From Flavobacteriales bacterium (GTDB taxonomy: Bacteria > Bacteroidota > Bacteroidia > Flavobacteriales_F > PHOS-HE28): a stretch of 38,773 nt of DNA. Positions 1 through 38,773 of this stretch are shown in pieces (the first letter of the stretch is position 1; each line of letters begins with the position of its first letter). A program made the position numbers and the translations under genes. The DNA lies in assembly GCA_016788485.1 (NCBI GenBank), contig JAEUSV010000071.1, positions 1 to 38,773 of the forward strand, read 5' to 3'. The notes below the pieces were generated by a model that saw only the letters and a list, made by a program, of their open reading frames with translations, had not been told where the DNA came from and did no database searches.

Positions 1-560
1 ACCATGTACGGATGGCTCGTGTCCATCGGCGTGTCCAGGTGGTTCTTGCCCTTGGGGTAGCGCACGCTGTCGATGTCGAAGCCGATCTGCTGCACCACGT
101 TGTACAGCTCGTTCTTCCCGTGGTCCTCGGTCTTCAGGCGCTCGGTGTCATAGTCCGTGAGCACCAGCTCCACGATGTTCTTGCGCAGCCGCTCCATGCG
201 CGGGCTGTTCACCGTGATGTACATGCCCTTGCCCACGGGGGTGTGGCAGCTGGCCATCACCTTGCTGGGGCCATCCTCTTGAAGTGCCACTTCCACCGAG
301 CACACGCGGCAGCTGCCGAAGGGCTCGAGGTTGGGGGCATCGCACAGCGTGGGCACCGGGTTCGGGCCCTTGTGCCGCTTCAGGAAGGCGAGCATTGTTT
401 CGCCCTTGTGGATCGGGTAGGCGACACCGTCGATGTAGGCGACATCCACTTCCGTGGCCGCCTTCCCCGGGCGCGACCCGGGGTTCGAAGAGGCGGGGGC
501 GGACAGCGTCTTGGCGACGGGGGCGGGGGAGCCGGAGTGCTTGGCCTGGGGCTGGTTCAT
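1..560 (-). CDS. Formate dehydrogenase alpha / NuoG-type subunit, N-terminal part
   Basis: Partial gene: it starts at 560 and runs off the left edge, so about 186 residues are visible. After a Pro/Ser/Ala-rich stretch of about 35 residues comes a [2Fe-2S] ferredoxin fold. Its ligands are C-x10-C-x2-C (TLC...GSCRVC) followed by ASC 17 residues later. The segment ending in SHPYM resembles the stretch before the next Fe-S motifs in NAD-dependent formate dehydrogenase alpha subunits and NuoG. In those families this subunit carries the Fe-S chain and, in formate dehydrogenase, the molybdopterin site in the cytosol; that catalytic part lies outside the window. A NuoE-NuoF-type partner sits at 9769-11451 on the same strand, which favours formate dehydrogenase. 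A hydrogenase or complex I subunit is not excluded. TATCTTCG lies 19 nt upstream of the start. Confidence 0.75.
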   Translation of the reverse strand, partial: MNQPQAKHSGSPAPVAKTLSAPASSNPGSRPGKAATEVDVAYIDGVAYPIHKGETMLAFLKRHKGPNPVPTLCDAPNLEPFGSCRVCSVEVALQEDGPSKVMASCHTPVGKGMYITVNSPRMERLRKNIVELVLTDYDTERLKTEDHGKNELYNVVQQIGFDIDSVRYPKGKNHLDTPMDTSHPYM

Positions 561-579
561 GGCAGGAAGGGCTGACGCA

Positions 580-587
580 CGAAGATA
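580..587 (-). promoter_or_regulatory. -7-type promoter element of the formate dehydrogenase alpha gene
   Basis: TATCTTCG on the minus strand, 19 nt before the ATG at 560. It fits the TAnnTTyG pattern seen at many starts here. It lies back to back with the element of the divergent gene at 636. Confidence 0.5.
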
Positions 588-623
588 GTGAGGTGGTGGA
601 CCGATGCCCCGGACCGAGCGAGG

Positions 624-631
624 TACCTTGG
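624..631 (+). promoter_or_regulatory. -7-type promoter element, 4 nt before ATG
   Basis: TACCTTGG followed by CCGC and the ATG at 636. The spacing implies a transcript with almost no leader and supports this start over an in-frame upstream ATG at 588. Confidence 0.5.
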
Positions 632-635
632 CCGC

Positions 636-1172
636 ATGGGTAGGCTGCCGATCACGCTATGCCTCGTCGCGCTGGACTTGGGTGCTCTGGCGCAGGTGCC
701 GGGCGGCACCGGCGGCCTCGAGCCGCGGGTCCATACCCCATCGAAGCTGCACGATGAGCTCACACTTCACGCGGGCTGGTCGCAGGGCAGCTTCGGCTTC
801 GTGGAACTCGGCATCGGTCGCACCCTCTACACACAAAGGCACATGCCGGTGGGTGCCGGCTACTACGCTGGCGTCGAGCTGCGGCCCGACCGTCCGGAAG
901 TGATGGGGGTGAAAGCAGGGGCCTACATGAACGCGTTCGTCTCCCTCGGCGTGCAGTTGATCGCATACACCGGTCCCGATGGCGAGGGTGCGGTGTTCCG
1001 TCCGGAGATCGGCATTGGTGCATTGAAGGGCAAGGTCACTTACGCCTACAACGTCGGGTTCTCCTCGGTGCAGGTGCCGGCTGTGAACACGCACATGGTC
1101 AGCTTCACATACTACCTCAGGCTGTTGCGACTGCCCGGGGATGAGAGCCGACGCCCTGCGACGGTCCGCTGA
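636..1172 (+). CDS. Exported hypothetical protein, possibly a small outer-membrane beta-barrel
   Basis: 178 residues, family not recognised. Residues 1-20 form a Sec signal peptide (hydrophobic core ending in LGALAQ). The mature part has alternating polar and aromatic stretches such as AGYYAGVELR, GAYMNAFVSLG and HMVSFTYYLRLL, as expected for beta strands of a small outer-membrane barrel; the barrel is inference. The frame is open from 588, but 636 is chosen because a clean signal peptide begins there and TACCTTGG sits 4 nt before it. It is divergent from the formate dehydrogenase alpha gene and 42 nt before the next gene, which has its own promoter-like element. Confidence 0.65.
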   Translation: MGRLPITLCLVALDLGALAQVPGGTGGLEPRVHTPSKLHDELTLHAGWSQGSFGFVELGIGRTLYTQRHMPVGAGYYAGVELRPDRPEVMGVKAGAYMNAFVSLGVQLIAYTGPDGEGAVFRPEIGIGALKGKVTYAYNVGFSSVQVPAVNTHMVSFTYYLRLLRLPGDESRRPATVR

Positions 1173-1202
1173 GCGCAGGGCCGGGCGGTGCGGAATTCGC
1201 CT

Positions 1203-1210
1203 CATCTTGT
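1203..1210 (+). promoter_or_regulatory. -7-type promoter element, 4 nt before ATG
   Basis: CATCTTGT followed by GCGC and the ATG at 1215. It is a weaker match to TAnnTTyG but has the same 4-nt spacing as several other genes. Confidence 0.35.
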
Positions 1211-1214
1211 GCGC

Positions 1215-2102
1215 ATGCAACAGGATTGGAAGGCACTGGCCGCGCTCGCCAGCGACCATTTGGGCAGTACCATGGGCAGCGTGTTGATCGGCCTTTTCAT
1301 CGGTCTGTTGGTGGGTGTGCTGCTGGCGGTGGTGTACGGCAAGCTCGGTGTCTTCCGCCGACCGGTGAACAAGTGGTACCACCGGGGTGTGAAGCTCTAC
1401 ATCCCCTTCCTGGTGGTGGTGGGCCTGCTCATTGGCGCGCAATGCGGCTTCCATCGTGCGGTGTACAAGGAGCTGAAGCTGGTGAACGATGCGGTCGTCG
1501 GGGAGCTCTACCAACGTGCGCTCGGCCCCGCCCTTGGCACCCCGGCAGCGCGACAGGCCTTTCTCACCTCGGTGCAGTCCGCGGCGAAGGAGGGACAGAC
1601 CATGGGGCAGGCCATCACGGGCCTCATCAAGCAGGCGTTGCACGAGCGGGTGGCGGAGAACGGTGGCCTCACCGACAAGGCGGCCGTGGCCGTCACCAAC
1701 TGGTTCATCGACAAGTACGAGAACGACATCGCCACGGCCATCTGCTATGGCATCTACCTGAAGGCCGGAGGCCACCTGCAGTTGCACGGCACCGGAGATC
1801 CCATGGACTACCACACCTTCAAGGAAGGGGCCGACTTCTTGCTTCAGCTCGATCTGGCGAAAGTGGAAGCGGCGGTGCAGGGGAACCTCGGCGCCCTGAC
1901 GCACGGCATCATCGACAGCTATTACAAGGGGGCGTTGAAAGGCGCGCTCCTCCTGGGTGCACTGCTCGTGCTCCTTCCTGTGTTGGAATGGGGCGTGTAC
2001 CGCTGGGTGATGCATCGCCGTGCGACCAGTGCACCCTTGCCGGCGGCCGATGTGCTTCGGTATGAGCCTCCAGCGGAAGGGCCGACGGAGGAGGGAGCCT
2101 AG
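1215..2102 (+). CDS. Membrane protein of unknown function with a helical core domain
   Basis: 295 residues, family not recognised. Two transmembrane helices lie near the N-terminus (about residues 20-42, VLIGLFIGLLVGVLLAVVYG, and about 62-80, IPFLVVVGLLIGAQCG). A third lies near the C-terminus (about 246-262, LLLGALLVLLPVLEWGVY). The roughly 160 residues between the second and third helix are amphipathic and helix-rich. The topology suggests a soluble domain held between membrane anchors. The start at 1215 rather than an in-frame upstream codon at 1188 follows from the CATCTTGT element 4 nt before it. The tail after the last helix is Pro/Glu-rich. No catalytic motif is visible. Confidence 0.65.
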   Translation: MQQDWKALAALASDHLGSTMGSVLIGLFIGLLVGVLLAVVYGKLGVFRRPVNKWYHRGVKLYIPFLVVVGLLIGAQCGFHRAVYKELKLVNDAVVGELYQRALGPALGTPAARQAFLTSVQSAAKEGQTMGQAITGLIKQALHERVAENGGLTDKAAVAVTNWFIDKYENDIATAICYGIYLKAGGHLQLHGTGDPMDYHTFKEGADFLLQLDLAKVEAAVQGNLGALTHGIIDSYYKGALKGALLLGALLVLLPVLEWGVYRWVMHRRATSAPLPAADVLRYEPPAEGPTEEGA

Positions 2103-2113
2103 GGCCCAGGTCC

Positions 2114-2121
2114 TATTTTGC
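2114..2121 (+). promoter_or_regulatory. -7-type promoter element, 4 nt before ATG
   Basis: TATTTTGC followed by GGCC and the ATG at 2126. It would drive the small gene and the coupled phosphodiesterase fusion. Confidence 0.5.
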
Positions 2122-2125
2122 GGCC

Positions 2126-2311
2126 ATGGCCCAGGAACGAAAGGTCGACAAGGCGCGCTCGGATAGGCCCGATGCCATCAGCCATGCCGATGGAACGCCG
2201 TACGAGGTCCCCGTGGAAGGCTCCTTGCCGCTGTTGGCGCTCGGCTACCGGGGGTTGATGGCGTGGCGTGCGAAGCGTGCCCGGGTACGTCGCGACAACA
2301 CCACACGATGA
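2126..2311 (+). CDS. Small basic hypothetical protein (61 aa), coupled to the downstream gene
   Basis: 61 residues, no recognised family. The N-terminal half is polar and charged (MAQERKVDKARSD). A short hydrophobic stretch (LPLLALGYRGLMAW) follows, then an Arg/Lys-rich tail. Two features argue that it is real. TATTTTGC lies 4 nt before its ATG, as at several neighbouring genes. Its TGA overlaps the next ATG in an ATGA arrangement at 2308-2311, which suggests translational coupling with the phosphodiesterase fusion. It could be a leader peptide or a small partner of that enzyme; nothing in the sequence decides between these. Confidence 0.55.
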   Translation: MAQERKVDKARSDRPDAISHADGTPYEVPVEGSLPLLALGYRGLMAWRAKRARVRRDNTTR

Positions 2312-4953
2312 GCAGCGCAGCACGACGCAAGGTCCTGCTGATCGGCTGGGACGCCGCCGACTGGAAAGCGATCGACCCGCTGATGGACCGCGGGCTCATG
2401 CCCAACCTGGAGCGCCTGGTGAACAACGGGGTGCGCGGACACATCGCCACGCTCGATCCGCCGTTGTCGCCCATGTTGTGGACCAGCATCGCCACCGGCA
2501 AGCGTCCCTACAAGCATGGCATCCTCGGCTTCACCGAGGTGGGGCCCGATGGCGAGGTGCGCCCCATCACCAACCGCGACCGCAAGGTGAAGGCCATCTG
2601 GAACATCCTCACCCAGCAGGGGCTGCGCTCGCACGTGGTGGGCTGGTGGCCGAGCCACCCGGCCGAGCCGATCAACGGCACCATGATCAGCAACTTCTAC
2701 CAGCGTGCCACCCGACCGATCAATGAGCCCTGGGTGATGCGCAAGGGGACCGTGCATCCGCCGGAGAGGAGCCTGCACTACGGGGAGCTGCGCATCCATC
2801 CCGCCGAGCTCACCGCCGCGCACATCGCCCCCTTCGTTCCGCGCTTCGCGGAAGTGGACCAGACCAAGGAGCGGTCCCTCGAGACCATCGCGAAGCTGCT
2901 GGCCGACTGCTCCACCGTGCATGCCGCCGCCACATGGATCCTGGAGCACGAGGAGTGGGACCTGATGGCCGTGTACTACGATGCCATCGATCACTTCAAG
3001 CATGGCTTCATGAAGTTCCACCCGCCGCGCAGGCCGCACATCCCCGAGCGGGAGTTCGAACTGTACAGTGGGGTGGTGGAAGCGGCCTACCGCTACCACG
3101 ACCTCATGCTCGGTCGCCTGCTCGAGCTGGCCGGGGAGGAGACCACCGTGGTGCTGCTGAGCGATCATGGCTTCCATCCGGATCACCTGCGGCCCGTCGC
3201 GCTGCCGAAGGAACCCGCTGCGCCCGCACTGGAGCACAGTCCCTTCGGCATCCTCTGTGTCAAGGGACCGGGGATCCGCAAGGACGAGCTCGTGCACGGC
3301 GCAGGCCTGCTGGACATCACGCCCACCCTGCTCACGCTCTTCGACCTGCCCGTGGGCGCCGACATGGACGGCCGACCGCTGCTCGATGTGTTCGAGGAGC
3401 CGCCCGTGCCACGCACCATACCCAGCTGGGAGAACGTGCCCGGTGAATGCGGCATGCATCCGAAGGAGGCTGGAGGAAGCGCACTGGCCGACATGGACCG
3501 CGAGTCGCTCGCACAGCTGATCGAGCTGGGCTACGTCGAGGATCCCGGTCCGGATCCGGCGCAGGCCGGACAACGCACGGTGCGCGAGAACCGCTATCAC
3601 CTGGCACGCGCGTACATCGATGGGGGGCGCATCCGCGAAGCGGCCGACCTGTTGCAACAGTTGTATGAGGAGGCACCGGAGCAGGAACGCTACGGTGCTG
3701 ACCTGGTGCGTGTGCTGTTGCTGCTTCGCCGCACGGAGGAGGCACGGCGCGTGTACGACGGTCTCGGTTCCGTGCTTGAGCGCGCGCACGAAGTGCGCAG
3801 GCAGGAGGCGTTGGCGAAGGAAGGCGGAAGCGACCCGGGCTCCCATGTTCCCAGCGGTCGCATGCGTGTACTTGGGGTGTCCGTGCTCGAGGGCGAGGGA
3901 CGATACCGCGAGGCCCTGGTGGAATTGGAGCGGCTCGCAGAACGACCCAACATGCGACCCAAGCTCGAGCTCCGCATCGGCCAGGCACTGACCAAGCTCG
4001 ACCGCTGGCGCGAGGCGCTGAAGGCGTTCGAACGTGCATTGGAGCACGACCCCCGATCGGTGGCAGCGATGGTGGGCAGGGGCACAGCGCTATTAAGGCT
4101 CGCGCGCGCGCGCGAGGCGGCCGATGTGCTGCACGTGGCCGTGGCGATGCGCTTCCATGCACCGCTTGCGCACTACCACCTGGGCGAGTGCTACCTGCGC
4201 CTGGGTGAGCATGAGCGTGCTCTCCAGGCCTATCAGGTCGCCTTGCGCCTCGCGCCGGGCCTGTTGAAGGCGCGCACCCGGATGGCACTGCTGTACGAGC
4301 AGCACCTGGGCCGGCCCGACCTTGCCGTGCAGTTGCGTGAGCAGGCGCGCGACGCTTCCGCGGACAAGGTCATCACCGTGGTGAGCGGACTGCCACGTTC
4401 GGGCACTTCCATGATGATGCAGGCGCTTGTGGCCGGCGGCTTGGAACCGTTCACCGATGGCGAGCGCACCGCGGACGAGAGCAACCCGCGCGGCTACTTC
4501 GAGCACAAGGCGGTGAAGGGGCTCGCGAGCGACAACCGCTTCATGGCCGATGCGGTGGGGCGCGTGGTGAAGGTGGTGGCACCATTGCTCCCGTTCCTCC
4601 CACCGCACTATACCTACCGCGTGGTCTTCATGGAGCGGGACATGGACGAGGTGCTGCTTTCGCAGAACCGCATGATCGAGCGCCAGCGTCGAGGCACGGA
4701 TGACAAGGCCTATCGCGTGGGACTGGAGGAGCCGTACCGCGCGCAGCTGGAGAAGGCGGTGAAGTGGGCCGGGCGATCAACGAACGTGCACCTGCTCCGC
4801 GTGCAGCACCGCGATGCCATCGCCGATCCACGCGTTGTGATGGAGCGGGTGAACGAACTGCTCGGCGGCGGCCTCGATGTGGAGGCCATGGTCGCATCGG
4901 TCGATCCTTCGCTCTATCGTAACCGGAGCACGGATGTCCCGGGCCATCCTTGA
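2308..4953 (+). CDS. Alkaline-phosphatase-superfamily phosphodiesterase fused to TPR repeats and a sulfotransferase-like domain
   Basis: 881 residues with three parts. Residues about 8-390 are a type I phosphodiesterase / nucleotide pyrophosphatase domain of the alkaline phosphatase superfamily. Asp15 (IGWDAADW) is a predicted metal ligand, Thr59 in PPLSPMLWTSIATG is the likely nucleophile, and SDHGFHPDH at about 285-293 supplies Asp and His metal ligands. Residues about 430-680 hold tetratricopeptide repeats (for example YREALVELERLAE and WREALKAFERALEHDP). From about 690 there is a P-loop-like GLPRSGTSMMM, typical of the 5'-phosphosulfate loop of sulfotransferases, followed by FMERDMDEVLLSQ. 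There is no signal peptide, so it is probably cytosolic. The substrate is unknown. The start is set by the ATGA overlap with the 61-residue gene. A role in making or remodelling a sulfated or phosphorylated glycoconjugate is a guess. Confidence 0.85.
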   Translation: MSSAARRKVLLIGWDAADWKAIDPLMDRGLMPNLERLVNNGVRGHIATLDPPLSPMLWTSIATGKRPYKHGILGFTEVGPDGEVRPITNRDRKVKAIWNILTQQGLRSHVVGWWPSHPAEPINGTMISNFYQRATRPINEPWVMRKGTVHPPERSLHYGELRIHPAELTAAHIAPFVPRFAEVDQTKERSLETIAKLLADCSTVHAAATWILEHEEWDLMAVYYDAIDHFKHGFMKFHPPRRPHIPEREFELYSGVVEAAYRYHDLMLGRLLELAGEETTVVLLSDHGFHPDHLRPVALPKEPAAPALEHSPFGILCVKGPGIRKDELVHGAGLLDITPTLLTLFDLPVGADMDGRPLLDVFEEPPVPRTIPSWENVPGECGMHPKEAGGSALADMDRESLAQLIELGYVEDPGPDPAQAGQRTVRENRYHLARAYIDGGRIREAADLLQQLYEEAPEQERYGADLVRVLLLLRRTEEARRVYDGLGSVLERAHEVRRQEALAKEGGSDPGSHVPSGRMRVLGVSVLEGEGRYREALVELERLAERPNMRPKLELRIGQALTKLDRWREALKAFERALEHDPRSVAAMVGRGTALLRLARAREAADVLHVAVAMRFHAPLAHYHLGECYLRLGEHERALQAYQVALRLAPGLLKARTRMALLYEQHLGRPDLAVQLREQARDASADKVITVVSGLPRSGTSMMMQALVAGGLEPFTDGERTADESNPRGYFEHKAVKGLASDNRFMADAVGRVVKVVAPLLPFLPPHYTYRVVFMERDMDEVLLSQNRMIERQRRGTDDKAYRVGLEEPYRAQLEKAVKWAGRSTNVHLLRVQHRDAIADPRVVMERVNELLGGGLDVEAMVASVDPSLYRNRSTDVPGHP

Positions 4954-5027
4954 GCCCGCCGTGCGTCACCTCGTTATGCCTCGGAATGCGGCGATCTCGT
5001 ATCGTTGTATATCGTAAAACCCAGACC

Positions 5028-5903
5028 ATGAGCCAGGACGGTACGAAGAAGCGCCACGGCGCGGACAAGTGGAAGGCCTATTCGGGCATGGCCGCCGCAT
5101 TCCTCGCGGTGGAACAGAACGCCGATGCACAGGTGTTGTACACCGATGTGGACCCGGACGAGGTGCTGTTGAGCTCCAGCTATGCCATCGACTTCGACAA
5201 CGATGGCACGGTCGACATCAATTTCACGCATGTCATCAGCGTATCGACCTCCAGCTCCTATACGTTGGAGATCCGGGGCGCGCTCGTGGCCGGCGATGTG
5301 ATCGGCGCGGTCTCGAGCAGCTACGTGTATCCGAACGCGCTGGCGGCCGGTGCGGCCATCGCACCTGGCAACCCGGAATGGAACCAGACCCCGTACGGCT
5401 TCATGGCCTTGCGCTTCGCCACAAGCTCGAGCACGGGCGTATATGGTGCGTGGCCCGGCCAGACGGCCTACCTGGGCTGCCGCTTCGTGAGCGGGATGGG
5501 CGACACGCACTATGCCTGGGTGCAATTGGCCGTTGATCCCTTGGTCGGCGATATGACCATCATGGGCTATGCGTTCGAGGCGACCCCCAACACGGCCATC
5601 GTCGCCGGTGATCAGGGCACCACCACCTCGGTGCTCGACCTTGAGGGCTCGGCTCGCATGCAGGTGTTCCCGAATCCGGTGCGCGACATCGCCGTGCTCA
5701 GGCTGGGCGATGACATCGAAGGCAATGTCTCCGTCCAGGTGCTCGATGCCATCGGTCGTGTCATGCAGCGCGCCGAGCTCAACACCATGTCGGGCTCGCG
5801 GTCCATCGAGCTCGACCTGTCGACCCTGCCCAACGGCACCTACTTCGTATCGGTGCGCAACGGCGAGCGGGTGATGCACCGCAAGGTGACCAAGGCCGAT
5901 TGA
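5028..5903 (+). CDS. Secreted protein with T9SS C-terminal sorting domain
   Basis: 291 residues. The N-terminus is polar (MSQDGTKKRHGADKWKAYS) before a weak hydrophobic stretch (GMAAAFLAVEQNADAQ), as in some Bacteroidota cargo with long n-regions. Residues about 35-205 are a beta-rich domain with an Asp-rich DFDNDGTVDINF motif; no family is recognised. Residues about 212-291 form a T9SS type A sorting domain (MQVFPNPVRD ... LDAIGRV ... LPNGTYFVSVRNG ... HRKVTK). The protein should cross the outer membrane through T9SS and be released or anchored. The start at 5028 is chosen over an in-frame codon at 4950, which would overlap the previous gene. A strong terminator follows. Confidence 0.8.
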   Translation: MSQDGTKKRHGADKWKAYSGMAAAFLAVEQNADAQVLYTDVDPDEVLLSSSYAIDFDNDGTVDINFTHVISVSTSSSYTLEIRGALVAGDVIGAVSSSYVYPNALAAGAAIAPGNPEWNQTPYGFMALRFATSSSTGVYGAWPGQTAYLGCRFVSGMGDTHYAWVQLAVDPLVGDMTIMGYAFEATPNTAIVAGDQGTTTSVLDLEGSARMQVFPNPVRDIAVLRLGDDIEGNVSVQVLDAIGRVMQRAELNTMSGSRSIELDLSTLPNGTYFVSVRNGERVMHRKVTKAD

Positions 5904-5925
5904 TCCTCCATCGCTTCCAAGCAGA

Positions 5926-5949
5926 GGGGCCGCCACGTGCGGCCCCTTT
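5926..5949 (+). terminator. Intrinsic terminator after the T9SS gene at 5028
   Basis: Perfect 8-bp arms GGGGCCGC (5926-5933) and GCGGCCCC (5939-5946) with a 5-nt loop, then TTT. It lies 22 nt after the stop codon. Confidence 0.75.
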
Positions 5950-5960
5950 GCGTGAATGGT

Positions 5961-6152
5961 GTTGGCATCGCACGCATGTGCGTCATGCGTGCGCATCACA
6001 GGCCGCAACCATGACAACGTGATGTGCGTGCTGCATGCAACGTGCGTTGATGCATGCGTGCGATGCATCGCATCATGTGCACATGCGCATCGATCACATC
6101 GATGACGTCATCATCGATCCTTCAGCGAGATGATCGATCGTTGATCGCGATC
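5961..6152. repeat. Palindrome-dense intergenic block
   Basis: No gene is seen between 5904 and 6245. After the terminator comes a low-GC block (28/60 G+C at 6121-6180, counted by hand). It is packed with perfect palindromes: TGCATGCA (6032), CGATGCATCG (6061), CATGTGCACATG (6074), ATGCGCAT (6083), GATGACGTCATC (6101) and GATCGCGATC (6143). It also holds perfect hairpin arms at 5969-5977/5985-5993 and 6049-6055/6063-6069. GATC recurs between 6092 and 6205. The function is unknown; it could be a regulatory region, a protein-binding array or part of an RNA leader. Confidence 0.7.
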
Positions 6153-6220
6153 CACGATTTCAACATCGGATGGTTCAAAGAAGAATGCAACCATGGGGAT
6201 CGATCTTCCGTAGAACATGA

Positions 6221-6228
6221 TACGTTTG
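6221..6228 (+). promoter_or_regulatory. -7 promoter element of the histone H1-like gene
   Basis: TACGTTTG is an exact match to the Bacteroidota TAnnTTTG consensus, 17 nt before the ATG at 6246. Confidence 0.6.
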
Positions 6229-6245
6229 TTCAAACCTCCAGAACA

Positions 6246-6377
6246 ATGGCAAAGAAAGCTGCGAAGAAAGCCGCGAAGAAGGCCGCTCCGAAGAAGAAGG
6301 CCACCGCGAAGAAGGCTGCCAAGAAGGCCGCCCCGAAGAAGAAGGCCACCGCGAAGAAGGCCGCGAAGAAGAAGTAA
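6246..6377 (+). CDS. Histone H1-like Lys/Ala-rich DNA-binding protein
   Basis: 43 residues made almost entirely of Lys, Ala, Pro and Thr, in repeats of the type KKAAPKKKATA. It resembles the C-terminal tail of eukaryotic histone H1 and bacterial H1-like proteins (Hc1/AlgP type), which bind DNA through charge and may compact the nucleoid. At DNA level a segment of about 45 nt is nearly duplicated in tandem, so length may vary between strains. The start is the only in-frame ATG near the lysine-rich stretch; the frame is open to 6054, but the upstream part lacks the composition. An exact TAnnTTTG element lies 17 nt upstream and a strong terminator follows, so it is monocistronic. It is very short for the family and lacks a globular domain. 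Confidence 0.8.
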   Translation: MAKKAAKKAAKKAAPKKKATAKKAAKKAAPKKKATAKKAAKKK

Positions 6378-6397
6378 GCGTTACCCGTTAACGCACG

Positions 6398-6428
6398 AAG
6401 GGCCCGCCTAGCGGGCCCTTCGCCTTTT
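6398..6428 (+). terminator. Intrinsic terminator after the H1-like gene
   Basis: Perfect 10-bp arms AAGGGCCCGC (6398-6407) and GCGGGCCCTT (6411-6420) with a 3-nt loop, followed by CGCCTTTT. Confidence 0.8.
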
Positions 6429-6482
6429 ACATGGGTCCATGCGCATCGCACTGTTCGTCGATGTGCGCAGGCCATGAAGAAC

Positions 6483-6511
6483 GAAGGCCCGGTGCATCGC
6501 ACCGGGCCTTC
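6483..6511. terminator. Terminator of the minus-strand operon ending at 6535, possibly bidirectional
   Basis: Perfect 13-bp arms GAAGGCCCGGTGC (6483-6495) and GCACCGGGCCTTC (6499-6511) with loop ATC. It lies 23 nt beyond the stop of the gene at 6535-8526. Confidence 0.75.
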
Positions 6512-6534
6512 ATCATACGCTCGCAGGAGCGGTA

Positions 6535-8526
6535 TCACTCCTTCATGAACTTCACCTGCTGCATGCCATCCGCGCTCATCACCTCCAGCACATAGGCGCC
6601 CGGCTTCAGCCCCGCGATGTCCAGCGTGCCGTTGGTGATGCGGTCCACCAGCACCACCTGGCCGGCGATGTCGATCACCCGCGCCGTGCGGCCGTTCACC
6701 TCGCTGGTGCCGTTCAGGCGAAGCACTTCGGTGGCCGGATTGGGGAACACGCCCAATGAGAGGCCGGGCACCGAGGCGATCCCGGTGGCGAGGTCCTCGG
6801 TGACGGTGATGGTGCTGTTGATGGGGGGCGCCACCACCACGCTGGTGAGGCCCGAGGGCCAGAGCACGATGAGGCTGTCGATGCCCGTGTCGCTGCCGAG
6901 GCCGAAGTGCGTGTTCAGGCTGCTCATGTAGCGGAAGCCGTCGCCGCTGCGGACCTCGCGGATCTGAGCGCCCAACGCGCTCACGATGCGCACACGCGCG
7001 CCGATGCCGTTCGCGTTGCTCGCCGTGCCGATGGTGCGCACCTTCAACCAGTTGTTGGCGTTGCCGTTGTTCATCCAGACAGTGCCGCCGTTCTGCACGT
7101 CCAGGAAGCCGTCGTTGTTCAGGTCGCCGATGGGGCCGTTGCCGGGCTGCGCGGAGATCTGCGTGAAGGTCATGTTGCCGTTGTTGCGCATCATGCCGCC
7201 GCCCCCCAGCACATCGAGGTAACCGTCGTTGTCGAAGTCGTGGGTCACGAACTCGATGCTCGTCCCGTTGAACAGGTCGTACCCTGAGCCCGGCGTCACG
7301 TTCGTGAAGGTGGTGCCGTCATTGCGCATCAGTTTGTGGCCGCCGCCGGTGAAGGAGCTGGCGCCGATGAGCACGTCCAGGTCCCCGTCGTTGTCGAAGT
7401 CGCCCCAGGCCGACGACCAGCTCTGGTGGTAGTCCGTGAGGTTGAGCGAGGCGGCCACCTCGGTGTAGTTGCCATTGCCGTCGTTCTGGTGCATCTGGTC
7501 GATGCTGGCCGGCGATCCCGCACCCCGGCACTTGGCGATGAACATGTCGATGTCGCGGTCGTTGTCGTAGTCGATCCAGATGCTGCCGTAGTTGCCGCCG
7601 TCCGGGGTGTCACCCAGTCCCCCCTGGTAATAGGTGAAGTTGTTGCTGCCGTCGTTCAGGTAGTACACGTTGGGTTCCACATCGTGGCACGAGAACACGT
7701 CCAGGTGGCCATCGTTGTTGATGTCCACCGTGTTGGAACGCTGGCAGAAGATGTACTCGGGGAACGAGGTCTCGGTGTAGGCCGTACCACTGGCGTTGGC
7801 CATCATCAGGGTGATCCCGCCCCCGGCATACACCAGGTCGTTGTACCCGTTCTTGTCCAGGTCGCCGGCGCACATGCTCCAGTAAGGGGTCTGGTCGGCG
7901 GGCGTGGTGGCGTAGTTCACCGTGTTGAACCCGCCGCCCGTCAGCTGGTAGTGCACCCGGATGTTGGTGGCCGTCACGTCCACGGCATCATCAAGCCCAT
8001 CGGCGTCCATGTCGACCACACAATAGGCCATGCCGGTGGTGGGCACCGCGACCGCGGTGAAGTTGCCCGTGGGGGGCGGTGGTGCCGCCGGGGCCTCGCT
8101 CACCGTGAAGGTGAAACCGAGCGAGCTCCAGTTGTTGTCCCAGGCGATCAGGTAGCTCACGCCCATCAGTACGTTGAACGTGCACACGCTGGTGTACCCC
8201 GTACCGCTGTCGTCATCACCGGCATGGCAGGTCAAGGTCGCGCACCCGCCCGTGTACACGTGCACCCTGGTGTCGACCCCGTTGTTGCCGGGCAGGTCCG
8301 AGCTGATGCGGATGGTGGTGTCGTGCGTGGCGGTGAACACATACCATTCACCTGCGGTGGGCGCACCTCCGTTCTGGGCGCAGATGGGGGCGGGTGGCTG
8401 GGTGCCGTTCACGGCGGTCACCACATAGCTGCCGAGCGTGACGGGCACGGCGGTGGCGCAGTTGTCCTGCGCGTTGGCCGGCACCGCGAGCAGGGCGCAG
8501 AGTCCGATGGTGGTCAGGTTCTTCAT
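6535..8526 (-). CDS. FG-GAP/VCBS repeat protein with UnbV (ASPIC) domain and T9SS tail
   Basis: 663 residues, secreted. Residues 1-19 are a signal peptide (cut after PANA). Residues about 20-145 form a beta-sandwich with paired cysteines. Residues about 165-480 carry FG-GAP/VCBS blades with Ca-binding loops such as DMDADGLDD, DINNDGHLD, DFDNDGDLD and DFDNDGYLD, which usually fold as a beta-propeller. Residues about 495-570 match the ASPIC/UnbV domain (NNWLKVRTIG ... GDGFRYMSSL ... FGLG ... LIVLWPSG). Residues about 590-663 are a T9SS sorting domain (GVFPNPATE ... LKPGAYVLEVMS). It lies 24 nt downstream of the diheme cytochrome gene, so the two are probably cotranscribed. The ligand is unknown; such propellers often mediate binding. 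Confidence 0.85.
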   Translation of the reverse strand: MKNLTTIGLCALLAVPANAQDNCATAVPVTLGSYVVTAVNGTQPPAPICAQNGGAPTAGEWYVFTATHDTTIRISSDLPGNNGVDTRVHVYTGGCATLTCHAGDDDSGTGYTSVCTFNVLMGVSYLIAWDNNWSSLGFTFTVSEAPAAPPPPTGNFTAVAVPTTGMAYCVVDMDADGLDDAVDVTATNIRVHYQLTGGGFNTVNYATTPADQTPYWSMCAGDLDKNGYNDLVYAGGGITLMMANASGTAYTETSFPEYIFCQRSNTVDINNDGHLDVFSCHDVEPNVYYLNDGSNNFTYYQGGLGDTPDGGNYGSIWIDYDNDRDIDMFIAKCRGAGSPASIDQMHQNDGNGNYTEVAASLNLTDYHQSWSSAWGDFDNDGDLDVLIGASSFTGGGHKLMRNDGTTFTNVTPGSGYDLFNGTSIEFVTHDFDNDGYLDVLGGGGMMRNNGNMTFTQISAQPGNGPIGDLNNDGFLDVQNGGTVWMNNGNANNWLKVRTIGTASNANGIGARVRIVSALGAQIREVRSGDGFRYMSSLNTHFGLGSDTGIDSLIVLWPSGLTSVVVAPPINSTITVTEDLATGIASVPGLSLGVFPNPATEVLRLNGTSEVNGRTARVIDIAGQVVLVDRITNGTLDIAGLKPGAYVLEVMSADGMQQVKFMKE

Positions 8527-8550
8527 GTTGCAGGTTGTTGTTCCGGTGGT

Positions 8551-9639
8551 TCAGGGGCAGGGCGGACCAAGGGAGTCGATCCATTGGCCGATGAGGTCGA
8601 GCGCCTCTTCGTGGACCACCGTGCGCCCCATGAGGGGCATGCGCACGGCCGGCTCCACCGAGCTCAGGCGGTAGTAAAGCATGCTGCGGTTGCGGTTGCC
8701 GGCGGCCACGATGTGCGTCTGCGCCGGATCGATCGGGTCCTCCGGCGCCACACAGATGCCCAGGGCCGTCGGGTCCGTCGTTTCGTTCCACGCGAACCGC
8801 ATGGGCCTGTAGTCGCAGTGCCGCCCCGTGGAATGGCAATGCGCACAGTTCATGTCGAGGTAGGCGCGCACACGATCGTTCAACGATTGCGTGGCATCGC
8901 GCCAGTCCACCACCGTGTTGATCGAGGCCGGGTACCCGGGCGCCAGGTAGCCCACCTGTTCCCACTTCGCCAGCTGGTTCATCGGGCCGTCGGGGTACGG
9001 GTACACGCTGTTCAGGTTCTGCGGCTCCGGACCGATGGGGATGTTGTCGTCGTAGTACTTGTGGCACGTATGGCATTCCGATGCCGAGGGGATCCGAAAG
9101 GTGACGCAGCGCGGCTCGTCGTCCTCGTTCATGAACACCACCGACCGGTACGCCCCGCTCAGGCTGAAGGTGGCCTCGGTCTGCTCCTCGTTCCAGATGT
9201 AGTCCGCGAAGTGCCACTCGCCATCCCTGCGGTACAGCAGGCGCGTCTCCAGGATGCGGCGCGTGTTGAAGGGCTGCACCTTGTCATAGTAGAAGCTCTT
9301 GATGAACACGGTGCCCTCCGGGAAGTCGAGCACCGTGCTGTCGTTCACGTAGGTGGCGTGCACGCTGTCCGGCATCCAGATGAAGCGCTTCTTGTGCGCA
9401 TGGTCACTGAAGAGCGGGGTGATCGGCTCGTAGGGGAGCACGCCCGCCGCAGGTTCGAGCCGTGCCAGGTCGCCGGTGAAGAAGTTGTAGGCTGAAAGGG
9501 TGGCGTAGGGCACGGAGTCGAGCACGAAGCTCACCGCGCGCGGACCGCCCTCCGTGGTGGAGGGCTCCTCCAGCACATCACGCGTGCAGCCGACAACGGC
9601 CGCCACGACGAGCAACAGGAGGAGGACGGTCTTCCGCAT
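8551..9639 (-). CDS. Diheme c-type cytochrome lipoprotein, SO2930-like
   Basis: 362 residues. It begins with a lipoprotein signal (MRKTVLLLLLVVAAVVGC; Cys18 would be lipidated). Two CxxCH heme motifs are present, CHTCH at about 188 and CAHCH at about 267. The body (PLFSDHAHKKRF, FPEGTVFIKSFYY, ETRLLYRRDGEWHFADY) matches my recollection of the SO2930-type diheme cytochrome family. It would act at a membrane surface facing the periplasm or outside. The substrate or redox partner is unknown. The start at 9639 is chosen over an in-frame codon at 9678 because it begins the lipoprotein signal; TACCTTG lies about 30 nt upstream. It leads an operon with the FG-GAP/UnbV protein. Confidence 0.8.
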   Translation of the reverse strand: MRKTVLLLLLVVAAVVGCTRDVLEEPSTTEGGPRAVSFVLDSVPYATLSAYNFFTGDLARLEPAAGVLPYEPITPLFSDHAHKKRFIWMPDSVHATYVNDSTVLDFPEGTVFIKSFYYDKVQPFNTRRILETRLLYRRDGEWHFADYIWNEEQTEATFSLSGAYRSVVFMNEDDEPRCVTFRIPSASECHTCHKYYDDNIPIGPEPQNLNSVYPYPDGPMNQLAKWEQVGYLAPGYPASINTVVDWRDATQSLNDRVRAYLDMNCAHCHSTGRHCDYRPMRFAWNETTDPTALGICVAPEDPIDPAQTHIVAAGNRNRSMLYYRLSSVEPAVRMPLMGRTVVHEEALDLIGQWIDSLGPPCP

Positions 9640-9768
9640 GGGAGGTTCACCGGGTTGGAGCACGAACAAGGTAGCCAACGGGTCCTCGTCCCAGGGTTCA
9701 GCTCGTGGCCATCCTTGGGATCGCGCCCGACGGATATGACGTACGCGGGATCCGGTCCGCTGCCCGGC

Positions 9769-11451
9769 TCATGCCGTGAAATAGGGCCGGAGCTCCTCGG
9801 CGAAGTACTGGAGCGCGTTGCGGACGCCCAAGGGAAGGCCGCCGCCCAAGGCGCACAGCGAACCGATCTCCATGGTCTCGATCAGGTCGTTGAACAGCGC
9901 ACGGTCGATGGGCCGGCCCTGCACAGCGCCCTTGATCAGCTCCTTGCCGCGGGTGGAGCCGATGCGGCAGGGGAAGCACTTCCCGCAGCTCTCCATGGCG
10001 GTGAACTCGAAGAGGTGTTCCAGGTACTTCACCATCGGGAAGTCGACCGGGATGCTGAGCACGCTGGCATGCCCGAGCAGGAAGCCCGCCTTCTGGAAGC
10101 TCTCGAAGTCGATGCCCAGCTCGTTCACCTTGTGCAGCGGTACGATGCCACCGAGCGGACCGCCGATGTGCAGCGCTTTCGTGGGACGCTTGAAGCCCTG
10201 CCCGAGCTCGTCGATCACACGGGCCAGCGGTGTGCCGCATTCCACCTCGTACAGCCCGGGGCGGTTGAAGGCGCTGTCCAGGCACACGAGCTTGCTGCCG
10301 TTGCTCTTCTCCGAGCCCAGCTTCGCGAAGGCCGCGCCGCCATGCTGCACCACCCAGGGCACGCAGGCCAGCGTCTCCACGTTGTTCACCACCGTGGGCC
10401 GGTTGAACAGGCCTTGTTGCGCGGGGTAGGGCGGGCGTGTGCGCACCTCGCCGCGCTTGCCCTCGATGCTGTTGAGCAGGGCCGTCTCCTCGCCGCACAC
10501 ATAGGCGCCCGCGGCCTTGATCACCTTGAAGCGCCAGTTGAAGCCGCTGCCCTTGATGTCATCGCCGATCCAGCCATGGGCCTCCAGTTCGGCCACCGCG
10601 CGCTTGGTGGCCTCCACGGCCTCGGGGTATTCGGCCCGGATGTACAGCACCCCCGTATCGGCGCCCACGCAATAGCCCGCGATCATCATGCCCAGCAGCA
10701 CGCGGTGCGGCCGCTGCTCGAGCAGGTAGCGGTCACTGTAGGCCGCGGGGTCGCCCTCGTCCGCGTTGCACACGATGTACTTGCGCGGCCGACCGTTGCC
10801 CGTGGTGTCCTCGGCATTGCGGCAGGCCTCGAGCTTGAAGCCCATGGGGAAGCCCGCACCGCCGCGGCCACGGATGGTGGCCACCTTGATCTCGTTGAGG
10901 ACGTCGGCCGCATCGCTGCGCAGCACCTGCTCCCACACGGCGTAGAACGTGTCCAGCGCGGGCATCGGGGCGGTGAGGATCGGGGCCTCCATCGTGGTGC
11001 CCACGTGGTAGGGGTCGGCCCCGGCGTCCGCCGCGGCACCATTCACCACCGCATCGATCCTGTCCACCGCCGTGCCGCTGTAGTTGCGGCCGCCCACGTG
11101 GAACGCGCTGTTCTCGTGGCAGCGTCCGAGGCAGCACATGTGCCCGATCTCCTCCGGCTTGAAATGCCGGGCGAGCGCGTGGTGCACCTTGTCCTGCGTG
11201 CCGGCCACCAGACAGGCGCTGCCGTTGCACACATAGGCCTTCACGCCCTTGTTGGCCTCCTTCAGCAGGTCGTAGAAACTGCTGGTGCCGTAGGTGATGG
11301 CCTCGCCCACGAGAAAGTCGTCGGCGATGCGCGTGAGCGCTTCGGTGTCCGGGGTGCCGCTGTTCGCTGCCGCCTGCTGCAGGCGTTCCCAGAGCGGATC
11401 GTTGAGCTCCTTGCCGTCGCGGCCGGAAAGGGAGGAGATGTTCTTGGACAT
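9769..11451 (-). CDS. NAD(H)-binding beta subunit of formate dehydrogenase (NuoE-NuoF-type fusion)
   Basis: 560 residues. Residues about 60-120 form a thioredoxin-like [2Fe-2S] domain with the NuoE-type ligands C-x4-C (VCNGSAC) and C-x3-C (CLGRC). From about 190 the NuoF-like part follows: RGRGGAGFPMGFKLE (FMN/NADH loop), CNADEGDPAAYSDR (NADH site) and the [4Fe-4S] motif ESCGKCFPCR with the later Cys in GSLCALGG. All expected ligands are present. Such subunits pass electrons from a catalytic alpha subunit to NAD+. The likely partner is the alpha/NuoG-type gene at 1-560, 9.2 kb away on the same strand. The gene stands alone, with TACTTTGG 7 nt before ATG. A hydrogenase (HydB/HndC-type) subunit is the main alternative, but no hydrogenase is visible. 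Confidence 0.85.
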   Translation of the reverse strand: MSKNISSLSGRDGKELNDPLWERLQQAAANSGTPDTEALTRIADDFLVGEAITYGTSSFYDLLKEANKGVKAYVCNGSACLVAGTQDKVHHALARHFKPEEIGHMCCLGRCHENSAFHVGGRNYSGTAVDRIDAVVNGAAADAGADPYHVGTTMEAPILTAPMPALDTFYAVWEQVLRSDAADVLNEIKVATIRGRGGAGFPMGFKLEACRNAEDTTGNGRPRKYIVCNADEGDPAAYSDRYLLEQRPHRVLLGMMIAGYCVGADTGVLYIRAEYPEAVEATKRAVAELEAHGWIGDDIKGSGFNWRFKVIKAAGAYVCGEETALLNSIEGKRGEVRTRPPYPAQQGLFNRPTVVNNVETLACVPWVVQHGGAAFAKLGSEKSNGSKLVCLDSAFNRPGLYEVECGTPLARVIDELGQGFKRPTKALHIGGPLGGIVPLHKVNELGIDFESFQKAGFLLGHASVLSIPVDFPMVKYLEHLFEFTAMESCGKCFPCRIGSTRGKELIKGAVQGRPIDRALFNDLIETMEIGSLCALGGGLPLGVRNALQYFAEELRPYFTA

Positions 11452-11458
11452 GGCCGCA

Positions 11459-11466
11459 CCAAAGTA
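11459..11466 (-). promoter_or_regulatory. -7-type promoter element of the beta subunit gene
   Basis: TACTTTGG on the minus strand, 7 nt before the ATG at 11451. Confidence 0.5.
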
Positions 11467-11490
11467 CGCAGCCGCACCATGCCGCAGGGT

Positions 11491-11661
11491 TCACTCCCCG
11501 GCGTCGGGATGCTTGGGCTTGCGCTTGTATCGCTTCGCGCTCTTCACCACCTTCTCTCGGAAGCGTCCGTCCAGCGCACCCGCCGCCTTCTGCGCGGCAC
11601 GCTTGGCCTCCCGCTCCAACTGGTCGGTGGTCACGGTCTTCTTCCGGCGCTTGGCGGGCAT
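11491..11661 (-). CDS. Small Lys/Arg-rich hypothetical protein (56 aa)
   Basis: 56 residues, rich in Lys, Arg and Ala (MPAKRRKK ... REAKRAAQKAAG ... VKSAKRYKRKPKHP). Family not recognised; the charge suggests nucleic-acid binding. The start at 11661 is chosen because GATCTTCG lies 4 nt before it, the spacing seen at other genes. In-frame upstream ATGs (near 11720) would overlap the promoter region of the divergent gene at 11743. It lies 39 nt upstream of the beta subunit gene, which has its own element. Confidence 0.55.
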   Translation of the reverse strand: MPAKRRKKTVTTDQLEREAKRAAQKAAGALDGRFREKVVKSAKRYKRKPKHPDAGE

Positions 11662-11665
11662 GCCA

Positions 11666-11673
11666 CGAAGATC
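11666..11673 (-). promoter_or_regulatory. -7-type promoter element, 4 nt before ATG
   Basis: GATCTTCG followed by TGGC and the ATG at 11661, minus strand. Confidence 0.4.
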
Positions 11674-11742
11674 GGCGATCGCCGGATCAAACCATTCTCC
11701 CGGCATGTCGTCCAACCGCATCACCACCGAACACCCCTGCCC

Positions 11743-13095
11743 ATGACCGCACGCTCCTTCGCCTCCGCCCTCGCCTTGCTGCTCGTCCGCTCCTCCTTCG
11801 CCCAGGGGCCCGAGATCACCAGCTGGATCCTGAACCAGGGAGAGACGGGCAGCTACTACGTCCAGGGCAACAGCACGCCCGTCGTCACCTCCACGCCGGC
11901 CAACGTGCAGCTGGTGCAGTATTCCACCGACAACGTGTACATCAGTGCCACGGGGATCCCCGCGTATCCGACCGCGCCCTTCCTCGATGGCAACCCCTCC
12001 CTCGCCGGGAGCAACGCCTACATCTTCCGTGTGCCGCGCGTGCCTCAGCAACAGACCGGCACGCTCACGGATGTGCCGCTCGGTCACATCGGTGTGCTCA
12101 AGAACGGTGTGCCCATCTTCAATGCGGAGGATGCCATGAGCTACAACGGGCAGGGCATCTGGCTGCGCAACGCCGTGTACTGGGAGAACGACGGCATGGA
12201 TTGCAGCAAGGGGCACCCCGCACCGAACATGGGCGGCGGCGGCCTGCAGTCGGGCCGTTACCACCACCACCAGAATCCGGCCCCGTTCAGCACGGCGAGC
12301 GTGCTGCTCTCGAGCATCTGCACCCAGTATCCGTCCACCGGGCTCTACACGCCGGATCCCGCACAGCATTCACCGCTGCTGGGCTACGCGTTCGATGGCT
12401 TCCCCATCTACGGTTGCTTCGGCCACAGCGACCCCCTCGATGCCGCGAGCCCGATCGCACGGATCGAGAGCAGCTGGCAGCCCCGCAACATCACCGTGCG
12501 CCAGACGCTCGCCGATGGTACGACGCTACCGGCCAACCAGTACGGCCCGGCCGTGAGCCCGCAGTATCCCATCGGCTGCTACATCCAGGACTTCGAGTTC
12601 GTGTCCGGCTCGGGCGACCTCGATGCGCACAACGGCCGCTTCTGTGTGACCCCGGAGTACCCGGGCGGCACCTATGCCTACTTCGCCACGGTCGATGCCG
12701 ACCTCAACTCGGCCTATCCCTACTTCATCGGCCCCACCTACTACGGCGTGGTGGCCACGGACAACTTCGGCGTACCGGGTCCGGGCAATCCGCCCACGAA
12801 CGTGTCGGTGCCGGGCAACGTCACCACCTGGACCGGCACCACCGGTATCGCTGAAGCAGCAGCAGCGCAGCGCATCATCGCCAGCCCGAACCCCACCGAT
12901 GGCCTGGTGCGGCTCGTGCTTCCGGAAGGCACGCGTACCTATGCCGTGTGCGACATTGCGGGGCGCGAAGTGCGACGTGGCAATGCGACGGGCGGGGTGC
13001 GTGTCGAGGACCTTTCGGACCTCGCGCCGGGCACCTGGCTCATTCGTGCGGAGGGATCGGGCGGCAGCTTCACCACGCGCGTGGTGCGGCATTGA
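11743..13095 (+). CDS. YHYH-domain protein with T9SS sorting tail
   Basis: 450 residues, secreted. A signal peptide spans residues 1-20 (ALLLVRSSFAQ). The central region matches the YHYH domain family: DVPLGHIGVLKNGVPIFNAEDA, DGMDCSKGHPAP, GRYHHHQNP at about 172-180 and LLGYAFDGFPIYG. The signature here reads YHHH, one residue different from the family name. A strand-rich stretch with GTYAYFATVD follows. Residues about 380-450 form a T9SS sorting domain (IASPNPTDGLVRLVL ... CDIAGREV ... LAPGTWLIRAEG). The biochemical role of the family is not established; the His cluster suggests metal binding. The same frame is open far upstream because it runs antisense to the beta subunit gene; the signal peptide fixes the start. 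Confidence 0.85.
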   Translation: MTARSFASALALLLVRSSFAQGPEITSWILNQGETGSYYVQGNSTPVVTSTPANVQLVQYSTDNVYISATGIPAYPTAPFLDGNPSLAGSNAYIFRVPRVPQQQTGTLTDVPLGHIGVLKNGVPIFNAEDAMSYNGQGIWLRNAVYWENDGMDCSKGHPAPNMGGGGLQSGRYHHHQNPAPFSTASVLLSSICTQYPSTGLYTPDPAQHSPLLGYAFDGFPIYGCFGHSDPLDAASPIARIESSWQPRNITVRQTLADGTTLPANQYGPAVSPQYPIGCYIQDFEFVSGSGDLDAHNGRFCVTPEYPGGTYAYFATVDADLNSAYPYFIGPTYYGVVATDNFGVPGPGNPPTNVSVPGNVTTWTGTTGIAEAAAAQRIIASPNPTDGLVRLVLPEGTRTYAVCDIAGREVRRGNATGGVRVEDLSDLAPGTWLIRAEGSGGSFTTRVVRH

Positions 13096-13626
13096 TCAGC
13101 CGGCGCGCAGGCAGCCGAAGTACAGCACGTCGAGCAGGCGTCCGTCACCGGAACGGAAGTCGTGGCGAAGCAGGCCTTCCTGCGCGAAGCCGCAGCTTTC
13201 GAGCACCTTGATGCTGGCCGTGTTCCCCGGGTCGACCCGCGCGTACACCTTGTGCACGCCGAGCACGCTGAAGGCATGGTCCATGGCCCAGATCACGCCG
13301 TAGGTGGCGTAGCCCTGCCGCCGCCAGGTGCGGCCCACGAAGTAGGCGATCTCGCACTTCGGTACGCTCCAGTCGAACTGCTTCAGGAACACCATGCCCG
13401 AAGGTTCCGCCCCTTCGTGGTCGCGCAGCACGAAGGCGTACATCTCCCGGGCCTTGGCGCGCTCCAGCAGTTCCGCCACATACCGCCTGGCGCTCTTGCG
13501 GTCGGTCATGCGCGCGGTGGTCACCGGGAAGTACAGCGCCAGCTCGTCACGCTCCTCGGCGATGAGCCCGAGCAGGCCATCGGCGTCATCGGCCACCAGG
13601 GGAGTGATGATGACGTAGTTGCTCAT
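13096..13626 (-). CDS. GNAT-family N-acetyltransferase (RimJ/RimL-like)
   Basis: 176 residues, the usual length for the RimJ/RimL branch. The acetyl-CoA loop region reads GRTWRRQGYATYGVIWAMDHAF (here cited in part: RRQGYATYG), and the typical C-terminal motif is DPGNTASIKVLESCGFAQEG. These enzymes transfer acetyl from acetyl-CoA to an amine of a protein or small molecule in the cytosol; the acceptor cannot be told. Its ATG overlaps the stop of the upstream transporter gene by 4 nt (13623-13626), so they form an operon. It converges directly with the YHYH gene; the two stop codons abut at 13095/13096 with no visible terminator. Confidence 0.85.
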   Translation of the reverse strand: MSNYVIITPLVADDADGLLGLIAEERDELALYFPVTTARMTDRKSARRYVAELLERAKAREMYAFVLRDHEGAEPSGMVFLKQFDWSVPKCEIAYFVGRTWRRQGYATYGVIWAMDHAFSVLGVHKVYARVDPGNTASIKVLESCGFAQEGLLRHDFRSGDGRLLDVLYFGCLRAG

Positions 13627-14411
13627 TGCTCGTCCTTCCCGCGCAAGGCGGCCTCTCGCATCCGCAGCGCGCGCTCCCGACCAAGGTAGCGCTCCACCCC
13701 CGCATGCACCAGGTACACCAGCGGGGTGCTCAGCAGCGCCACCACCAGCTTGTAGCTGTAGGCGGTGAGCACCAGGGCAGTGGCCATGGGGAAGCTCATG
13801 TCCTTGAAGATCCAGAAGGCCACGTAGGTCACCACCACGCTGTCGATCAGCTGGCTCACGAGCGTACTGCCGGTGGCGCGCAGCCAGATGCGCCGGTCAC
13901 CGGTCACTCGCTTGATGCCGCGGAACACGAAGGCGTCCACCAGCTGCCCCACCACGAAGGCGGTGAGCGAGCCGAGGATGATGTTCATGCCCTGCCCGAA
14001 GATGGCCGTGAACGCCGCCTGCATGTCGGGCACGCCCTGCGCCGCGCTGCTGCCGATCCACCAGCCCTGCTCCGCCGGCATGTGGATGGCGAACCACATC
14101 ACCACGAAGGCGAAGGCGATGAGGCCTGTGGTGAGCAGCGTAAGGAAGCGCACGCCCCGCACGCCGTAGTAGTCGTTCACCACGTCGGTCATGATGAAGA
14201 CGATGGGCCAGGGCAGCACGCCCACGCTCAGCACGAAGCTCAGGTGCGGCTGGCCGAGCAGGGTGAAGTCGGCCTTGCTCATCCCCAGCAGGGTCTCCAG
14301 CTGGAAGAGCTTCACGCCGATCATCTCGGCGATGAGCGCGTTGGCCACGAAGAAGCCGCCGAGGATGAGGTAGAGCCGCGTGGCCTTGTCCGCGAGGATC
14401 GAGTGGATCAT
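13623..14411 (-). CDS. yhhQ: YhhQ-family queuosine precursor transporter
   Basis: 262 residues with about six transmembrane helices. The DVVNDYYG motif (FIMTDVVNDYYGVR at about 75-90) is typical of the YhhQ family, which imports queuosine precursors for tRNA modification. Also typical are QLVDAFVF and the late STLVSQLIDSVVVTYVAFW. The family's role is known from Escherichia coli YhhQ; whether the substrate is queuine or preQ1/preQ0 here is unknown. The start at 14411 is preceded by TACCTTGC with 5 nt spacing; an in-frame TTG at 14420 is less likely. It is the first gene of an operon with the acetyltransferase. Confidence 0.85.
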   Translation of the reverse strand: MIHSILADKATRLYLILGGFFVANALIAEMIGVKLFQLETLLGMSKADFTLLGQPHLSFVLSVGVLPWPIVFIMTDVVNDYYGVRGVRFLTLLTTGLIAFAFVVMWFAIHMPAEQGWWIGSSAAQGVPDMQAAFTAIFGQGMNIILGSLTAFVVGQLVDAFVFRGIKRVTGDRRIWLRATGSTLVSQLIDSVVVTYVAFWIFKDMSFPMATALVLTAYSYKLVVALLSTPLVYLVHAGVERYLGRERALRMREAALRGKDEQ

Positions 14412-14416
14412 CAGCG

Positions 14417-14424
14417 GCAAGGTA
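14417..14424 (-). promoter_or_regulatory. -7-type promoter element, 5 nt before ATG
   Basis: TACCTTGC followed by CGCTG and the ATG at 14411, minus strand. Confidence 0.5.
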
Positions 14425-14439
14425 GCAAGCCCGTTGGCG

Positions 14440-16005
14440 CTACTCCTTCAGGAAGCGTACCGACAGATCCCCTTCGATGCTGCGGATACGCAAGGTGTAA
14501 GCCCCGGGACGCAGGTCGTCCACCGACAGACGCACACGTCCGGCATCTACTGTCCAGCCCTTCGCCGCCCGGCGTCCGAGCGCGTCGATCACGTCCACGC
14601 CCCGCGCGGTCGTTCCTTCGGGCAGGTCCACCCAGAGCACATCCGAAGCCGGGACAGGCCATGCTTTGCCGGTGCGCTGCATGTGGTCGGTCGAGCCGGT
14701 GATGATCCCCGGGCAAAGGGCCGAGTCCGTCAGGAGCCAGGTGCTGTGCGTGATGCTCGCGGTCACGTCCACCGTATCGAACACCACCGTGGTCCGTACC
14801 CAGTCGTCGTCGATGGTGGGGGTGAGGGATTGCACGGTGGAGGTGAGGGGCACCACACCGCATGCGGCGAACGCACCGGTACCGCGGATCATGATATGGC
14901 GGAACGGGACCGTGGGCGTGAGACCGGAGATGACCGGGGCTCCCGATGCATCGGCGATGAAGGCCTGTTGGGACATCGTCGCGCTCAGCTCGCCCGCGCT
15001 TACGATGGCGCCCGTCGCGTCCACGGAAAGGAAGCGAAGGGCACCCTGCCCGGATCCGACCATCAGCATGCCATCGTTGTTCGCCGGAATGGCCCCGCCC
15101 ACGTTGCAGACGATATCCGGATAGACCTTCCAATAGATAAGGCTGCCATCGGACTCCAGCGCGAGCACGGAAGGAAGGATGTTGTTCTGGCCAGCTGGCC
15201 GGTACGAAAGGCCGATACGGAGCGTACCGTCGCTGAGCTCGACCGCGCCGCTGGCGAACAGGTTGCTGGTCAGGCTCCCTTGCACGCGTTCCGCCCAAAG
15301 CACCGTTCCATCCGGCGCGATGCGGGCGATGTTCTCGTACGAGGTGGTCTGGATCGCGCCACCCAGCAAGGTCCCGGCGCCACCCCATGCCAACACATCC
15401 CCGTTCGCCAACGGGGCAGCTCCGAGGAATGCCGTGGGCAGGTTGTTGATGATCAGGTAGTCGCCGCGGCTCACCCGGCCGTTGGTGTCGCTTTTCGCGA
15501 ACAGCGCCTTCGAAGGGAAGAAGGAAGCCCGTCCAACGAGGAGCAGGGAGTCGTCGGGCAGGGGAACGGCCTTGAACCACTGGTTACGGGTCATCAGGGG
15601 GTCCGGGTCGTCGTATGCGATGGCCGACACCGGGGTGCCATCATCGGCCACCCGCATCAGGAAGGCGTTGCGGTCGAGCTCCCCGACCAGGAGCGAACCG
15701 GCGGTCGAGCTGGCGGACGCACTGTACAGGAACACCGTGTCCTGGGCGAAGCGGTAGCGGTCATGCCGCAACGGTGAACCATCGGCGTCGATCCGGTCCA
15801 CATAGATGATCTTCGGGTCGGGGCTGTTGAAGCGCGCGCTGCCAAGTACCGTGAACCCGCTGTCCGGGCGCAGGGCGACCCTGCCGCCGTTGTACCACAC
15901 AGAGGTCGTATCGGATGGTGCCTCATAGACGTTGGCGAAGGGGGTCTGGGCTTGGGCGATGCTTCCGGTGAGGGCCAGCATCCAAAGAAGGAGGGTGCGT
16001 TCCAT
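14440..16005 (-). CDS. Secreted T9SS protein, paralog of the gene at 16172-17743
   Basis: 521 residues. A signal peptide covers residues 1-19 (LLLWMLALTGSIAQAQ). The body has repeated strands in which DG or NG turns precede short hydrophobic strands (LPDDSLLLVGRA, LANGDVLAWGG, LSDGTLRIGL, ANNDGMLMVGSG). This fits a beta-propeller of the kind common in Bacteroidota T9SS cargo. The last about 75 residues are a sorting domain (WPVPASDVLWVDL ... VIDALGRRAAKG ... LRPGAYTLRIRSIEG). The mature N-terminus (QTPFANVYEAP) resembles that of the neighbouring gene (QFPFATLHYQT), so the two are paralogs. The start at 16005 is chosen for the signal peptide. A 68-bp repeat shared with the upstream gene lies 38 nt before it and includes TACCTTGA. 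Confidence 0.75.
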   Translation of the reverse strand: MERTLLLWMLALTGSIAQAQTPFANVYEAPSDTTSVWYNGGRVALRPDSGFTVLGSARFNSPDPKIIYVDRIDADGSPLRHDRYRFAQDTVFLYSASASSTAGSLLVGELDRNAFLMRVADDGTPVSAIAYDDPDPLMTRNQWFKAVPLPDDSLLLVGRASFFPSKALFAKSDTNGRVSRGDYLIINNLPTAFLGAAPLANGDVLAWGGAGTLLGGAIQTTSYENIARIAPDGTVLWAERVQGSLTSNLFASGAVELSDGTLRIGLSYRPAGQNNILPSVLALESDGSLIYWKVYPDIVCNVGGAIPANNDGMLMVGSGQGALRFLSVDATGAIVSAGELSATMSQQAFIADASGAPVISGLTPTVPFRHIMIRGTGAFAACGVVPLTSTVQSLTPTIDDDWVRTTVVFDTVDVTASITHSTWLLTDSALCPGIITGSTDHMQRTGKAWPVPASDVLWVDLPEGTTARGVDVIDALGRRAAKGWTVDAGRVRLSVDDLRPGAYTLRIRSIEGDLSVRFLKE

Positions 16006-16043
16006 GCGGTCGATCTTGCTGTATGACGCACGATGCACACCGG

Positions 16044-16111
16044 GGTGGCCTATGCGCCTCATTTCGCTGCTCCGCTCAAGGTAGCGGTCCCTTCACCCCG
16101 CCCCGTTCACC
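16044..16111 (-). repeat. 68-bp repeat, copy 2: resembles the 3' end of the VIT1 gene plus its downstream spacer
   Basis: It matches 17778-17845 at 61 of 68 positions, counted by hand. Read on the minus strand it starts with a stretch equivalent to the last codons and TGA of the VIT1-type gene, although no such gene is present here. It then carries a TACCTTGAG element. It lies between the two paralogous T9SS genes. It may mark a tandem duplication endpoint or be a dispersed genomic element. Confidence 0.75.
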
Positions 16112-16171
16112 TCCGGCGTTCTGGCGAAGAGCGCACGGGCCACGGGAATGCCGCGGAGCATGGGGTACGCC

Positions 16172-17743
16172 CTAGTCCTTCACCAAACGGTGCGCGGACC
16201 AGTCCATACCCGACCGCACGCGAACGACAAGCAAGCCCAGCGGAAGTCCATCCAGGTCGATCACGCATGTGCCGTTGGTGTGCAGGAGGCGGTCAACGAT
16301 GAGCCGGCCGGTGGCATCCAGTACCTGCACCTGCCGCAGGTCTGCCCCGTTGATGCGCACTTCCTTCGAGGCCGGGTTCGGCATCAGCTGGATGTTACCG
16401 GCCGGTGCGATGGATATCGTACCCGTGCTCAGGCAAGTGGGCATGCTCAACAGGGAGATGGTGGTGGATGGGAACAGGGTGGTCACATCGGTGACGATGG
16501 GCGAGGCCGGGTTCTGTGTGAAGAGCGAATTGGTCGCTAGGGTCGGGGTGCTCTGGGAGACCGTGCATGGTGTGCTGGGACAACCGGAGGACCCGTCCGG
16601 TGCACGCCCGCGCAGCAGGATGCAGTTGCCCGAGACCGGGGAGGTGGCGTAGGAGGCCTCCAGGATCCTGCCGTCGTCGAAGATCACCGCGTCCTCGGTC
16701 CACTCCCCGGGAACACGGTCATGGAGCATCATGGTCGGAAGGTTCAACGCCGTATCGCTTTCCAAGGTGAACGCGTCGGCGCCGCCGTTGGCGAGGCCCG
16801 AGAGCACAATCGCGCTGTCCCCTTGGAGCATGAGGGCGTAAGTGTCCAGGTAGCCGTTGGATGGCGCATCCGGGTCGAGCTGCACCACGCCGACCTCGTT
16901 CCCGTTCGTGTCCAGCGTCACCAGCACGGCCTTGTTCCCCTGCTGGAACTCGGCACGCATGCAGTACACCAGGTCGCCATGCGCCGTTCGCACCACGCCT
17001 TGCGGGTAGGTGCGCCGGCCCGCGGCCACGAACCGCCGCGCCCACTGCACCTGGCCCGTGCTGTCCAACTTGGCGATGTGGGCGGACTTGAACTGGATCT
17101 GCCCGCTGACCACGGTCCACGATCCGCCGATGACCGCATGGCCGCCATCGGCGGTAGGGATCAGATCGGTGGGCAAGGTGGCCACCTGCGCGATCGAGAA
17201 GGAGGAGGCGCTCAGGAGGTCACCGTCGGGTTCCACATCCAGTACGATGCCGAAATGGTCCGCAGGGAAGGCCTGCTGCTGGTATCCGGTGATCCGCACG
17301 TTGCCGTTCGCGTGTGGCGCCAGGCCGAAGAAGCGGGTGTTGAAGTTCAGGGAGTAGGTCCGCGCCGAAAGCACGTTCCCCTGCGCGTCCAGGTGCAGGT
17401 ACAGGCCGAGCTCCGGGGCGGGCTGGTAGATGTACCCACAGGCCGCGAACGTCCCGTCGTCCAAGGGAAGCAGGTCCGTGAGCATGAGGGCATATCCGGT
17501 GGGCTGCGCAAGGGCCGAGGTCCAGAGGATCGACCCCGTGGTGTCCAGTCCACTGAAGTGGATGGTGTCGCCGGAGGCCAGCAGGAAGGGATGACCGTCG
17601 GCGCGCAGTTCGAGGTGAAGCCCGTTCAGGAAGTACGGGCTTTGATCGGTCTGGTAATGCAGCGTGGCGAACGGGAACTGGCCGTGCGCAGGGACGGCGG
17701 CGAGGGCGATCAACGCAGCGCCGAAGGTGTGCTTCATGATCAT
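16172..17743 (-). CDS. Secreted T9SS protein, paralog of the gene at 14440-16005
   Basis: 523 residues from MIMKHTFGAAL; an alternative start two codons later (17737) is equally possible. The signal peptide runs to about residue 21 (LAAVPAHGQ). The body has propeller-like DG/NG strand repeats (LPLDDGTFAACGY, HANGNVRITGY, PTADGGHAVIGGSW, TAHGDLVYCMR). A Cys-rich stretch follows at about 400-455 (GNCILLRG, GCPSTPC). The final about 75 residues are a sorting domain (LMPNPASKEVRI ... VLDATGRLIVD ... LPLGLLVVRVRSG ... HRLVKD). It lies downstream of the VIT1-type gene with an 83-nt spacer that begins with the 68-bp repeat. No ligand or enzymatic motif is seen. Confidence 0.75.
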   Translation of the reverse strand: MIMKHTFGAALIALAAVPAHGQFPFATLHYQTDQSPYFLNGLHLELRADGHPFLLASGDTIHFSGLDTTGSILWTSALAQPTGYALMLTDLLPLDDGTFAACGYIYQPAPELGLYLHLDAQGNVLSARTYSLNFNTRFFGLAPHANGNVRITGYQQQAFPADHFGIVLDVEPDGDLLSASSFSIAQVATLPTDLIPTADGGHAVIGGSWTVVSGQIQFKSAHIAKLDSTGQVQWARRFVAAGRRTYPQGVVRTAHGDLVYCMRAEFQQGNKAVLVTLDTNGNEVGVVQLDPDAPSNGYLDTYALMLQGDSAIVLSGLANGGADAFTLESDTALNLPTMMLHDRVPGEWTEDAVIFDDGRILEASYATSPVSGNCILLRGRAPDGSSGCPSTPCTVSQSTPTLATNSLFTQNPASPIVTDVTTLFPSTTISLLSMPTCLSTGTISIAPAGNIQLMPNPASKEVRINGADLRQVQVLDATGRLIVDRLLHTNGTCVIDLDGLPLGLLVVRVRSGMDWSAHRLVKD

Positions 17744-17777
17744 GGTGTCCAGGCTAAGGACGAAAGCAAGGTCGCCA

Positions 17778-17845
17778 GGTGGCCTGTGCACCTCACTTCG
17801 CTGATCCGCTCAAGGTGGCGGTCCCATCACCCCGCCACGTTCACC
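17778..17845 (-). repeat. 68-bp repeat, copy 1: overlaps the end of the VIT1 gene
   Basis: This copy contains the last 19 nt of the ferritin-like/VIT1 gene, including its TGA, plus the following 49 nt. It differs from the copy at 16044-16111 at 7 positions. Confidence 0.75.
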
Positions 17846-18951
17846 CCGATCAGCCGGCCGATGCCGAAGGTGATGGCCGCCGCCGCCAGCCCGAAGAGCA
17901 CCTGCCGCATGCCGCTGAACAGGAGCGAGCGCCCCGTGAACAGCGTGATCGCCCCACCGATGCCGAAGAGGCCCAGCGCGCTCAGGCCCAGGCTCAGGCC
18001 GATGGCCTGCAGGCCCGTGAGGAAGAAGAAGGGCAGCACGGGCAGGATGGCACCGATGGCGAACAGGAGGAAGGAGGTGATCGCAGCCTCCCACGCCGAG
18101 CCCTGCAGCTCCTCCGCGTTGATGCCGAGCTCCTCCTTCACCAGCAGGGCGTGCGCCTTGCCCGTGTCGCGCATGGCCTCGTCCGCGAGCCGGTGCGCCT
18201 CCGCCTCGCTGATACCCTTGGCCATGTAAATGAGCACGAGCTCCTTGCGCTCGCCTTCGGGGTTCGTCTCAAGCTCCGTCATCTCCAGGGCCATCTGGCG
18301 CTCGTACAGTTCCTGCGAGCTCTTCACGCTGATCCACTCGCCGAGCGCCATGCTCAACGCACCGGCGAGCAGGCCGGCCAGCCCAGCGAGCAGCACGCCT
18401 TCCTGCCCTTCGGTGGCACCGGCCACGCCCATCACCAGGCTCATGTTGCTCACCAGGCCGTCGTTCGCGCCGAGCACCGCCGCGCGGAGCGCGTTGCCGC
18501 CCACGCTCTTGTGCCGCCCTTCGATGCGCCCGAGCTGCTCGCCGCCCATGCCGCGCTTGCCCGCCATCAGTGAGCCGAGGATGCGCACGTGGTTCTGCTC
18601 CGCCCCGCTCACCGGTGTCCCGCTGCGAAGCTTCTGCGCCACGCTGGCCTTCGCCAGGCCCTTCTCCACATCCATCAGCTGCGCGATCACGTGATCGTAA
18701 CCCAGCATGCGCCCCAGGCGGTCCAGGGTGCGCGCCCGCCACGAGGGACCGGGCATCGCGCTGAGCGCACCGCTGCGTTGGAGCCCTTCGAAGGCATGCG
18801 CCGCGTGCCCGCGTTCGATCGAGGCCATCTCGCGGAACAACTGGGCGATCTGCGGGTCCGCCTCGTTCGCCGCGATGCGGTCGTACAGGAACGCGGCGTC
18901 GATCTCGGTCTGCAGGCTTTCCTTGCGGAGCTTGGGGGTGGGGCTGGCCAT
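17827..18951 (-). CDS. Ferritin-like domain fused to a VIT1/CCC1-family iron/manganese transporter
   Basis: 374 residues. Residues about 10-150 form a helical ferritin/rubrerythrin-like domain with ExxH-type ligands (FREMASIERGHAAHAFEGL). The rest is a VIT1/CCC1 transporter: GGNALRAAVLGANDGLVSNMSLVMGVAGA near 150-180, then ALSMALGEWISVKSS, then a cytosolic Glu-rich helix (ERQMALEMTELETNPEGERKE, cited in part: TELETNPEGERKE) and three C-terminal transmembrane helices. The architecture matches membrane-bound ferritins (MbfA) that export or store iron or manganese. GAACTTCG lies 4 nt before ATG. It follows the MOSC gene by 30 nt. The natural C-terminus GVNVAG* is duplicated as a fragment at 16087-16111. 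Confidence 0.85.
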   Translation of the reverse strand: MASPTPKLRKESLQTEIDAAFLYDRIAANEADPQIAQLFREMASIERGHAAHAFEGLQRSGALSAMPGPSWRARTLDRLGRMLGYDHVIAQLMDVEKGLAKASVAQKLRSGTPVSGAEQNHVRILGSLMAGKRGMGGEQLGRIEGRHKSVGGNALRAAVLGANDGLVSNMSLVMGVAGATEGQEGVLLAGLAGLLAGALSMALGEWISVKSSQELYERQMALEMTELETNPEGERKELVLIYMAKGISEAEAHRLADEAMRDTGKAHALLVKEELGINAEELQGSAWEAAITSFLLFAIGAILPVLPFFFLTGLQAIGLSLGLSALGLFGIGGAITLFTGRSLLFSGMRQVLFGLAAAAITFGIGRLIGVNVAG

Positions 18952-18955
18952 GCCC

Positions 18956-18963
18956 CGAAGTTC
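18956..18963 (-). promoter_or_regulatory. -7-type promoter element, 4 nt before ATG
   Basis: GAACTTCG followed by GGGC and the ATG at 18951, minus strand. It is weaker because the first T is missing. Confidence 0.35.
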
Positions 18964-18981
18964 AGGTGGATGGCCGACCGT

Positions 18982-19776
18982 TCAGCTGATCACCGTCACG
19001 CTATCGCCCACCCGCACGGCGCCATCCGCATCGCCCACCGCGTTCATGCCGAACAGCACCTTGTTGCCCGCGCTGCGGAAGGTGGCCAGCGTGCGCAGGG
19101 GTTCCTTGTCCCGCGCGCCGGTGCGCTGGTCGGTGGTGATGATCGTGCAACGGGCGCAGGGCTTCACCAGGTCGAAGCGCGCCGCCCCGATGCAGACTGT
19201 GCGCCAGACGTCCTCCTGGAAGGCCTCGCCGCCCGCGATCACCAGGTTCGGCCGGAAGCGCTCCATGCCCACGGGTTCCTTCAGCCGCTCGTTGAGGTCA
19301 TCGAGCGAGGCCTGCGACACGATCAGGTAGGGGAAGCCGTCGCTCAAGGAGGTGAGCCCGTCCGCATAGCGGCCATCGGTGCGGCGCTTCGTGCTGTCGG
19401 GCATGTGCACTAACGCGAGGGGCGCGCCCAGGCGCTCGGTGAACCACGCGCTCCAGGCGGGGTCGAGCGTCTCGGTGCGCACGCGGTCGCTCCACACGCT
19501 GGCCATGCGTGTGCCGGTGGCCGCCATCGTCCACGGCAGATCGAGCGTGCTCCCGTCGCGCGTGTCGGTCACGCGGAAGCCATCCGCGCGCGGTGCGGTG
19601 TGCAGGCACGCCATCGCAGGCAGCTCTCGCTGCGTCACGAACACCCCTTCCGCGTTCACCAGCATCCAGCGCCGGTCGTGTTCCAGGCCGCGGTCGGTCA
19701 ACCGCGCTTCGCTCACGGGGAACCCGCCGAGCGACTTGACCGGGTGGATAAGGATGGATGCGAGGGTGAACGGCAT
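18982..19776 (-). CDS. MOSC-domain protein with N-terminal MOSC beta-barrel (YcbX-like)
   Basis: 264 residues. The N-terminal barrel (residues about 1-110) opens with ILIHPVKSLGGFPV and DRGLEHDRRWMLVN, both typical of the MOSC-N domain. The C-terminal MOSC domain (about 120-264) has RFRPNLVI and KPCARCTIITTDQRTG; the conserved Cys is the presumed molybdenum-cofactor or sulfur ligand of the family. Proteins of this type (YcbX, mARC) bind molybdenum cofactor and often reduce N-hydroxylated compounds with a redox partner. No ferredoxin tail is present, so the electron donor must be another protein. The start at 19776 is preceded by TACCTTCG with 4 nt spacing and is preferred over in-frame upstream codons to 19848. 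Confidence 0.85.
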   Translation of the reverse strand: MPFTLASILIHPVKSLGGFPVSEARLTDRGLEHDRRWMLVNAEGVFVTQRELPAMACLHTAPRADGFRVTDTRDGSTLDLPWTMAATGTRMASVWSDRVRTETLDPAWSAWFTERLGAPLALVHMPDSTKRRTDGRYADGLTSLSDGFPYLIVSQASLDDLNERLKEPVGMERFRPNLVIAGGEAFQEDVWRTVCIGAARFDLVKPCARCTIITTDQRTGARDKEPLRTLATFRSAGNKVLFGMNAVGDADGAVRVGDSVTVIS

Positions 19777-19780
19777 AGTG

Positions 19781-19788
19781 CGAAGGTA
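19781..19788 (-). promoter_or_regulatory. -7-type promoter element, 4 nt before ATG
   Basis: TACCTTCG followed by CACT and the ATG at 19776, minus strand. Confidence 0.55.
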
Positions 19789-20057
19789 TCGGTGGCCTCC
19801 TCCGGTGGTTGGCGCGAGCAGGGTTACGTACATGCTCTCCTGTTGCATCAGTGACCTTCCACTTATGCGACTTTGGCCAGGGCGGATGTATTACTTTCAG
19901 CTATCATAGGTCGAATGTCGTAGCGGCCTCATGTGGAGTCAATGAAACCAAGGATACTCGGCTCAGCAGGGTGTCGGGTGCCGAGCGCAGTTGTTCTGGC
20001 CTTTCACTCTAAGCGTGTCTTGCACAGAACGATCATCAAGAAGTAGCACAACTCACC

Positions 20058-21734
20058 ATGCGTACCCTATCCTTCTTGCTCTTGATCATAGCCACGGCTT
20101 CGTGTGCCGCTCAACCTTGGCTGACGACAATCCAGGTCGGTGGTCCCGGCGATGATGATATGGTTCTCGTGGATGTGGTCGATGCAGATGGCAGCTTCTA
20201 CGTGCATGCGAACTATAGCAGGCAGGTGGGCACATTACCACCACCGACCTATTGCTTGGTGGGTACTGACACCTTGTTCGGAACCGAAAATGCTTTCATC
20301 GCGAAGTATACCTCCGCAGGTGCCCTTGTCTGGCTGCGGAACTTTGCGAGCAGCGGTGGTTTGGTCTATGTCATGGATATGACGTACGACACCCTCTCCA
20401 ACGCGCTCTATGTCGTTGGTGGATATACTGGGAATTGCCTATTGGACACGATCCAGCTAACCAGCGGAGGTGCGTCTTTCATCAGTAAGTGGACAAGTGA
20501 CGGGCACTGCCTGTGGGCAAGGGATGTATCCTCGTATTGGTGCGAGCTGACATCCTGTACCATTGGGCCGAATGGCTCCCTACTGGTAGGCGGCCACATA
20601 GGCAACACCTTTGCACAGGTGGAAGGTCATTTCTGGCCACAGGGGTCCCTGATGTTGGCCTACACCCCTCAAGGTGACACCTTGTGGACACGCTACTTGA
20701 ACGCCCACGATGGATTCAATGAGGGAGCTTACCCGATCCGCTTGGACCATGGCCCGGATGGGATCACGGCCTTGCTGACCACTTATCTCCGCGAAGACAA
20801 CGACACCCTGGTGATCGATGGCCTTGTACAAACAGGCTACCATGGCTTGGCCTACGGCATTCTTCGGGCAGATCCGGTTGATGGGCACGTGTTGTGGGTG
20901 CGGACGGATGGGTCGCCAACCTCAGGAGCAAGTGCCTATGCACCTGATCAAATGCTTGTGCTGAACAATGGCGATATTTTGCTCGCCCGCGCTTTTGGCG
21001 ATACAGCGATCATCAACGGTGACACTTTGCTTTCAACTGCAGAGTCAACCTCCGCCTTGATACGATATAGCAGCAGTGGAAGCTTCTTGGGAGTTCAGCG
21101 ATTCGACGCGAGCGAGAGAGCACTGTTCCTCGCCATTTCCGAAGCACCAGCTGGCCAATTCCTAATCACAGGAAAGATCAATGGTGACTGTCTCTGGGAT
21201 GGCCATTCCTTGAGCACGGGCGGTATAGATCATGTATTGCTGTGCCGCCTGGATACGGACGGCACTTGCTTGGCGCTATCTTCATTTAGCTCAGGAATCG
21301 GGGCATCGATACGGTGTTTGCCCAGTGGGTTCGCTTTAACAGGCGTTTTCCCGAATAGCAACACCGCCACCGGCCCACCCTTGAACATGGGCCCGATCTC
21401 ATACACGACCAGGGGCTGGACTGACTCCTTCATTGCGGTGCATGATGGCTCGGTAGGTGTCTCTTCGCTTCACGCGCCGATGGAGAGCGGTCTCCAGATC
21501 TACGCCAACCCCAACAATGGCAGCTTCCGCCTAGTGTTGCCAGAGGCCATCGCCAACGCGGCACAATTGCAGCTGCGGATCTACGACAGCACCGGTCAGT
21601 TGGTGAAGGAGCAGACCCTGGGTCGCGAGGAGCAGCGGCCCCGTATGGATGTCTTCGATGTGGGTGCCGGGCTGTATGTGGTCACGGTGTCCGATGGGCA
21701 GCGCACGTACAGCGGCACCATGGTGGTGGAATGA
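20058..21734 (+). CDS. Secreted T9SS protein with lower-GC passenger
   Basis: 558 residues. The signal peptide is MRTLSFLLLIIATASCAAQ; the Cys at 16 may be a lipobox, but AQ after it fits signal peptidase I. The body has propeller-like strands (VDVVDADGSFYVHANY, NGSLLVGGHIG, LNNGDILLARAFG, QFLITGKINGDCLW) similar in style to the cargo at 14440-17743. The last about 75 residues are a sorting domain (IYANPNNGSFRLVL ... IYDSTGQLVKEQ ... VGAGLYVVTVSDGQ). Base use is unlike the neighbours: 29/60 G+C at 20401-20460, against 38/60 at 21601-21660 in the sorting domain and 42/60 at 14041-14100, all counted by hand. The passenger may have been acquired or diverged separately. The 280 nt upstream are also AT-richer and contain no gene. 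Confidence 0.8.
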   Translation: MRTLSFLLLIIATASCAAQPWLTTIQVGGPGDDDMVLVDVVDADGSFYVHANYSRQVGTLPPPTYCLVGTDTLFGTENAFIAKYTSAGALVWLRNFASSGGLVYVMDMTYDTLSNALYVVGGYTGNCLLDTIQLTSGGASFISKWTSDGHCLWARDVSSYWCELTSCTIGPNGSLLVGGHIGNTFAQVEGHFWPQGSLMLAYTPQGDTLWTRYLNAHDGFNEGAYPIRLDHGPDGITALLTTYLREDNDTLVIDGLVQTGYHGLAYGILRADPVDGHVLWVRTDGSPTSGASAYAPDQMLVLNNGDILLARAFGDTAIINGDTLLSTAESTSALIRYSSSGSFLGVQRFDASERALFLAISEAPAGQFLITGKINGDCLWDGHSLSTGGIDHVLLCRLDTDGTCLALSSFSSGIGASIRCLPSGFALTGVFPNSNTATGPPLNMGPISYTTRGWTDSFIAVHDGSVGVSSLHAPMESGLQIYANPNNGSFRLVLPEAIANAAQLQLRIYDSTGQLVKEQTLGREEQRPRMDVFDVGAGLYVVTVSDGQRTYSGTMVVE

Positions 21735-21743
21735 CCCGGAACG

Positions 21744-21772
21744 AACAAGGCCCGCTCATCGCGGGCCTTGTT
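21744..21772. terminator. Bidirectional terminator between convergent genes
   Basis: Perfect 12-bp arms AACAAGGCCCGC (21744-21755) and GCGGGCCTTGTT (21761-21772) with a 5-nt loop. It lies just after the stop at 21734 and before the end of the minus-strand gene at 21794. Confidence 0.8.
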
Positions 21773-21793
21773 GCATGGGTGATCGGTATCTGC

Positions 21794-22498
21794 TCAGGCG
21801 GCCTGTGCGCCTTCATCCGGGGTGCGCTGCTCCGGCTCGGTGCTGCTACGCCCGCCCATGTCCAGGATCATCCGCGCATCGAAGTACTCTTGGTGGAAGG
21901 CGGGGGCGCTCTCGGCGAACTCGATCATCAACTTGTCCATTCGGTTGTTCAGGATCTTCAGGCTGTCCTTTACCAGGGCGCTGATCTCCGCCGTGGCGCC
22001 CTTGCGCACGGTCAGCGCGCTCCGTGGACTGCCGATCGTGGCCACATACGCATCGATCGCCTTCTGCAGGTTCTCCAGGTCGTCGCTGCTCACCCCATAG
22101 GCGCCCAGGTCGGCCAGCGCCGTGGTCGCCTCGGCGTGGATCCCCTGGCAGCGTTGCCCCACCACGGCGTCGCGCCCCTTCCCCAGGCTGCTCGGTGTGT
22201 AGTTCACCTTCGCTTGCAACACCGCGTCGCCCTGGTCCTCCGCATAGGCGAACACGCTGTTCGCCACCGCTTGCGCGCGGCCCAGCATACGCGCCCGCTT
22301 CGTGCGCTTGTCAAGCGCCACGCCCACAAGGCTCAGCTCTTGCCGCTTCACGGCGCCCTCCAGCGCACCCAGGTTCACCCTGAACTCCCCGTAGGCGTTC
22401 ACAAAGGGCACCAACCCACCGTACACCGAGCTGTGCTTCTCGCACACTTGCGCCACCGCATAGAACATGCTCATGCGGTTCTCTTCGTTCTTCTTCAT
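21794..22498 (-). CDS. Hypothetical alpha-helical protein
   Basis: 234 residues, family not recognised. It has no signal peptide or membrane segment and is probably all-helical (VCEKHSSVYGGLVPFVNAYGE cited in part: VYGGLVPFVNAYGE; ALDKRTKRARMLGRAQAVANS; KDSLKILNNRMDKLMIEF). The C-terminal about 20 residues are polar and likely disordered (GGRSSTEPEQRTPDEG). The first ATG (22498) and one at residue 9 are both possible starts. In its leader lies a perfect 7-bp hairpin with a 4-nt loop (22524-22541). No neighbour helps to assign a job; the gene sits alone beside a 1-kb gene-free region. Confidence 0.65.
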   Translation of the reverse strand: MKKNEENRMSMFYAVAQVCEKHSSVYGGLVPFVNAYGEFRVNLGALEGAVKRQELSLVGVALDKRTKRARMLGRAQAVANSVFAYAEDQGDAVLQAKVNYTPSSLGKGRDAVVGQRCQGIHAEATTALADLGAYGVSSDDLENLQKAIDAYVATIGSPRSALTVRKGATAEISALVKDSLKILNNRMDKLMIEFAESAPAFHQEYFDARMILDMGGRSSTEPEQRTPDEGAQAA

Positions 22499-22523
22499 CT
22501 TCTGAGTACTGGTTTTTCGAACT

Positions 22524-22541
22524 GACCGGGTTCGCCCGGTC
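22524..22541. promoter_or_regulatory. Hairpin in the leader of the gene at 21794-22498
   Basis: Perfect arms GACCGGG and CCCGGTC around a 4-nt loop (TTCG on the plus strand). It lies 26-43 nt before the ATG on the minus strand. A structured leader is possible; its role is unknown. Confidence 0.4.
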
Positions 22542-22700
22542 GGCGATCCCCACGTCCTGTGGGAACATGCCCCTCAACGGCGACCACCGCCCTCCAGGTT
22601 ACCCGCGCCAGCCCTGATGTTTTCAACGATCCCCGTGAATATCATCCGGCGTCGGATCGATCATTCCTGTAACCCTCCGACGAGCCTCCGCCATCTACCG

Positions 22701-22730
22701 ATGAACGGCTTCAACTCGCCGTTCATTTTT
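22701..22730 (+). terminator. Orphan intrinsic terminator
   Basis: Perfect 9-bp arms ATGAACGGC (22701-22709) and GCCGTTCAT (22718-22726), loop of 8, then TTTT with another T just before. No plus-strand gene ends upstream since 21734, which already has its own terminator. Confidence 0.55.
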
Positions 22731-23042
22731 CGTCGCTTCTCGTCCCCGTGATCATCGGAAATGGCGCTTACGCGCGTCCCTTCATCGCCTTTCTGCCCAT
22801 CACTTGCCCTGTGTCACTCCCCACTCACCACGCGTTACTCGTTAATCACGACTCGTTACTCGCCACCCGTTGCTCGCCGATCACCACGTGCTGCGCTCCA
22901 CGCGCTGTCCGCCTCTAGCCTAGGGCCGGGACCATTGACCAAGGACCAAACTCCACATCCGGCTTTTGCGAATGCACCCTCGCCACGTACAGCGCACCAA
23001 CAGGCTACTAGCCTTCTGCCTGTGTCCTCCTACCACAGACCA

Positions 23043-23134
23043 CAGACCATAGACCTAGGACCGCAGACCATAGACCTAGGACCATAGACCTAGGACCGCA
23101 GACCATAGACCTAGGACCACAGACCACAGGACCG
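23043..23134. repeat. Minisatellite with CCTAGG-centred 21-bp units
   Basis: Units of the form CAGACCATAGACCTAGGACCG occur at 23043-23063, 23064-23083 and 23099-23119 (identical or with one change), with partial units at 23084-23098 and 23120-23134. ATAGACCTAGGACC appears four times. Degenerate relatives are visible near 22917-22955 and at 23031-23042. Confidence 0.8.
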
Positions 23135-23552
23135 AGCGCTGGCTTCACCGTCCATTTCCACCTCACACAGCCGGCATCGCATCACCCGCACGAGCCATTT
23201 CCTCCCTTCCGCATTCAATTTCCCCACCTCCATCTGCAAGAGCGTCATATCCCAAGGCAGTGGCTTCAACCTTCGTCATGTGGGACAATGTCCGAACGAG
23301 TTGCGCGGGGCCCGAACATGAATGAATGGCGGTTCAACCTGCAAGGGTGGCATCCGAATCGGGCTTGGAGAAGAAGTCAGCTAGCGTGGAGCCCTATCCA
23401 TACGTCGCGGCGTTGTTCACACCTGCCAGAGTTTCAGCCACAGCATCGATCGCATGCAGGCAAGTGCCATGGCCAAACGGTCCGGATCATGGACCGGTTA
23501 CCATGGAACCGACCACCGGGTCATGAGTGCCTTTCCACCTCTTGCCGCACGC

Positions 23553-25490
23553 TCATTCCCTTACGACCCGTTCCACGCGCTCCTGCCCGTCGCGCTCGAT
23601 CACGAGCAGGTAGGTGCCCTTCGCCGCAGGCAGTGCGATGCGCGTTCCGCCTGCTGCGCGTTGCACGGTCACCTGCACGCGCCGGCCGCTCGCATCGAAG
23701 GCGTCCACCACGCTGGCGCGCGTGTCGTTCAACCACACCGTGCCGTCGCGCGTGGGGTTCGGGTGCACGCGCAGGTGGTCAACGCCGGCCTCCATCAGCC
23801 CCACGGGGCCGCCGTAGGTGCTGTCCTGCGCCACCAGGGTGGGTGTGCCGTCCGCGCTGTCCACCATCGTGCGGAAGGCGTCGATGTGCGTGCCGTTCAG
23901 GCTGAACATCTCGGCGTTCCAGCGGGGCGGCACCGGCTGGTACCATACGGATGCCTTCACGTGCAGGGCGCCGCCGTAGCCGTTCAGCGGCACGTGGTAG
24001 TGCACCTCGTCGCCGCCGTCGCCTTCCAGGCCGAGCGCATCGTGGTTGAAGTCGAGGTCGGTTGCGGGCACGCCGGCGATCACGGTGGTGTCGTAGCTCG
24101 GGTGCGTGGTGCTGAAGCCGAGCGGCACCAGGCGGTTGTCCTTCAACGGGCTCTTCGCGCGTTCGAGCACGGTGGTCACGTCGTCGTTCACATCGCCCAT
24201 CACCAGCTCGTAGATCTGCGCCTGGTCCGGCGAGGTGATCACGTCATGGTGCGGCTCCATGTCGGCATCATGCCCCTCCACCTCGTAGGTGGCGTCGAAG
24301 CGGCCGCTGTGGAAGAGCGTGTCGCCGTTGGCGTCGAGCACGTCGAGCTCCACGAAGGCGCGGCGGCTGGGGTAACCGCTGGGGAATTTGTGGCCGGTGA
24401 GGTTCAGCAGGCGCACATCGATCCACGCGGTGTCGGTGGTGCGGTCGAGCAGCTGCACATCGAGCTCCAGGGTCCGGCGCTGGAGGTTGTCGAGCGTGCG
24501 CGCGATGGTGCTGTCGAACTGCACATCGGTGGCGGGGATCCCGAGGGCCGCGCGGTGCTTCTTCAGCAGCTCCAGCATGTACACGTTGCCGCCCGCGAGG
24601 TGGTGCAGGCCGAAGGGTGCGTGCCCGGGCAGGAAGGCATAATCCGCCGCGAGGATGATGCTGTCGTTGATGCGCGGCATGTGGCAGCCGCGGCAGTTCA
24701 TGGCGGTGCCGTTGTAGTCGCTGTTGAGCCACTCGTGCCAGGTGGCCTGCTCCACGAACTCGTCGCCGGTGGGGTTGCCCTGCAGGTCGAGGGTGGAGGT
24801 GAGCAGGGTGTGGCAGCCCGCGCACACGCGCCCATCGAGGATGTGCTGCCCTTCCTGCGGGCGCCAGCCCACGAAGAACTCCATGATGTTCGGGTTGATC
24901 ACATCATCGGGGTAGGGGCCGTAGACCTGTGCGCTGTCGAAGTGCAGTTGGCCGCTGAAGTGGCGGCCCGCACTGTCGGGGTTCTGCATGTGGCAAGAGA
25001 GGCAGCTCACCCCGTCGTGCCCGATGGTGCTGGTGTCGAGCATGGCCGCGGTGAACGGTGCCCCGCCGAGCATGCGCTGTTCGTGGAAGCCGAGCGGGGC
25101 ATGGCAGCTCAGGCACTTCCCCTCGATCTCGCCCTGGTGGCCGGGGTTCACCAGCACCTCGTGCTCCATCTTGGCGCGGAAGAAGGGGTCGCGGGCGCTG
25201 TTGGCCATGAGCGTGCTGCGCCAGTCGTCGGCCACGTTCACGTCGCGTCCGCTGGCATCCACGCTGGCGAGCCCCACCGTGTCGTGCCCGTGGCAGCCGG
25301 CGCAACGGCCCGCCGTGGCGAAGTAGGCGCTGTGCAGCACCGTCAGGTCGGTGTTCGCCGAGCGGTACACCCACAGGTCCAGGGCGCTGTGCGGGCCGTG
25401 CACGGGGCGGATGGCCTCGGTCCAGGCGGCGCTCAGCAGCACCAGTCCGGCAAGTCCGGCGAGGATGGCGAAGGGTCGGCGCATGCCCAT
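23553..25490 (-). CDS. Pentaheme c-type cytochrome with T9SS sorting domain
   Basis: 645 residues. The N-terminal hydrophobic stretch (FAILAGLAGLVLLSAAW) is a signal peptide or anchor. Five CxxCH motifs follow: CAGCH (about 62), CLSCH (about 128 and 163), CAGCH (about 222) and CRGCH (about 265). Scattered His residues could be distal ligands. Residues about 330-560 are beta-rich (LDVQLLDRTTDTAWIDVRLL cited in part: TDTAWIDVRLLNLTGHKFPSG), resembling multiheme cytochromes of the cytochrome c554/hydroxylamine-oxidoreductase-like group. The last about 75 residues look like a T9SS domain (VHPNPTRDGTVWLN ... VDAFDASGRRV ... LPAAKGTYLLVIERDG). The protein would carry electrons at or outside the outer membrane; its partner is unknown. 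TAACTTGC lies 10 nt before ATG. MRRP two codons later is an alternative start. Confidence 0.85.
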   Translation of the reverse strand: MGMRRPFAILAGLAGLVLLSAAWTEAIRPVHGPHSALDLWVYRSANTDLTVLHSAYFATAGRCAGCHGHDTVGLASVDASGRDVNVADDWRSTLMANSARDPFFRAKMEHEVLVNPGHQGEIEGKCLSCHAPLGFHEQRMLGGAPFTAAMLDTSTIGHDGVSCLSCHMQNPDSAGRHFSGQLHFDSAQVYGPYPDDVINPNIMEFFVGWRPQEGQHILDGRVCAGCHTLLTSTLDLQGNPTGDEFVEQATWHEWLNSDYNGTAMNCRGCHMPRINDSIILAADYAFLPGHAPFGLHHLAGGNVYMLELLKKHRAALGIPATDVQFDSTIARTLDNLQRRTLELDVQLLDRTTDTAWIDVRLLNLTGHKFPSGYPSRRAFVELDVLDANGDTLFHSGRFDATYEVEGHDADMEPHHDVITSPDQAQIYELVMGDVNDDVTTVLERAKSPLKDNRLVPLGFSTTHPSYDTTVIAGVPATDLDFNHDALGLEGDGGDEVHYHVPLNGYGGALHVKASVWYQPVPPRWNAEMFSLNGTHIDAFRTMVDSADGTPTLVAQDSTYGGPVGLMEAGVDHLRVHPNPTRDGTVWLNDTRASVVDAFDASGRRVQVTVQRAAGGTRIALPAAKGTYLLVIERDGQERVERVVRE

Positions 25491-25500
25491 GGTCGGGCAC

Positions 25501-25508
25501 GCAAGTTA
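25501..25508 (-). promoter_or_regulatory. -7-type promoter element of the pentaheme cytochrome gene
   Basis: TAACTTGC on the minus strand, 10 nt before the ATG at 25490. Confidence 0.45.
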
Positions 25509-25572
25509 TTCCGCCGCGGCCCTGCCGTGCGGTACAACACCTCTGGTGCTCCTTGGGTTCCCGGAGAACGCA

Positions 25573-25598
25573 CAGGGGCCCCCTTGCGGAAGCCCCTG
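25573..25598 (-). terminator. Probable terminator of the beta-propeller operon
   Basis: Arms CAGGGGC (25573-25579) and GCCCCTG (25592-25598), with further pairing inside the loop, 20 nt beyond the stop at 25619. There is no long T-run, so confidence is moderate. Confidence 0.45.
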
Positions 25599-25618
25599 CA
25601 CGCTCACAACATGCGCAC

Positions 25619-27274
25619 TCAGTTCGTGCGCAGCTTCGTCACTTCCTTCTTCTCGTACACGTACACGAAGGCACCGTCATAGCTCAGGGTGCTCACCGCG
25701 CCGTTGCGGGCGTTGAACTCGCGGAAGGCGCAGTTGTTCAGGTCGAAGGCGGCGATGTCGCTGCGCTCGGTCTTCATCAGCAGCACCCGGTCGTGGCGGC
25801 TCTCGATGTCGGCCACCTTCCACTTGTTGCTCTTGCTCAGGCTGCCATCGGCGCGGCGGTGTATGGAAACGCCCTTCTCGCCCACGATCACCACGTTGTC
25901 CGTGTAGGGCAGGATGGCGTTCGCGTTGCCCACGCCGTCGTCGCCCAGGGGCACCTCGTAGATGTCGGCGCCGGTCCTGTGGTCGATGCAGTACAGGGCC
26001 TTGCCGCTGCAGATGTAGAAGCGGCCGTCCTCGATGAAGGCGTTGGTGATGCCTTTCTTGAAGCGCTCGCTGTCCCAGGCCAGGGCGCCATCGCTCACGT
26101 TGAAGGCCTGCACGCCGCAGGGCTTGATGTTGCGGTACTGGATGCGCCATTCCTCCACCAGGGTGCTCGACCCGTCGGACTCCCGGCGCATGTAACGGAT
26201 GTAGGCCTGCGTCTCCACCAGGCCGCCCACCTGCAGGATCACCTTCCCGTCGGCCACCCACATGCCGGGGATGGCCTTGGCATCGGCGATCTCGGGGCTT
26301 GTCCACAGCAGCTTGCCGGTCAGGCGGTCGTACTTCTTCACGTACTGCTTCTTCTTGTTCTGCATGTCGAGCACGTACAGGTCGTTGCCGTCCACCACGG
26401 GCTTGGCGATGGCGCCGTACACCCCGAACTTCTTCGCGTTCGCGGGCGCACCGGCGATGCCTTCGGGCGTGAAGTCATAGGCGGCGCTCCACTGCGTGGC
26501 ACCGGTCTTGGCATCGTACACCTGGATGCCGTTGAGCATCAGGAGCACCTTGCCCTCCTCGAGCTTCAGGTCGTAGATGAACTCGCCGGTCACCACCTTG
26601 CGCTCGGCGCGGCCCACGTAGGTGTTCTCCCACTTGATCTTGCCGTTGGTGAGGTCGATGCGCGCGATCTCGTTCTTGAAGCCCTTGAACAGGTGCGCCA
26701 GGCCGCCGGGCACGAAGTTCACGCAGACCATGTCGTCGCCGTCGATGATGTACTTGCCCACCGCGCCGGTGAAGGCGTTGGTGCTCCACATCTCCTCGCC
26801 GGTGCGCGCCTTGATCATCGTCAGGGCGTCCTCGGTGCTGATGGCGAACATGTCCTTCTCCTTCAGGTAGATCACGTTCTCGTCCGTGAGGTTGCTGTAC
26901 TTCTCGGTGGTCCACAGTGCATTGCCGGTGGGCAGGTCGATGCAGGCGATCACGTCCTTGCCGCCCTTCTTCTCGAAGAGGAACACGGTGTTGCTCTCCC
27001 AGAAGGGGATCAGCTCGTCGATCTTGCGCAGCCGGGGGGCCAGGTCCTTGAAGGCCTTGGTCCACACCGTTCCGCCGTCCTTGTTCCGGAACACGGTCAT
27101 CTCCTTGTCGCTGGCCGCATAGCTGATGTTGTCGTCGCCGGGGTTGGGGTCGGTGCCGGTGTGCTCGATCTTGTGCTCCAGGCGGGTGTTCCAGACCTGG
27201 GACATCTCCTCCTGCGCGCTGAGCTGCAGGGTGCTGGCGATCAGGATCGCCGCAAGTGAACGTGAGGTACGCAT
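25619..27274 (-). CDS. Exported PQQ-like beta-propeller protein
   Basis: 551 residues. The signal peptide is residues 1-20 (LAAILIASTLQLSAQ). The body has repeated blades in which a short strand is followed by D.xTGxxxW-type turns (IDLPTGNALWTTEKYS, IKARTGEEMWST, YDAKTGATQWSA, YDRLTGKLLWTS, IDHRTGADIYEV), the hallmark of PQQ-like propellers. Catalytic PQQ-dehydrogenase residues are not obvious, so it is more likely a scaffold or binding propeller than a quinoprotein enzyme. There is no T9SS tail; it should be periplasmic. It is the third gene of a minus-strand operon (28867 to 25619), 28 nt after the small exported protein. Confidence 0.8.
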   Translation of the reverse strand: MRTSRSLAAILIASTLQLSAQEEMSQVWNTRLEHKIEHTGTDPNPGDDNISYAASDKEMTVFRNKDGGTVWTKAFKDLAPRLRKIDELIPFWESNTVFLFEKKGGKDVIACIDLPTGNALWTTEKYSNLTDENVIYLKEKDMFAISTEDALTMIKARTGEEMWSTNAFTGAVGKYIIDGDDMVCVNFVPGGLAHLFKGFKNEIARIDLTNGKIKWENTYVGRAERKVVTGEFIYDLKLEEGKVLLMLNGIQVYDAKTGATQWSAAYDFTPEGIAGAPANAKKFGVYGAIAKPVVDGNDLYVLDMQNKKKQYVKKYDRLTGKLLWTSPEIADAKAIPGMWVADGKVILQVGGLVETQAYIRYMRRESDGSSTLVEEWRIQYRNIKPCGVQAFNVSDGALAWDSERFKKGITNAFIEDGRFYICSGKALYCIDHRTGADIYEVPLGDDGVGNANAILPYTDNVVIVGEKGVSIHRRADGSLSKSNKWKVADIESRHDRVLLMKTERSDIAAFDLNNCAFREFNARNGAVSTLSYDGAFVYVYEKKEVTKLRTN

Positions 27275-27302
27275 GTTGTGTGGGTATTGAGGTTGTCCGA
27301 TC

Positions 27303-27674
27303 TCAGTTCATGGGGAAGCGGAGCGGCACGGTCACCGTCTCCTTGTGCCCCTTGGGCAGGCGCAGGTCGAAGCGGTGGTCCATCCACTGGTCCTTCACCT
27401 TGTTCTTCCAGTTCACGGCCAGCGTGGAGCGCGGCACGAAGACCGTTTCCGCGCGCCCCTTGTCGTCGATGGTGAGCTCCAGGTCGATCTCGCCCGCCAG
27501 CTCGCCGCCCGCGATGGCCTCGGCCCAGAGGCCTTCGTGCAGCTCGGTGGCGATCGCCGCACGCACGCGCTCCTGCACCGCGGCCTGGTCATAGAGCTCC
27601 TCCTTCTGCGCATGCAGGCTGTGGCCCGCCAGGAGCGCCAGCAGGAGAAGGAGGGGATGGAGGAGGTTCTTCAT
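27303..27674 (-). CDS. Small exported protein, possibly TonB-C-like
   Basis: 123 residues. A signal peptide covers about 1-22 (LLLLLALLAGHSLHAQ). The mature part has a helix (YDQAAVQERVRAAIATELHEG) then strands (GEIDLELTIDDKGRAETVFVP ... FDLRLPKGHKETVTVPLRFPMN; cited in part), a layout that resembles the small alpha/beta domain of TonB C-termini. That similarity is by eye and may be structural only. It overlaps the upstream propeller gene by 4 nt (27671-27674) and precedes the second propeller gene by 28 nt, so the three are translated together. Confidence 0.7.
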   Translation of the reverse strand: MKNLLHPLLLLLALLAGHSLHAQKEELYDQAAVQERVRAAIATELHEGLWAEAIAGGELAGEIDLELTIDDKGRAETVFVPRSTLAVNWKNKVKDQWMDHRFDLRLPKGHKETVTVPLRFPMN

Positions 27675-28867
27675 GGGGTATGGATGCCGAGGTTGCCGCC
27701 GAGCGCGATGAGCAGTCGACCGTCCGCGAGCCAGGCATAGGCCGTGCGGCCATCGTGCCGCTCCTGCTCGCCGGTGTCGTAGCGGTGCTTCTGTTCGAGG
27801 TCGATCATCTCCAGCGTTTCACCGGAACTGATGTCGTACAACGTGAGCTTGCGCTTGTTGCGGCCTTCGGTGCTGCTCAACGCCAGGGTGCGGCCGGCGG
27901 GGCTCACGGCGAGGAAAGGCTCGTTCATCAGGCTCTGGAAGCCGGCGCGCAACGGATCGCCGGTGGCGGCGTCCACCTGCTGCACATACCCCGGGCGGTC
28001 CACCATGCTCATGTTCCACACGTTGCCGCCCGCCGTGGGGGCCACCCCGGCCCGCAGGTCCTGCGAGCTGTACACCAAAAGCCGCGATCCATCGGGCGAA
28101 TAGGCCATGGCGCGGATGATGTCGTAGGCCTCGGGCACCACGTGGCGCACCGCACCCGTGCCCGCGTCGAAGAGCGTGATCATCTGGCGGTACTTCAGGG
28201 CCGCCTTCAGCGACTTCTTGTCGTTGCGGAAGCTGGGCACCAGCTCCAGTTGCGCCTCGGTGGGCCGGTGGCTCACGGCGATGGTGCTGCCGTCGGGGCT
28301 CACCGCCACCGCGTTCGTGGCCTGGCTCACGTCGATGCGGCGCAGCTCCGTGCCTTCGGGCAGCCGCTTGAGCGTCACCGTGCCGCCGTCGAGCACCGCA
28401 AGCACCGATCCGTCCGCGCTCAAGGAGGCGTCCATCGCCGTGCCGGCGTCCACCACCACCGCACCCGTGGCGGCATCGATCACCATGTGCCGGCCCTTCA
28501 TGTCGCCCTTGCCCTCCACGGCGAAACGCCACAGCTCCTTCAACAGCAGCAGCCGACCATCGCGCGAGCCGCGGATGCGCGGACCGTCCTTGAACCCGTT
28601 CAGCGGCAGGCGTCGGGTGACGCGCCAGCCCACCGTGTCGATGAACAGCAGGCCGCCGTTATCGCCACAGCCCGCCACGATGGTGTGGCCGTCGGCCAGC
28701 GGCTCCAGGCAGGTGATGGGGCCCTCGTGCGCTTCGAGCTCCACCTTGCGCAGCTGGTCCTCGTCGATGATCTGCGCCTGCGATACCAGCGCGAACAGGC
28801 ACGCCAGGGCCACGAGCAGCCAGCGGTCGAGGCAGGTGCTGATGGGGGTGGAGGGGCCGGTGCGCAT
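27671..28867 (-). CDS. Exported WD40/YVTN-type beta-propeller protein
   Basis: 398 residues. The signal peptide covers about residues 1-32 (WLLVALACLFALVSQAQ). Blades with SPDG/SADG turns are clear: DASLSADGSVLAVLDGG, VAVSPDGSTIAVSHRP, MAYSPDGSRLLVYSS, LAVSPAGRTLALSS and AWLADGRLLIALGG. This fits a WD40- or YVTN-type propeller used for binding, in the periplasm. No sorting domain is present. It is the first gene of the operon; CACTTTTG lies 19 nt before the ATG. The partners downstream are a small exported protein and a second propeller. Confidence 0.8.
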   Translation of the reverse strand: MRTGPSTPISTCLDRWLLVALACLFALVSQAQIIDEDQLRKVELEAHEGPITCLEPLADGHTIVAGCGDNGGLLFIDTVGWRVTRRLPLNGFKDGPRIRGSRDGRLLLLKELWRFAVEGKGDMKGRHMVIDAATGAVVVDAGTAMDASLSADGSVLAVLDGGTVTLKRLPEGTELRRIDVSQATNAVAVSPDGSTIAVSHRPTEAQLELVPSFRNDKKSLKAALKYRQMITLFDAGTGAVRHVVPEAYDIIRAMAYSPDGSRLLVYSSQDLRAGVAPTAGGNVWNMSMVDRPGYVQQVDAATGDPLRAGFQSLMNEPFLAVSPAGRTLALSSTEGRNKRKLTLYDISSGETLEMIDLEQKHRYDTGEQERHDGRTAYAWLADGRLLIALGGNLGIHTP

Positions 28868-28886
28868 CGCTGTTGTTCCGATGGGC

Positions 28887-28894
28887 CAAAAGTG
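28887..28894 (-). promoter_or_regulatory. -7-type promoter element of the propeller operon
   Basis: CACTTTTG on the minus strand, 19 nt before the ATG at 28867. Confidence 0.35.
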
Positions 28895-28984
28895 CCGGCA
28901 TCACCATCCGGCGTTCATCCGGTGCCCACCGTGTTCCACTACGGTGATCACCGTAGGCCGTTTCGACGTGTCCTCCGCAGGCGC

Positions 28985-29071
28985 TCAGGCCAGCACCAGC
29001 AGCACGGCCAGGCAGACCAGTGCGATCACCGGGACGAGGATCGAGGAGCGGTCGAACGGATCGGTGCGCAT
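28985..29071 (-). CDS. Possible 28-residue single-span membrane peptide
   Basis: 28 residues: a polar N-terminus (MRTDPFDRSS) followed by one hydrophobic helix (ILVPVIALVCLAVLLVLA) ending at the stop. The pattern is that of small inner-membrane peptides, but a frame this short can arise by chance and no clear promoter element is seen. The remaining parts of the 324-nt spacer between 28868 and 29191 show only promoter-like elements of the flanking genes. Confidence 0.3.
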   Translation of the reverse strand: MRTDPFDRSSILVPVIALVCLAVLLVLA

Positions 29072-29179
29072 GGCGGTAGGTCGTGCTTCCGACGAAGAGG
29101 GTGCCACCGGTCACATGATCGTGCATACAGCTGTTCGTGCGCCGTGCGTTCTCCTCCTCCGAGGCCCTCCGACCAGGGC

Positions 29180-29187
29180 TACTTTCG
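29180..29187 (+). promoter_or_regulatory. -7-type promoter element, 4 nt before ATG
   Basis: TACTTTCG followed by CCGC and the ATG at 29192. Confidence 0.55.
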
Positions 29188-29191
29188 CCGC

Positions 29192-30796
29192 ATGACCACC
29201 TTCCGTTCCTTCCTGGTCCTGCTGTTCACAGGTATCGCGCACATGGCCGGGGCGCAGTCCGTGCAACCGTACGTGGACCATTGGGACAGCCTGCGCACCG
29301 TGAAGCGCAGCGAAGGGCTCTTCGTCAACGGCCGCGAGTGGGGTGAATGGAAGTTCTACGACCGCCAGGGCCGCGTGAGCGAGGTGGCCGAGTTCAAGTC
29401 CGGCGAGCGCGATGGCCATGTGGTCACCTATTACGACAACGGGCAGGTGAAGCAGGACGGCCACATCCACAAGGGGGTGCCGGACAGTACCGTGAAGAGC
29501 TTCTACCGCGATGGGAAGCTGATGGAGGAGGGGGCTTACGCCAAGGGGGTGAAGCAGGGCCCCTGGTCCTATTGGTACGCCGATGGCCGACCCATGCTGA
29601 AGGAGCTCTGGGATGCGGGACAATGCGTCACCACCGATGCCTGGGACCGCGATGGCAGGCAGACCCTGGTGAGCGGTGACGGTGTGGTGCGCACCTACTA
29701 CGCGAGCGGCGCCCTGCAGGAGGAGGCCACCTACGCCAAGGGGGTGCGCAACGGTCCGGTGCAACTGAGCTGGCCTGCCGGCAACCCGAAGGTGAAGGGG
29801 AACTGTACGGGTGGCCTCCCGTCAGGCAGCTGGGAGCATTGGCACTCCAACGGCAAGCCGTACAAGCGCGAGACGTATGCCGCTGGCAAGCTCAACGGTG
29901 CGTTCACCCAGTGGTTCGAGAACGGCCAGGAGAACATCCAGGGCTTCTTCAAGGACGATGAGAAGGACAGCACGTGGACCTGGTACGCGAGCACCGGCGC
30001 CAAGGACATGCTCGGCCATTTCAAGGCCGGTGTGCAGCACGGCCTGTGGAAGTACTGGTACCCGAACGGGCAGCTCAGCTCCGTCGGCACCTACGTGGAC
30101 GGAAAGCAGGACGGTGACTGGATGTACTACTACGAGGGTGGCCAGAACTGGCGCAAGGGCCAATACCGCGCTGGTGCGAAGGAGGGCGTGTGGACCACGT
30201 GGTACGAGAGCGGCAAGAAGCTGCAGGAAGGCCCCTATGTGGCGGGTGTGGCGGAAGGCGAGTGGAAGAGCTGGTTCGAGAACGGCCAGCAGAAGGACAT
30301 CGGCTCGTTCAAGGCGGGGAGGATCGATGGCTTGTGGCGCGGCTGGTTCCCGGATGGGAAGCAGGAGTACGAAGGCTACTGGAAGGACGACCTGAAGAGC
30401 GGTGCCTGGCGGTTCTGGCAGGAGAACGGTCGCGTGAAGGAGGAGGGCTCCTACGTCGAAGGGCGGAAGAGCGGACGTTGGACCACCTTCAACCAACAGG
30501 GCACCATCATCTCCGAGGGCATGTTCGTGAACGGTGCCCCCAGCGGGCCCTGGACCTACTACGACGATGCAGGTGTGAAGATGCGCGAGCAGGTGCTCGC
30601 CAACGGGGAGCCCAACGGTCCGTGCAAGGTGTACGACCAGCGCGGCCGCGTGATCCAGGAGATGGGCTACAAGGACGGCCGCCTGCACGGCACCATGGTC
30701 ATCTACGGCAAGGACGGGAAGCCCGTGAAGAAGGTGGAGTACGCCGATGGCCAGCAGGTGAAGGACCTGCCGCCCGCCATGCAGCAACGCCGCTGA
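29192..30796 (+). CDS. Exported MORN-repeat protein (YwqK-like)
   Basis: 534 residues. A signal peptide spans residues 1-21 (FLVLLFTGIAHMAGAQ). The remainder is about 20 MORN-type repeats of about 23 residues with the pattern YxxGxxxGxWxxWYxNG (for example GVKQGPWSYWYADG, GVQHGLWKYWYPNG, GAKEGVWTTWYESG, GAPSGPWTYYDDAG). MORN repeats form beta-hairpin rods that bind lipids or proteins. Bacterial versions are often annotated as YwqK-family antitoxins, but no toxin gene is nearby and the signal peptide points to the cell envelope. The start is fixed by the signal peptide and by TACTTTCG 4 nt upstream. A strong terminator follows. Confidence 0.85.
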   Translation: MTTFRSFLVLLFTGIAHMAGAQSVQPYVDHWDSLRTVKRSEGLFVNGREWGEWKFYDRQGRVSEVAEFKSGERDGHVVTYYDNGQVKQDGHIHKGVPDSTVKSFYRDGKLMEEGAYAKGVKQGPWSYWYADGRPMLKELWDAGQCVTTDAWDRDGRQTLVSGDGVVRTYYASGALQEEATYAKGVRNGPVQLSWPAGNPKVKGNCTGGLPSGSWEHWHSNGKPYKRETYAAGKLNGAFTQWFENGQENIQGFFKDDEKDSTWTWYASTGAKDMLGHFKAGVQHGLWKYWYPNGQLSSVGTYVDGKQDGDWMYYYEGGQNWRKGQYRAGAKEGVWTTWYESGKKLQEGPYVAGVAEGEWKSWFENGQQKDIGSFKAGRIDGLWRGWFPDGKQEYEGYWKDDLKSGAWRFWQENGRVKEEGSYVEGRKSGRWTTFNQQGTIISEGMFVNGAPSGPWTYYDDAGVKMREQVLANGEPNGPCKVYDQRGRVIQEMGYKDGRLHGTMVIYGKDGKPVKKVEYADGQQVKDLPPAMQQRR

Positions 30797-30811
30797 TGGG
30801 AACCGTACCAA

Positions 30812-30845
30812 GTAACAAGGCCTCCCGGAAGGGGGGCCTTGTTAC
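30812..30845. terminator. Terminator after the MORN gene, possibly bidirectional
   Basis: Arms GTAACAAGGCC (30812-30822) and GGCCTTGTTAC (30835-30845), with inner pairing closing on a GGAA loop. It lies between the MORN gene and the convergent small gene at 30891. Confidence 0.75.
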
Positions 30846-30890
30846 CTGTCGCTTCAACCTTCTGGCAGCAGGCGCAGGGTTGCACGATAC

Positions 30891-31067
30891 CTAGCGATAG
30901 CCGTTGATGTAGGCGTTCGCCACGATCTCACTCTCCCGTACCAGGCCCTGCACGATCTCACGGATGAGGTCGTTGAGCTGCTGGTCCGAGTACCGGGTGA
31001 GGTCCTGGTACACGTGCGTTTTCCGCTTGCTGCTCTTGATGAAGGCTATTTTGTCCTTCTTCGTCAT
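30891..31067 (-). CDS. Small hypothetical protein (58 aa)
   Basis: 58 residues, family not recognised. A basic N-terminus (MTKKDKIAFIKSSKRKTHVY) leads into a predicted helix (LNDLIREIVQGLVRESEIV). Base composition is AT-richer than the flanks, which argues that it is a genuine coding region. The frame is open upstream to 31277, but that part is Pro/Gly-rich and lies in a non-coding-looking stretch, so 31067 is preferred. It is cytosolic. Confidence 0.5.
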   Translation of the reverse strand: MTKKDKIAFIKSSKRKTHVYQDLTRYSDQQLNDLIREIVQGLVRESEIVANAYINGYR

Positions 31068-31185
31068 GGCCCCTTGTACGGGGACTGTTCCCGAAAAGAT
31101 CCATGATCGGGCACATTTCCGCCGAAGCCGCCACCGGGCCGGATGAACCACCTCGAAGCTGCCGATGGACACCCCTGGAACCGGC

Positions 31186-31217
31186 GGCGGGCCCTCCGGA
31201 ATATCCGGGGGCCCGCC
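31186..31217. other. Long GC-rich hairpin in a gene-free spacer
   Basis: Outer arms GGCGGGCCC (31186-31194) and GGGCCCGCC (31209-31217), inner arms CCGGA (31196-31200) and TCCGG (31204-31208), loop ATA and a single bulged T. It stands between two small minus-strand genes (30891 and 31346). It may terminate transcription of the upstream small gene, but no T-run follows. Confidence 0.6.
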
Positions 31218-31345
31218 GTCGGCTTTCACCAAAACCTCAATTCGAGGATCGTTCACCCGGGCACCACCCCGGGTCACTTTTCAAAGGCACACATATCGTG
31301 CCATATCCGTTGTTGCGGGCCGATTTGAGCTTAACCGGCTGATGG

Positions 31346-31480
31346 TCAGGCGATGGCGCCGCGGACCCGCAGCTCGTGCAAGCGCTTCAGCGTATCCATG
31401 TAGCGCTTCAGGTCACCGGTGAGCATCAGGTGCATGGCCCGGCGCTTCAATTGCAGGTATTCCTTCATGGGGCTCAACAT
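31346..31480 (-). CDS. Small hypothetical protein (44 aa)
   Basis: 44 residues from MLSPMKEY; a start four codons later (31468) is equally possible. The sequence is one or two amphipathic basic helices (YLQLKRRAMHLMLTGDLKRY, MDTLKRLHELRVRG). Family not recognised. The frame remains open upstream to 31648, but that portion lacks helical character. The charge pattern suggests a nucleic-acid- or protein-binding small protein, but this is only inference. Confidence 0.5.
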   Translation of the reverse strand: MLSPMKEYLQLKRRAMHLMLTGDLKRYMDTLKRLHELRVRGAIA

Positions 31481-31615
31481 GGCGTTCCGTGTTAGGGGTT
31501 CTGAAGCTCTAACTCCCAAGGGCGTGCCAGAATTGTACGACCGCACGGAACGCTCGTCCGGCAAGGCTTCCGGAGCGGGCGGCCGACCCGCTTGGGGCCG
31601 AAGGCTCCCGCACCG

Positions 31616-31623
31616 TATTTTCG
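31616..31623 (+). promoter_or_regulatory. -7-type promoter element of the uridine kinase gene
   Basis: TATTTTCG, 28 nt before the ATG at 31652. Confidence 0.5.
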
Positions 31624-31651
31624 CGGGGCCCCTCCCCGGGGCGCACACCCC

Positions 31652-32299
31652 ATGCAGCGCGGCGCTTACCTCGTAGGAGTGGCCGGCGGCAGCGGATCGG
31701 GCAAGACCAGCCTGGTGCGCGCCCTGCGCGAAAGCCTTCCCGATGGCCTCGTGAGCGTGGTGAGCCAGGACGATTACTACCTACCCAAGCACCAGCAGCA
31801 GGTGGACCCCAACGGCAAGGTCAACTTCGATCTGCCCACCGCCATCGACCTCGATGCCATGGCGCGCGACCTGCGCCTGCTCGTGGGCGGGGAGCCCATC
31901 TACCGCCCGGAGTACACCTTCAACAACGACGCCATCGAACCGCGCTGGCTGGAGGTGAAGCCTTCACCGGTGGTGCTGGTGGAGGGCCTCTTCGTGTTGC
32001 ACCATGCCCCCACCCGGGAGCTGTTCGACCTGCGCGTGTTCATCGAGGCCAGCGAACAGAGCCAGCTCGAACGCCGCCTGCGCCGCGATGCCGTGGAGCG
32101 CGGCTATGGCGAGGAGGAGGTGCTGTACCAGTGGGACAACCATGTGCTGCCCGCCTACCGCAACTACCTGCTGCCCTATCGCCATCATTGCGACCTGCAC
32201 GTGGTGAACGAGGCCGGCTTCCAGCGGGCGCTCAACGTGCTGCGCCACCACCTGCTGCAGGTGGCCGGCGTGCCCGAGCCCGTCGTTCAGCCCGTGTAG
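31652..32299 (+). CDS. udk: Uridine kinase
   Basis: 215 residues, the usual length for Udk. The Walker A motif GGSGSGKT is at residues 12-19. Next are the substrate region QDDYYLPKHQQ, NFDLPTAIDLD, YRPEYTFN, the VLVEGLFVLH strand and the Arg-rich lid (ERRLRRDAVERGY). The enzyme phosphorylates uridine and cytidine with ATP or GTP in pyrimidine salvage in the cytosol. The start at 31652 follows from the motif spacing; the open frame extends to 31592 without family features. Its 3' end overlaps the end of nadD on the other strand by 13 nt. Confidence 0.85.
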   Translation: MQRGAYLVGVAGGSGSGKTSLVRALRESLPDGLVSVVSQDDYYLPKHQQQVDPNGKVNFDLPTAIDLDAMARDLRLLVGGEPIYRPEYTFNNDAIEPRWLEVKPSPVVLVEGLFVLHHAPTRELFDLRVFIEASEQSQLERRLRRDAVERGYGEEEVLYQWDNHVLPAYRNYLLPYRHHCDLHVVNEAGFQRALNVLRHHLLQVAGVPEPVVQPV

Positions 32300-32877
32300 A
32301 GGTTGTGCCGGCGGATGTACGCCTGCACCGTCGGCTCCACCAGCCCGTCCAGCGGCTTCCAGTTCCTGATGCGCACGCGGATGCCCGTGGAGGAGATGTC
32401 CATGCGCGGCGCATCCTCCACCAGCCGCACCTGCGGATGGCGCGCATGCACGGCCTGGGCGAGGTGCTCCTCGATCCCGGGGCGCGGGTATACGAGCAGG
32501 GGGTGGTGCGCCAGGATCTCTTCCGCGTCCTTCCAGGTGTGGAAGCCGGCGAGGTTGTCGCTGCCGATGATCAGGCTGAACCGGTGGTACGGCCAGCGCC
32601 CGCGCATGAAGGCCAGCGTGTCCACCGTGTAATTGGGCCTGGGCAGGTCGAGCTCGAAGCCCGCGGCGGACAATCCGGGCCGGCCTTCCACGGCGAGCCG
32701 CGTCATCGCCAGGCGGTGCTTGTCGGCGCTCAGCTTGCGGTCCTGCTTGAAGGGGTTCTGCGGGGTCACCACCAGCCACACCTGGTCCAGTGCGCAGGCC
32801 TTCAGCATGTGCTCGGCGATGGCCACGTGGCCCGCGTGGGGCGGATCGAAGGTCCCGAACAGGCAGCCGATGTTCAT
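32287..32877 (-). CDS. nadD: Nicotinate-nucleotide adenylyltransferase
   Basis: 196 residues. The nucleotidyltransferase signature GTFDPPHAGH is at residues 8-17, with VTPQNPFKQD, the middle IIGSDNLAGFHTWKD motif and the C-terminal ISSTGIRVRI. NadD adenylates nicotinate mononucleotide to give deamido-NAD in NAD synthesis. It overlaps gmk by 4 nt (32874-32877) and is the third gene of the yicC-gmk-nadD set, an order known from other Bacteroidota. Its 3' end overlaps udk, which converges on it. Confidence 0.9.
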   Translation of the reverse strand: MNIGCLFGTFDPPHAGHVAIAEHMLKACALDQVWLVVTPQNPFKQDRKLSADKHRLAMTRLAVEGRPGLSAAGFELDLPRPNYTVDTLAFMRGRWPYHRFSLIIGSDNLAGFHTWKDAEEILAHHPLLVYPRPGIEEHLAQAVHARHPQVRLVEDAPRMDISSTGIRVRIRNWKPLDGLVEPTVQAYIRRHNLYTG

Positions 32878-33470
32878 GCCCCCAGGAATTCGCGCACCAG
32901 CCGCGTCGCCTCGGCGCAGGCCCGGTCCAGGTCGTCGTTCACGATCACCGCATCGAACCGGTCGCGGTAGCTCATCTCGTGCTCGGCCTTCTCCACGCGC
33001 ATGCGCAGCGTCTCGGGCGTTTCGGTGTTGCGCCCGTTGAGCCGCCGCTCGAGCTCCGCCACCGACGGCGGGCTCACGAAGAGCGCCAGGGCCTTGGTCT
33101 GGTAGATCTCCTTCAGGTCGAGCCCGCCCACCACGTCCACATCGAAGATGGCGTGGTGCCCCGCGGCCCAGATGCGCTCGAGCTCGCTGCGCAGGGTGCC
33201 GTAGAAGCGGCCGGGGTACACCTCCTCGTACTCCACGAACTCGCCCGCCGCGATGCGCCCGCGGAACTCATCCGCGCTCAGGAAGAAGTAATCACGGCCG
33301 TCCACCTCGCCCGCACGCATCGGCCGGCTGGTGGCGCTCACGCTGAACTCCAGCCCCAGGCCCTGCGCCAGCAGGTGCTTCACGATGGTGGTCTTGCCCG
33401 CGCCGCTCGGCGCTGATACGATGATGCTCTTGCCGGGGACATCCTGTCCCGCCTTCAACCCCTTGGTCAT
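32874..33470 (-). CDS. gmk: Guanylate kinase
   Basis: 198 residues. The P-loop is SAPSGAGKTT at residues 19-28. The GMP-binding region follows: SVSATSRPMRAGEVDGRDYFF, EYEEVYPGRFYGT and IFDVDVVGGLDLK (cited in part). The enzyme converts GMP to GDP with ATP in the cytosol. The start used is the first ATG of the frame; the N-terminal extension of about 13 residues before the core is slightly long but ordinary. It lies 42 nt after yicC and overlaps nadD. Confidence 0.9.
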   Translation of the reverse strand: MTKGLKAGQDVPGKSIIVSAPSGAGKTTIVKHLLAQGLGLEFSVSATSRPMRAGEVDGRDYFFLSADEFRGRIAAGEFVEYEEVYPGRFYGTLRSELERIWAAGHHAIFDVDVVGGLDLKEIYQTKALALFVSPPSVAELERRLNGRNTETPETLRMRVEKAEHEMSYRDRFDAVIVNDDLDRACAEATRLVREFLGA

Positions 33471-33512
33471 CCTGCTGCTCGCGTGGCGTTCGTGGCGTCG
33501 TTGCGGTCCGTC

Positions 33513-34382
33513 CTAGAGCACGTTCAGCACCTGCTCCTTGATCTTCTCCAGCTCATCCTTCATCAGCACCACGCTCCGCTGGATGGTGGCATCGTTGGCC
33601 TTGGAGCCGAGCGTGTTGATCTCGCGCCCCATCTCCTGGGCGATGAAGCCGAGCTTGCGGCCCTGCGCGTCATCGGCCTCGAGCGTTTCCATGAAGTAGG
33701 TGCAGTGCGAGCGCAAGCGCACCTTCTCCTCGTTCACGTCCATCTTCTCCAGGTAGAACACGAGCTCCTGCTCGAAGCGGTCCTGGTCCACCGTGGCCTG
33801 CAGCTCGGCGAGACGGCCGCGCAGGCGTTCGCGGGTGCGTTCGGCGCGGCCCTGGTCGAGGCCTTCCACTTGGTGCAGCTGGTGCAGGATGTGGCCCACG
33901 CGTGCGGCGAGGTCGTCGTGCAGGCGCTGCCCTTCGCTCCGGCGGAAGGCGTCAAAGGCCTTGAGCGCGTCGTGCACCAGCCCGCGCAGCGCGGTCCATT
34001 CCGCGTCGGTGAGCTGGTCGCGCTGCGTGGTGCTCACATCGGGCATGCGCAGCACCAGGCCGAGGATGTCGGTGCCGGCCGCCGGGTCGGTCTCCTGCGC
34101 GATGGCCTTCAGCTCGGCATGGTAGGCCTTGATGAGGTCGCGGTCGAAGCTGGTGCGTTTCTCGGCGTGCAGCAGCTCGGCGTTCACCACCACCTCGGCC
34201 TTGCCGCGCACGATCATCTCGCCAGCGATCCCGCGCAGCTCGGCCTCCTTCTCGCGCAGCATCGAGGGCACCTTCAGCAGCAGGTCGAGCTGCTTGCTGT
34301 TCAGGGAGCGCACCTCCACGGTGACCTTGCGGTCGTTCACCACGCCTTCCGCACGGCCGAAGCCGGTCATCGATCGGAGCAT
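33513..34382 (-). CDS. yicC: YicC-family stress-induced endoribonuclease-like protein
   Basis: 289 residues. The N-terminal signature MLRSMTGFGRAEG is characteristic of YicC, followed by VEVRSLNSKQLDLLLKVP. The C-terminal half has the conserved RLRSHCTYFMETLEADDAQGRKLGFIAQEMGREINTLGSKAND (cited in part: RLRSHCTYFMETL and GFIAQEMGREINT). YicC proteins are reported as endoribonucleases that act on small RNAs in E. coli. The start at 34382 is preceded by TACCTTCG with 4 nt spacing. It leads the gmk-nadD operon. Confidence 0.9.
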   Translation of the reverse strand: MLRSMTGFGRAEGVVNDRKVTVEVRSLNSKQLDLLLKVPSMLREKEAELRGIAGEMIVRGKAEVVVNAELLHAEKRTSFDRDLIKAYHAELKAIAQETDPAAGTDILGLVLRMPDVSTTQRDQLTDAEWTALRGLVHDALKAFDAFRRSEGQRLHDDLAARVGHILHQLHQVEGLDQGRAERTRERLRGRLAELQATVDQDRFEQELVFYLEKMDVNEEKVRLRSHCTYFMETLEADDAQGRKLGFIAQEMGREINTLGSKANDATIQRSVVLMKDELEKIKEQVLNVL

Positions 34383-34386
34383 GCCG

Positions 34387-34394
34387 CGAAGGTA
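34387..34394 (-). promoter_or_regulatory. -7-type promoter element, 4 nt before ATG
   Basis: TACCTTCG followed by CGGC and the ATG of yicC at 34382, minus strand. It lies in the spacer of 26 nt after the transporter gene. Confidence 0.55.
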
Positions 34395-34408
34395 GGCGCG
34401 CGCCCGTG

Positions 34409-35335
34409 TCACGCGGACTTGCGGTCGGCGCGCGTCACCAGGTGCACGCCCAGGAAGATCGCCGCGCCGCACACCCATTGCAGCAAGCCCCCTGTGGCGT
34501 CGGGCGTGGGCGGCTTGCCGGGCAGCTCGATCCCGCTGCGCAGCTGCGCCCAGGTGAAGAAGGTGGCCAGCAGGGGTTGCAGGTAGATGAAGGTGCCCAC
34601 CACGCCCGGGTTCACATGGCGCAGCGCCCAGGTGTTCAGCAGATAGGCCACGAAGGTCACCATCACCACCACGAAGCTGATGCTGCCCCACAGGCCCGGC
34701 GTCAATGCGCGCCAGTCCACCGCACCCAGCTCGCCCGCACCGAAGGGCAGCACCATCACCGTGCCGAGCAGGAAGGTCCAGCTCATCACCGTGGTGGCGG
34801 TGTACTTGGCCATCAGCGGCTTCACCAGCACCAGGTAGATGGCGAAGGAGCTGGCGTTGATGAGGATGAAGAGGTCGCCGAGCAGGGTGGCCGCGCCGTG
34901 GTCGCCGTTGGGGCGCACGAACACGAGGGTGAGGGCGCCGCCGGCACCGAGCGCCACGCCCAGCAGCTTCTCCCAGGTGATCCGCTCCCCGATGTAGATG
35001 CCGCTCATGGCCAGTACCAGCACCGGCGTGGCCACCATGATCAGGCTGGCGTGCACCGGTGTGGTGCGCATGAGGCCGTTGAAGAACATGAGCTGGTTGA
35101 GCGCCACGCCCGTCACCGCGCACAGCACCAACCGCAGCGCATCGCTCCACGCCACGCGCTCACGCAGGAACAGCCGCATCACCCAGAAGAGCGCCGTGGC
35201 ACCGATGGCCCGCAATAGGATGAAGCCGCTGGGCCCGATCACCTCGGGCATCAGGCCCTTGGCCACCACGTAGTTCACCCCGTAGATGAGGTTCACCACG
35301 AAGAGCGCGACCAGCGCCCAGCTGCGGGTTGCCAT
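34409..35335 (-). CDS. EamA/DMT-family transporter
   Basis: 308 residues with about ten transmembrane helices and the two EamA repeats of the drug/metabolite transporter superfamily. Typical motifs are NLIYGVNYVVAKG, the first-repeat end (TPVHASLIMVATPVLVLAM, IGERITWEKLLGVALGAGG) and the second-repeat end (VNPGVVGTFIYLQPLLATFF). The substrate is not predictable. CATCTTCG lies 8 nt before ATG. The gene ends 26 nt before yicC, which has its own promoter-like element, and starts divergently from the gene at 35429. Confidence 0.85.
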   Translation of the reverse strand: MATRSWALVALFVVNLIYGVNYVVAKGLMPEVIGPSGFILLRAIGATALFWVMRLFLRERVAWSDALRLVLCAVTGVALNQLMFFNGLMRTTPVHASLIMVATPVLVLAMSGIYIGERITWEKLLGVALGAGGALTLVFVRPNGDHGAATLLGDLFILINASSFAIYLVLVKPLMAKYTATTVMSWTFLLGTVMVLPFGAGELGAVDWRALTPGLWGSISFVVVMVTFVAYLLNTWALRHVNPGVVGTFIYLQPLLATFFTWAQLRSGIELPGKPPTPDATGGLLQWVCGAAIFLGVHLVTRADRKSA

Positions 35336-35343
35336 GGCAGGGG

Positions 35344-35351
35344 CGAAGATG
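35344..35351 (-). promoter_or_regulatory. -7-type promoter element of the EamA transporter gene
   Basis: CATCTTCG on the minus strand, 8 nt before the ATG at 35335. Confidence 0.35.
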
Positions 35352-35374
35352 GGGAACACCTTCCGCCGGTCGGT

Positions 35375-35382
35375 TACCTTCG
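35375..35382 (+). promoter_or_regulatory. -7-type promoter element of the metB-like gene
   Basis: TACCTTCG, 46 nt before the ATG at 35429. Confidence 0.45.
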
Positions 35383-35428
35383 CCGGCCAATTCCCGGCCG
35401 TGCGCGGCCGGCAGCAATCCGCAGAAAC

Positions 35429-36568
35429 ATGCGCTTCGGCACCAAAGCCATCCACGCCGGTGTGGAACCGGACCCCACCACGGGGGCGATCATGACGCCC
35501 ATCTACCAGACCAGCACCTACGTGCAGGCCGCGCCGGGCGACCACAAGGGCTACGAGTACAGCCGCACGCATAACCCCACGCGCACCGCGCTGCAGAACG
35601 CGCTCGCCGCGCTCGAGAACGGCAGGCACGGCCTCTGTTTCGCCACGGGCATGGCCAGCATCGACGCGATCTGCAAGCTGCTGAAGCCCGGCGACGAGGT
35701 GGTGAGCACCAACGACCTCTACGGCGGCACCTACCGCCTGTTCACCAAGATCTTCGAGGGCTTCGGCCTCAAGTTCAAGTTCGTGGACATGGGCGACCTG
35801 CGGAACGTGGAGGCCGCCATCACCCCGAACACGAAGCTCATCTGGGCCGAAACGCCCACCAACCCGCTGCTGAAGATCATCGACATCGCCGGCCTCGCCG
35901 CGATCGCGAAGAAGCAGGGCTGCCTGCTGGGCGTGGACAACACCTTCGCCAGCCCCTACCTGCAGAACCCGCTCGACCTCGGTGCCGACATCATCATGCA
36001 CAGCGTCACCAAGTACCTGGGCGGCCACAGCGATGTGGTGATGGGCGCGCTGGTGGTGAAGGACGATGCGCTGGCTGAGCGCCTCGCCTTCATCCAGAAC
36101 AGCAGCGGTGCCACGCCCGGGCCGCAGGACTGCTTCCTGGTGCTCCGCGGGCTGAAGACCCTGCACCTGCGCATGCAGCGCCATTGCGAGAACGGCGCGG
36201 TGATCGCTGACTTCCTTTCCAAGCACCCCAAGGTGGACCGTGTGTACTGGCCCGGCCTGCCCGCGCACCCCAACCACACGGTGGCCAGGGCGCAGATGCG
36301 CGGCTTCGGTGGCATGATCAGTTTCACGCTGAAGGGCGACCGCATGGAGGATGCCACCCGTGTGCTGAGCAGCACCAAGCTGTTCTCCCTGGCCGAGAGC
36401 CTCGGCGGGGTGGAGAGCCTGCTGGGCCACCCGGCCAGCATGACCCATGCCAGCATCCCCCGCGAGGAGCGCCTGCGCAACGGTCTGGCCGACACCCTCA
36501 TCCGCCTGAGCGTGGGGGTGGAGGACGCCGAGGACCTGGTGGCCGACCTGGCCCAGGCCCTGGGCTGA
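35429..36568 (+). CDS. metB: Cystathionine gamma-synthase family PLP enzyme
   Basis: 379 residues, usual for the Cys/Met metabolism PLP family. The N-terminus (TKAIHAGVEPDPTTGAIMTPIYQTSTY cited in part: AIHAGVEPDPTTGAI) and YEYSRTHNPTRTALQ are typical. The PLP lysine is Lys195 in SVTKYLGGHSDVVMG. Later motifs are LRGLKTLHLRM and SLGGVESLLGHPASMTHASIP. The family includes cystathionine gamma-synthase, cystathionine lyases and methionine gamma-lyase; the sequence alone does not separate these securely, so the metB label is tentative. It acts in the cytosol in sulfur amino-acid metabolism. Two hairpins follow the gene. Confidence 0.8.
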   Translation: MRFGTKAIHAGVEPDPTTGAIMTPIYQTSTYVQAAPGDHKGYEYSRTHNPTRTALQNALAALENGRHGLCFATGMASIDAICKLLKPGDEVVSTNDLYGGTYRLFTKIFEGFGLKFKFVDMGDLRNVEAAITPNTKLIWAETPTNPLLKIIDIAGLAAIAKKQGCLLGVDNTFASPYLQNPLDLGADIIMHSVTKYLGGHSDVVMGALVVKDDALAERLAFIQNSSGATPGPQDCFLVLRGLKTLHLRMQRHCENGAVIADFLSKHPKVDRVYWPGLPAHPNHTVARAQMRGFGGMISFTLKGDRMEDATRVLSSTKLFSLAESLGGVESLLGHPASMTHASIPREERLRNGLADTLIRLSVGVEDAEDLVADLAQALG

Positions 36569-36612
36569 ACAGGCCGGGGGACCGATTCGTCGGGGGGATC
36601 GCCGGTTCCATG

Positions 36613-36640
36613 GGCACCGGTGCGGTGAACAGCCGGTGCC
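36613..36640 (+). terminator. Probable terminator after the metB-like gene
   Basis: Arms GGCACCGG (36613-36620) and CCGGTGCC (36633-36640) followed by GTTCGTTCGTTT. A second structured segment with arms GGGGGTGC (36665-36672) and GCACCCCC (36699-36706) lies just before the next promoter element. Confidence 0.5.
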
Positions 36641-36714
36641 GTTCGTTCGTTTGGAACCCAAGAGGGGGGTGCGGAATGTGATTTCCGTGACAGACGGGGC
36701 ACCCCCTGCTCCGG

Positions 36715-36722
36715 TAAATTCG
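36715..36722 (+). promoter_or_regulatory. -7-type promoter element of the M43 protease gene
   Basis: TAAATTCG, 35 nt before the ATG at 36758. Confidence 0.45.
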
Positions 36723-36757
36723 TGATCCCTGAACCCAACCCCTTGTTGCTCCCTACC

Positions 36758-38773
36758 ATGTCACGTTCCTTCAGCGCGCTCCTCGCCATGGCCATCGGCC
36801 TCTCCGCCGCGGCCCAGGGGGGCTTCACCTGCGGCAACAACGAACTGCACCGGATGGCCTCCCTTCACCAGGACCGGGCCGACCGCCTGCAGGAGATCGT
36901 CGACGGCAATGCCCAGCTCGAGGCCTGGACCCAGCAGTACCTCAACGATCCCGCGCTCCGCAGCGGCAGCAACTACGTGATCCCCGTGGTGTTCCACATC
37001 ATCCACAACAACGGGATGGAGAACATCAGCGACGAGCAGGTGCGTGATGCCGTGCGCATCCTCAACGAGGACTTCAACAAGCTCAACGCGGATTGGGACG
37101 ATGTGAACCCTGCCTTCCTGGGCATCGTCAGCGACATCGGCATCGAGTTCCGCCTGGCGCAGAAGGACCCGAACGGCGACTGCACCAACGGCATCACGCG
37201 CACCATAAGTGCCCTCACCAACGACGGCACGCAGGACATGAAGGACCTCATCCAGTGGCCGCGGAACCGCTACCTCAATATCTGGGTGGCGGCCAGCGCT
37301 GATGGCGCGGCGGGATACACCTTCCTGCCCGGATCGGTGAACGGTCAATGGGGCGCCCCTGCGGACGGCATCGTGATCCTTCACGACTACTGCGGCAGCA
37401 TCGGCACCGGCAGCCCCGGCACCAGCCGCGCACTTACCCACGAGGTGGGCCACTGGCTGAACCTCAAGCACACCTGGGGCGGTACCAACCAGCCCGGCGT
37501 GGCCTCCAACTGCAACGACGACGACGACGTGAGCGACACGCCGAACACCATCGGCTGGACCAGCTGCAACCTTAACGGCCAGAGCTGCGGCGGTCTGAAC
37601 AACGTGGAGAACTACATGGAGTACTCCTACTGCTGCAAGATGTTCACCGAGGGGCAGAAGGACCGCATGCTCGCCGCGCTCACCTCCACTGTGGCCCAGC
37701 GCAACCAGCTCTGGACCGCCTCCAACCTGGCCTTCACCGGGGTCTCGGGCAACGACATCCTCTGTGCCGCCGATTTCGTGAGCAGCGCGCAGGTGGTGTG
37801 CGCCGGTGACTCGATCACCTTCACCGACAACAGCTACAACGGGGTCATCAGCTCCGATTGGGCGCTGCCCGGTGCGTCGCCCGCCACGGCCAACGGTGCC
37901 GAGGTCACCGTGCAGTACGCCACCCCCGGCACCTACAGCGTGTCCCTCACGGCCACTGACGGCCAGAACACGGTGAGCCGCACGGAGAGCGACTACATCC
38001 TGGTGCTTCCGGCCACGGGCAGCCCGGCGCCCTACGTGCAGGACTTCGAGGGTGTGTCGAGCCTCGGCACCAACGAGTGGTTCGTGTGGGATCCCGATGG
38101 CGCCGAGGGCTTCAGCCTGAACCAGGGTGTGGGCTACAGCGGCACGAAGAGCATTCGCCTCCGCAACGACGTCAACGACGATGGTGACAAGGACGAGCTG
38201 ATCAGCACCACCTACGACCTCACGGGCGCCACCGACATCACGCTCACCTTCCGTTACGCCTTCGCGCGCAACAACGCCGACAACGACGATGTGCTGCGCA
38301 TCTGGGTGAGCAACAACTGCGGGCAGAGCTGGAGCCTCCGCAAGCAGATGAAAGGTTCCACGAACCTGCCCACCGTGCCCGACCAGGGCGCGTCCTTCAC
38401 GCCCAGCAGCACCACCCAGTGGCAGCAGGCCGTGGTGAACAACATCCCGCAGAGCTTCGCCGTGCCCGATTTCCGGTTCAAGTTCTACTTCGAGAGCAAC
38501 GGGGGCAACAACCTGTGGATCGACGACATCAACCTGAGCGGCGCGCCGGTGGGCCTTGCCGAGCTGGGCGACGAGGAGGTGGCCATGCGCGTGGTGCCCA
38601 ACCCCGCGAGCGGCCATGCCGACCTGCAGTTGGACCTGCGTGAGGGCGACCGGGTTCGCATCAGCGTGCTCAATGCCATCGGGCAGGAGGTGGCCGTGCT
38701 GGCCGATGGCCCGATGGCCGCGGGCCGCCACAACGTGGCCGTGCCCGTGGGCACCCTCGCGGACGGCCTCTAC
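36758..38773 (+). CDS. Secreted M43-family metalloprotease with PKD-like and T9SS domains, partial
   Basis: 672 residues are visible; the gene runs off the right edge just before its end. A signal peptide covers about 1-20 (LLAMAIGLSAAAQ). Residues about 65-300 are a pappalysin/cytophagalysin-type M43 zinc protease. The zinc motif HEVGHWLNLKH starts at about 228, and ENYMEYSYCCKMFT near 287 holds the Met-turn. A PKD-like domain follows (about 340-430: GDSITFTDNSYNGVISSDWALPG, cited in part: ITFTDNS, TYSVSLTATDG), then a beta-sandwich domain (about 440-600). The last part is a T9SS sorting domain (VVPNPASGHADLQLDL ... LNAIGQEVAVL). The zinc ligands and catalytic Glu are intact, so it is probably an active secreted protease. 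Confidence 0.9.
   Translation, partial: MSRSFSALLAMAIGLSAAAQGGFTCGNNELHRMASLHQDRADRLQEIVDGNAQLEAWTQQYLNDPALRSGSNYVIPVVFHIIHNNGMENISDEQVRDAVRILNEDFNKLNADWDDVNPAFLGIVSDIGIEFRLAQKDPNGDCTNGITRTISALTNDGTQDMKDLIQWPRNRYLNIWVAASADGAAGYTFLPGSVNGQWGAPADGIVILHDYCGSIGTGSPGTSRALTHEVGHWLNLKHTWGGTNQPGVASNCNDDDDVSDTPNTIGWTSCNLNGQSCGGLNNVENYMEYSYCCKMFTEGQKDRMLAALTSTVAQRNQLWTASNLAFTGVSGNDILCAADFVSSAQVVCAGDSITFTDNSYNGVISSDWALPGASPATANGAEVTVQYATPGTYSVSLTATDGQNTVSRTESDYILVLPATGSPAPYVQDFEGVSSLGTNEWFVWDPDGAEGFSLNQGVGYSGTKSIRLRNDVNDDGDKDELISTTYDLTGATDITLTFRYAFARNNADNDDVLRIWVSNNCGQSWSLRKQMKGSTNLPTVPDQGASFTPSSTTQWQQAVVNNIPQSFAVPDFRFKFYFESNGGNNLWIDDINLSGAPVGLAELGDEEVAMRVVPNPASGHADLQLDLREGDRVRISVLNAIGQEVAVLADGPMAAGRHNVAVPVGTLADGLY

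Follow-up and report, generated by a model that had tools for sequence, protein, structure and literature searches.

A conserved phosphodiesterase-TPR-sulfotransferase fusion goes with a 61-residue partner and with exported proteins bearing a tyrosine-containing leader

What would one polypeptide do with a phosphatase-type domain at one end and a sulfotransferase-type domain at the other? The question is raised by a gene at positions 2308-4953 of a Flavobacteriales contig (JAEUSV010000071.1), whose 38,773 nucleotides were analysed as a whole and are called the window here. All features described below lie on the forward (+) strand. The gene starts with ATG and encodes 881 residues. A sequence-only reading had proposed three domains in this one protein, and both Pfam HMMs and an AlphaFold2 model built with 48 sequences (pLDDT 90.7, pTM 0.80) bear this out. 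An alkaline phosphatase (AP)-superfamily domain of the NPP/PafA-like type occupies residues 1-375 (2308-3432), Phosphodiest (PF01663) matching residues 9-291 at E 2.2e-32 (113.4 bits against a curated cut-off of 23). It is followed by a helical TPR superhelix (3484-4362, about residues 393-685; TPR families cover about residues 430-680) and by a PAPS-type sulfotransferase domain (4363-4935, residues 686-876), to which Sulfotransfer_3 (PF13469) is matched marginally at residues 771-853 (27.8 bits against a cut-off of 27). In comparisons with PDB structures, the N-terminal domain aligned with PafA and NPP chains (Z about 26-27 over 271-329 residues, rmsd 2.7-3.5) and the middle part resembled TPR superhelices such as that of O-GlcNAc transferase; the VIA-align structural rows span mainly the AP and TPR parts and hardly cover the sulfotransferase fold. 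A profile of the sulfotransferase domain ranked PAPS sulfotransferases first in the PDB (SULT1A-type chains at E 2.1e-6; TPST1 at E 0.007, over profile positions 5-25 only), which speaks against membership in another P-loop family.

The AP metal ligands and nucleophile and the GLPRSGTS loop that had first drawn attention to the protein proved to be conserved throughout the family. The seven residues of the NPP/PafA-type site (D15, S54, D228, H232, D286, H287 and H310) are kept in 82 of 83 members, their roles as nucleophile (S54) and two-metal ligands being presumed from NPP positions. In the C-terminal domain, which contains the VSGLPRSGTSMMMQ phosphosulfate loop and a MERD...LSQ 3'-phosphate motif, R697, T700, S701, E732, K755, R777 and S785 are kept in 83/83 members. 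The GLPRSGTS 5'-phosphosulfate loop and the 3'-phosphate residues R777 and S785, which we take to contact PAPS, are likewise kept in all 83. Formylglycine sulfatases have a C/S-x-P-x-R motif at the nucleophile; the nucleophile sequence here is S54-P-M-L-W, and this identity was ruled out for the N-terminal domain. Since the Ser nucleophile lies in SPMLW without a formylglycine motif, the domain looks like a phosphomono- or phosphodiesterase rather than a remover of sulfate. One polypeptide may both remove and add groups, as the sequence-only reading proposed. APS kinase was found in all four fusion-bearing congeners, the window's genome included, and these should therefore be supplied with PAPS; it was missing from 6 of 25 genomes, four of which have the fusion, possibly through incompleteness. 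A scan for sigma-70-like promoters found no site, and the host likely uses another promoter type.

A contig scan confirmed 501 stretches encoding the fusion, and the loci studied are the best 80 of these. All 80 of the 501 align to the fusion nearly end to end (42-62% identity); matches of nearly full length at 80 distant loci mean that the gene is not a chance reading frame. By their tree labels, these best 80 of 501 belong mostly to Bacteroidota and otherwise to Thiotrichaceae and other Pseudomonadota, Acidobacteriota, Planctomycetota, Nitrospirota and Myxococcota. The aligned loci establish the fusion as a conserved three-domain architecture present in several phyla, with both catalytic centres intact. 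Loci L062 and L102 have a stop between the AP-TPR part and the sulfotransferase part, and the family alignment was made without them and without the duplicates L001 and L003. In one tandem paralogue (L092:1371), none of the seven AP residues remains, while those of the sulfotransferase are kept. The fusion is rare (2 of 296 evenly drawn Bacteroidota genomes) and patchy within the window's genus (4/23 genomes, the window's own included), and no plasmid-borne copy turned up, P0001 having no match in the plasmid collection at E <= 1e-30. In the fusion tree, two rows from Acidobacteriota (L047 and L057) fall within Saprospiraceae; L038, labelled Hyphomicrobiales, also groups there and is probably misbinned.

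The gene just upstream encodes a 61-residue protein (2126-2311) with the signature (E/D)GSLxLLALGxxGLxAWRxKR, and its stop codon overlaps the fusion start (ATGA). The coupling of the two genes, also pointed out at the outset, holds well beyond the window: a small gene with the motif GSLGLLALGxxGLxAWRxKR adjoins the fusion in 65 of the 80 loci (best 80 of 501), being a separate ORF in 53/59 Bacteroidota loci and 12/21 others. The model used for these counts was trained on Bacteroidota only and found nothing under E 1 among reversed ORFs; two more of its matches, at L100 and L102, are tails of larger proteins. The small-gene stop lies no more than 36 nt from the conserved GWDAADWK codons of the fusion in 36 of 51 measured loci. 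Six of the 15 loci without an adjoining small gene (best 80 of 501) are from Bacteroidota, and four of these six genomes have it elsewhere (E 5.9e-19 to 7.6e-14). A survey of 39 relatives found both genes kept together, the small gene being present in exactly the four genomes that have the fusion (Fisher 1.2e-5, a value that treats genomes as independent, which relatives are not). Three of the 296 Bacteroidota genomes have the small gene, namely the two with the fusion and G280. By its position and distribution, the 61-residue gene is shown to be a true partner of the fusion.

Clustering of the ORFs flanking 83 loci yielded one recurrent group besides the fusion, present in 62/83 and mostly just downstream; the next groups, left unannotated, comprise at most 12 loci each. 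The window's member of this group (5028-5903, 291 residues; the searches and the model took 5025 as first base, which adds one residue) is a predicted exported protein, hereafter the cargo, made up of a leader, a beta-sandwich and a T9SS C-terminal sorting domain. Por_Secre_tail matches it with 45.3 bits against a cut-off of 27 (E 1.1e-11), identifying it as T9SS cargo, and matches 38 of 39 cargo members at E <= 0.1. No PDB entry matched the mature fold at E <= 0.001; partial matches were best to T9SS tails, DUF3244 and beta-rich proteins. The leader (5028-5129) ends in ...ADKWKAYSGMAAAFLAVEQNADA|Q, with the cleavage site predicted by eye, and contains a conserved Tyr codon at 5079-5081. Its consensus is LxxKLxxYSxLAxA...AxAQ, and a helix is predicted, with low confidence, at residues 11-27 of the cargo model.

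Homologues of the cargo in five fusion-lacking genomes have ordinary hydrophobic signal peptides with no Tyr before the likely cleavage site. The maximum 10-residue Kyte-Doolittle mean averages 1.84 in 39 leaders, as opposed to 2.57-3.38 in the signal peptides of these five relatives (p 3e-4). The same mature domain is therefore found with an ordinary signal peptide where the fusion is absent and with the special leader where it is present. A Tyr near the mature N-terminus (VYTDxxPD, with acidic flanks) was considered as a sulfation site and dropped, because it is kept in the homologues from fusion-lacking genomes and so does not track the fusion.

The leader itself does. A 36-position leader model matched all four fusion congeners at E 1.2e-15 (window) to 1.2e-9, and none of six fusion-lacking relatives gave a match better than 0.029; among the 296 Bacteroidota genomes it found the leader only in the window's own. 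Thirty-five fusion genomes from several phyla were hand-chosen from the 80 loci (best 80 of 501), and 21 of them have a leader match at E <= 0.01. Restricting the count to the 23 fusion genomes outside the training set leaves 9 with a match at E <= 0.01 and 8 at E <= 0.001, the latter compared with 0/294 fusion-lacking Bacteroidota (p 2e-10); in Bacteroidota alone, 5 of 7 untrained fusion genomes have the leader (p 1e-9); both p values again treat genomes as independent. Many of the leader genes lie on contigs other than that of the fusion, up to six per genome, and encode proteins of various sizes (about 270-1175 residues). Alignment A6 of the leader was gathered with a pattern that demands Tyr, so the invariance of Tyr within it is circular. 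When the Tyr column was masked, however, Tyr was found in 50/50 independent matches covering the column, whereas no other position of the leader proper is invariant (53 matches lie outside the training set, three of which stop short of the column, and a few represent one gene counted in two loci). These surveys show that predicted exported proteins with a weakly hydrophobic leader and an invariant Tyr go with the fusion.

In some Acidobacteriota and Pseudomonadota, the motif of the small gene forms the C-terminal, PEP-CTERM-like tail of leader-bearing cargo. The genome of L102 (Acidobacteriota) encodes two proteins, L196 (302 aa) and L202 (300 aa), each a single chain that runs from the leader through a similar mature domain to a small-gene-like tail, such a tail reading, for example, ATLGLLANGACGLKAWRRREEMN. 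The leader is joined to a scored PEP-CTERM tail in cargo of L073 and L098, and tails of this type also occur in a neighbour at L100 and in a fragment of the L099 genome (the PEP-CTERM regex flagged L056 and L064 as well, both discounted by eye). A T9SS sorting domain must itself be C-terminal, and where the cargo ends in one, the small-protein motif sits in a separate gene. The motif is in cis on non-T9SS cargo and in trans with T9SS cargo, an arrangement which suggests that the small protein may be a detached cargo tail that has a separate role, for instance in bringing the enzyme to the membrane; most rows with the tail in cis fall in a single clade. Among the best 80 of 501 loci, PEP-CTERM was found at 5/15 without the small gene compared with 0/65 with it; outside Bacteroidota the loci without it are mostly one clade of nine rows, so this association is not independent evidence. 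The window's 61-residue protein has no match to PF07589 or TIGR02595, reads PVEGS rather than PEP and does not qualify as a PEP-CTERM protein; its relatives at L083 and L059 reach 15.1 and 17.2 bits against a cut-off of 20.7. Exosortase (PF09721) had no match at E <= 1e-5 in G000 (the window's genome, 84% complete), G004, G018 or G019.

The sequence-only reading had also suggested that the two catalytic ends may act on a shared glycan or lipid. This is not supported as the leading option: what tracks the fusion is genes for leader-bearing exported proteins and not glycan or lipid genes. In a fuller form of this reading, the fusion would place or remove sulfate and phosphate esters on a surface polymer, which the cargo would serve as matrix or anchor protein, the leader marking only a shared export route. 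Glycans are frequent substrates of PAPS sulfotransferases and AP-superfamily enzymes, and PEP-CTERM proteins are tied to exopolysaccharide; yet it is the cargo that recurs in 62/83 flanks, with only unannotated groups of at most 12 loci behind it, and the fusion-linked change sits in the leader, not in the mature domain. We consider this reading unlikely. The fusion, small gene and cargo might instead be mere neighbours inherited as an islet, with the fusion serving nucleotide or PAPS/PAP metabolism unrelated to export. Such inheritance would account for the patchiness within the genus (4/23 genomes) and for the nesting of the acidobacterial L047 and L057 among Saprospiraceae. It seems quite unlikely, however, as what tracks the fusion is the leader motif, not merely the gene, and the linkage is not only physical, because leader genes lie on other contigs (up to six per genome) and the small gene is sometimes in trans.

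The interpretation that we tentatively favour, granting it a little less than an even chance, is that the fusion works in the cytosol, docks leader-tagged precursors through its TPR part and modifies them ahead of export. No signal peptide or membrane helix was evident on inspection of the fusion sequence, for which reason it should meet its precursors in the cytosol, where PAPS is. In a membrane-inserted precursor, the leader N-terminus and the tail C-terminus both face the cytosol, and it is on this ground that docking by the TPR superhelix and the small protein is proposed. The helical leader, with L, L and Tyr on one face, would dock in the superhelix while the precursor is still cytosolic or is inserted with both ends facing the cytosol, and the small protein, or the cargo's own tail, would keep the enzyme at the membrane. 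The C-terminal domain would then use PAPS to sulfate the precursor, with the leader Tyr as the acceptor to consider first, and the N-terminal domain would hydrolyse a phosphoester in the same cycle, either of a phosphorylated acceptor or of PAP/PAPS. The precursor would finally be cut after AxA, exported by Sec and handed to the T9SS or PEP-CTERM route.

The modification would most likely be sulfation, a chemistry that we infer; the paralogue L092:1371, which lost the AP residues and kept the sulfotransferase, counts in favour of the modification reading. Sulfation of the leader Tyr itself appears rather unlikely. Tyrosine-sulfation sites usually have an acidic context, and that of the leader Tyr is basic, not acidic; given this context and the loss of the residue with the cleaved leader, the Tyr may serve in docking and not as acceptor. 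Several observations count against a leader-guided modification: the 14 of 35 fusion genomes without a leader match at E <= 0.01, the genome G101, which has fusion and small gene with no leader match, and the planctomycete locus L078, where four PEP-CTERM neighbours lack the leader. So does G280, where the small gene lies beside an aspartokinase-like ORF (named by eye) and the fusion is missing. The marginal Pfam score of the sulfotransferase domain and the fusion genomes in which APS kinase was missing count on the same side. The notion that TPR and small protein simply pilot leader-bearing precursors to the translocon, the enzyme domains binding PAPS/PAP as a sensor that gates release and leaving the cargo unmodified, would suit the TPR superhelix and the help that weakly hydrophobic leaders may need in export, but is improbable given the strict conservation of both catalytic centres in 82/83 members, which suggests turnover. 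Within the modification reading, a bolder version would make the system a reversible covalent lock on the signal peptide: the sulfotransferase would sulfate the leader Tyr and the phosphatase-like end reset the acceptor, gating exit, while the small protein would be a sorting tail freed from the cargo when T9SS took the C-terminus. This we regard as a long shot.

The fusion architecture, its leader and the pairing were found neither described nor assigned a role in the open literature, searched at title and abstract level, so the fusion does not appear to be a known arrangement. The nearest system in working is RaxST/RaxX, likened by description only, and the nearest in sorting logic is PEP-CTERM/exosortase. 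RaxST has a single domain, and its substrate is a short signalling peptide exported with RaxA/RaxB. Relative to it, the fusion adds AP and TPR domains, and its cargo consists of large surface proteins with T9SS or PEP-CTERM tails. Common to the two systems, RaxST/RaxX being a Xanthomonas tyrosine sulfotransferase and its 60-residue precursor, is a bacterial sulfotransferase with a genetically linked exported precursor polypeptide (PMC6637879). The PEP-CTERM/exosortase system (PF07589, TIGR02595, PF09721) has a tail motif resembling the small protein, and some non-Bacteroidota cargo bears a true PEP-CTERM tail; in the window, by contrast, the motif is a separate protein without signal peptide or PEP triplet, the cargo uses T9SS and exosortase is unmatched. 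A weak likeness to PFE-CTERM (NF050011), a family not named in the literature searched at title and abstract level, concerns the hydrophobic core of the small protein (19/51 members at E <= 0.1, best 0.00021); the best score among members with bits given, 21.3, is under the curated 24, and the window protein has no match. NPP and PafA share with the AP domain the fold and all seven active-site residues. The NPP nucleophile is Thr, as in PafA (T79), whereas the fusion has Ser, is apparently cytosolic and is joined to TPR and sulfotransferase parts. Cytosolic SULT1 enzymes and TPST1 have PAPS-binding motifs in common with the C-terminal domain, which differs in being a module of about 190 residues at the end of a larger enzyme, with no close solved relative.

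Signal peptides are usually defined by how charged and hydrophobic they are rather than by fixed residues, and we know of no case of signal-peptide regulation by covalent modification. Here a bifunctional enzyme is accompanied in several phyla by a leader class with a constant Tyr, and a sorting-tail motif occurs either fused to cargo or as a gene of its own of some 60 codons. The fusion, its tiny partner and the Tyr-leader proteins together point to a mechanism, as yet undescribed, by which exported proteins are marked or sorted, and this would give a candidate function to a family that the present searches named only by its domains.

Within the contig, the two ORFs that precede the 61-residue small gene, 588-1172 (+; 194 aa) and 1188-2102 (+; 304 aa), returned nothing above cut-off in a Pfam search; the longer of the two resembles a membrane protein. 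Downstream of the fusion, a lysine/alanine-rich ORF (AKKAAKKAAPKKKATAKK...) lies at 6054-6377 (+). It has a low-complexity, histone H1-like tail and ends approximately 150 nt from a converging ORF, 6535-8526 (-). Domain content identifies the latter as an FG-GAP/ASPIC-UnbV protein; together with a Por_Secre_tail protein (20058-21734, +) it is T9SS-sorted, as is the leader-bearing cargo (5028-5903). The same type of evidence places a YHYH-domain protein at 9655-13095 (+) and, at the right end of the contig (36722-38773, +), a PKD domain-containing M43 peptidase.

In other genomes, leader-bearing cargo at loci L188 (G349:C276; three leader genes) and L087 carries a C-terminal hydrophobic segment (e.g., SDLIGVAISGPVFAYLAHLLYLLETNK), with neither a T9SS nor a PEP-CTERM tail. 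Four PEP-CTERM proteins in a row (L078:1-4521), immediately upstream of a planctomycete fusion, all lack the Tyr leader as judged by eye.

Bacteroidota genome G280, in which the fusion is undetectable, contains a small gene with the complete signature (L180, G280:C17, about 5193-5318), which adjoins an aspartokinase-like ORF. At locus L092, a tandem paralogue of the fusion (1371-3920) lies directly 3′ of the small gene. All seven phosphatase active-site residues are replaced in this protein and the sulfotransferase residues are retained. By its sequence, the paralogue is a predicted natural separation-of-function variant of the fusion.
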